From IMG/VR virus record IMGVR_UViG_3300047300_000061, positions 1-37,080 of that record: a stretch of 37,080 nt of DNA; one strand, written 5' to 3'. Source of the stretch: a virus. The stretch's first letter is position 1. Every line of letters begins with the position of its first letter. Below the pieces are notes generated by a model. That model saw only the letters and a list, made by a program, of their open reading frames with translations, searched no databases and was not told the DNA's origin. This document shows, piece by piece, positions 1-37,080 of the stretch. A program made the translations under genes and the position numbers.

Positions 1-126
1 GGTGTCTTTAAGACATCAGCTACTTAAGCACTTAAAGTACTTTAAAGTATCTAAGACATAAAGAACTTAATAAGTTATTTATTATAAGTACTTATAGTAA
101 GTTACTTATAGTATGTAACTTCTATG
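1..126. repeat. Terminal repeat, left copy
   Basis: These bases are identical to 36954-37079; the match stops at the last base of the window (t at 127, c at 37080). The repeat is very AT-rich and made of short palindromic and direct repeats. Two near-identical 14-mers (TACTTATAGTAAGT at 89-102 and TACTTATAGTATGT at 103-116) lie head to tail. The length, close to a common assembler k-mer of 127, suggests a circular contig overlap. A true short direct terminal repeat is the alternative. Confidence 0.95.
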
Positions 127-234
127 TTTCTTAGACATCTAGGTTACGTCTACATTCGTTGTATCCAACTGTGCAGATTCGTCTTAGCAACATAGGAGTC
201 CATCACCTTCCTCGTCACTTTAAAGACTACAATT

Positions 235-262
235 ATTTTACCATACTTTTTTTATAAGTCAA
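235..262 (-). promoter_or_regulatory. Candidate sigma70 promoter for the leftward late arm
   Basis: On the minus strand TTGACT (257-262) is followed by 16 bp and then TAAAAT (235-240). The 16-bp spacing matches three of the rightward promoters. A transcript starting near 228 would run left through the terminal repeat and, on a circular or concatemeric molecule, into the zinc-knuckle gene and terminases at 36880 and below. The leader would be about 300 nt. The region is AT-rich, so a chance match is possible. Confidence 0.45.
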
Positions 263-547
263 GTCTTTTCTTCACTTTTGTTACAAATATTTACATATGT
301 TACATTTCAAGGCTGTTGACTGCTTACTTTTTAAGCATCTTACCTAGCTAACTTTTTACATTTACAACCATGCACTCGAAGGATTGTCTAGTCTGTCCTG
401 TTTCCTTTGTCGATCAACTACTTAGCGCTTTAAGCAACTAGATCTAATCTGTCCCTAATTATCCTTTTTTGTGAACGTTAGAGGCTCCTGCAAAGTTAAA
501 CACTAAAGTCTCCCCCTCCCCCCCATGACTTTGTAGGCTAGAAAGTG

Positions 548-733
548 ACTGAGTAGTCATAATTATACTGGTCAGTCTAGTCTTTGACTGTACTGCCTAG
601 TCACATTGTAAACACTATAGGTAGTGTCTGGACTGGGTAGGGTACACTATAGGTAGTGTGTGCGAGAGGCGGAGCAGGTGCCTATGAAGTATACTACACA
701 GTCACAATCCAGCCTGCATTATACTGCATAGTC
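548..733. repeat. Three copies of ACTGnnTAGTC
   Basis: The 11-mer ACTGnnTAGTC occurs at 548-558, 592-602 and 723-733, with related TAGTCT/GTCTAGTC pieces nearby. The first copy extends to the dyad GACT-n4-AGTC (547-558). The copies flank the paired 16-bp dyads and stop just before the DnaA boxes, an arrangement resembling iterons or binding sites for a phage initiator or regulator. Function is inferred only. Confidence 0.5.
612..659. promoter_or_regulatory. Paired 16-bp dyad repeat (operator-like)
   Basis: ACACTATAGGTAGTGT occurs twice, at 612-627 and 644-659, exactly 32 bp apart (three helical turns). Each copy is an inverted repeat ACACTA-n4-TAGTGT. Two dyads on one face of the helix suggest a dimeric regulator binding cooperatively. 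Each copy also contains CACTATAGG, the core of a T7-type promoter around its start site, but no T7-like RNA polymerase gene is visible in the window. Confidence 0.6.
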
Positions 734-736
734 CAG

Positions 737-867
737 TTATCCACAAGTTATCAACACAAGGTAAAGTTATCCACAGATGAGCAACTATTGTGCCAGAGTT
801 GTCCACAGGTTATTAGTCTTGTATAAGACCTAAGTCTGTGGATAAGTACCACTACTGGTGTGGATAA
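737..867. other. DnaA-box cluster, putative replication origin
   Basis: Four exact consensus DnaA boxes (TTATCCACA) lie within 131 bp: 737-745 and 767-775 on the plus strand, 837-845 and 859-867 on the minus strand. Two one-mismatch boxes are TTATCAACA at 748-756 and TTGTCCACA at 799-807. The two halves face each other. AT-rich DNA, a hairpin (931-950) and a repeated TGTAAAGAT (about 955-974) follow on the right. This is the signature of a DnaA-dependent origin or DnaA-regulated site, so host DnaA is the likely ligand. No phage DnaA or lambda O-like gene was recognised. Confidence 0.8.
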
Positions 868-985
868 GAGTTGCCAAGGGGTAGGGTAGGGTAAGGGTCG
901 ATCGTGGCTTGTAGGCCGTTTAAATGGCTTATACAGTACTACCACTGTATGTTGTGTAAAGATTTGTAAAGATGCTCAAAAGTGG

Positions 986-1014
986 TTGACTCAGGGTCAG
1001 TCGGGTGATACACT
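986..1014 (+). promoter_or_regulatory. sigma70-like early promoter
   Basis: TTGACT (986-991), a 17-bp spacer and TACACT (1009-1014) lie about 50 bp upstream of the first rightward gene. Together with the DnaA cluster immediately upstream, this is the natural start of the first early transcript. Confidence 0.6.
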
Positions 1015-1065
1015 ACATTCATGGAGTCGGGAAAGGCCTGACACCACAACCAACCAAGGCAAATC

Positions 1066-1335
1066 ATGAGCTACACACTGACACTCAAAGCACTGCAAGA
1101 ACACACGCTGAACATTCTCAAACAGCACCAGAAGGCCTTCAACAAGCACCCAACAAGCATCAACTGGCATTTGCTTACACGCTCCATGCTGACCTACCAA
1201 CAGGCTGTCATGCTCAACAAGGATGCCAATGTTCAGCACTTGCTTGAGCGTCTCCCAACCCTTACAATGGGCGAATGGGAGCAAGCAATCGTCCAACACG
1301 CACTGGGCATGAGCATCGAGCAAGCACTGGCCTGA
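1066..1335 (+). CDS. Early protein of unknown function (89 aa)
   Basis: This is the first gene of the rightward arm, about 50 bp after a sigma70-like promoter. The ATG at 1066 has an AAGG-type ribosome site just upstream. The 89-residue product is mostly helical in character, rich in Leu, Gln and His, with no membrane segment and no motif I recognise. A shorter overlapping frame starting at 1005 is judged a shadow because its residue pattern is irregular and it starts inside the promoter region. The gene is followed by an intercistronic hairpin. Its position suggests an early host-takeover or regulatory protein, but nothing in the sequence shows which. Confidence 0.65.
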   Translation: MSYTLTLKALQEHTLNILKQHQKAFNKHPTSINWHLLTRSMLTYQQAVMLNKDANVQHLLERLPTLTMGEWEQAIVQHALGMSIEQALA

Positions 1336-1380
1336 CAGTGCACCCTGAAGCCTCTACAATGGGGGCTTTGGAGTGCACTG
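1336..1380 (+). promoter_or_regulatory. Intercistronic hairpin
   Basis: CAGTGCA (1336-1342) pairs with TGCACTG (1374-1380), with further partial pairing of AAGCC and GGCTT inside. It begins immediately after the stop of the 89-aa gene. It lacks a T-run, so it is more likely an mRNA-stability or processing structure than a rho-independent terminator. Confidence 0.5.
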
Positions 1381-1402
1381 TCGCACTACTAAGGAAATCA
1401 CC

Positions 1403-1528
1403 ATGAACAATCATCAATACACCTATACATCAGCGCCTCAAGAATCCAAGATTGAGGGCATCATTATCACCGTGGCCTGTGTCGCCGTGTTTGCCTTCAT
1501 TGGTGTCTTGCTCGCATGGAGGGGTTAA
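1403..1528 (+). CDS. Small single-span membrane protein (41 aa)
   Basis: ATG at 1403 follows AAGGAAATCACC, a good ribosome site. The 41-residue product has a polar N-terminus (about residues 1-17) and a single hydrophobic segment (about 18-38, rich in I, V, A and F), ending in the basic WRG. It is predicted to be a small inner-membrane protein with its charged tip in the cytoplasm. The gene ends 2 bp before the next start, so the two are co-transcribed. No family recognised; it could be an early host-membrane effector. Confidence 0.6.
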   Translation: MNNHQYTYTSAPQESKIEGIIITVACVAVFAFIGVLLAWRG

Positions 1529-1530
1529 TC

Positions 1531-1683
1531 ATGAAAACCTATGAACAACTCATGCAAGCCTACGAAAAAGCGGCTATGGCTTACCACAAAGCTAAACCGA
1601 TGACACAAGCCGCAAGCAATGCGGGAAAGCGTATGGATAAGGCCGCTGAAGCGTTGGAGCAATTCCGAGCTAGTCAACAATGA
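1531..1683 (+). CDS. Small helical protein (50 aa), unknown function
   Basis: ATG at 1531 lies 2 bp after the previous stop, with GGAGGGG as ribosome site inside the end of the preceding gene. The product is Ala/Lys/Gln/Met-rich, with heptad-like spacing over most of its length. This suggests one long amphipathic helix or coiled coil. No membrane segment, cysteine pair or known motif is visible. Tight packing with the upstream membrane peptide suggests translational coupling. Confidence 0.6.
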   Translation: MKTYEQLMQAYEKAAMAYHKAKPMTQAASNAGKRMDKAAEALEQFRASQQ

Positions 1684-1793
1684 CCCTTCACCGTGTAGGG
1701 TTTTATAGGTGACTATAGAATCCTATGCAGTGCAGTGTCAATGCACTAAATCCCGCCTGTGATGTACAGGCACACACTTTAAAGGTTTACACC
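1684..1793 (+). promoter_or_regulatory. Structured leader with several small hairpins
   Basis: A 110-bp gap holds consecutive short inverted repeats: CCCT/AGGG followed by TTTT near 1684-1704 (weak terminator-like), ATAGG/CCTAT near 1705-1726, GTGCA/TGCAC around 1730-1746, and CCTGT/ACAGG around 1756-1770. An in-frame ATG at 1725 lies inside these structures. I therefore take the leader as non-coding and start the next gene at 1794. Confidence 0.45.
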
Positions 1794-2129
1794 ATGTCAA
1801 ACGATCTGCAATCTCACGTTCAATCAATCGCTGATAACCTGACCAACCCTCCAATGGATGAATGGAACGAAGGCCGGGACATTGACAGTGAGGGCGAATT
1901 CTCTGCCTTTGATTACCTTGAAGATGCTCTTGACATTGAATACATTGTCAACAGCCGGGGCGAATACCTTGGGGCGCGTGTCTTAGTCGCCTTTGGTGGG
2001 CCTAATATCTGGGTCAATACACGCACAGGCACTGTCGAAGGGGCATGGTGGGCTGACCGTGCTCAGGCATCATTCAATGACAATCTGGGCCTTGATGCTG
2101 CACTGTCTGAATTGTGGGCTTGCCGTTGA
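1794..2129 (+). CDS. Conserved-looking acidic protein (111 aa), unknown function
   Basis: The start at 1794 is preferred over the in-frame ATG at 1725 because AAAGG lies 8 bases before it and the extra 23 codons would sit in a hairpin-rich leader. The product is acidic and has a compact Gly/Trp/Asn-rich core (GGPNIWVNTRTG and GAWWAD motifs around residues 62-85) that looks like a folded beta domain. I have an impression of similar proteins on proteobacterial plasmids and phages, but I cannot name a family. It is followed 16 bp later by a small gene with an in-frame amber codon. Confidence 0.65.
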   Translation: MSNDLQSHVQSIADNLTNPPMDEWNEGRDIDSEGEFSAFDYLEDALDIEYIVNSRGEYLGARVLVAFGGPNIWVNTRTGTVEGAWWADRAQASFNDNLGLDAALSELWACR

Positions 2130-2145
2130 TTTTAAGGGGTTTAAA

Positions 2146-2313
2146 ATGACATACTACGATCACGAAATCGCCCGTGTGGGCAATATTCCCGCCGCTTTGA
2201 AGTTGCAAAACGAACAAGGGCAAACCCGCTGGATGACTGTTACACCTGAACAGATTCAGTAGATTTTGGAAATCCTGAACAAGGATGAACCGGACTTAAA
2301 TGCCAAGGCATGA
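2146..2313 (+). pseudogene. Small protein with in-frame amber codon (38 aa + 16 aa extension)
   Basis: ATG at 2146 follows TAAGGGG, a strong ribosome site. The frame reads 38 codons to TAG at 2260-2262, then continues without break for 16 codons (start ILEILNKDE) to TGA at 2311-2313. The codons after TAG look like natural protein and extend the helix that begins with TPEQIQ. The next gene starts only 9 bp after the TGA, the spacing typical here, whereas a stop at 2262 would leave a 60-bp gap. The TAG may be a CAG-to-TAG nonsense mutation, a readthrough site or a sequencing error. Function unknown. Confidence 0.6.
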
Positions 2314-2322
2314 GGTGACAGC

Positions 2323-2526
2323 ATGATCCAAAAACAAACATTCTCCACTGGTGGCTTTGTTCTGCACCGTATCCCCTACAATGGGGGCAAATTGTCGGCA
2401 TGGTTTGACGCTGATGGGCAACTCATTGACGCTGAGTATTTCCTGCGAAGTGGTAAACGATACCGCACCACTGACAATGTTAAACGCATCGCACAAATGA
2501 CAGGGAACATCTGGAGGGCTGTCTAA
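2323..2526 (+). CDS. Small protein of unknown function (67 aa)
   Basis: ATG at 2323 lies behind GAGGTGACAGC, a good ribosome site. The 67-residue product has alternating beta-type segments (GGFVLHRIPYNGGKLSAWFD) and a basic C-terminal half, and lacks Cys pairs and membrane segments. It looks like a small single-domain cytoplasmic protein. Its stop overlaps the next start by one base (TAATG), implying translational coupling. No family recognised. Confidence 0.65.
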   Translation: MIQKQTFSTGGFVLHRIPYNGGKLSAWFDADGQLIDAEYFLRSGKRYRTTDNVKRIAQMTGNIWRAV

Positions 2527-2729
2527 TGTCACGCTATGAAGTCCAATTCAAATCCAGCGGCATAGTGGCTTTTAGCGCCTCTGAGAGAGGCATATGCCAG
2601 CATTGGCTAGAATGTAACGACTATGGGCCTGAAAAGCCTTACAACGATCCAGATACAGGTGAAATTGACCCTAATCAATGGGTTAGGGGCGAGTGCCTTG
2701 GGTTGTTTGTCATTAAGAGGGTGAAGTAA
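2526..2729 (+). CDS. Small protein of unknown function (67 aa)
   Basis: The gene starts in the TAATG overlap with its predecessor and ends in the same kind of overlap with its successor, giving a tightly coupled run. The 67-residue product contains two cysteines and an acidic-polar centre (DPDTGEIDP around residues 41-49), ending in hydrophobic-basic FVIKRVK. No recognised motif. It is too small and soluble to be a membrane protein; it could be an inhibitor-type early protein, which is inference from position only. Confidence 0.65.
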   Translation: MSRYEVQFKSSGIVAFSASERGICQHWLECNDYGPEKPYNDPDTGEIDPNQWVRGECLGLFVIKRVK

Positions 2730-2851
2730 TGTGGCCATTCAAGTACATCAACAGGGAACAGACACCAGAATCAGAGGCTTTAGAGGCTGACAAGGGTCAG
2801 CACCAGCCTGTACCGTTTGACCTTAACCAATTCGAGGATGCACCACTGTGA
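2729..2851 (+). CDS. Micro-protein (40 aa), unknown function
   Basis: ATG at 2729 shares a base with the previous TAA and follows AGAGGGTGAAG as ribosome site. The 40-codon frame starts MWPFKYI and ends FEDAPL, is acidic and probably disordered after the first eight residues. Its TGA overlaps the GTG start of the next gene. Support comes mainly from perfect packing in the coupled run. Confidence 0.5.
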   Translation: MWPFKYINREQTPESEALEADKGQHQPVPFDLNQFEDAPL

Positions 2852-3069
2852 TTAAGATTAAGCAATTCGTATACACTATCAGAGGACATGAGTTTTATGG
2901 GCTTTGTGAAATACAATCCATTGAGACTTTGCCCTTGATCGTTCGATGCACTGACTTGTATCTCGAAGGGTACAAGGACGACAACCCGCCGGACATGAAG
3001 GACATGGTAGACTATCAGATTGTCTTAGACATTGAGGACATGGTGAGATTAGAACATGAAAACACTTAA
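2848..3069 (+). CDS. Small acidic protein (73 aa), unknown function
   Basis: The start is GTG at 2848, inside the GTGA overlap with the preceding stop. No ATG is available at the N-terminus and the product from GTG is well formed. It has beta-like N-terminal segments and an acidic C-terminal half ending in VRLEHENT. No family recognised. The downstream membrane peptide starts 14 bp before this gene ends. Confidence 0.6.
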   Translation: MIKIKQFVYTIRGHEFYGLCEIQSIETLPLIVRCTDLYLEGYKDDNPPDMKDMVDYQIVLDIEDMVRLEHENT

Positions 3070-3142
3070 CCATTGGCTTGTATTGGCTATAGTACTTTGT
3101 GCTTACTTGTTGGGAGGTTACTTTGATAACATGGCTTATTGA
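3056..3142 (+). CDS. Putative 28-aa membrane peptide
   Basis: ATG at 3056 opens a 28-codon frame overlapping the end of the previous gene. The product is one hydrophobic helix (about residues 6-22, LVLAIVLCAYLLGGY) between short polar ends. The ribosome site is weak (GGTGAGATT). Its composition is not what a shadow frame usually gives, and this phage has several similar micro-membrane proteins. Even so it needs expression evidence. Confidence 0.4.
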   Translation: MKTLNHWLVLAIVLCAYLLGGYFDNMAY

Positions 3143-3216
3143 GTTACTTCTACCATCACGCAAGGCTCAGGAAGGCCTTTAAACGGGCCTACAACGGCCT
3201 CAAACGAATCAACTAA
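3139..3216 (+). CDS. Possible 25-aa basic peptide with TTG start
   Basis: A frame from TTG at 3139, overlapping the stop of the membrane peptide as TTGA, reads 25 codons rich in Arg, Lys, His and aromatic residues (SYFYHHARLRKAFKRAYNGL). It fills what would otherwise be an empty 100-bp gap. The evidence is its composition and packing; there is no clear Shine-Dalgarno. It may equally be non-coding. Confidence 0.3.
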   Translation: MSYFYHHARLRKAFKRAYNGLKRIN

Positions 3217-3242
3217 GGGCTACATAGCCAGAAGGGTAAATA

Positions 3243-3506
3243 ATGCGCTGTATCGCTTGTGATAAGACTTTGAACGACTACGAATCAACCCGTAGACACG
3301 CCTTGACCAATGAATTCCTTGATATGTGCAATCGGTGTATGAAGGATATGCCCAACATCCCGACAAAGGACAGGGCTGATCTTGTCAAGGAAGCAGACTT
3401 TGATGATGAGCTGTACGATACTCTGGACAATCCGGACACTATGGGCAATGACCTAGATGTCACATCTGTTACACTTGGTTACAATTTAGGGGTTGACAAA
3501 GATTGA
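3243..3506 (+). CDS. Zinc-ribbon-like protein (87 aa)
   Basis: ATG at 3243 is preceded by GAAGGGTAAATA. The N-terminal third holds two CxxC knuckles (C3/C6 and C29/C32) spaced as in a small zinc ribbon. The rest is acidic (DFDDELYDTLDNPDT) and may be flexible. Similar small CxxC-CxxC proteins are common in early regions of tailed phages, where they may bind nucleic acid or a host protein, but the exact role is unknown. The end of the gene overlaps the -35 box of the promoter at 3493, so the next transcription unit starts inside it. Confidence 0.7.
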   Translation: MRCIACDKTLNDYESTRRHALTNEFLDMCNRCMKDMPNIPTKDRADLVKEADFDDELYDTLDNPDTMGNDLDVTSVTLGYNLGVDKD

Positions 3507-3520
3507 TTGTGCCATATAAT
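3493..3520 (+). promoter_or_regulatory. Consensus sigma70 promoter
   Basis: TTGACA (3493-3498), 16 bp, TATAAT (3515-3520) is a perfect match to both hexamers. Transcription would start near 3527 and first copy the structured leader at 3541-3645 before the gene at 3704. The -10 context CCATATAATA recurs at the promoter upstream of phoH. This should be among the strongest promoters of the genome. Confidence 0.85.
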
Positions 3521-3540
3521 AATACTATAGAGACACTAAG

Positions 3541-3645
3541 ATGTTTCATAGATGCTTATATGTAACATACTATAAGTACTTACTATAAGTATCTTATAAA
3601 GAGACATAGAAGCATAGAAGAAATGTCTTAGGTACTTTAAAGTAC
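3541..3645. repeat. Inverted imperfect copy of the terminal repeat
   Basis: 3565-3578 and 3578-3591 are exact reverse complements of the two 14-mers at 103-116 and 89-102. 3623-3645 is the reverse complement of 37-59 with one mismatch in 23. Order and spacing are conserved (29 bp between blocks at the terminus, 31 bp here), so this is one degenerate inverted repeat of about 100 bp. It lies in the leader downstream of the promoter at 3493. Because it is inverted, its RNA sense equals that of the leftward leader read through 136 to 37. Confidence 0.8.
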
Positions 3646-3703
3646 TATAGATATGTGTCTAATTGTGTCTAACTTCTGTTAACTTTCATCAACAGGTAAC
3701 ATC

Positions 3704-3889
3704 ATGAACGATTCAATGATTGAACTTATGGACAAACAAGAGCAAGAACTGGTGAACTTTGAGTGTTGGTATCACTCAGTTATAGACGATATGGCTGGTC
3801 TTATCCGTGCTAACGGCTATGAGCAGGTCATGTATGATGTAATGTGTGCAGTGCAACGAATGTCTGAGAACTCTAAGGAGCAAGGATGA
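3704..3889 (+). CDS. Small helical protein (61 aa), unknown function
   Basis: This is the first gene after the strong promoter and its structured leader. ATG at 3704 follows CAGGTAAC. The product is predicted almost all helical, acidic at the N-terminus, with Met-rich helices and two cysteines (C21 and one near residue 48) not in a metal-binding spacing. No family recognised. It overlaps the 18-codon frame at 3886 as ATGA. Confidence 0.6.
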   Translation: MNDSMIELMDKQEQELVNFECWYHSVIDDMAGLIRANGYEQVMYDVMCAVQRMSENSKEQG

Positions 3890-3942
3890 TTGTCTCACTG
3901 TTTGTGGGTGTCTTAACCCTGTTAAAGGTGGTGCTTAAATGA
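3886..3942 (+). CDS. Possible 18-aa hydrophobic peptide
   Basis: ATG at 3886 lies behind AAGGAGCAAGG, one of the best ribosome sites in this region, and reads 18 codons, MIVSLFVGVLTLLKVVLK, to a TGA. Both ends overlap neighbours as ATGA. The peptide is a pure hydrophobic helix with two lysines, just long enough to sit in a membrane. It could be a membrane toxin-like effector or a coupling leader that only delivers ribosomes to the next gene. Confidence 0.4.
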   Translation: MIVSLFVGVLTLLKVVLK

Positions 3943-4169
3943 TGTATCAACTAATGCTTACACTAGGTGAAGGTGGTGCTGAGGTCTTAGCAGTCTTTAA
4001 GATGTACATCTATTCTGACGACCCTGAGATTGATTGGGATAGCTTGGAAGTATGGTACAAGGATGTTAACATTGTGGATACACTGGACTTAAACGACCTT
4101 GAATCCATTGGTAAACAGGTGAATAATTCTTGGGATGAACTTGAAAGGCAATACAATGACTACCACTGA
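3939..4169 (+). CDS. Small acidic protein (76 aa), unknown function
   Basis: ATG at 3939 follows AAAGGTGGTG. The product is strongly acidic in its second half (DDPEIDWDSLEVWYKD and DLNDLES stretches), starts with two predicted beta strands and lacks membrane segments. Acidic small proteins encoded early in phages sometimes mimic DNA, but the sequence alone cannot show that here. It overlaps the next gene by 14 bp. Confidence 0.6.
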   Translation: MMYQLMLTLGEGGAEVLAVFKMYIYSDDPEIDWDSLEVWYKDVNIVDTLDLNDLESIGKQVNNSWDELERQYNDYH

Positions 4170-4623
4170 GACATTAAAGCTGGCGTTGGAGGCGTTGGAG
4201 GGCTGGAAAGAATATATGCCAGCAGTGTGGGAGCAAAACGATGAGAAAGCCATCACCGCTCTGCGAGAAGCGTTAGCGAGCCAAGGAGAAGCACTGGCCA
4301 GCGAAGCGATAGAGCAGAAGTCAGGCATCAAGCAAGTGATTGAGCTTTACGACAGTCCTGACCAGCCAGCACAGCAGCAGGAGCATGTGTCAGTAATGAC
4401 TGTCTTGCACCTCAAAGATCGAACAGAGATCGGCTATGGGCCAGCGTCAGCTGGTTACGACTTGCCAACCGGAGAATACAAACTCTACACATCCACACCA
4501 ACACAGCGCACATGGGTTGGGCTGACGGCTGAGGAGCGCAACACGATCTGCGAAAATGCTGGCACTTGGCGAGAAGCTATGAAAGTCATTGAAGCCAAAC
4601 TCAAAGCGAAGAATTCGCTGTAA
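4156..4623 (+). CDS. Hypothetical protein (155 aa)
   Basis: The start at 4156 is preferred over the in-frame ATG at 4135 because AAAGG lies at good distance and the 4135 start has none. The N-terminal 55 residues are Ala/Glu/Leu-rich repeated helices (LKLALEALEGW, ITALREALASQGEALASEA). The C-terminal part has a Tyr/Gly/Pro segment (about residues 92-112, YGPASAGYDLPTGEYKLYTS) and a final basic helix. This chimeric pattern, helix array plus YKLY-type domain, occurs in many phage accessory proteins. Function unknown. It lies 12 bp before the primase-helicase. Confidence 0.7.
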   Translation: MTTTETLKLALEALEGWKEYMPAVWEQNDEKAITALREALASQGEALASEAIEQKSGIKQVIELYDSPDQPAQQQEHVSVMTVLHLKDRTEIGYGPASAGYDLPTGEYKLYTSTPTQRTWVGLTAEERNTICENAGTWREAMKVIEAKLKAKNSL

Positions 4624-4635
4624 AGGAGAAGAACT

Positions 4636-6234
4636 GTGGCTAGTAAGTTTCTCAGGCACATACCATGTGAGCACTGCGGTAGCAAGGACGCTAACAGCCT
4701 GTATGACGATGGACACACCCACTGCTTCAGTTGTGGTACGACAGAGCACGAAGGTGCTTATGATGAGCGAACGGTAATGAGGGACGCTGTAGCGCCCACA
4801 AAGAAGGCTATTATGGACATTCGAGGAACATTCAAATCAATCCCTGACCGAGGTATCAGTCAGGCAACTTGTGAGAAGTATGGAGTAACAACCGATGGAG
4901 ACTATCAGTATTATCCTTACACTGACGGAGATGGAGTTAGAACGGCTGTTAAGCAACGCAGTGTTCCTACAAAGCAATTCTCCATCTCAGGAGACTTCGG
5001 GCGAGCAACACTATTCGGTCAGCATCTCTTTCACGCTGGAGGAAAAGCTATCACCATCACAGAAGGAGAGCTTGACGCTCTCGCAGCTTTCCAGATGCAA
5101 GGATCTCTCTACCCTACAGTGAGTATCAGGAACGGTGCTCAGGCTGCTTTAAAGGACTGTAAGGCACAGTATGAGTGGTTGAACAGCTTTGACTCTGTGG
5201 TGATCTGCTTTGATGCTGATGAACCGGGTAAGAAGGCAGCTAAGGAAGTGGCTGAACTGTTCGGTAACAAGGCCAAGATCATGCAACACAAGAGTGGACA
5301 CAAGGATGCTTGTGACTACCTGATTGCAGGGGCTACCAAGGACTTTGTTAACGAGTGGTGGAGGGCTAGTCCTTATGTGCCTGACGGTATCGTAAACGCT
5401 GCTGACCTCTGGGAGGAAATCTCCAAGCCAGAGCCAGTGGCAGAGGCACAGTACCCTTGGAAGGGCTTGAATAAGCTCTTGTACGGAATCAGGCCAGCAG
5501 AGTTGATTACAGTCACCGCAGGCAGTGGTTTGGGTAAGAGTCAGTTCTTGCGGGAGATCTTGTATAACCTTTTGCAGACTACAGATTGGAAGATAGGTGG
5601 TATGTTCTTGGAAGAGTCAACACGCAAGACAGCACGGAGTATTATGAGTCTCCATGCCAACAAGCTGTTACACTTACCTGATACACCTACCACTGAACAG
5701 GAATTGAAGGAGGCTTTCGATGCTACCTTGGGAAGTAATCGCATTTATCTGTTTGACCATTTCGGCAGTAGTGACGTGGACAACATATCCAACAGAATCC
5801 GCTACATGGCTAAAGCTTGTGACTGTCGTGTTGTCTTTCTCGATCACATTTCCATTGTTGTTAGCGGTCAAGACCTTGGTGACGAGCGTAAAGCTATTGA
5901 TAACATGATGACAAAGCTCCGCACACTTGTGCAAGAGCTGAACATTACCCTGATCTGCGTGAGCCACTTGCGTAGACCACAAGGCAACCAAGGCCATGAG
6001 GACGGTGGTAGTGTGTCATTGTCACAGTTGCGAGGCTCTGGAGCCATTGCACAACTGAGCGATGCAGTGATCACGCTGGAGCGGAACAGCATGGCTGAGA
6101 ACGAGGAAGAGCGTCACTTGACCAAGATTGCAGTGGCGAAGAATAGGTACAACGGGGAGACTGGCCCTGCTTGTAAGTTGAAGTACAATGGGTATACTGG
6201 ACGTATGCTCGAAGTTGAAGAGGAGGCATTATGA
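4636..6234 (+). CDS. Primase-helicase, T7 gp4/Twinkle type (532 aa)
   Basis: The start is GTG at 4636, behind AAAGGAGAAG. Domains in order are a zinc-binding primase module (C11, C14, C30, C33), a TOPRIM fold (E143 in ITEGELDAL; DAD at 193-195 in ICFDADEPG), and a DnaB/RecA-type hexameric helicase with Walker A GSGLGKS (296-302), Walker B around D403 (VVFLDH) and a conserved GSGAIAQLSD segment. All catalytic motifs are intact, so this should be a bifunctional enzyme that unwinds DNA and primes the lagging strand with the family A polymerase at 6742. Length is close to T7 gp4 (566 aa). It opens the replication block. Confidence 0.95.
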   Translation: MASKFLRHIPCEHCGSKDANSLYDDGHTHCFSCGTTEHEGAYDERTVMRDAVAPTKKAIMDIRGTFKSIPDRGISQATCEKYGVTTDGDYQYYPYTDGDGVRTAVKQRSVPTKQFSISGDFGRATLFGQHLFHAGGKAITITEGELDALAAFQMQGSLYPTVSIRNGAQAALKDCKAQYEWLNSFDSVVICFDADEPGKKAAKEVAELFGNKAKIMQHKSGHKDACDYLIAGATKDFVNEWWRASPYVPDGIVNAADLWEEISKPEPVAEAQYPWKGLNKLLYGIRPAELITVTAGSGLGKSQFLREILYNLLQTTDWKIGGMFLEESTRKTARSIMSLHANKLLHLPDTPTTEQELKEAFDATLGSNRIYLFDHFGSSDVDNISNRIRYMAKACDCRVVFLDHISIVVSGQDLGDERKAIDNMMTKLRTLVQELNITLICVSHLRRPQGNQGHEDGGSVSLSQLRGSGAIAQLSDAVITLERNSMAENEEERHLTKIAVAKNRYNGETGPACKLKYNGYTGRMLEVEEEAL

Positions 6235-6356
6235 GTACACACGGAGATGGCGGTAAAGGATCAGCACCACGCCCAATTCCTGATCCTCAGAAGTTCAGGG
6301 ATAATTGGGATGCTATATTCGGTAAGAAGAAACCTGAAGATAAGGACAAGAAATGA
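6231..6356 (+). CDS. Small conserved phage protein next to primase-helicase (41 aa)
   Basis: ATG at 6231 overlaps the helicase stop and follows GAGGAGGCATT. The 41-residue product starts with a Gly/Ser/Pro-rich stretch (GDGGKGSAPRPIPDP), then one helix and the basic tail GKKKPEDKDKK. Short proteins with this pattern are common beside replication genes of T7-like phages. No activity is known to me. It overlaps the next start as ATGA. Confidence 0.7.
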   Translation: MSTHGDGGKGSAPRPIPDPQKFRDNWDAIFGKKKPEDKDKK

Positions 6357-6595
6357 AAACAGTTATCGAGATGGCGCGTGAGGCTGGGATTCATGTGTAC
6401 CCAGAGTTCGAGGAGGCGTTTGAACGCTTTGCCGAGCTTGTCCGTGCTGACGAAAGAGCGGCGTGTGCAATGGTGTGTGATAACAGGGGCAATAAGTTCT
6501 GGACTGAATCCCCTTTCGCCGCAGAGTGCCACGGACTCGCCGACACCATCCGAGCCAGAGGCGAAGCCTCGATAAGGGGGCAACATGACCATTGA
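6353..6595 (+). CDS. Small phage protein (80 aa), unknown function
   Basis: ATG at 6353 lies in an ATGA overlap. The 80-residue product is helical in its first half (AREAG..FERFAELVRADERAAC) and has two cysteines before and one after a loop (C39, C43, C60), then IRARGE. The AREAG/FERFAxLVRADE-AxC pattern recurs in many phage and plasmid accessory proteins. It may bind metal, but role and partner are unknown. Base composition is richer in G+C than the flanking replication genes. Confidence 0.65.
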   Translation: MKTVIEMAREAGIHVYPEFEEAFERFAELVRADERAACAMVCDNRGNKFWTESPFAAECHGLADTIRARGEASIRGQHDH

Positions 6596-6734
6596 ACATC
6601 TAATCGTAGGAGCTACCGGAGTAGGATACCTGATCGTAGGTGTGCTACAATGGAGCAAGGGAGAGATCTCTAACGGGATGATCTGGACTGGTTATGCCTT
6701 TGCACAGATAGGATTGTGGTTGAACATTAAATAA
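6585..6734 (+). CDS. Small two-span membrane protein (49 aa)
   Basis: ATG at 6585 follows AAGGGGGCAAC and overlaps the previous gene by 11 bp. The product shows a first hydrophobic segment (about residues 5-22, LIVGATGVGYLIVGVLQW), a short charged loop (SKGE) and a second segment (about 30-47, MIWTGYAFAQIGLWLNI), typical of a helical hairpin in the inner membrane. Position inside the replication block suggests an early function, perhaps membrane tethering or superinfection exclusion. That is inference. Confidence 0.65.
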   Translation: MTIEHLIVGATGVGYLIVGVLQWSKGEISNGMIWTGYAFAQIGLWLNIK

Positions 6735-6741
6735 GGCTTGT

Positions 6742-8454
6742 ATGCGTATTGTCTTGGACATTGAGACAAACCTAGCACATGACAAGATTCATGTTGCTGT
6801 AACCAAAGACATTGACACCGGAGAAGTAAAGACATGGAAAGTAGCCGACAACCTGCGGGAGTATTTAAAGGGCGTGTCGTTGATAGTCATGCACAACGGC
6901 ATAAGTTTCGATGCACCAGTATTGAATCGCTTATGGAAGACGAAGATTCGTTTGAATCAAGTTTACGATACATTGATAGTAAGTCGTCTTTTAGACCCGA
7001 GCCGAGAGACAGGGCACAGCCTCGAAGCGTGGGGGCGAACTCTAGGGTTCAACAAGATTGACTACACAGCCGTATGGCAGTGGATGATGGACAGGAAAGA
7101 GGAGTATAAAGGTGAGTGTTTCGACTTCCCTATTAGCGACCTTCTTAATCATTATTGCATTAGGGACGTTGAAGTTACTGCTAAGTTATATCTTCACTTG
7201 GTTAGTGAACTGGAGCAAAAACAGTTTAGCCAAGAATCGGTAGACTTAGAGCATCGTGTTGCATCAATCATTGCCAAGCAAGAAAGGGCAGGGTTCAAAC
7301 TTGACCAGATCCACACAACCTGTTTACTTACTGACATCAAGTCAAAAGTGGCAGGAATATATGAGCGAATGCAAGAGAGATGGCCTCCGGTCACCCTTGA
7401 GCGATACTCTGACAAAACTGGAAAGAGACTCAAGGACAGCGTGGTTACTTTCAACCCCGGAAGTAGACAACAGATCGGAGAGCGACTGAAGGAACTTGGG
7501 TGGAAGCCCAAGGAGTTTACCGAGACAGGACAGCCTAAGATTGATGAGACTGTGCTCGCTAATGTTAAGATACCAGAGGCTCAGATCATTGCTGAGTACC
7601 TGATGCTTAACAAGCGTATCAGTCAAATTGAATCGTGGCTAGAAGCTGTAGGTAAAGATGGTAGGGTTCACGGTAAGGTCATCACTAACGGTGCTGTTAC
7701 AGGCCGGATGACGCACAGTAGCCCTAACATGGCTCAGATCCCTAATGCAGGTTCCATCTATGGGCCTGAGTGCCGGGAATGCTGGACTGTTGAGGATGGT
7801 AATGTGTTGGTAGGTTGCGATGCTTCAGGTTTGGAGCTTCGTATGTTGGCTCACTATATGGAAGATGAAGATTATGTCAGAACTGTCTGTGAGGGATCAT
7901 CTAAAGATGGAACGGATGTTCACACTGTTAACCAAAGAGCAGCAGGACTCGCTTCTCGAGATAATGCAAAGACTTTTATCTACGCCTTCCTCTATGGTGC
8001 GGGAGATGCAAAGATTGGTAGTATTGTGGGAGGCAGTGCAAGAGATGGATCAAAGCTCAAAGCCAAGTTCCTCGCTCAAACGCCAGCCCTCGCAAAGCTC
8101 CTCGAAAAGATTAAGAAAAGCGCAGCAAGAGGTTTCTGCAAAGGACTTGATGGGAGGCGTATTTGGATTCGCTCAGAACACGCTGCCCTCAATTCGCTCC
8201 TCCAAGGTGCTGGAGCAGTCGTGATGAAGAAGGCTTTGGTCTTGTTTGATGACAAGGTTACAGCCAACAAGTGGCAGATTAAGTATGTCGCTAATGTTCA
8301 CGATGAGTTTCAGTTGGAGTGTCCTAAAGATATTGCTGAAGAAGTAGGCAAAGCTGCTAGACTATCCATCATTGAGGCAGGTGAGGCTTTCAAGCTTAGA
8401 TGCCCCTTAGACGGGGAGTACAAGATTGGAAGAAATTGGAGAGAAACACACTAA
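6742..8454 (+). CDS. Family A DNA polymerase with 3'-5' exonuclease (570 aa)
   Basis: ATG at 6742 follows AAGGCTTGT. The exonuclease domain has Exo I D6/E8 (DIET), Exo II N52/D57, and Exo III Y138/D142. The polymerase domain has motif A D360 (CDASGLELR), motif B R406/K410 (RDNAKTFIYAFLYG) and motif C H520-D521-E522 (VHDEF). All metal-binding carboxylates are present, so both activities should work. At 570 residues it is about 130 shorter than T7 gp5, mostly upstream of motif A, where T7 carries the thioredoxin-binding thumb insertion. Processivity is therefore probably achieved differently. Confidence 0.95.
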   Translation: MRIVLDIETNLAHDKIHVAVTKDIDTGEVKTWKVADNLREYLKGVSLIVMHNGISFDAPVLNRLWKTKIRLNQVYDTLIVSRLLDPSRETGHSLEAWGRTLGFNKIDYTAVWQWMMDRKEEYKGECFDFPISDLLNHYCIRDVEVTAKLYLHLVSELEQKQFSQESVDLEHRVASIIAKQERAGFKLDQIHTTCLLTDIKSKVAGIYERMQERWPPVTLERYSDKTGKRLKDSVVTFNPGSRQQIGERLKELGWKPKEFTETGQPKIDETVLANVKIPEAQIIAEYLMLNKRISQIESWLEAVGKDGRVHGKVITNGAVTGRMTHSSPNMAQIPNAGSIYGPECRECWTVEDGNVLVGCDASGLELRMLAHYMEDEDYVRTVCEGSSKDGTDVHTVNQRAAGLASRDNAKTFIYAFLYGAGDAKIGSIVGGSARDGSKLKAKFLAQTPALAKLLEKIKKSAARGFCKGLDGRRIWIRSEHAALNSLLQGAGAVVMKKALVLFDDKVTANKWQIKYVANVHDEFQLECPKDIAEEVGKAARLSIIEAGEAFKLRCPLDGEYKIGRNWRETH

Positions 8455-8468
8455 CAGCAGTAAACTGC

Positions 8469-8496
8469 TTGACATTGCTGAAAAGTGATGTACAAT
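8469..8496 (+). promoter_or_regulatory. sigma70 promoter for tRNA and downstream genes
   Basis: TTGACA (8469-8474), 16 bp, TACAAT (8491-8496). The predicted start lies at about 8503, only a few bases before tRNA nucleotide 1 at 8506. The tRNA would thus need little 5' trimming. The same transcript can continue into the ssDNA-binding protein. Confidence 0.8.
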
Positions 8497-8505
8497 ATTA
8501 GGTAT

Positions 8506-8590
8506 GCGCCTATGGTGAAATCGGTAGACACAGGAGACTTAAAATCTCCCGCCGCAAGGTGTACCTGTTCGAGTCAGGTTAGGCGTACCA
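8506..8590 (+). tRNA. tRNA-Leu (anticodon TAA)
   Basis: This is an 85-nt class II tRNA. The acceptor stem GCGCCTA pairs with TAGGCGT (8580-8586, first pair a G-T wobble), and the discriminator A and encoded CCA end at 8590. The anticodon stem is GGAGA/TCTCC with loop CTTAAAA (8538-8544), so the anticodon is TAA at 8540-8542. The long variable arm and the T-arm ACCTG/CAGGT with loop TTCGAGT are present. It should read UUA and, by wobble, UUG. The encoded CCA and dedicated promoter suggest a functional gene. Confidence 0.95.
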
Positions 8591-8654
8591 AACATGACAG
8601 ATCGGAAAGACGGTCATTCTTGAAACTTAAATGGAAATTAAAGGAAATTAAATC

Positions 8655-9071
8655 ATGGATAACAAACCAGCCAAAGTCTCCGGTCAACTCTTCTGGGCTA
8701 ACTGGATGAAAGAGTTCAACACCAAGTTCAACGAGGACAACACCAAGTACGAATGTACACTCGGTATGCTGTCTGACAAGGCTTGCGAAGCGTTGAAGGC
8801 ACAAGGTATTGTGATCAAGAACAAGGACACAATGGGTAACTACATTGTAGGTAAGTCCAAGTTTGTGTTCGAGCCTGTGGACACTGAAGGCAACGCTGTT
8901 GACATTAGCAAGATTGGCAATGGCACTAAGGTGACAGCCTTGGTTGGCTCCTACCGTCACAAGATGTCAGCTAAGTTCGGTGCTGCTCCTTCTATCGGTA
9001 AGATCATCGTGACTGACTTGGTTGTCTACGGTGAGGGCGCTGAAGGCGAAGATGACTCAGACGTGCTCTGA
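8655..9071 (+). CDS. ssDNA-binding protein, phage type (138 aa)
   Basis: ATG at 8655 lies behind AAAGGAAATTAAATC, 65 bp after the tRNA. The 138-residue protein has an OB-fold-like alternation of strands with basic and aromatic residues (LFWANWMKEF, SYRHKMSAKFG) and ends in an acidic tail (EGAEGEDDSDVL). Such a tail in T7 gp2.5 and bacterial SSB recruits replication partners. It sits between polymerase and exonuclease, matching the functional order in T7-like phages. The gp2.5-like assignment rests on the tail, size and position rather than a diagnostic motif. Confidence 0.75.
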   Translation: MDNKPAKVSGQLFWANWMKEFNTKFNEDNTKYECTLGMLSDKACEALKAQGIVIKNKDTMGNYIVGKSKFVFEPVDTEGNAVDISKIGNGTKVTALVGSYRHKMSAKFGAAPSIGKIIVTDLVVYGEGAEGEDDSDVL

Positions 9072-9834
9072 CGCTACCACTGAGCCTAAGATTGCACTAG
9101 TCGATGCTGACTTTCTTGTCTACCGTATTGGGTTCAGTACCGAGGATGAGCCAGTCGGCATTGCCAAGGCTAGATTAACGGAGTGGTTAGAAGACTTTAT
9201 CTATGTGAATCTCAAGGCTGATGAATACAAAGCGTGGATCACAGGTAAATCTAACTACCGTTATGACATTGCCAAGACAGTGCCATACAAAGGCAACCGT
9301 AAGGATGTTCAACGACCTAAGCACTACGAAGCCCTACGGGAGCATCTAGTCAAGCGTCACGAAGCTATCCTTACAGTTGGCGAGGAAGCTGACGATACCG
9401 TAGCCATTGAATCGACCAAGATGTTAGATAACTGCTGGATCGTTCATGTGGATAAGGACTTGGATCAGCTTCAAGGATGGCACTACAACCCTGTAAAGGA
9501 TGAGAGATACTATGTCGATGATTTTAACGCCTACAAGTCTTTTGTCACGCAAATACTTACGGGGGATCGGATTGACAACATTCCGTGCTTGGCAGGTATT
9601 GGCCCTAAAAAGGCTGAGAAAGCTCTCAAAGATGCAAAAACTAAAGAACAGCTTTTACAAGCAGCGTGGGAAAAGTATCAAGAACACGGTCATTCGATGG
9701 AATACTTTACAGAACAAGGGCAGCTCTTGTGGCTAAGACGACATGAAGGAGAGTTATGGCAACCGGACGTAAATTTACTGCCAAACAAGTTGCAACAAAG
9801 TACGGATTCCGTAGCGGACTCGAAGAGCGCATAG
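9052..9834 (+). CDS. 5'-3' exonuclease, FEN/T7 gp6 type (260 aa)
   Basis: The start at ATG 9052 is chosen over the upstream TTG at 9022 because GAAGGCGAAG precedes it. It overlaps the ssDNA-binding gene by 20 bp. Metal-binding acidic clusters are LVDADF (D18, D20), EEADDTV and DKDLDQL, and a helix-3-turn-helix DNA-binding motif follows (DNIPCLAGIGPKKA). These are the landmarks of the FEN-like nuclease family that removes RNA primers and degrades host DNA. The last 79 bp overlap the endonuclease I gene in another frame. Confidence 0.9.
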   Translation: MTQTCSDATTEPKIALVDADFLVYRIGFSTEDEPVGIAKARLTEWLEDFIYVNLKADEYKAWITGKSNYRYDIAKTVPYKGNRKDVQRPKHYEALREHLVKRHEAILTVGEEADDTVAIESTKMLDNCWIVHVDKDLDQLQGWHYNPVKDERYYVDDFNAYKSFVTQILTGDRIDNIPCLAGIGPKKAEKALKDAKTKEQLLQAAWEKYQEHGHSMEYFTEQGQLLWLRRHEGELWQPDVNLLPNKLQQSTDSVADSKSA

Positions 9835-10175
9835 CGGAACAACTGGATCAGTTAGGGGTGGAGTATACGTATGAGAAGGTCAAGTTGAAGTACATTCGAC
9901 CTGCTTCTGAGCATATCTACACACCTGACTTTGTGCTTGCCAATGGTATCATCGTGGAGACTAAGGGGAGATTCCTTTTAGCTGACCGGATGAAGCACCT
10001 GATGGTTAAGAAACATAATCCAGAGTTAGACATTAGGTTTGTGTTCAGTAATTCCAATGCACGTATCAGCAAAGCGTCTAAGACAACGTATGCTATGTGG
10101 TGCAGGAAGCACGGATACTTGTTCGCTGATAAGACTATTCCCGAGGAGTGGCTAAATGAACGTGGAAATGATTAA
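9756..10175 (+). CDS. Endonuclease I, Holliday-junction resolvase, T7 gp3 type (139 aa)
   Basis: ATG at 9756 follows GAAGGAGAGTT, a strong site located inside the exonuclease gene. The catalytic pattern of phage T7 endonuclease I is intact: E23 in SGLEER, E40 in YTYE, D58 in YTPDF, and E68/K70 in VETKG. Length (139) is near T7 gp3 (149). The dimeric enzyme cuts branched DNA before packaging and helps break down host DNA. Its ribosome site lies within an unusually long overlap, so its translation is probably tied to exonuclease translation. Confidence 0.95.
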   Translation: MATGRKFTAKQVATKYGFRSGLEERIAEQLDQLGVEYTYEKVKLKYIRPASEHIYTPDFVLANGIIVETKGRFLLADRMKHLMVKKHNPELDIRFVFSNSNARISKASKTTYAMWCRKHGYLFADKTIPEEWLNERGND

Positions 10176-10326
10176 AGAGAACGAGGACGGCAGCGCAAGC
10201 TATAACTTTGACCTGACAGCGGAAGAGGCTGCTTCACTCCTTCGATTGGGCATCCTAGAGGCTCTGAAGGCAGGGATTCGTGCAGGTGATACATTGAAAG
10301 TGGAAGGTGAAGATGTCAGTAGTTAA
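10156..10326 (+). CDS. Small acidic protein (56 aa), unknown function
   Basis: ATG at 10156 lies inside the end of endonuclease I and follows GAGGAGTGGCTAA. The product has an N-terminal beta-type segment (ENEDGSASYNFDLT), then a helix (AEEAASLLRLGILEALKAG), then a beta-hairpin-like end. The DGSA-Y-F-LT-EE-LLRLGI pattern is frequent in small phage proteins beside nucleotide genes. It ends 14 bp inside thyX. Role unknown. Confidence 0.7.
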   Translation: MNVEMIKENEDGSASYNFDLTAEEAASLLRLGILEALKAGIRAGDTLKVEGEDVSS

Positions 10327-10951
10327 AGTAGTGTGGGCTACACCGAATGCTGAGGAAGCTGTGGCATACTGTGCTCGTGTGAGTAATCCTGAGAACCAGA
10401 ATGCTCAAGAGACAGCGCCTAAGCTTCTGAAGTATCTGATCAAGCACAAGCACTGGAGTCCATTTGAGATGGCTAACGTATGTATGGAGATTGAGACTAC
10501 CCGTGACATTGCACGGCAGATCCTTCGCCATCGTAGCTTTAGCTTTCAGGAGTTCTCTCAGCGATACGCTGCTGTACAGGGGTTTGAGTTGTCTGAGGTA
10601 CGCCTACAGGACGTGAGGAACCGACAGAACAGCATCGAGGTTGGAGACTCAGATCTGCACTCTTGGTGGTTTAAAGCACAGCAAAGGATTCGTGATGATG
10701 CTGAATTGGTTTATAACATGGCTCTTGCCAAAGGGGTTGCCAAGGAACAAGCACGAAAGCTACTGCCTGAAGGATTGACTATGAGCAGACTGTACATGAA
10801 CGGTACACTGCGTAGTTGGCTTCACTATGTGGATATTCGCTGTGACAAGGCTACGCAGAAGGAGCATCGAGAAGTAGCTGAGAAGTGCCGTGATGAGCTG
10901 ACTAAACTATTTCCGCATACGATGAGTGCGTTGCACGAAGGGGGCATTTAA
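10313..10951 (+). CDS. thyX: Flavin-dependent thymidylate synthase (212 aa)
   Basis: The start is ATG at 10313 (GGAAGGTGAAG upstream); a GTG two codons earlier is less likely. The signature RHRSFSFQEFSQRY (about residues 72-85) matches the ThyX motif RHRxxSxnxxSxR. The active-site serine region and a His-rich helix are present, and length is typical. ThyX methylates dUMP to dTMP with FAD, folate and NADPH, providing thymidylate for phage DNA. It is followed by a MazG-like gene in a TAATG overlap, forming a nucleotide-pool operon with the RNR genes. Confidence 0.95.
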   Translation: MSVVKVVWATPNAEEAVAYCARVSNPENQNAQETAPKLLKYLIKHKHWSPFEMANVCMEIETTRDIARQILRHRSFSFQEFSQRYAAVQGFELSEVRLQDVRNRQNSIEVGDSDLHSWWFKAQQRIRDDAELVYNMALAKGVAKEQARKLLPEGLTMSRLYMNGTLRSWLHYVDIRCDKATQKEHREVAEKCRDELTKLFPHTMSALHEGGI

Positions 10952-11259
10952 TGACATTTGAAGAGTATCAAGAACTAGCGTTCAAGACAGCGTTAGAGAC
11001 AGCTAAGAACCCTGCTTACATGGTATCTAACCTTACCTCTGAAGCTGGTGAAGTGGCTGGTAAGTATGCCAAGTGGATTCGAGATGGTATCTTGGACGAG
11101 GCAGGGATGCAAAAGGAGATTGGTGATGTGCTCTGGCAGATCGCTGGTTTGTCTACAGTTATGGGCTGGAGCTTGGCTGATCTGGCCAGCAAGAACCTCC
11201 AGAAGCTTGCACAGCGTCAAGCGAACAATACATTGAAAGGATCTGGCGATGAACGATGA
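10951..11259 (+). CDS. MazG-like nucleotide pyrophosphohydrolase (102 aa)
   Basis: The gene starts in a TAATG overlap with thyX. The 102-residue protein has the all-alpha NTP-PPase pattern: SEAGEVAGKYAKW (first E-x-x-E-like cluster) and KEIGDVLWQIAG (E-x-x-D cluster), which bind magnesium. The single domain resembles phage MazG proteins rather than two-domain bacterial MazG. Likely roles are trimming of dUTP or other non-canonical NTPs, or lowering of host alarmone, beside ThyX and RNR. Substrate cannot be read from sequence. Confidence 0.9.
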   Translation: MTFEEYQELAFKTALETAKNPAYMVSNLTSEAGEVAGKYAKWIRDGILDEAGMQKEIGDVLWQIAGLSTVMGWSLADLASKNLQKLAQRQANNTLKGSGDER

Positions 11260-11485
11260 AGATTACACAAGCTATGGGTTTATTTACCGTGACTGCGGCG
11301 GTAAAGTCTCTAAACACGAAGTAACACTGGATGAAGTCACATGGCCTGAAGTGCTCAATGACTTTGTTAACTTCCTCCAGAGTGTGTACGGGTACAACAT
11401 TAAAGATTCTATCCGCATTGAAGCACCTCGCTATGAAGTGTTCCCTGAAGCATGGACTGGTAAGTATTTCGATAAGGACGAATAA
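11249..11485 (+). CDS. Hypothetical protein (78 aa)
   Basis: ATG at 11249 overlaps the MazG gene by 11 bp and follows AAAGGATCTGGCG. The product looks like a small alpha/beta protein: strand-rich start (YGFIYRDCGGKVSKHEVTL), a long amphipathic helix (WPEVLNDFVNFLQSVYGY) and an acidic end. I cannot assign a family. Its stop shares a base with the next start (TAATG). Confidence 0.65.
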   Translation: MNDEDYTSYGFIYRDCGGKVSKHEVTLDEVTWPEVLNDFVNFLQSVYGYNIKDSIRIEAPRYEVFPEAWTGKYFDKDE

Positions 11486-11712
11486 TGGTACATCCTGACA
11501 AAATCCACGCCTACACTGTAGACGGGCTTGTCGGGGCGTATCAGCCTCGCAAGGATATTGTTTTATATGCTGCTACAGCTAAACAACTGTACGTGAAAAT
11601 GCGAGAGTTCTTAAAGACATTAGATCCAAAGAATGACAAGCATAAAGAGTACAAGAAACAAATCCTGAAATTCTTTAAGGAGAACAATATTGAAAATCCT
11701 AGTTATTCCTGA
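11485..11712 (+). CDS. Hypothetical basic protein (75 aa)
   Basis: It starts in a TAATG overlap. The first half looks like a small beta sheet (HAYTVDGLVGAYQPRKDIVLYAA), the second half one long Lys-rich helix (MREFLKTLDPKNDKHKEYKKQILKFF). It is basic overall, so nucleic acid contact is possible. The 3' end overlaps the metallophosphoesterase by 23 bp, and its codons carry that gene's AAGGAG ribosome site. No family recognised. Confidence 0.65.
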   Translation: MVHPDKIHAYTVDGLVGAYQPRKDIVLYAATAKQLYVKMREFLKTLDPKNDKHKEYKKQILKFFKENNIENPSYS

Positions 11713-12460
11713 TTGCCAAGTCAAAGAAGGAGTACCTCTGGATCATCTTGAGTGGGCAGGAAAGGCTATCTGTGATTATCGACCTGATGTAATCATAAAC
11801 ATTGGTGATTTTGCGGATATGCCCTCACTGTCTACCCATGATGTTAAAGGGTCTAAGTACTTTGAAGGTCTTCGGTACAAGAAAGATGTAGAGGTAGTCA
11901 AGATGGCTATGCAAAAGCTCTTGAAGCCTCTGCGTGACTTGCAGAAGACTCAGAAGGAATCCAAGCATAAGATCTACAAGCCGAAGATGATCCTGACTCT
12001 GGGCAACCACGAGAATCGTATCAACCGTGCTGTGAATAACAACCCTACTTTGGAAGGCTTGATCAGTGTTAAAGACTTGGATTACGACAAGGATTGGGAA
12101 GTACATGACTTTCTCCACCCTGTATTCATTAACGGTGTTGGTTTTAACCACTACTGGCCTGTTGGTGCTATGGGCCGTCCTGCTGGAACTGCTTCGGCTA
12201 TTGTCAATAAACTTCACATGAGTTGTATTGCAGGGCATCAGCAGGGTAAGCAGATTGCCTACGGTAAACGTGCTGATGGTAAGCCTATCTGTGCTATCAT
12301 TGCAGGTAGTTATTATCTGCACGATGAGGACTACATGGATCAGCTTAGTAACCGTCATTGGCGAGGACTGCTGATGTTGAACGATGTCAAGGATGGTGGC
12401 TTCGATGAGATGCTGTTGTCTATTGAGTATTTGGAGCGCAAGTATGGAAAACAAGTGTAA
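11690..12460 (+). CDS. Metallophosphoesterase (256 aa)
   Basis: The start is TTG at 11690, with AAGGAG 10 bases before it; the next residues are KILVIPDCQV, a classic start of this fold. Motifs in order are IPDCQ (metal D), NIGDFAD (GD), TLGNHENR (GNHE), and AGHQQGK with a late SYY-H pair, giving the calcineurin-like dinuclear metal site. The substrate is unknown; phage members include nucleotide and DNA/RNA phosphatases. Placement between MazG and RNR genes suggests nucleotide or nucleic acid turnover. Confidence 0.9.
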   Translation: MKILVIPDCQVKEGVPLDHLEWAGKAICDYRPDVIINIGDFADMPSLSTHDVKGSKYFEGLRYKKDVEVVKMAMQKLLKPLRDLQKTQKESKHKIYKPKMILTLGNHENRINRAVNNNPTLEGLISVKDLDYDKDWEVHDFLHPVFINGVGFNHYWPVGAMGRPAGTASAIVNKLHMSCIAGHQQGKQIAYGKRADGKPICAIIAGSYYLHDEDYMDQLSNRHWRGLLMLNDVKDGGFDEMLLSIEYLERKYGKQV

Positions 12461-12932
12461 TACGTGCTTCTATGCACTGATGGACAAAGACCTTGAAGCT
12501 CCTTGTACACTGTGTACGGGGTACTCTAACTATGTAAAGGGAGATGTGTATATGAGCAGTGGAGATCGAATCGAAACGAAGAAGCCGTATACGGCAAAGC
12601 CTCTTAAGGAGGCCATTGATGAGTGGTACTCGCAGACCAACGGCGTAGGACAGGAAGACTTCTGGGTATCGTACAAAGGCATCACTCACGATCCAGTGGA
12701 AAAACCTAAGCACTATATGCTGTTCCCTGAAAATAACATTGAGGTGAGGGATGTCATTGAACAGTTAGTTAAGAAGATTGAATATTACCCTGAAGGGATG
12801 TTCATTGCTGACTACGTACAGATGATGCAATACTTGATGCGGTTCATGGACAAAAATGGTGTTGAAGACCTGAAGAAAGCTCGATGGTACTTGGATAAGA
12901 TGATTACTGCTTATGATGAATATCACCTTTGA
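12444..12932 (+). CDS. DUF3310-type protein with N-terminal zinc knuckles (162 aa)
   Basis: The start at ATG 12444 (GGAG upstream) is preferred over the in-frame ATG at 12384, which lies deep inside the phosphoesterase. The N-terminus has two CxxC pairs (C5/C8, C21/C24), suggesting one zinc site. The C-terminal part fits the phage DUF3310 (SaV-like) pattern: DPVEKPKHYM, EVRDVIEQL, YLMRFM-KNGVEDLKKARWYLDKM. DUF3310 proteins are widespread in tailed phages with no settled function; nucleotide metabolism is often suggested from context. The fusion to zinc knuckles is notable. Confidence 0.85.
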   Translation: MENKCNTCFYALMDKDLEAPCTLCTGYSNYVKGDVYMSSGDRIETKKPYTAKPLKEAIDEWYSQTNGVGQEDFWVSYKGITHDPVEKPKHYMLFPENNIEVRDVIEQLVKKIEYYPEGMFIADYVQMMQYLMRFMDKNGVEDLKKARWYLDKMITAYDEYHL

Positions 12933-13071
12933 AGAGCTTAAAGAGAGACTTCAAAGGATTGATGAAGTCACACTGTTGGAGTTACTTAACATCCACAGTG
13001 ATGACATCATCGAACGCTTTGAGGATTTCATTGAAGATAAACAAGAACAACTGATGAGAGAGATTTACTGA
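12913..13071 (+). CDS. Small acidic helical protein (52 aa)
   Basis: ATG at 12913 (or 12916) overlaps the DUF3310 gene by 20 bp. The gene ends in an ATGA overlap with nrdB. The product is helical and acidic (FEELKERLQRIDEVTLLELLNI, then SDDIIERFEDFIEDKQ). Similar ELL-I-S-D-I-F-D-IE patterns occur in small phage proteins next to nucleotide genes. It might be a regulator or partner of the RNR below it, but that is inference from position. Confidence 0.65.
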   Translation: MMNITFEELKERLQRIDEVTLLELLNIHSDDIIERFEDFIEDKQEQLMREIY

Positions 13072-14027
13072 TGCGTAACCTGTTAACTAAGAAGACAGCG
13101 TACACCTTCGACTATCCAGAGGCTTTGGCCTTTGCCGATAAACAGAACGGTGTATTCTGGACGTTTGACGAAATTGATCTGGAAAAAGATGTACACTCAA
13201 TACTTACCGACTTTACTCCTGCTGAACGTCATGGTGTTACTACTGCACTTAAGCTGTTCACGAAATACGAACGAATTGTTGGGGATGAGTATTGGTCTGG
13301 TACTGTTAAACCTAATTTTCAGCATCCTGACATTGGCCTGATGGCTGATGCCTTTTGCTACTTTGAAAGCAATGTCCATGCACGATTTTATAACCGAATT
13401 AATGAACTTCTGGGATTGGCTACTGAAGAGTTCCATCAATCTTGGCAGTATGATCCTGTACTGGCTAGCCGTGTCGGGTACTTGGATGCTATTGCTAGCA
13501 GTCGTGATACTCCCCTTTCCTTGGCTGTCTTCTCCATGATGGAAGGCTGTATCCTTTACTCTAGCTTTGCTTTCCTGAAGCACTTCCAGAGTAACGGTAA
13601 GAACAAGCTGAGTAACCTTGTGGCAGGTATTAACTTCTCCGTGCGAGATGAGAATATCCACCACGAAGCAGGTGCTTGGCTGTTCCGCACTTACATGGAA
13701 GAGAACAAGCTGGACAAGGAGTGGATGAAGGAGCGCATTAACGTGGCAGCAAAGGCTCTGGTGGATCATGAGCATCGCATTGTTGACCTGTTGTTCTCTC
13801 AAGGGGACATTGAAGGTATCAACGCACCTGCCATGAAAGCCTTCGTCAATGCACGAGCTAACGTATGCTTGAACAATTTGGGCTTTGACAGTATCTTTGA
13901 TGAAACTGGTGATACAATCTCCGAGTGGTTCTACTTAGGGATTAGCTCTAGTACTATCCATGACTTCTTCGCTAAGGTGGGGAATCAATATAATCGTAAA
14001 TGGAACGAGAAAGGCTTTGTATGGTGA
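13071..14027 (+). CDS. nrdB: Ribonucleotide reductase class I small subunit (318 aa)
   Basis: ATG at 13071 overlaps the previous stop. The ferritin-like fold carries likely metal ligands E67 (YERIVGDE), E99 and H103 (FESNVHARFY), E158 (MMEGC), and E194/H197 (RDENIHHE); Y107, four residues after H103, is at the usual radical-tyrosine position. The second half keeps the normal ExxH spacing, but the first glutamate lies four rather than three residues before its histidine. Together with nrdA and glutaredoxin it makes dNTPs from ribonucleotides. The order nrdB then nrdA is the reverse of many phages. Confidence 0.9.
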   Translation: MRNLLTKKTAYTFDYPEALAFADKQNGVFWTFDEIDLEKDVHSILTDFTPAERHGVTTALKLFTKYERIVGDEYWSGTVKPNFQHPDIGLMADAFCYFESNVHARFYNRINELLGLATEEFHQSWQYDPVLASRVGYLDAIASSRDTPLSLAVFSMMEGCILYSSFAFLKHFQSNGKNKLSNLVAGINFSVRDENIHHEAGAWLFRTYMEENKLDKEWMKERINVAAKALVDHEHRIVDLLFSQGDIEGINAPAMKAFVNARANVCLNNLGFDSIFDETGDTISEWFYLGISSSTIHDFFAKVGNQYNRKWNEKGFVW

Positions 14028-15733
14028 GTACTCCGGTATTGGACAATAAGTATGAGTTCTTGAGCGCAGAGCGTAAGCGACTCCAGCAGCAAGGTCTGTT
14101 GCCTACGTGGTATCAGACAGGTGGTTGGGGACTGTTCAAGAGCAAGTACATGGAAGGCTCAACGAGCTTTAAGAATCGTGTGGAGCAGATCGCTGCTACG
14201 GCAGCTAAACACGCACCTAAAGATGGAGTAGACTGGTATGCTAAGTTCTTTGAAGTTATCTGGAATGGTTGGCTTAGTCCGTCAACGCCTACACTGGCTA
14301 ACCTTGGGACTACTAAGGGTATGCCTGTTGCTTGTAGTGGGCAGTACATTGGCGATAGTGTTGCTGACTTCTATGGTGAGCTTCTTGACACTGCTGTGCT
14401 TACTAAGAATGGCTTTGGTACTAGCGGATACTTGGGAGACATTCGCCCCCGAGGCTCGCAAATCGCAACTGGTGGCACTGCTTCGGGAGTTCTACCTGTA
14501 TTTCAGACCTATGTAGACGCTATGAAGCGAGTGACTCAAGGGGTTGCTCGCCGAGGAGCTTGGGCAGGTTACTTGCCTATTGATCATCCTGACTTTAACG
14601 AGTTGGCTGATTGGGTTAAGAACAACCCTGATGATGCTAACGTAGGCTGGACGATCAGTAAGGACTTCATGGAGTCTTTGGACAGTGGTCACCCTGAAGC
14701 TCTTGAGCGTTATCAGAAGGCGTTGAAGCTGAAGATGTTGACAGGTAAGGGTTACTTCCTGTTCACTGATAAGGTTGCAGATGCCCGTCCTGAGATGTAC
14801 AAAGCCCATAACTTGGATGTTAAGGCTTCTAACCTGTGTACGGAGATCATGCTGCACAGTGGTGAGGAAGAGACATTCACCTGTATCTTGGCATCTATGA
14901 ACTTGGAGAAGTATGATGAGTGGAAAGACACGGATGCGGTATTTACTGCGACAGTATTCCTTGATTGTGTTGTTAGTGAGTTCCTGTCGATGGCTTCTGG
15001 CAAAAGAGGCTTTGAAAAGGCGGTGGCGAGCACTGAAAAGAGTCGTGCGTTAGGCTTAGGTGTACTAGGCTGGCACTCCCTGCTGCACAAGCGTATGATA
15101 CCTTTTGAGAGCTTCCAAGCTCGTAAACTTAACGTGGAGATCTTCGATGGAATTAACAAGAAGTCAACAGAGGCAAGCAGGTATCTCGCAGGACAACTTG
15201 GAGAGCCTGCTTATTGCAAAGGATACGGAGTCCGAAATACACACCGCCTTGCTGTTGCTCCCACCATGTCAACAAGCCAGCTTATGGGCGGGGTATCTCA
15301 AGGTATTGAGCCATTTATTGGAAACGTTTTCGTCCAGCAAGGTGCAGGAGGAGAAACAATCCGAGTTGTCCCAGAACTGCTAGAGATTATGAAGCGTGAG
15401 GGTGTGTACAGTCGTGAGACACTGCTTGAGATTGCAAGCCACGATGGTTCTATCCAGCACGTAACATGGATGACTCCAGAGGAGAAGGAAGTGTTCAAGA
15501 CAGCATTCGAGATCGACCCTTACGTCATCTTGGCCCAAGCGTCTGAGCGCCAACTGTACATCTGCCAAGGACAGTCTATCAATCTGTTCTTCGGTGCAGA
15601 TGACCCAGAGGAGCACATCTCTGCTGTACACAAGGCAGCGTTTAAGGATAAGAATATCTTGAGTCTGTACTACATTCGTACCAAGGCTGGGGTTAGTGCC
15701 AGCTCTGGGGAGTGTGTTGCTTGTCACGCATAA
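14021..15733 (+). CDS. nrdA: Ribonucleotide reductase class I large subunit, short form (570 aa)
   Basis: The start at ATG 14021 (AAAGG upstream, 7-bp overlap with nrdB) is chosen over an upstream in-frame start at 14000. Catalytic landmarks are present: PVACSGQ (first redox Cys), ASNLCTEI (N-x-C-x-E radical site), FTCILASMNL (second redox Cys), and a C-terminal CVACHA pair that reloads the active site. At 570 residues it lacks the N-terminal ATP cone and much of the first domain of about 750-aa NrdA, so dATP shutdown is unlikely. The short form resembles RNRs of T7-like cyanophages. Confidence 0.92.
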   Translation: MVSTPVLDNKYEFLSAERKRLQQQGLLPTWYQTGGWGLFKSKYMEGSTSFKNRVEQIAATAAKHAPKDGVDWYAKFFEVIWNGWLSPSTPTLANLGTTKGMPVACSGQYIGDSVADFYGELLDTAVLTKNGFGTSGYLGDIRPRGSQIATGGTASGVLPVFQTYVDAMKRVTQGVARRGAWAGYLPIDHPDFNELADWVKNNPDDANVGWTISKDFMESLDSGHPEALERYQKALKLKMLTGKGYFLFTDKVADARPEMYKAHNLDVKASNLCTEIMLHSGEEETFTCILASMNLEKYDEWKDTDAVFTATVFLDCVVSEFLSMASGKRGFEKAVASTEKSRALGLGVLGWHSLLHKRMIPFESFQARKLNVEIFDGINKKSTEASRYLAGQLGEPAYCKGYGVRNTHRLAVAPTMSTSQLMGGVSQGIEPFIGNVFVQQGAGGETIRVVPELLEIMKREGVYSRETLLEIASHDGSIQHVTWMTPEEKEVFKTAFEIDPYVILAQASERQLYICQGQSINLFFGADDPEEHISAVHKAAFKDKNILSLYYIRTKAGVSASSGECVACHA

Positions 15734-15745
15734 CTAAGGAGAAGT

Positions 15746-15928
15746 ATGAAGATTGTGGTCTACAGCAAGGATAACTGCCCTGCTTGTACGGCTCTGAAGG
15801 CTCGCCTGACTAAGGATGGCGAGTCCTTTACAGAGATCAATGTGGGTAAAGACATGACCCGTGAGGAGTTCCTAGAAAAGTTCCCGCAGGTACGACAGAT
15901 GCCTCATTTGGTGTTTGTGGATGACTAA
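15746..15928 (+). CDS. Glutaredoxin/thioredoxin-like protein (60 aa)
   Basis: ATG at 15746 follows TAAGGAGAAGT. The protein has the beta-alpha start and redox motif CPAC (residues 14-17, KDNCPACTALK), then a cis-proline-like segment VRQMPHLVF. It is short for a glutaredoxin (usually 75-90 residues) and ends right after the strand following the cis-proline. The last helix is thus missing. Placed directly after nrdA, it probably reduces the CVACHA tail of NrdA. Confidence 0.88.
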   Translation: MKIVVYSKDNCPACTALKARLTKDGESFTEINVGKDMTREEFLEKFPQVRQMPHLVFVDD

Positions 15929-15951
15929 AGCAGGAGTGATAATGCGGGTGG

Positions 15952-15979
15952 TTGAAATGATCACCTGCATCCATATAAT
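15952..15979 (+). promoter_or_regulatory. sigma70 promoter upstream of phoH
   Basis: TTGAAA (15952-15957), 16 bp, TATAAT (15974-15979) lies in the gap after glutaredoxin, about 36 bp before the phoH start. Its -10 context CCATATAATA is the same as at the promoter at 3493. A 7-bp stem (GCGGGTG/CACCTGC, 15945-15951 with about 15963-15969, one G-T pair) overlaps the -35 region and spacer and may regulate it. Confidence 0.75.
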
Positions 15980-16015
15980 AGCCAACACATGGCGACACTG
16001 GAATTAAGGGAGAAT

Positions 16016-16765
16016 ATGGCAAGTAAACAGACAATGAGCAGAGCTATTCCAGCTAAGGAGCTTACTCCTCGTGAGAAGGCCAATAACAGCTTGAAGTTGA
16101 AGCTAGATGACATGACAGTTATCAAGCCTAAGACTGAGAAGCAGATGGACTTCTTCGAGGCGTATCAGGCCAGTAACTACTTCATGGCTTTGCACGGTGT
16201 TGCAGGTACAGGTAAGACATACATTGCCTTGTACAAAGCCTTGGAAGAGGCTATGGATCGTAACAATCCATTTAACAAGGTGACTATCATCCGTAGTAGC
16301 GTCCAAGGCCGTGACATGGGATTCTTGCCGGGGGATGCAGATGAGAAGATGGAGGTGTACATTCAACCCTATCGACAGATCTGTAGTGACCTGTTTAAGC
16401 GTAAGGATGCTTGGGATCGTCTAGTGGAGCAAGGACACATTGAGTTTGTCTCTACCTCGTTCATCCGGGGTACTACCTTCTCAAACAGTATCATCATTGT
16501 TGACGAGACTCAGAACCTTACCTTTGAGGAACTGGATACGGTGATCACTCGGGTGGGAGATAAGTCTAAGATTATCTTCTGCGGTGACTACCGACAAACT
16601 GACTTGAAGAAGAAGGATGATAAATCAGGTATCTTGAAGTTCTTTGACATTGCAGGCCGTATGAAGGAATTTGTACGGATTGAGTTTCACATCGAGGATA
16701 TTGTTCGTAGCTCATTGGTTAAGAACTATATTATTGCCAAAACTAAGTATGAGGATGGAGAATAA
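16016..16765 (+). CDS. phoH: PhoH-like ATPase (249 aa)
   Basis: ATG at 16016 follows AAGGGAGAAT, better than the in-frame ATG at 15989, which overlaps the promoter region. Walker A is GVAGTGKT, Walker B IIIVDETQN, and sensor-like FCGDYRQTD; these are diagnostic of PhoH, an SF1-helicase-like ATPase. An RSSV-RD-GFLPGD segment follows the first strand, as in other PhoH proteins. PhoH genes are common in phages of aquatic bacteria, with uncertain role in RNA metabolism or phosphate stress. It shares a TAATG junction with the ClpP-like gene. Confidence 0.93.
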   Translation: MASKQTMSRAIPAKELTPREKANNSLKLKLDDMTVIKPKTEKQMDFFEAYQASNYFMALHGVAGTGKTYIALYKALEEAMDRNNPFNKVTIIRSSVQGRDMGFLPGDADEKMEVYIQPYRQICSDLFKRKDAWDRLVEQGHIEFVSTSFIRGTTFSNSIIIVDETQNLTFEELDTVITRVGDKSKIIFCGDYRQTDLKKKDDKSGILKFFDIAGRMKEFVRIEFHIEDIVRSSLVKNYIIAKTKYEDGE

Positions 16766-17394
16766 TGAGTAAAGCTAATGAAGGAATGGAAGAACTAATG
16801 ATGATGATACCAGAGCAGAAGGGATTGATCCGGACAATCACTCAACAGATCAATACTCATTTGGTATTCATTGATGATGACATTACCTCCCCAAGTAACT
16901 ACCGTGATGTGATCCATTGCCTAGCTACCTGTGGAGAGAATGATTCAGTTAACCTGTTGGTCAACAGTTCAGGTGGTCGTACAGACTCTATCTGGCAGAT
17001 CATCGAAGCTATGAAAGGATGTCGAGGTGATGTTAGTGTTACAGTTATTGGGGCTGCGTATTCAGCAGCTAGTATGTTGGCTTGTATGGCTCCTGAGTGT
17101 TATATCGCTGACAGTGCTGAGTTTATGCTTCATACTGCCCATTATGGTTCCATCGGTACTGTGCCGAATGTCAAAGGACAGACTGATTTTGCTACACGAC
17201 AGATTAACAAGTTACTCGACCAAGCCTACAAAGGGTTCCTGACAGACAAGGAACTGGAGGAGCTTAAGAACGGTAAGGAGTTTTGGTTTGACTCTGATGA
17301 GGCAATCCGGCGCATGGGTAAGCGTTACAAGTATCTGGAATCTCTTCAGAACCCGCCTAAGCCTAAGAAGGTCAAGGCTGAGACTGTAGAGTAA
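16765..17394 (+). CDS. ClpP-like serine protease (209 aa)
   Basis: It starts in a TAATG overlap with phoH. The ClpP/crotonase fold is seen in NLLVNSSGGRTDSIWQII, the nucleophile region GAAYSAAS (S100) and the histidine region FMLHTAH (H123). The C-terminus is Lys/Pro-rich. It sits in the early/middle arm with PhoH, not next to portal or capsid genes, so it is unlikely to be a prohead maturation protease. It could remodel host proteins or capture the host Clp machinery. Its stop codon lies within the terminator stem. Confidence 0.88.
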   Translation: MSKANEGMEELMMMIPEQKGLIRTITQQINTHLVFIDDDITSPSNYRDVIHCLATCGENDSVNLLVNSSGGRTDSIWQIIEAMKGCRGDVSVTVIGAAYSAASMLACMAPECYIADSAEFMLHTAHYGSIGTVPNVKGQTDFATRQINKLLDQAYKGFLTDKELEELKNGKEFWFDSDEAIRRMGKRYKYLESLQNPPKPKKVKAETVE

Positions 17395-17443
17395 ACGAAA
17401 AAGGCCACTAGAGCGATGAACTCTAGTGGCCTTATTTGTTTAC
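17391..17443. terminator. Bidirectional terminator between converging arms
   Basis: 17391-17413 pairs with 17421-17443 over 23 positions with one A-A mismatch and one G-T pair; the loop is CGATGAA. The inner 13 bp (AAGGCCACTAGAG / CTCTAGTGGCCTT) are perfect. A-rich and T-rich outer arms give a U-tract in either direction. The stop of the ClpP-like gene is inside it and the stop of the last leftward gene is 3 bp beyond, so it ends both transcripts. Confidence 0.95.
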
Positions 17444-17445
17444 CC

Positions 17446-17673
17446 TTACGGCTTACTGTTATGAGCGATTGTCACGAAAGCAGCTACCGTAGCGACTACC
17501 CACAAGATAGGTTTAGCTACCTTGGCTATCCATTCAAGGACGGTGAAGGCTCCGGAGGCAGCGTTAAACGCTTTCACCATGTCTTCAGTATCCTCTGCTA
17601 CTTTGTCTACCTTAGCTTCAACTGCGATGAGTCGTTCATAGATTTCTTTGTGAGAGACATCTTGTTGTTCCAT
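17446..17673 (-). CDS. Small membrane protein of the lysis cassette (75 aa)
   Basis: This is the last gene of the leftward arm. The N-terminal half is a charged coiled coil (SHKEIYERLIAVEAKVDKVAEDTEDM), followed by one hydrophobic helix (about residues 52-69, VAKPILWVVATVAAFVTIA). The architecture resembles XhlA-like or holin-associated proteins. It overlaps no gene but starts 1 bp after the 3TM holin stop. A second holin, antiholin or lysis regulator is the likeliest role; no diagnostic motif was found. Confidence 0.7.
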   Translation of the reverse strand: MEQQDVSHKEIYERLIAVEAKVDKVAEDTEDMVKAFNAASGAFTVLEWIAKVAKPILWVVATVAAFVTIAHNSKP

Positions 17674-17674
17674 G

Positions 17675-18082
17675 TCACTTACTGCCCTTCATTTCCATGA
17701 TCTTCTCAAGTGTACGACCACCGAAGTAGAAGGACATAACCAACATACCCCACTGACCTAACAACTGTACATAAGACTCATTGGCTTTGATGCCGTTAGC
17801 GTCCATGATACCGAATGTGAAGTATCCAGTGAAGATAGCCACAAGGGTCAAGGGACGAATGTTCTTGGACAACCAAGAGTCACTAGCCATGTCTGCCTGC
17901 TGACGTTCAGTCAGGTTATTCTGCTCTGTCCTATAAAGATCAGTCTCGTTAGCCATCCGAGCCAACTCCCCATCCTGAGCCATCTGTGCCAGCTTCAGTT
18001 GAGCCTCTGCCTTTTGAGCAGGGTCAGGGATTAACTTATCTATGAGCTTTCCTCCGATACCTAATAAAGCATCTAATACCAT
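17675..18082 (-). CDS. Holin, 3TM (GTA-type) family-like (135 aa)
   Basis: The N-terminal 55 residues form an amphipathic region with the pattern LIPDPAQKAEAQLKLAQMAQ. This is followed by SWLSKNIRPLTL and two clear hydrophobic segments (LVAIFTGYFTFGI, and LLGQWGMLVMSFYFGGRTLEK). This matches the Holin_3TM family known from gene transfer agents and many phages of proteobacteria. It should make inner-membrane holes that release the M15 endolysin at 18602. Ends are typical and length is normal. Confidence 0.85.
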   Translation of the reverse strand: MVLDALLGIGGKLIDKLIPDPAQKAEAQLKLAQMAQDGELARMANETDLYRTEQNNLTERQQADMASDSWLSKNIRPLTLVAIFTGYFTFGIMDANGIKANESYVQLLGQWGMLVMSFYFGGRTLEKIMEMKGSK

Positions 18083-18094
18083 ACCTCACCTTTA

Positions 18095-18595
18095 TTATTT
18101 ATATCCGCAAGTATTGCCCTTGCAGTGATCTAAGATTTCATAGACGCTAAAGCCAACAAAGCCGATAACAGCACAAGCCAAGATCAGGATAAGCACCATC
18201 TCAATAGCCTCTTGTATCTCTTGTTTCTTACGTTTAGCTAAAGCCTTGTCTAAGCGTTGTTGGTCGGCGTAAGCCTTCTCCATCTTGGCTGCTCTCTCCT
18301 TGATCCTTAACCAGACATCCATCTTGTTAGCTTGGAAGAAGAGCATCTCTACCTTCTTCTCAAACTGGATAGCCTGTTCAACAGCAAGTTCAAGTTCAAT
18401 GGCTTGACCCAAAGCAGAGCCTTTAAAGCTACCTGCCTTGGATGCCTGAATAACCTCAATGGCTTGAGACTTAGCGTCAAAGTACTTACTCAGTACAGGG
18501 CCAAGACTCTCTACATCCCGGATAGTTTCTACAGTTTTCTTTACCAGTTTTACAGCGGTCTGCACCGCTGCTAGGGCTGTAAAAGGATCAATCAT
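18095..18595 (-). CDS. Membrane-anchored helical protein in lysis region (166 aa)
   Basis: The product begins MIDPFTALAAVQTAVKLVKK, continues as long helices with LGPVLSKYFDAKSQA and KGSALGQAIELELA patterns, a basic coiled-coil segment (about residues 110-132), and a single C-terminal membrane helix (about 135-155) followed by a short Cys-containing tail. Related proteins are common in short-tailed aquatic phages between endolysin and structural genes. It could be a spanin-like or virion-associated membrane protein, but no spanin lipobox or proline-rich partner is seen. Confidence 0.65.
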   Translation of the reverse strand: MIDPFTALAAVQTAVKLVKKTVETIRDVESLGPVLSKYFDAKSQAIEVIQASKAGSFKGSALGQAIELELAVEQAIQFEKKVEMLFFQANKMDVWLRIKERAAKMEKAYADQQRLDKALAKRKKQEIQEAIEMVLILILACAVIGFVGFSVYEILDHCKGNTCGYK

Positions 18596-18601
18596 AGAAC
18601 C

Positions 18602-18985
18602 TCAAGGATATACGCTGCGGTGTAACTCGAAATGGGGGCCATCTTTGAAGGACTGCCAGTCGCCACCCCAGACAATATCAATCTTCATGTCTTTAGCAAT
18701 CTTCTTGATATGGTCAGCAACTAACTGATAGTACTTCAAGTCCCAAGTAATCTCACCATCCCTGAACACGGCAATGTCAACAGCCTTGCCAGTGAGGTGT
18801 CGGCTGTTCATCGTCTGTGACTTGCCTGCGTCAAAGAGAGCCTTTTGTTGCTCCTTTGTACGCAAGCCTTGGGTGATGGAGAAGTCCATAGGACTGTCTT
18901 TGATGGCCTCGTTAAACACCTTCTGTAAGTCTGGGTGAACTTCAGCAAGGCGTTCTGCGCTCTTAGCTCCAAATGCGTATGTCAT
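18602..18985 (-). CDS. Endolysin, M15 peptidase (L-Ala-D-Glu type) (127 aa)
   Basis: The zinc ligands are visible: H63 and D70 in SRHLTGKAVD, and H118 in DGPHFEL. This is the VanY/M15C arrangement found in T5-type phage endolysins, which cut peptide stems of peptidoglycan. No signal peptide is present, so it depends on a holin. Length (127) equals a single catalytic domain without a cell-wall-binding domain, normal for Gram-negative hosts. It lies upstream of the holin in the leftward transcript. Confidence 0.93.
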   Translation of the reverse strand: MTYAFGAKSAERLAEVHPDLQKVFNEAIKDSPMDFSITQGLRTKEQQKALFDAGKSQTMNSRHLTGKAVDIAVFRDGEITWDLKYYQLVADHIKKIAKDMKIDIVWGGDWQSFKDGPHFELHRSVYP

Positions 18986-18994
18986 TGTTACTCC

Positions 18995-20506
18995 TTAAGG
19001 CTGAATACCAATAGTACCGCCGAGCAAGCCCTGATACTTATAGTTAGGCACATCCGTAGCTGTTCCTGAAGCGATAGAGCGAGTCAACGCCTCTAACTGC
19101 CTACGTTTAGATAAGCTCAAAGCTGCATCCGCTGCCATACCACCGACTGCCAAAGAACCACCAATTACAGGATCATAGATCACAGCACCACCTGCGCCAG
19201 CAGCAGACAAGTGACTCTTACGTGGGTCGAAACGAGCTAAGATCGACAAGAAGGTATCCACAGGGCCTCCGTTGATGGTGGCTCGCATAGCATTGAGTTC
19301 AGCTTCGGTGAACATCTTAGCCTTCTTCTTGTTAGCTAGAATATTCTCCAACTGGCCTCGAATCAGATCAGCTTCAGACTTCTTAGGGTTATTAGCCCGT
19401 GCCTCAGCCACATCAAAAGCATCCTGCACGACCTGAGCTTTACTCGCTGCTCTCCAGTCTTTACGGGCAGACATAACAGATTGAACTGCTTTATCTAAGC
19501 CTTCTTTGCCAGCGATAATGTCACGACCTGTCAAACTATTCAAATAGTCATCCACTCCGCTTACCATCACTTTACCGAGGCGGCGAGTGTTAGAGTCATT
19601 ATCGTTAGAAAGATTAGTAGCGATAGACCGAAGCTTTTCAAGTTTGTTGAAAGGTACTCGCTCAGTGCCAATAATCTCTTCAAATGTCTCTAAAGCATTA
19701 GCGATCTTAGTGTCTGTCTTAGGAATATAGTTATTCTCAAGCAGGTCGTTACGAAGAGTACCCACCATGTCCAAAGCACTTTTAGGCTTAACAGTAACAC
19801 CTGCTTCGTCCATCTTAGCGTAGTTAGCCGCTGCTCTAGCTTTAACTTCAGGAATGGTGAATGTCTTAGCTTTAGGCTCCAACATTCCACCTGCTTTACC
19901 TGCGGCAGCGCCTGCAACAAGAGAAGTACCAAGACCAACTGCTGTACCAAGCAAGGGATTACCTGTAATCTCGGTTGTTAAATCAGCAGCAGGTTCTGCT
20001 ACAGCCCCGCCAGCACCTGCGGCGGGAAGACTACGCGATAACTGACCTGCTGTAGAAGGAGCCATCTTAGCCAATGCTGCTTGACTTGCAAGGGCTGAAA
20101 TACCTCCTTGAGCAAACTTCTCGGCTGTTGTCTCAGGAGCAGGAGCCACTTGAGAAAGCATTGCTGCTTGCTGCTGAGAAGCGTAGGGCAGACGAGACTC
20201 AGAGCCAATTAAATTAGCCCCGAGGTTGTACAAGCCAGAGCCGAAGTCCAAGACTGCTGTAGCAGGGGCAGTAAAAGCTTCGTACAGGGTTCGTCCTGTC
20301 ATGGCTGCTTGTCTACCTGCTTCTTGTGCTAATGTGCGAGGCTGTTGAATGTCTGAACGGCGAGGATCGTTAGCCATTGTGGTACGGCCTCCACCGACAG
20401 GTGCAGATACCTCACCTAAGTAAGTCTTAATCTTGGTCAATGCCTGCTCATTCGTTAAGCCGTCAGCAAGGTCGAACTGCTGTCCTTTATATTCATAAAT
20501 AGGCAT
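18995..20506 (-). CDS. Putative internal virion / DNA-ejection protein (503 aa)
   Basis: The N-terminus (MPIYEYKGQQFDLADGLTNE) matches a short motif seen at the start of many podovirus internal or structural proteins. An Ala/Gly-rich stretch follows (about residues 120-210), with hydrophobic segments that could cross a membrane (GNPLLGTAVGLGTSLVAGAA). The C-terminal half is helical with repeated basic residues, and a Gly/Ala hydrophobic segment lies near residues 430-460. Position after tail genes and before lysis genes matches T7 gp15/gp16-like proteins. No lytic transglycosylase motif was seen. Confidence 0.65.
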   Translation of the reverse strand: MPIYEYKGQQFDLADGLTNEQALTKIKTYLGEVSAPVGGGRTTMANDPRRSDIQQPRTLAQEAGRQAAMTGRTLYEAFTAPATAVLDFGSGLYNLGANLIGSESRLPYASQQQAAMLSQVAPAPETTAEKFAQGGISALASQAALAKMAPSTAGQLSRSLPAAGAGGAVAEPAADLTTEITGNPLLGTAVGLGTSLVAGAAAGKAGGMLEPKAKTFTIPEVKARAAANYAKMDEAGVTVKPKSALDMVGTLRNDLLENNYIPKTDTKIANALETFEEIIGTERVPFNKLEKLRSIATNLSNDNDSNTRRLGKVMVSGVDDYLNSLTGRDIIAGKEGLDKAVQSVMSARKDWRAASKAQVVQDAFDVAEARANNPKKSEADLIRGQLENILANKKKAKMFTEAELNAMRATINGGPVDTFLSILARFDPRKSHLSAAGAGGAVIYDPVIGGSLAVGGMAADAALSLSKRRQLEALTRSIASGTATDVPNYKYQGLLGGTIGIQP

Positions 20507-20509
20507 AGT

Positions 20510-21748
20510 TTAATCCAGTTTAATAACTTTAGGGCCTTGAGATGAACCTTCGTAAAAGGAGGGAACTCCTTGTGCCTTACGGCGGCTCTCAATACGTCCT
20601 TTAGTGCGTTCTTGAGCTTGTTGTAAAGCTTTCTGATAGCGTGTAAGAGCTTCAAAGGTTGCTTGAGTGTCATTACGGCCATACGAAGCAATCAAAGCCT
20701 TAGCAAAGCGCAGCACGTCCTTGTCAGTCTGCACACCCTTTTCAGCACTCACTTGCAAGTTAGTAGCTGTATCCACAGCAGACTTCAAGCTCTCATAAGC
20801 GCGAGCTTCAGGAGTAGAATTACCTGCTGCCAGTTGAGCTTCGTACTTCAAGTTCTTCAATGGGCCAAGTTCCAACTGACGCACACCTTGAGCATTAGGA
20901 GTCAACGAGTTAACAGCAGGAGTCAAGGCTTGAATCTGACCTGTGTACGAGTCAATAGCTTCTAAGTCCTTACCTTCTTCCTTCTGAAGTCCGGGAGACA
21001 AAGGTTTATTGCTTTGCTGGCTTTGTTTCAAAGAAGCAGTGAGTTGAGCAATCTCTCGTTGTGCGTCTGCTCGCATTTGTGCAATCTGCACCTGTGTAGC
21101 GCCTTGCTGTGCTGCGACATCTAGTCTGTTTTGAGCAGCTACTTTCGCAGCTTCAATCTTAGCGTCAGCAGCGTCTTTCTCAGCTTTAGCCTTAGCTTCC
21201 GCAGCAGCTTGCTTGCTTAACCGTGTCTCAATACTTTGCATGATCTTATTAGGATCACCGTACTTACGCACAACCTGCAAATACTCATCTTCAGTAGCGT
21301 TAGGGCCTAGAGCAGCTAACTCTGTACGAAGTTTCTCTTCTTGAGCAAGTGTTAATTCTGTCTTTCTCTGTTCAGCCGCAGCTTTGTTTGTCTGCGCCAC
21401 GCGAAGCTGTGCTTGCTGTGCCTGCTCCATGACTTGCATTGCTTGCTGTCCAAACCCTTGACCGCTGAGTGTACGAGCCAGTGTTGCCAGCCCTTCAGGA
21501 GTTGTGGTATCTGCCTGCTTCATAATGTTCTGCAAGGCAGTTGCCTTAGCCAACTCAGGATCTTGAGCACCCAACATACCACCGATAGCGCCACCGAGCT
21601 TGTTAGCGCCTGCATAGATACTAGCGGTAGCACGTTGGAAAGGATCTAACTGAGCATACTGCAACGCTTGAGCTTGAACGGCTGCATCGCGCTGTGCCTG
21701 AAGGGATTCTGGAGTGATCCCAAATAAACTATTAACTACTTCAGCCAT
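20510..21748 (-). CDS. Putative internal virion protein, coiled-coil rich (412 aa)
   Basis: The first 60 residues include a Gly-rich hydrophobic segment (ASIYAGANKLGGAIGGMLGA). Most of the rest is a Gln/Ala/Glu/Lys-rich coiled coil (about residues 105-260, for example EAKAKAEKDAADAKIEAAKVAA). The last 100 residues look folded. This composition is typical of podovirus proteins carried in the head and injected with DNA. It starts 14 bp downstream of the next upstream gene and ends 3 bp before its successor. Function assigned by context. Confidence 0.65.
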   Translation of the reverse strand: MAEVVNSLFGITPESLQAQRDAAVQAQALQYAQLDPFQRATASIYAGANKLGGAIGGMLGAQDPELAKATALQNIMKQADTTTPEGLATLARTLSGQGFGQQAMQVMEQAQQAQLRVAQTNKAAAEQRKTELTLAQEEKLRTELAALGPNATEDEYLQVVRKYGDPNKIMQSIETRLSKQAAAEAKAKAEKDAADAKIEAAKVAAQNRLDVAAQQGATQVQIAQMRADAQREIAQLTASLKQSQQSNKPLSPGLQKEEGKDLEAIDSYTGQIQALTPAVNSLTPNAQGVRQLELGPLKNLKYEAQLAAGNSTPEARAYESLKSAVDTATNLQVSAEKGVQTDKDVLRFAKALIASYGRNDTQATFEALTRYQKALQQAQERTKGRIESRRKAQGVPSFYEGSSQGPKVIKLD

Positions 21749-21762
21749 TGTTATTCCTTTAA

Positions 21763-22746
21763 TTAAGTCCAGTAACCGGGGTCAGCGTATTGGCCTGTCT
21801 GCCAGATGTTTCCAGAAGGATTCATTGTGCGATCAATGTAGCCACCGCCTTCAAACAACCCACCAAGACCTTTCATCAAGGCTGGATTAGAAGCAGCACC
21901 AGAGAAAGCAGCACCAAGAGGACTGAAACGGTTCGCAGCAGCCATAGCATTGGCAGCATTGGTAGCTCCTGTCATCAAGGTATTACCCACGTTAGTACCT
22001 GACTCAGCAGCACGGCCACCTAACTTAGCGCCTAAGTCCAGAGCACCCTGACCAGCACCTTCAAAGCTCTGAGCCAAACCAAACTGAGTCTTCAGAGGGT
22101 TATAACCAGCAGAAGCCAAGTCTAAGCCAGTACCGAACAAGCCTGCACCAAAGGTAGTCGCTGCTCTGCCTTGCTCTTGAGCCTGAGAAGCCAGTGTCAA
22201 GTCTTGCAATGCCTGAGCGTTTAACAAAGCTTGTTGTTCAGGGTTAGCCGCACCCATCATACCGCCTTGAGAGACTGCAACACCGCCACGGCCTGTGTTG
22301 AACAAGTTCTGAGTTAAACCTGCTTGAGCACGTTCACGGGCAGGCTGCAAGAGTGCTTGCTGCTGTGCCATGTACTTCTGTGCTGCTTGCTCAGGAGACT
22401 CAGCCAAGTACTGCTGACCTAAGTTAAACAGTTGCTGCTGTGCTGCTTGAGCTTCCTCTGCTGTCTGCATACCGCCCATGCCTGCTTCAGACAACAAGCG
22501 ATCACGCATGGCTGCAACTTCAGGAGAGACTGTGTAACCTGCACCGATCAGGTTACCTTGTGCATCAGTCTGGAAGTTAGAGGAACCGAAGCGGGTAGTG
22601 ACACCCACTGGACGGAATCTCTGTGCGTCTGCTGCGATACGGGCTGCTTCGAGTTGAGCGTTAGCTTGTGTCTGGGCTGCTTTCTTGGCAGAATTACCAC
22701 CAATAATTCCACCTAATAAAGATGCCCCTGCTGCGATCCATGGCAT
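21763..22746 (-). CDS. Putative internal virion / DNA-transfer protein (327 aa)
   Basis: The N-terminal hydrophobic helix (MPWIAAGASLLGGIIGG) is followed by NSAKKAAQTQANAQLEAARIAA, a start shared by many podovirus DNA-transfer proteins. The middle is Gln/Ala-rich and the C-terminal third Gly/Ala/Asn-rich, with further weakly hydrophobic stretches. It is the first of three consecutive genes of this kind (21763, 20510, 18995), an arrangement like the T7 gp14-gp15-gp16 ejection set. Confidence 0.65.
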   Translation of the reverse strand: MPWIAAGASLLGGIIGGNSAKKAAQTQANAQLEAARIAADAQRFRPVGVTTRFGSSNFQTDAQGNLIGAGYTVSPEVAAMRDRLLSEAGMGGMQTAEEAQAAQQQLFNLGQQYLAESPEQAAQKYMAQQQALLQPARERAQAGLTQNLFNTGRGGVAVSQGGMMGAANPEQQALLNAQALQDLTLASQAQEQGRAATTFGAGLFGTGLDLASAGYNPLKTQFGLAQSFEGAGQGALDLGAKLGGRAAESGTNVGNTLMTGATNAANAMAAANRFSPLGAAFSGAASNPALMKGLGGLFEGGGYIDRTMNPSGNIWQTGQYADPGYWT

Positions 22747-22747
22747 A

Positions 22748-23062
22748 TTAAGCCTCCACTTTCATATCTTTGATTAAAACTTGATCTACTTTATTCACGT
22801 CAGTTTCCTCAGTGTGATGAATACAGAACCATACTGAATCCTCTAAAGCTAAGATTGTATGGTTGATGTCTTTAACAATATTGATGCAGGCAGGGGCTGT
22901 GTATGTCTCTGTCACATCGTTATCAAACAATACTCTAACTTTACCTTGAGCTAAGATACTCAAATGGTCATAGCTATGTTTGTGTTGGCAAGCAATAGAT
23001 CCTTTAGGGATAACCATCTGCTTTGCGTATAAGCCTTCAGAGAAGTGATGAATGGTATCCAT
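22748..23062 (-). CDS. Cupin-domain protein (104 aa)
   Basis: The cupin motif 1 is visible as G21-x5-H27-x-H29-x3-H33-x6-G40 (QHKHSYDHLSILAQG), with His in place of the usual Glu. A second conserved half follows (PACINIVKDINHTI). Cupins bind a metal and act as enzymes or binding domains. Placement directly after the glycine-rich adhesin and before internal virion proteins suggests a virion part or sugar-modifying role. Small cupins occur at this spot in other aquatic phages, but their task is not established. Confidence 0.85.
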   Translation of the reverse strand: MDTIHHFSEGLYAKQMVIPKGSIACQHKHSYDHLSILAQGKVRVLFDNDVTETYTAPACINIVKDINHTILALEDSVWFCIHHTEETDVNKVDQVLIKDMKVEA

Positions 23063-23935
23063 TTATACTAACCCACCGTATCTGTTGCCTGTCACTAACC
23101 AAGTGACATATGAGTTGCCCGATACTGCTGCACCAGCCGCACCGCCTGCATAACCTGTATAGTTGTAGACTCCATCCACAGTACCACCAGCATCACCAGC
23201 AGTTCCCCATGCTCCACCAATACCACCGGGAGATGATGCACGACCACCATACGCCCAATTAACAGAAGCACCACCTGAAGAGTACATACCGTTACCGTCC
23301 GGGCCTCCAGAAGGATTACCGTTCAGTTGAGAGCCAGAGCCTCCAGATGCCTGAGCTAAACCTGAAGCACCACCAGAGCCGGGAGAGCTACGAGGTAAGC
23401 CGTTCCATGACCATGAGGAGCCTGCACCGCCACCGCCGCCACCGCCTGCAATAGTGTTATTATTCGTAACACTTACAGCAGAGGAGACAGACAAGGCAAT
23501 ACCGCCTGCATAGCCAGCACCGTCCTGATTACCACCTGCACCGCCCATACCTACGATGTAGCCGTTATTCACAAGGAACACACCGTTAGGGAAAGATCCT
23601 GACAAGGTACAAGCAGCAGTGCCTGTGGTGTCTGAATCAATGATTACCCCGCTGTTGATAGTGATCAGTAAGTTCTGAGATTCATCCCAACCTGCTGCCA
23701 CTGCTAAGGAACGTAAGTTAGCCTTGCGTTGGTTAGAGGAGATTGTAACAGCATACTGCTTACCTGCTCCGTAGAAGTTAGATAAGCTGATTGCTCCAGA
23801 TGTGGGGACATTGGTATTGTTGTTAGTAGTGTAAGCACCACCACGGTAATACTCAGATAAGCTGATAGGGTTAGACCCTCCAAGCTCTGTTTGAATGTCC
23901 GTAAAGGCAATAACACCTGATGAAGTGATAGGCAT
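23063..23935 (-). CDS. Glycine-rich tail adhesin (290 aa)
   Basis: The N-terminus has a repeated short motif (ITSSGVIAFTDIQTELG..ISLSEYYRGG, then SGAISLSNFYGAG), typical of phage receptor-binding proteins with attachment repeats. From about residue 125 the protein is dominated by Gly-rich stretches (GGGGGGGAGSS, GGSGSQ, GGAAGAA), resembling the polyglycine-sandwich fold of T-even gp38 adhesins, whose loops touch the host receptor. It ends YGGLV and shares one base with the upstream fibre gene. The loops should be the most variable, host-range-setting part of the genome. Confidence 0.75.
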   Translation of the reverse strand: MPITSSGVIAFTDIQTELGGSNPISLSEYYRGGAYTTNNNTNVPTSGAISLSNFYGAGKQYAVTISSNQRKANLRSLAVAAGWDESQNLLITINSGVIIDSDTTGTAACTLSGSFPNGVFLVNNGYIVGMGGAGGNQDGAGYAGGIALSVSSAVSVTNNNTIAGGGGGGGAGSSWSWNGLPRSSPGSGGASGLAQASGGSGSQLNGNPSGGPDGNGMYSSGGASVNWAYGGRASSPGGIGGAWGTAGDAGGTVDGVYNYTGYAGGAAGAAVSGNSYVTWLVTGNRYGGLV

Positions 23936-24357
23936 TAAACACTCCCGTATGCGGTAATGTTACCTGTTACTGTTAAGTTGCCCGAGCTATCCAGTTTAGC
24001 TTTGTTAGTGCCATTGTGTTTGAAGTACAACACACCCGAAGTTTCTACTACCGACCAGCCTGTGGCATTAAAGCTCAAGGTAGACACAGAAGTAGTACCT
24101 GTGAAGGTAGGACTGGCTTTCTCACCTTGAACAAAAGCTGTAGTAGCTACTTGAGTAGTGTTGTTGCCCGAAGAAGCTGTAGGTGCTGTCGGAGTACCTG
24201 TCAGTGAAGGGCTGGCAGAGTTAGCCTTGGTTTCCACAGCCACTGCAATGTTATTGAACTCAGTATCAATCTCAGTACCTTTAATAATCTTTAAAGGGTT
24301 GCCTGAAGACAAAGAGTCTTTACTTGCAAAGTTAGTGCTTTTTACGTAATCTGTCAT
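23935..24357 (-). CDS. Tail fibre-like protein (141 aa)
   Basis: The start at ATG 24357 (MTDYVKST), directly after the tail gene stop, is preferred over an in-frame TTG at 24393 inside that gene. The sequence has phage fibre patterns: NPLKIIKGTEIDTEFNNIA, then repeated ASPSLTGTPTAPTA/ASPTFTGTTSV, then a fibre tail (KLDSSGNLTVTGNITA). Similar pieces connect tail tips to adhesins. It is presumably the stalk for the downstream glycine-rich adhesin. Confidence 0.75.
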   Translation of the reverse strand: MTDYVKSTNFASKDSLSSGNPLKIIKGTEIDTEFNNIAVAVETKANSASPSLTGTPTAPTASSGNNTTQVATTAFVQGEKASPTFTGTTSVSTLSFNATGWSVVETSGVLYFKHNGTNKAKLDSSGNLTVTGNITAYGSV

Positions 24358-24358
24358 G

Positions 24359-25915
24359 TTATAAAATCTTCCCGTTCTTGGCCTGAATTTCAATCTTCTG
24401 GATGCTCAAAGCAGAACCGTTGATGTTTGCCTCGTAACCAGTTTGGACAACTTTACCTGATCCTGTAGGATAGGCAACAAGTGTTTGTAGGGTAATACCA
24501 TCAGAATATTCCACACCACTAGTATTATACTCGGAAATTCCGAATTGTGCAACACTTTGTGTAGGAATTTTACTGTTTTGTGAAAAATAATTCTCTTTAA
24601 AGTCGTATCCCCACTTAAGTGTGACGTATTGGTTAGAACCACCGATCACAACCACTGAGAGTTTTTTCAAAACAGAGCTGGCAGAAGGTGTTCCTAAGTC
24701 AGTATGGTTAGTGAAGTACTGGAAGCGATAGCTGCTACCGTTGTCCTGATACCCAGAATACTGGCCTACATAGCCTGCTTTACCGATCAATAAGCTCTTG
24801 TCTCGGAGGTAGCAAAAGCTTCTAGGTTCGATGTTATCCCAGATTGTTACCCTGCTTGAGCCATCCTGCAATGTAGCTTTCATGTCAAAGCAGTACACAG
24901 CTTTAAGGCTAGGTAATGTAAGTAAGTAGAAAGACTCAAAAGGACTGTATACAGACTTGATGGTAGATGCTGTCTCACCAGCCACAGCACTCATCAGGTC
25001 ATTACGTACGTTCTTAGACAAGTCACGGAAGGGTGCTGACTTCTCTTGGATGGTACGCAGGACGCTACGAACACCTGTATCCGACAAGAAGATAACATCT
25101 GATCCTGTGTTCTGAATGGTGTCTCTAGCGATACATCCGATACCTGTCAGAGAGTCAGAGATCTTGAACACACCTGCCGAGAGCACATCCTGAGCACCTG
25201 AGTACACCAAGATATTGTTCTTACCGAAGATGAACAAGAAGCCGTTATGAGAGGCCAAGCCTGTGACGTTATCAGCACCGTTAGGCCACACCGAAGATAC
25301 GTCAATAGAGCCTGTAGAACCTCCTGACCAAATGTGACCAGAGAGGATGTCTGACCAGTAAATCACTGTCTTTTCAGTGGCTAAGTCAGCAACCCATAAG
25401 CGTCCATAAGCAGACAGTACGATGTTACCTGCTGGAACTGTACCTGTGTAGCCTGACTTCTCAGACACACGGCGATAGGTTGTAGTACTGACAGCAGGGT
25501 CGAACACCAGAGGATCATGCCCAGACTGGAACAGATACAAGCACTCGTTCAGAGCAGCCATTTGCCAGTTGCTACCGGAGATTGTGGGGGCAGTTCCACC
25601 GCCTCCGTAGGTGAGCATGGTTAAGGTACTACCTACCAGTTTAAAGATCTTGTTGTTACCTGCTACGATGGTGTACTCAGCACCTGCATCTGTAACCAAC
25701 TGACCGATAGCTTCTACGTTAGCAGTGCCTAAGTCAGAGTTGGTAGAGTGCTTAGTAACCCATCCTTGACGAGCACCTACACGTCCATACTGGTCAATAA
25801 CACAGTTAACAGCGGTCAAGGCAAAGCCAGAGGCTAAGTCCAAGGAGCTATCTTGTGTGTTCAACCCGTAGAAGCCGGGTGCTGTAATGCTAAATGTTTG
25901 GAGTTGTTGGCTCAT
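24359..25915 (-). CDS. Tail tubular protein B-like (518 aa)
   Basis: The long, beta-rich protein begins with FSITAPGFYGLNTQDSS and contains repeated blade-like units (for example GHDPLVF, YGRLWVADLA, GFLFIFGKNNILVY). These suggest a propeller or T7 gp12-like nozzle. It follows a 217-aa gp11-like gene and precedes fibre genes, exactly the podovirus order. As nozzle it should close the tail and take part in DNA exit. Assignment rests on composition and gene order. Confidence 0.8.
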   Translation of the reverse strand: MSQQLQTFSITAPGFYGLNTQDSSLDLASGFALTAVNCVIDQYGRVGARQGWVTKHSTNSDLGTANVEAIGQLVTDAGAEYTIVAGNNKIFKLVGSTLTMLTYGGGGTAPTISGSNWQMAALNECLYLFQSGHDPLVFDPAVSTTTYRRVSEKSGYTGTVPAGNIVLSAYGRLWVADLATEKTVIYWSDILSGHIWSGGSTGSIDVSSVWPNGADNVTGLASHNGFLFIFGKNNILVYSGAQDVLSAGVFKISDSLTGIGCIARDTIQNTGSDVIFLSDTGVRSVLRTIQEKSAPFRDLSKNVRNDLMSAVAGETASTIKSVYSPFESFYLLTLPSLKAVYCFDMKATLQDGSSRVTIWDNIEPRSFCYLRDKSLLIGKAGYVGQYSGYQDNGSSYRFQYFTNHTDLGTPSASSVLKKLSVVVIGGSNQYVTLKWGYDFKENYFSQNSKIPTQSVAQFGISEYNTSGVEYSDGITLQTLVAYPTGSGKVVQTGYEANINGSALSIQKIEIQAKNGKIL

Positions 25916-25918
25916 GGC

Positions 25919-26572
25919 TTACACAGCCTCCCAAATCTCTTCCTCAATATAGCGAGAACTTTCAATAGCGATAGCATCAGCCAAGGAAGCTTTGTACAGG
26001 CCATAGGCTTCAGAGCTGTTCAAACCACCATCTTCACCACGCTCAACCAAGGCACGGGCAAAGGCTCCTAAGACTACAGGCTCTTTAGGAGCAAGCATAG
26101 TGTTAGCGTCAGAGGTTAACTCAGCTTGAGGGATGTACAAGTTAAAGTACAAGGTCAAACCTGCTGTGGGGACAGGGTAGAAGTCTACCTTGGTGTCGCC
26201 AGTGGTGTGGATACCGTTGAAGTTGTAGTACATCGGGCCACCAGTATTGCTGTTGTTCAGTAAGTACTGAGACATCAACTTGGTGCTGATCGGATTGATG
26301 ACAGACTTGTTGGTGATGTCCTGAGCGTCAATGACCTTGAAGCGAGTACCTGATCCAGTGAGAACATAGCCGTATGTGTCAGCCAGTGTCTCAATCATCA
26401 AGGTATCTGTTAAAGCATTCCACGAGTAAGCATCTTCTACTTGTCGCTTGGCATCATTAACCAACCTACCCACAAGCTTAGATAAAGTATTTTCATTAAC
26501 TGTACTGACTTCAGGTTCGCGCATACGAATCAGAACGTCATTAACCAGTTCAAGGTATGTTGGCAAGGCCAT
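25919..26572 (-). CDS. Tail tubular protein A-like / gatekeeper (217 aa)
   Basis: The product starts MALPTYLELVNDVLIRMREPEV, with a helical N-terminal half (LVGRLVNDAKRQVEDAYSWNAL) and a beta-rich C-terminal half ending in helices. This is the pattern of T7 gp11-type adaptor proteins that bind below the portal. It lies immediately upstream of the gp12-like gene, with 3 bp between them. Length (217) is near T7 gp11 (196). Confidence 0.8.
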   Translation of the reverse strand: MALPTYLELVNDVLIRMREPEVSTVNENTLSKLVGRLVNDAKRQVEDAYSWNALTDTLMIETLADTYGYVLTGSGTRFKVIDAQDITNKSVINPISTKLMSQYLLNNSNTGGPMYYNFNGIHTTGDTKVDFYPVPTAGLTLYFNLYIPQAELTSDANTMLAPKEPVVLGAFARALVERGEDGGLNSSEAYGLYKASLADAIAIESSRYIEEEIWEAV

Positions 26573-26574
26573 TG

Positions 26575-26910
26575 TTATATTCCTTCTTTCTTAAACAATT
26601 CAAAGGTGCAGATAGTACTGAAAGAGCTACCAGCTTCGTCCTGCATCACCACAGTATCACCTTCCTCCAGTACCACATAAGCTCCTCCATCCATGCGAAC
26701 GTAAGAGCCAGAAGCGATAGTACCGTTTTGAACGTAGATGTTAGTGGATGCGCTAGAGTCTCTCCAGTAGGCAGAAATACTCTTGGTAGATCCTGAGTTA
26801 TTAAAGATATACATCAAGTTCCACTTAGCGAAGTAGCCAAGAGGAACTGTGTAGATCGTTGTAGCCGTAGCTGATGTAAGGTTAACACCTACCGATACTG
26901 GACGTGTCAT
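26575..26910 (-). CDS. Small beta-rich structural protein (111 aa)
   Basis: The 111-residue product is almost all predicted beta strand ([41 protein letters not shown]) and looks like a jelly-roll or head-decoration/fibre-attachment protein. Proteins of this size and pattern are found near tail genes in podoviruses. It overlaps the previous gene by 4 bp and ends 2 bp before tail tube A, so it belongs to the morphogenesis operon. No family name can be given. Confidence 0.65.
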
Positions 26911-27095
26911 TTTGACTTCTTCTTCTCTTTATTCTTCTTAGTACGCTCACCACGCTCAGGCTTACTACGCCCTTCGCTACCGCTGGCCTCGGACAAGGCA
27001 ATCGCAACTGCCTGTTTCTGAGGCTTACCTTCCTTGACCATCATGGAGATGTTCTCGGATACTGTCTTATCTGATTTACCTTTTTTGAGTGGCAT
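26907..27095 (-). CDS. Small basic conserved phage protein (62 aa)
   Basis: The start at ATG 27095 (GGAGGTTAAT upstream on the coding strand) is chosen over an in-frame start at 27155 inside the neighbour. The sequence [19 protein letters not shown] then [14 protein letters not shown] is a widespread phage pattern of unknown function. The last 25 residues are Lys/Glu/Arg-rich. It may bind DNA or capsid; the role is not known. Confidence 0.75.
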
Positions 27096-27096
27096 A

Positions 27097-27423
27097 TTAA
27101 CCTCCAATAGTCCAAGGGATGCCAGTAGCCTTTTTAGGAGCCTTCTGGTCGGCAATGTTTGCTGTCAAAGCGGCTTCCACAGCAGCCACGCCTTCAGCAC
27201 CCAAAGAAGCCTTAACCCAACCAATGACAATTTCTTCAGTCAAGTCGGCATATGGAATCAGGTTTACACCGTCTTCTTTGGTGAAGCCTACTGTGCCGTA
27301 AGAGCCAGCAGAGAACTCACCGTCCAGCGAAGCGTCAACTTGTGATGCTGTCCAATGTGCAGTAGTTACAAAACCGTCAGCAGTGTCACGGTCAAGGGTA
27401 GAGATTTTCCAAGTGGTTGTCAT
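27097..27423 (-). CDS. Structural-region protein (108 aa), unknown function
   Basis: The 108-residue product starts [24 protein letters not shown] and ends [12 protein letters not shown]. It contains a beta half and an amphipathic helix ([15 protein letters not shown]). Short proteins with the WKIS-LDR-DGFV pattern are regularly found beside tail fibre genes, so it is likely a virion or fibre-assembly protein. It lies 10 bp after the big fibre gene and 1 bp before the small basic protein. Confidence 0.65.
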
Positions 27424-27433
27424 GGTGTTTTCC

Positions 27434-29824
27434 TTAGTTAGTTTCCAATGCTGTGACTCGGGCGGTCAGGGCGGTGATGGTTTCTGCTTGGGCATCGTTG
27501 ATGGCCTTTAACTCTTGAATTGCTGCTGTCAGAGTGGCTACCAAGAAGCTGGTGTCGATACCTTGGTACTGTGGGTTGCCTTGAGCATCCACAGCGTCTT
27601 TTTCGCCAGTCACGCAGTCAGGCACAACCTCTTGCAGTTCGTGGGCGATGAAGCCTTGGCCGTCAGAGCCGTCTTCTTTCCATGTGTAGGTCACAGGGTT
27701 GAGTTGAGCCACTACACCCAATGCGTTTTGCAGTGGCTGAATGTTTTCTTTTAGGCGGTAATCAGAGGAAGTGTTGTAAGAGGTGGAGGTTGAGTTATGG
27801 CTGATAGAGCCGACCTGCGTGGATGAACTTCTAAAAAATCGGGCAAAGTCGCCAGATGCCTGAATGTCTGATATACCAAGACCAACATGCGTATTGCCAT
27901 CAAACTGAACGCCAAGTTTTTCTGCGTTGAATCTTGACGAATACCCCACCAGCAAGTTACCGCTGGAGTCGATGCGGGCGCGTTCGGTGTCGTTGGTGGT
28001 GAACCGCAGATAATGGTTCGTCTGTGTTCCAAGCAAAGAACCGCCAGAACCGTCAGCACCGAGATAAGTGCGGATCGTGCCATCCGTCTGCGTGATGTAG
28101 CCTCCACTCACCGTAAACTTGGTGAGCGGCGAAGCCGTCCCGATGCCGACGTTGCCGGAGGAGTCGATACGCATGCGTTCGGTAGTACCTTGCAAAAATC
28201 GAGTGAAATCCCCAGTCTTAATCTCAAGGCCAGTTGATGCTCGGATGCCATAGCTGCTGGTGTAAAACTGCACTTCCCCGGTGGTTGCCATGAGCAAGTT
28301 ACCGCTGGAGTCGATACGCATACGTTCTGTTGTTCCACCAAAAAATCTTAAGTCAATTGCTGTGCTTGGCGACCCAACCTGACTTGATTTTATGAACGAA
28401 TATGCATCAACACCAGCTTGATAATATGAACCAAATGAAAGAGCTTGGTCTGTTTTTGTTACCGCAACAGTGTTGGCATATGTAGTATTTGGGCTAAATG
28501 TGGATGGAGAACTCGTCCCAATACCCACGTTGCCAGAAGTATCCACACGCATCCTCTCGGAGCCGCCTGTGTAGAAGGTCATTGGCAGGTAAGTGCCTGT
28601 GCCAACTGCATTAGATGTAAACCGAATATCAGTGTTAAGCGCGGTCATTTGCGCTAATGACGAGTTTGTCGGATCACTAATATTGTGTACATTAAAAGAG
28701 GCGGCAATACCTGTACCGTTTGGTATCGCTGATACAGATGTATTGCTGTTAGCTGTACTAGTTTGGAACATCACACGGTTAGCAAACGTCGTAGTGCTGA
28801 AGTCACCAGTGATGCGGTTGCCTGTGCCTGTGAAGGTTAGGTTGCCAGAGTCTGTAATAGAAGTCACAGAAGCAGTGCCTCCTGAGACATTCGTAGCAGT
28901 AGTAGCACTAGTTGCGCTAGTGGCACTGGTTGCAGTGGTGGCTGTCGCAGCGTTACCAGTAATGTCAATACCCCATGTACCGGAAGCATCGCCACCAGTT
29001 CGTGTTGGTACGTTTAAGTTAGTACGGGAAGTAGCTGTACTTGCAACATCCGACAAGTTGTTAGCAGCCAGTAATACACCAGCAGCAGACACATAAGCAG
29101 CTACCCACGAAGAGCCTGTGTAGACCTTCATTACATTAGAGCTTGTGTTAAAGTACAAAGCCCCTGTCAACAAAGCATTACCATCGTTATCCAGTGTCGG
29201 ATCAGACGATTTTGGGCCTAAGTAGCGGTCATCGAAGTTATCATAAGCAGACAAAGCAGCGTCACGAGCAGCTTCAGCAGCAGTTTGAGCAGCACTTGCA
29301 CTAGACGCAGATGTAGACGCAGCAGAAGCACTAGCGGCTGCATTGGTAGCTTGAGTAGTGGCTGTAGATGCGCTAGAGGAAGCAGAAGTTGCCGAAGAAG
29401 CAGCGGCTGTGGCAGATGAGGCCGCATTAGTAGCTGAAGTGGCTGCGTTAGACGCAGAAGTGGATGCAGCAGATGCTGATGAAGACGCAGCAGAGGCTGA
29501 AGTAGAGGCGCTCGATGCGCTTGAAGAGGCATTCGAGGCAGAAGTGGATGCAGCAGATGCTGACGAAGACGCAGAAGAGGCAGAACTTGCAGCCGAGGAC
29601 GCACTAGAAGCAGCATTTGTAGCGGCTGTCTCGGCGTTAGTCTCGGCTGTTTCTGCATTGGTTTCAGCAGTCTCTGCGTTAGTTTCAGCTAACTCTGCTG
29701 CTGTTTGAGCAGCCAAAGCAGCATCACGAGCTGCTTGAGCGTCAACTACAAACTCTTGGAACTCTGTGGTATCAGAGTCAGAAGTAGCAGTGCCTGTACC
29801 ACCGGGGCCACGATAGATTGTCAT
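27434..29824 (-). CDS. Tail fibre with S74 intramolecular chaperone (796 aa)
   Basis: The N-terminus (MTIYRGPGGTGTATSDS) is followed by a long Ala/Ser/Thr-rich coiled coil (about residues 30-195) with AETNAET and ASSAS repeats. The middle beta-type shaft carries four ERMR(I/V)D(S/T)SGN-type repeats. The C-terminus, from S687 (SDYRLKENIQP), is a Peptidase S74 chaperone that trimerises the fibre and then cuts itself off before S687, ending in a coiled coil (ALTARVTALETN). The gene follows the small 61-aa protein with a 4-bp overlap. It is the main trimeric tail fibre. Confidence 0.9.
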   Translation of the reverse strand: MTIYRGPGGTGTATSDSDTTEFQEFVVDAQAARDAALAAQTAAELAETNAETAETNAETAETNAETAATNAASSASSAASSASSASSSASAASTSASNASSSASSASTSASAASSSASAASTSASNAATSATNAASSATAAASSATSASSSASTATTQATNAAASASAASTSASSASAAQTAAEAARDAALSAYDNFDDRYLGPKSSDPTLDNDGNALLTGALYFNTSSNVMKVYTGSSWVAAYVSAAGVLLAANNLSDVASTATSRTNLNVPTRTGGDASGTWGIDITGNAATATTATSATSATSATTATNVSGGTASVTSITDSGNLTFTGTGNRITGDFSTTTFANRVMFQTSTANSNTSVSAIPNGTGIAASFNVHNISDPTNSSLAQMTALNTDIRFTSNAVGTGTYLPMTFYTGGSERMRVDTSGNVGIGTSSPSTFSPNTTYANTVAVTKTDQALSFGSYYQAGVDAYSFIKSSQVGSPSTAIDLRFFGGTTERMRIDSSGNLLMATTGEVQFYTSSYGIRASTGLEIKTGDFTRFLQGTTERMRIDSSGNVGIGTASPLTKFTVSGGYITQTDGTIRTYLGADGSGGSLLGTQTNHYLRFTTNDTERARIDSSGNLLVGYSSRFNAEKLGVQFDGNTHVGLGISDIQASGDFARFFRSSSTQVGSISHNSTSTSYNTSSDYRLKENIQPLQNALGVVAQLNPVTYTWKEDGSDGQGFIAHELQEVVPDCVTGEKDAVDAQGNPQYQGIDTSFLVATLTAAIQELKAINDAQAETITALTARVTALETN

Positions 29825-30006
29825 TTGAGTTCCTTAGTCTTCTTAACTTGTTTATGGACGACTTTAACTGGTTGTTCTTGTTGCTGCTCAGTAGGGATAA
29901 TCTCATACCACTCAGGGTTATCTCTAAAGCTCTTAATATCTACTTCACGAGTTACCGTAGCAATAGTCTGTGGTCTAGTGCTATGCTTCATTTGAAAGCT
30001 TACCAT
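29821..30006 (-). CDS. Small basic protein upstream of tail fibre (61 aa)
   Basis: The ATG (complement of 30004-30006) follows AAAGGAGATACGCCA on the coding strand, one of the strongest ribosome sites in the late arm. The product has a mixed N-terminal part (TRPQTIATVTREVDIKSFRDNPEWYEI) and a Gln/Lys/Val-rich tail. It is the first gene after the capsid terminator and overlaps the fibre start by 4 bp, implying coupled translation. Function unknown. Confidence 0.65.
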   Translation of the reverse strand: MVSFQMKHSTRPQTIATVTREVDIKSFRDNPEWYEIIPTEQQQEQPVKVVHKQVKKTKELK

Positions 30007-30050
30007 TGGCGTATCTCCTTTATTTATTACTCACAGTGTAAGTAGTAAAG

Positions 30051-30078
30051 AAAAGAGAGGCCCAAAGGCCCCTCCCTT
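30051..30078 (-). terminator. Terminator after the capsid gene
   Basis: Read leftward, a GC-rich stem (GGGGCC ... GGCCTC type, with a small bulge) is followed by CTTTTCTTT. It lies 6-30 bp past the capsid stop. It probably lets capsid mRNA accumulate while a fraction continues into tail genes. Confidence 0.6.
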
Positions 30079-30083
30079 AATCA

Positions 30084-31007
30084 TTAGGCTGCCGAAGCGT
30101 CCACAACGATTGGAACGCAACCGTAGTCACGCAGTTCGCCAACGCCGTACAGGGTGTCAGCAGTGAACAAGTTACCGAGGTATTCTTGTTTGTACTGAGT
30201 CTGAGCGCGAACGCCGATCTGCTCAACCAACACAGCCCAATCGCGGTGGAACATCAAAGCCACACGGTCAGTAGAAGTGTTACCAGCAGCGGTATCGCAG
30301 TTGGTGGACACGTACACTTTAGTGCCGTAGATGTCGCCGAACTCACCGTTCATCAATGTCGAGCCATTGCCCTTGAAGGCTTGCTCGGTGAAACGGTTGA
30401 TGCCCAACATAGAGTTACGAGCAACAGGAGGAACCACCAACGAACGGCCATCCATAGGTACGTCTTGATCGTCCAGCAACTGGATAGCTGCACGGATACC
30501 AGCATCAGCGATGTTGGCAGCGTTGGAAGTGCCATAGGTGTAAGCAGCGCCAGTAGAACCGATGATACCACCAGAGTACTGAGCGTTAGCGGAGTTACCG
30601 CCACGAGCAGCACGAGCCAGTTGGATCAAAGTGGTGTCCACTTGCTTGCCCAGAGCGTGACCAGCATCGTCAGTGTAGAAGCTACGCAGGCTCGACAGAG
30701 CTTGTGCTTCAACGATGTCTTCGATCAAGCGGCTGTACTCGAAGTGCTTGTTGATGGAGATAGCCACATCGTTTTCGGTAGCGGCAATCAAGGTCACTTG
30801 AGTGCCAGCAGCCTTAGCGGAAGCTGTACCACGGGTAGGCGAAGGAATGTGAACGGTGTCACCTTTCTTGCCCTTGAAGCTCATCTTCTTGACCAGATTG
30901 GCCATGACGAGGGATTTTTTGTATGCTGCAACAATCTCATCGCTCCAAACTTCAGGGATGAAGGTTGCTGCGGTGGTGACTGTGACGTGATCTGTACCTA
31001 AAGCCAT
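30084..31007 (-). CDS. Major capsid protein (307 aa)
   Basis: The product starts MALGTDHVTVTTAATFIPEVWSDE and has the pattern of podovirus HK97-fold coat proteins: an N-terminal arm, a basic KGKKGDTVHIPSPTRG loop, a long helix region (DAGHALGKQVDTTLIQLARAA), PMDGRSLVVPP before the P-domain strand, and a C-terminal beta part. It is preceded by scaffold and followed by its own terminator, as expected for the most abundant virion protein. Length is on the short side for T7-like coats (about 345) but normal for related aquatic phages. Confidence 0.93.
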   Translation of the reverse strand: MALGTDHVTVTTAATFIPEVWSDEIVAAYKKSLVMANLVKKMSFKGKKGDTVHIPSPTRGTASAKAAGTQVTLIAATENDVAISINKHFEYSRLIEDIVEAQALSSLRSFYTDDAGHALGKQVDTTLIQLARAARGGNSANAQYSGGIIGSTGAAYTYGTSNAANIADAGIRAAIQLLDDQDVPMDGRSLVVPPVARNSMLGINRFTEQAFKGNGSTLMNGEFGDIYGTKVYVSTNCDTAAGNTSTDRVALMFHRDWAVLVEQIGVRAQTQYKQEYLGNLFTADTLYGVGELRDYGCVPIVVDASAA

Positions 31008-31036
31008 TTAAAATACTCCTATAAATTCAATTAATA

Positions 31037-31825
31037 TTACTTAACACGACCCTGTGCATAAGCTGCCATGATTTCGGGTTGTAGCAACTCATACCGATCT
31101 GGATCTGTCATCTTAAGACGGATTAAATCCGCACGGCGGTAAACTTTCTTTGCAACTTCGCCAGATCCACTTGTATCCACACCAGCGGCTCGGAGAGCTT
31201 GTGCTTGTTGCTTCTTACCAGTTTCCTGTGCTGCGTTGTTACGAACCTGTTTCAGTTCCTTATACGTGGTTAAGAGTTCATCCGCTGAACTGAAGTCAAA
31301 TTCTGCATCAGCCTTGGCGTACAGACTCAGACGAATAGGGCTTGCCTTGACCCACTCCTGAAATCCAGTATCGTTGGCAATAGTGCCAAAGTCAGGATGT
31401 TTGGAAGCAAGCTGCTGCGCTGTCTTCATCCGTTTAAGCTCAAGGTTGGCCTGTTTAGCCTCTAGAACTGCGGGGTTATTCTCGATTGCACGTTTAATGG
31501 AATCTTGAGGGTTCTCAAAGAAATCAACTTCGGGCGTACTTTCAACAGTCTGTACCTTATTGTCGCTTTCGAGTTGTCGCTTGAGTAACTGATCCGCTAA
31601 TGAACGTACCTCGTGTACTTCCTGTGCTTGCCTCCCAATCATCTTCTCAGCTTCTTGGTGCATCTTCACGATGTCTTCAAAGGCTTTGCCTTTATACTTG
31701 TCAGGAATTACCGTGTCTTCTACTACAGGCTCTGGAGGTTGTTCCACTTTGGGAGTCTCTTGTACCTGTTCTTCATCAATCGTGTCCAGTGTTGGGTCAA
31801 ACGATTCTTGCTCAATAAGTGCCAT
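31037..31825 (-). CDS. Scaffolding protein (262 aa)
   Basis: The acidic N-terminal 45 residues (EQVQETPKVEQPPEPVVED) are followed by KYKGKAFEDIVKMHQEAEKMIGRQ and long helices, ending with a basic helix (KKVYRRADLIRLKMTDPDRYELLQPEIMAAYAQGRVK) that usually binds the coat. The composition, and position just upstream of capsid and downstream of portal, match phage scaffolds. A promoter candidate and a small hairpin lie ahead of it (31852-31886). Confidence 0.9.
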   Translation of the reverse strand: MALIEQESFDPTLDTIDEEQVQETPKVEQPPEPVVEDTVIPDKYKGKAFEDIVKMHQEAEKMIGRQAQEVHEVRSLADQLLKRQLESDNKVQTVESTPEVDFFENPQDSIKRAIENNPAVLEAKQANLELKRMKTAQQLASKHPDFGTIANDTGFQEWVKASPIRLSLYAKADAEFDFSSADELLTTYKELKQVRNNAAQETGKKQQAQALRAAGVDTSGSGEVAKKVYRRADLIRLKMTDPDRYELLQPEIMAAYAQGRVK

Positions 31826-31851
31826 ACTATTATTCTCCTGTCTCTCTTGAG

Positions 31852-31886
31852 ATTATAGGACTATGAAATGTGGGTACTTGTGTACC
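31852..31886 (-). promoter_or_regulatory. Candidate late promoter or hairpin before scaffold
   Basis: Read leftward, TATAAT (31852-31857) has no good -35 box at 16-18 bp. That place is instead taken by a hairpin, GGTAC/GTACC with loop of four (31873-31886). This could be an activator-dependent promoter or an RNA structure in a longer transcript. It lies in one of the few gaps in the late arm, ahead of scaffold and capsid. Confidence 0.35.
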
Positions 31887-31905
31887 TACCCGTTAATGTG
31901 AAATG

Positions 31906-32148
31906 TTACTCTGGAACAGCGTAAGAGGCTTTCCTCTCTTGTGCCAGCTTTTCACTTCGCTTTCGTTCCCATGCGTCATACGCAGATGGAAAAGCACCAG
32001 TAATGCCCTCCAACTTCGAACGAACCATAGAAACAATTCTCGTTGACTCTTTACCACAGGCTCGACAAGCGAGTTCCCTGACGGTTTCGTCAACTAATGC
32101 TTCGGAGATGTGTCCATCTTCACAAACAAACTCAAACATACGGCGCAT
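31906..32148 (-). CDS. FmdB-like zinc-ribbon protein (80 aa)
   Basis: The N-terminus MFEFVCEDGHISE plus LACRACGKESTRI resembles the FmdB/CxxC zinc-ribbon family, with one knuckle reduced to C-x-x-G-H. The C-terminal part (GITGAFPSAYDAWERKRSEKLAQERK) is a strongly patterned helix often found in phage proteins between portal and scaffold. It starts in a one-base overlap with the 79-aa gene. Role unknown; head assembly is likely by position. Confidence 0.8.
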   Translation of the reverse strand: MRRMFEFVCEDGHISEALVDETVRELACRACGKESTRIVSMVRSKLEGITGAFPSAYDAWERKRSEKLAQERKASYAVPE

Positions 32149-32387
32149 TACTTTGCCTCCTGCAACAGTTGTTCATAAACTTCTTCACAAGTCTTCTTGC
32201 GGTTTAAAAGTAGATCTAGAATATCCAGTTGGCCCTGACGGAAAGATAATGATTGTGCGTCTTTGACCGTGCGGATATTGTCTAGCTCATCCTTTAACTT
32301 GGTGAGGTCTTCCATCAAGAACGTCCACCCTTGAGTGGACATTGTTGAGAAGGTTTCCTCGTAATACTGCTGAAGTTCCTTATCCAT
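32148..32387 (-). CDS. Small helical protein (79 aa) of head module
   Basis: The product is all helical (ELQQYYEETFSTMSTQGWTFL, then LTKLKDELDNIRTV and FRQGQLDILDLLLNRKKTCEEVYEQLL). This is a pattern common between portal and scaffold genes of podoviruses. It begins 24 bp after the portal stop and shares a base with the downstream zinc-ribbon gene. No activity known; probably an assembly factor. Confidence 0.75.
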   Translation of the reverse strand: MDKELQQYYEETFSTMSTQGWTFLMEDLTKLKDELDNIRTVKDAQSLSFRQGQLDILDLLLNRKKTCEEVYEQLLQEAK

Positions 32388-32411
32388 GAGGGGAAACTCC
32401 TTTCATTTAAT

Positions 32412-34397
32412 TTATTGTGGCTGACGATTGCTCATCTGGGCGAGTGCGATACGCTCGTTAGAGTCAATATCCTTCTCTTTGAGCATCAAATCAGCCAATT
32501 TCATACGTTTAGCGAAGTCAGCATCCTGATCGAGGTTCGTGGCAGCGGCTTGCACCACCTTGACACGCAACTCTTCAGGCATAAGCTGAGTTTCAACCAT
32601 TGTTTGCTGTGCTTCAGCGGCTGCTTTCTGAGTTTGAGCCTGTAATAGGGCCAAATCAGCTTGCAACTTAGCCATAGCAGCTTCTTGCTGCATCTGAGCT
32701 TGCTGTTGAGCTTCAGGACTAGGCTGGCTCATCTGCTCCAAGGCTGCAATCAACTCACCACGGTTGCTCAAGGAGCTATTACCCAAGATTCCCTTGAGAA
32801 TCAGAGGCAGAACCGGAGTGTCTGGGCCTAATGTTTGGAGCAAGGCGATGAATTGCTGCTGTTCAAACTCACGAGCCAAGATACCCAAGGTAGCTGTAGG
32901 CATGAATTTCACGTCCACAGAGGGATAACGCTCAGGATCGAACTGCATATAGCGCCAAGCAGCCTTGTTGATGAACGGAATCAAGAAATCTTCTTGGAAG
33001 TTCGTCAATGTACGCTTGTACTTCTTAATAATGCCAGCCATAGCCATCGACATACCACCTGCACCAGCGTCACGAGGAGCCGCTGAAGGCATACCTGCAC
33101 TGTCAACAGTACCTGTAGCTTGCAACAAGAGGCGTTCGTAGTTCTGAGAGGCTCTCACAGAGGAGTCATCAGGTGTACCGAAGCGCAAAGGCATCATAAT
33201 CTGGTTAGGATCGCCGTTGGTCAGGAACGATTTACCGGGCTTAACCTCGAACTTAGCCCCACGAGGCAGGCGGGTAGCGTCCATAGCCATCATAGGAACG
33301 GCTGTAAGAGCACGGGCATCGCTGTCCATACGCAAACTACCGTCAATGGCCTTCTGCATATTGTAGGCTTTCTCCGCTGTACCACGACCCCACACACGTC
33401 CGGGGACTGTATCGTCTTGGTACAACATGACAGGACGATCCTTCATCATGTACGGGTTAGCTTCAGCCTTCAAAAGCTTGTTACCGTTAGCGATAACGAT
33501 GATAGCTTCAACCAGTTCAGCGTAATCATCAGCTAAGGAGTCTTCTGGGAACAGGTCAGCAACCTCTGCTTCTTCGTTCTCCAACTGCTCCAAGTATTCA
33601 CGAGGAACCAAGCCGTAGTATGTGAGCATACGCACACGGCCATCTTGGTAGCTTACCGACTCTTCAGTGGCTTCTAAGTCATCGTCTGGGCCATCAGTGC
33701 CTAAATCCACCTTACGATAGATACCACGTTCCATGCCTTCAACGATCTTATGCACCGATACGAACTTCTCAATGGCGCAACCCATAGCATCGTCCAAGGA
33801 CGTAGCGTTAGGATCAACCAAGAAGTTCTTAGGGTTCACAGGAACCAGCTTAACGGCAATACGGTCTTTCTCGACCACACCGATAGCTGCTTGACCTTGT
33901 ACGCCGGGAATAGCTTGAGTGGCAGGAGAATATTCTTTCTCTGTCTTCACAGCGATCTCACCGATACCTGTACCGTAGATCTCAGCCATCAACTCGATCT
34001 GGTCGATAGCCTTCTTAATCTTGTCTCGGTTGAAGTCTTCCATCAACTGAGCTTTGAGCTGCTCAACGTCCAAGGCAGTGCCGTTAACGTCCTTCAGATC
34101 ATCTTCAATGTCGAACCACTCACCTTGACCGAAGATAGCTTCCATGATCTCAGCGTGACGTGTCTCAATCGCCTGCTGAGTGGCAGGGGAGATGATACGG
34201 CTACGCTCTGAGTCACGGGTACGGTCTTCAGCGGCCCACTGACCACGGAAGATACGTTCGTACTCTTGCCAATCAGTCAGGTAGTTCTGGTCACGGTAGT
34301 CGCGCCACTTGTCAGTGTGGGAGACAACCCACTCAGTCAGTTCTTTATCCGACTCTGTAGGTTCGTCATACTGACTCTGTTCCAAGTTGTCTTCCAT
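32412..34397 (-). CDS. Portal (head-tail connector) protein (661 aa)
   Basis: The N-terminal acidic part is followed by WRDYRDQNYLTDWQEYERIFRGQW, then RSRIISPATQQAIETRHAEIMEAIFG, a pattern shared by podovirus portals. The central wing and stem segments follow (RVWGRGTAEKAYNMQKAIDGSLRM and others). A long Gln/Ala-rich C-terminal helix (about residues 565-610, AQQQAQMQQEAAMAKLQ) is the likely barrel. At 661 residues it is larger than T7 gp8 (536), due to the barrel. It sits directly after the terminase-associated genes. Confidence 0.92.
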   Translation of the reverse strand: MEDNLEQSQYDEPTESDKELTEWVVSHTDKWRDYRDQNYLTDWQEYERIFRGQWAAEDRTRDSERSRIISPATQQAIETRHAEIMEAIFGQGEWFDIEDDLKDVNGTALDVEQLKAQLMEDFNRDKIKKAIDQIELMAEIYGTGIGEIAVKTEKEYSPATQAIPGVQGQAAIGVVEKDRIAVKLVPVNPKNFLVDPNATSLDDAMGCAIEKFVSVHKIVEGMERGIYRKVDLGTDGPDDDLEATEESVSYQDGRVRMLTYYGLVPREYLEQLENEEAEVADLFPEDSLADDYAELVEAIIVIANGNKLLKAEANPYMMKDRPVMLYQDDTVPGRVWGRGTAEKAYNMQKAIDGSLRMDSDARALTAVPMMAMDATRLPRGAKFEVKPGKSFLTNGDPNQIMMPLRFGTPDDSSVRASQNYERLLLQATGTVDSAGMPSAAPRDAGAGGMSMAMAGIIKKYKRTLTNFQEDFLIPFINKAAWRYMQFDPERYPSVDVKFMPTATLGILAREFEQQQFIALLQTLGPDTPVLPLILKGILGNSSLSNRGELIAALEQMSQPSPEAQQQAQMQQEAAMAKLQADLALLQAQTQKAAAEAQQTMVETQLMPEELRVKVVQAAATNLDQDADFAKRMKLADLMLKEKDIDSNERIALAQMSNRQPQ

Positions 34398-34408
34398 TAT
34401 TTATCCTT

Positions 34409-34699
34409 TTACCATTTAACCTTGTCGGCCCAATAAGCAGCAGACAGTTTGCCTTTGGCAATGTTGTCAGCGTGGCGGGCTTTAAAGCTCTCACGGCGCT
34501 TACGTTCAGCTTCTGTCTCATCCTCAGACTCAGGAGAGCCTGATACGCCTTGCTGACCGAAACGAATAGTCTTGATCGTGTCGCCATCCTTGGCAACCAC
34601 TACATGGCTCTTAGTTGGATGTCCGGGAGTACGCTTAGGTTTGTTGTAACCATCAACGCCTGCCTTCTCCAATCGTGGATCTTTCTTCTTAGTCGCCAT
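34409..34699 (-). CDS. Conserved basic phage protein (96 aa), head module
   Basis: The start at ATG 34699 (TGATG overlap with the upstream gene) is chosen over GTG at 34702. The product contains KKDPRLEKAGVDGYNKPKRTPGHPTKSH, a V-V-x-DG-I-x-RFGQQG strand, and a helix ending FKARHADNIAKGKLSAAYWADKVKW. This whole pattern is very widespread in phages near terminase and portal. It is strongly basic. Role unknown; DNA packaging or head completion has been suggested by context only. Confidence 0.85.
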   Translation of the reverse strand: MATKKKDPRLEKAGVDGYNKPKRTPGHPTKSHVVVAKDGDTIKTIRFGQQGVSGSPESEDETEAERKRRESFKARHADNIAKGKLSAAYWADKVKW

Positions 34700-34866
34700 C
34701 ACTTAGCCTTTGCTTTCTTCTTAGGCTTTTTGGCAGTCTTTTCAGACTCTTCAAAGTCCTCTGCTGTAGGAGCACCTTTGGCTCCGGGCTTCTTCATCTT
34801 CTCGCCAGAGCCTTCGGCAATGCGCTTACGCTTGGCATGGATGTTAGCGTATAAACCTTGTTTCAT
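34699..34866 (-). CDS. Small lysine-rich conserved protein (55 aa)
   Basis: The reverse-strand ATG is at 34864-34866. The 55-codon frame reads MKQGLYANIHAKRKRIAEGS, then GEKMKKPGAKGAPTAEDF, then ends with a Lys/Ala-rich tail. GLYANIHAKRKRIAxGSGEKMRKPG is a known pattern of many phage proteins next to terminase, function unknown. Stop and next start overlap (TGATG), and the terminase stop lies 2 bp upstream, so it belongs to the packaging operon. Confidence 0.8.
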   Translation of the reverse strand: MKQGLYANIHAKRKRIAEGSGEKMKKPGAKGAPTAEDFEESEKTAKKPKKKAKAK

Positions 34867-34868
34867 AT

Positions 34869-36125
34869 TTAATACCCCGATATAGCGTCATAAACCTCAT
34901 ACTCATCATCCTCATAGTCAGGAACGAAAGAGTTGAGGGCAAGTTGTTCAACATAAGCAAGAGCATCCACCAAGTCATCATGTACGCCTTTGGTAGGGAA
35001 CATCAAGAGTTGGTCTTCAAAGTCACTCCACTCACCGTCTTCATTCAGGATAACCTTGCCGTGCTCCATCCGTCCTTGTAAGGCCCAGATGATACGGTCA
35101 GTCTTCTTCTTATTCCCGTGAGTCAGCGTTTGGATATGCGCGAAGGTGTTGTACTGCCTCATCATATCTTGTAAGATCGTCAAGGCAGCATTCTTAGCTG
35201 TTCCTCTCTCGATCCCTACTGCCAGAGGCTGGAACTCTTTAATGTTCTTTAAGATACGCATACACGTATCCTTAATGTCCCACCGTCCATGCTCAATCTT
35301 GTTTACCCACCAAGTCCCATCATCGGTAACCTTAACGACAGCAATAGCTGATTCGTCTAGTCTCTTCTTGTTCTGGGAACCATCGGATATGTCTTCAAAG
35401 CCTGCCAAGTCAATGGCAATGATGTATGAACCATCTCTGGGTTCTTCACCCTTCTTGATCCAGTGTTCTTTGAAGATGTCAGAGCCTGAAGTGTCAAAGC
35501 TAGACAGGTATTCCTGCTTGAAAGCAAAGGAACTTAGTGTTCGCTTGGCTGCTTCGATTTCCTTGGGATCTATTGTTTCGTTATCTTGGGTGGTGTAGTG
35601 CCATGACTTCCACTCTTCGTCTGCGCCCTCTTTACCAAGCTTAAAAGCATCGTAGAACCAGTTACGCCCAGACGGAGTAGAGATGAATAAAGCCCTACCT
35701 TTCTTGTCCGATAGAGCAGCACGGATAACCTTCTCCCAAATCTCCTGCTTAATAAAAGCACATTCGTCCAGTACCACGTACACAAGGGACACACCCCGAA
35801 GACTGTCAGGGTTATCAGCACCTCTAACGAGGATCTTTCTACCGTTGACAAGGGTAATCTCCAAGTTATTAATGTGGGAGGACTTGATAACTGGACGACC
35901 TAAGTCATGTAGTAAGTCCCAGATAATTGTTCTAGCCTGTCCGAGGGTAGGAGCAATGTACATCACTGCTGACCCTTCAGGGCAGTTTAAAGCCTCTATA
36001 AGCAGCGTTACAGCAGACAGACGGGACTTACCACAACGGCGACCAGCAGCTACAACCTTGAAGCGGTGAGGGTCTTTAAAGACAGTCTGTTGCCAGTTCA
36101 GGAGTGCAAAGTTTAACTCAGACAT
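34869..36125 (-). CDS. terL: Terminase large subunit (418 aa)
   Basis: The start at ATG 36125 (GAGGACATAATTG upstream) is preferred over TTG at 36128. The ATPase domain has Walker A GRRCGKS (28-34), the APTLGQARTI segment and Walker B VVLDEC. The RNase H-like nuclease domain has IIAIDLAG (metal D) and HDDLVDALAY. Both catalytic centres are intact. The motor packages concatemeric DNA through the portal. At 418 residues it is a compact version compared with T7 gp19 (586). It overlaps the small terminase gene by 8 bp. Confidence 0.95.
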   Translation of the reverse strand: MSELNFALLNWQQTVFKDPHRFKVVAAGRRCGKSRLSAVTLLIEALNCPEGSAVMYIAPTLGQARTIIWDLLHDLGRPVIKSSHINNLEITLVNGRKILVRGADNPDSLRGVSLVYVVLDECAFIKQEIWEKVIRAALSDKKGRALFISTPSGRNWFYDAFKLGKEGADEEWKSWHYTTQDNETIDPKEIEAAKRTLSSFAFKQEYLSSFDTSGSDIFKEHWIKKGEEPRDGSYIIAIDLAGFEDISDGSQNKKRLDESAIAVVKVTDDGTWWVNKIEHGRWDIKDTCMRILKNIKEFQPLAVGIERGTAKNAALTILQDMMRQYNTFAHIQTLTHGNKKKTDRIIWALQGRMEHGKVILNEDGEWSDFEDQLLMFPTKGVHDDLVDALAYVEQLALNSFVPDYEDDEYEVYDAISGY

Positions 36126-36501
36126 CAATTATGTCCTCATCGCTAACACTGCTTACAGTGGGCTGATTCAAGCCTGTAATATTGATGGAGATCTGAGGAG
36201 CACCTCCAGCGTTCTTAGCTGCGTCAAACATAGACACAGGCAAGATACGATCAATAGCTAACTTCATTGCTGCCATCTGACCGGGATGTCCATCAGTCAT
36301 GGCAATCTCAACCATCTTGTCTAGGATACGACTACCACCTGTGGCAAGTAATCGTTCCTTGAATTCTTGTAGCCTTGCAGCATCACCAGCAGGGCGACCT
36401 ACCTTACCTTTTGTACGGTCTTTAACAGCCTGTAGATCGGACTTGGGAGGTCTTCCCTTGCCTCGCATCTTAGGCTGTACTGTCTTCACATCTGTTGTCA
36501 T
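36118..36501 (-). CDS. terS: Terminase small subunit-like (127 aa)
   Basis: The product begins with two AT-hook-like basic stretches (GKGRPPKSD and GKVGRPAGD), then a helix-rich centre (ARLQEFKERLLATGGSRILDKMVEIAM and GQMAAMKLAIDRILPVS), and ends in a short beta/acidic tail (SDEDIIDV). It lies just before terL with an 8-bp overlap. This is the standard place and composition of a small terminase that recognises the packaging site. AT hooks would suit the AT-rich terminal repeat as target. Confidence 0.85.
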   Translation of the reverse strand: MTTDVKTVQPKMRGKGRPPKSDLQAVKDRTKGKVGRPAGDAARLQEFKERLLATGGSRILDKMVEIAMTDGHPGQMAAMKLAIDRILPVSMFDAAKNAGGAPQISINITGLNQPTVSSVSDEDIIDV

Positions 36502-36880
36502 TCTGTTCCTTTACAACATTGTCTTGCTTATACGCAAGGTGTCGTTCCTTTGTGCATTGCTTGCACCAAGACGTTAATCTATCAGACGTACTCTTATTTT
36601 TATAAAAGTCACTTAGGCTTTTTACTTCCCCGCAGCAAGAACACTTCTTTAGACCATTGATATAGTCCAGCAGCTTTTCTTCTTTCTTTTTACGCTGCAT
36701 TTCTTGTATGTTACCTTGAGGCGAGAAGTAAGCGTTATCTCTTTGTTCTTCTTTTTGCTTAAACTTAACGTTACTACAAGTACGACAAGTATGATGAAAT
36801 CCATCACTTTCACGGATAGACGGATAGAAATTATTCTTAGACAATTCCTTGAACTGTCCACATACTGAGCATTGTTTCAT
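36470..36880 (-). CDS. Double zinc-knuckle protein, HNH-module-like without nuclease (136 aa)
   Basis: This is the first gene of the leftward arm. The ATG (complement of 36878-36880) follows AGAGGAATCAAT. Two copies of one module are present: C4/C7...C32/C35 with FKELSKNNFY, and C80/C83...C106/C109 with KSLSDFYKNKSTSDR. Between them lies a basic helical linker. The module is usually found in front of HNH nucleases, but no HNH catalytic H-N-H triad is seen here. It overlaps terS by 32 bp. A role in DNA recognition during packaging is plausible. Confidence 0.8.
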   Translation of the reverse strand: MKQCSVCGQFKELSKNNFYPSIRESDGFHHTCRTCSNVKFKQKEEQRDNAYFSPQGNIQEMQRKKKEEKLLDYINGLKKCSCCGEVKSLSDFYKNKSTSDRLTSWCKQCTKERHLAYKQDNVVKEQNDNRCEDSTA

Positions 36881-36902
36881 ATTGATTCCTCTTGAAAAGG
36901 TA

Positions 36903-36929
36903 AACGGTGTTCAAGACACACTCACCGTT
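36903..36929 (-). promoter_or_regulatory. Leader hairpin of the leftward arm
   Basis: AACGGTG (36903-36909) pairs with CACCGTT (36923-36929), 7 bp with a 13-base loop. It lies 22 bp upstream of the first leftward gene, in its presumed 5' leader, and could influence translation or act as an RNA processing site. No T-run follows. Confidence 0.5.
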
Positions 36930-36953
36930 AAAAGTGCTTCAAGCCTATCACTA

Positions 36954-37079
36954 GGTGTCTTTAAGACATCAGCTACTTAAGCACTTAAAGTACTTTAAAG
37001 TATCTAAGACATAAAGAACTTAATAAGTTATTTATTATAAGTACTTATAGTAAGTTACTTATAGTATGTAACTTCTATG
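36954..37079. repeat. Terminal repeat, right copy
   Basis: Exact copy of bases 1-126; the final base of the window differs from the corresponding base 127. See left copy for composition. Confidence 0.95.
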
Positions 37080-37080
37080 C

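Follow-up and report, generated by a model that had tools for sequence, protein, structure and literature searches.

A conserved DnaA-box array shared by unrelated phages, a candidate initiation cassette for a T7-like replisome

A freshwater phage with a T7-like replisome carries a dense cluster of DnaA boxes that belongs to a conserved cassette common to unrelated phages. The cluster occupies positions 737-867 of the window, the whole 37,080-nucleotide stretch analysed here (positions 1 to 37,080 of IMG/VR record IMGVR_UViG_3300047300_000061). The most likely reading, to which we assign a probability of about 0.45, is an initiation cassette that binds DnaA, is accessory and can be exchanged horizontally between phages. 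Searches of an open-access library gave no description of such a cassette.

The cluster comprises four exact and two one-mismatch boxes. Exact copies of TTATCCACA lie at 737-745 (box 1, + strand), 767-775 (box 2, +), 837-845 (box 4, -) and 859-867 (box 5, -). Box 1 is also found at the same place in relatives. The one-mismatch boxes are TTGTCCACA at 799-807 (box 3, +) and TTATCAACA at 748-756 (+), the latter varying among relatives. The cluster exceeds chance by far. The best 150-bp cluster scores 10, whereas none of 60 dinucleotide-preserving shuffles gave a score above 3. The complete window holds five exact boxes, the single one outside the cluster being at 9447 (-), whereas such shuffles predict 0.35. 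The cluster announced by the sequence-only reading is therefore real. The boxes are not arranged in the alternating "opposed pairs" read there: four forward boxes are followed by two reverse ones, flanking a palindrome at 816-829.

Positions 1-126 of the window repeat 36954-37079 exactly, so that the record is a circular assembly and the cluster falls in a non-coding junction between a rightward early/replication arm and a leftward late arm. The identical 126-bp ends stop one base before the contig end and the cut falls in an AT-rich repeat. Ends of 127 bp occur in several relatives and probably reflect the assembler's k-mer. An AT-rich palindromic repeat occurs as inverted copies about 3.5 kb apart (33-135 and 3554-3649) and is common to relatives with and without boxes. 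The AT-rich DNA, repeats and hairpin noticed earlier near the boxes are present. AT-rich DNA lies upstream of them, and two hairpin-capable copies of ACACTATAGGTAGTGT (612-630 and 644-662) precede them. The latter are kept in relatives without boxes (L002 and L007) and are therefore not part of the box cassette. Downstream of box 5, a conserved G-rich flank, AAGGGGTAGGGTAGGG, and the CGTTTAAA motif extend over 868-925 (+). They are followed by two copies of the AT-rich direct repeat TGTAAAGAT (955-973, +), a possible unwinding element or promoter-upstream repeat. A similar repeat is kept in box-less relatives just before the early promoter, and no unwinding element specific to cassette carriers was identified. 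The promoter-like sequence TTGACT-17-TACACT (986-1014, +), located before the first early gene (1066), is a consensus match only, and promoter-like sites are no more frequent in the region than in shuffled sequences.

Relatives were gathered through the helicase, giving 80 related contigs, and many of them have the five-box layout in common while single boxes drift. Their alignment defines a conserved order: forward boxes, the palindrome GTCTTRTATAAGA(C/G), two reverse boxes, AAGGGG and the CGTTTAAA motif. The box spacing of 30/32/38/22 observed in the window recurs in several relatives. Among 58 non-redundant copies, and with at most two mismatches, box 5 is present in all and box 3 in 54, 41 of them in one register and 13 shifted by one base. 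Box 4, which is set by the search pattern, was left out of this conservation count. Substitutions in boxes 3 and 5 affect almost only positions 3 and 5, and rarely positions 1 or 6. These are changes that DnaA boxes are known to tolerate, and the variation is that expected of selected DnaA binding sites. Binding of host DnaA to the cassette is a well-supported inference. Being common to unrelated phages, the cassette looks like a selected means of coupling phage replication, or early control, to the host.

Comparison of close relatives spanning the same intergenic region shows that the cassette is not uniformly present. It is found in 11 of 26 informative relatives (ten match the core pattern and L054 was counted with a changed box 4). 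Two others carry only tandem GTTATCCACAG repeats, which are tandem 11-mers, and the remaining 13 have kept the flanks and have no boxes, a situation that the sequence-only reading had named as refuting its proposal. One of the box-less relatives, L002, encodes a helicase 98% identical to that of the window. Since half of the informative relatives lack boxes in conserved flanks, this replisome does not in itself require them. The idea that box-less relatives encode a substitute initiator was considered and rejected: among early genes of relatives with and without boxes, no family was found that replaces the cassette or tracks its presence or absence. Reverse four-box arrays of a different architecture occur near the early genes of two relatives (L042:1761-1841 and L072:163-243). 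The cassette is thus accessory, and different box arrays occupy the same region of related phages.

The cassette extends well beyond these relatives. A DNA search of phage records identified it in Limnohabitans phage DC31 (E 2e-20), a cultured, long-tailed phage of 76 kb (PMC12195039), at about 20.2 kb of its record. This match suggests Limnohabitans or related Burkholderiales as hosts. A pattern scan retrieved the cassette from 69 IMG/VR stretches, among them contigs of 70-83 kb and several lineages of 36-41 kb. Neither this spread to unrelated phages nor the conserved palindrome had been noticed in the sequence-only reading. A looser pattern of any three forward boxes matches at least 120 IMG/VR stretches, compared with one for the reversed control pattern; DnaA-box arrays therefore look widespread in uncultured viruses. 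Eight of 31 three-box records tested encode a gp4-type helicase (E below 1e-80). One uncultured viral contig (L113:12886-13204) shows three successive three-box matches within about 320 bp.

The central palindrome, GTCTTGTATAAGAC in the window (816-829), has the family form GTCTTATATAAGA[C/G]. This form equals the core GTCTTATATAAGAC of the published operator of SdhR, TCTTATGTCTTATATAAGACATAAGA, a regulator of the GntR family (GntR/HutC subfamily; PMC4494728); in the window, a single base departs from this core. The likeness is limited to this core. Unlike the published operator, the phage copies are set between DnaA boxes and lack the outer arms TCTTATG...CATAAGA, which are also absent at several host sites. 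Of 150 Burkholderiales genomes, 24 contain AGTCTTATATAAGAS, whereas its reversed control gives one; some of these sites precede mdh/gntR, aconitase and isocitrate dehydrogenase genes. In phage loci totalling 1.88 Mb and chosen independently of the palindrome (part of them selected for boxes, and some overlapping), the palindrome occurs 21 times for 0.2 expected, always beside DnaA boxes. One Burkholderiales MAG carries GAGTCTTATATAAGAGTCTGTGGATAAG (L203:5563-5586), in which the palindrome and a DnaA box immediately precede atpI, so that this host site resembles the phage core. Being AT-rich, the palindrome may match the host operator by chance.

The T7-like replisome described from the sequence is confirmed by profile matches. 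The window encodes a gp4-type primase-helicase (4636-6234, +; phrog_239, E 1.7e-194), a family A DNA polymerase (6742-8454, +; phrog_17) and an exonuclease (9022-9834, +; phrog_107), together with an endonuclease. Pfam and PHROGs searches gave no function for most of the small early proteins. A gp4-type helicase was detected in 24 of 33 related or cassette-bearing records (in one of them only partially, where the contig ends). Most of the records without a match are fragments, but two are larger, G416 (69.6 kb) and G417 (53.8 kb). T7-type RNA polymerase (PF00940) was not found in the window, in these 33 records or in ten further helicase-bearing box-array records, some of which are fragments; the positive controls, S-CBP3 and Pasto, were both matched. 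A T7-style transcription-primed origin is therefore unlikely here. The premise that phages with gp4/gp5-type replication normally start at transcription-primed origins needs correcting: it relies on a system that the window phage appears to lack, and such an origin is not the default to be expected here. The window phage resembles T7-type systems in its primase-helicase, family A polymerase and exonuclease but differs from them by the lack of this RNA polymerase and by the DnaA boxes at its divergent junction.

Under the initiation reading, host DnaA would bind the fixed array at the divergent, non-coding junction, made up of forward boxes, palindrome and two reverse boxes, and would open or bend the adjoining AT-rich DNA. 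The phage gp4-type primase-helicase could then load on the exposed strand and prime its own synthesis, and the family A polymerase would extend these primers. The cassette would in this way supply an origin for phages that have a T7-like replisome and no T7-type RNA polymerase. SdhR, a host TCA-cycle regulator, may bind the palindrome inside the array and tune the cassette to the metabolic state. The complete scheme, in which a mobile, SdhR-gated origin cassette common to unrelated freshwater phages connects a T7 gp4-type replisome with host DnaA, is improbable as a whole. The arrangement recalls bacterial oriC and DnaA-assisted plasmid or phage origins (E. coli oriC, pSC101, P1 oriR) in its clustered boxes, their fixed spacing and orientation and the adjoining AT-rich DNA. 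It differs from them in being tied to a gp4-type primase-helicase rather than to DnaB/DnaC or a plasmid Rep, in holding an SdhR-like palindrome and in being optional among close relatives.

The initiation reading is supported by the excess of the cluster over chance, the substitution pattern, the sharing by unrelated phages including DC31, the frequent gp4-type helicase and the undetected T7-type RNA polymerase. It is also supported by spacing and orientation that are fixed across relatives despite the drift of individual boxes, and by other box arrays (tandem 11-mers, reverse array) at the same place in relatives. In all 11 records of 36-40 kb that have a cassette or tandem array, the circular GC-skew origin lies at most 1.1 kb from it, at a place that is also the divergent gene junction. 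In DC31-like phages, however, the cassette lies 13-16 kb from the skew minimum and the skew follows gene direction. GC skew is consistent with an origin at the cassette but not diagnostic, and was set aside as proof for this reason. Against an origin stand the 13 box-less relatives, L002 among them, for which no replacement initiator gene was found, and the two larger carriers G416 and G417, where no gp4-type helicase was detected.

The sequence-only reading had proposed either DnaA-assisted helicase loading or titration of host DnaA. These two are inseparable by sequence, and a role in early gene regulation is a third possibility. The last is the main rival, although we consider it rather unlikely: binding ahead of the first early promoter, host DnaA together with an SdhR-like regulator would adjust early expression to the replication and metabolic state of the host, replication starting elsewhere or from host-RNA-polymerase transcripts. 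The cassette contains a transcription-factor operator core, usually faces the same way with respect to the rightward genes, and is followed in several lineages by a promoter-like site downstream of the palindrome (at about 170 bp in the window). It is moreover dispensable in relatives, and DC31-like phages carry it within a gene arm. However, the promoter calls are weak consensus matches that do not exceed those in shuffles, 120-170 bp is a long distance for direct control, and the same early promoter is kept in relatives without boxes. Five fixed boxes also exceed what most DnaA-regulated promoters need.

Titration is less probable still. Many phage copies could bind host DnaA and stop chromosome initiation, as the high box density in a multicopy genome and its optional presence among relatives would allow. 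Such a sponge needs no conserved spacing, orientation or central palindrome, and the window contains only five exact boxes. The element has dense DnaA boxes in non-coding DNA in common with datA-type titration loci, from which it differs by its strict conserved architecture, its operator core and its location on a phage. It is very improbable that the cassette is a captured or decayed piece of a host chromosomal origin devoid of phage function. Its oriC-like mix of boxes and its presence in a phage of a Limnohabitans host are compatible with such a relic, but the conservation pattern speaks against neutrality. Capture of a host oriC was rejected on several grounds: blastn against 399 Burkholderiales genomes returned only three short, marginal hits, three clustered forward boxes occur in none of 150 such genomes, and 20 regions upstream of dnaA in Burkholderiales (Limnohabitans itself was not identified among them) contain no cassette-like array. 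The core pattern was found in a single Burkholderiales genome, before atpI. A plasmid origin was also rejected, as no plasmid match was obtained. The remaining probability falls to other roles, such as partition or packaging.

To our knowledge, how replication starts in phages that possess gp4 and a polymerase but no phage RNA polymerase is not settled. As an initiation element, the conserved DnaA-box cassette would offer a concrete and testable answer, and the cultured pair formed by DC31 and its host Limnohabitans sp. DCL3 (CP171842/CP171843) makes its function accessible to experiment. The cassette would make phage replication depend on the host initiator and, perhaps, on central metabolism. 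If the SdhR-gated origin proves true, phage replication would respond to the energy state of its host as well as to host replication.
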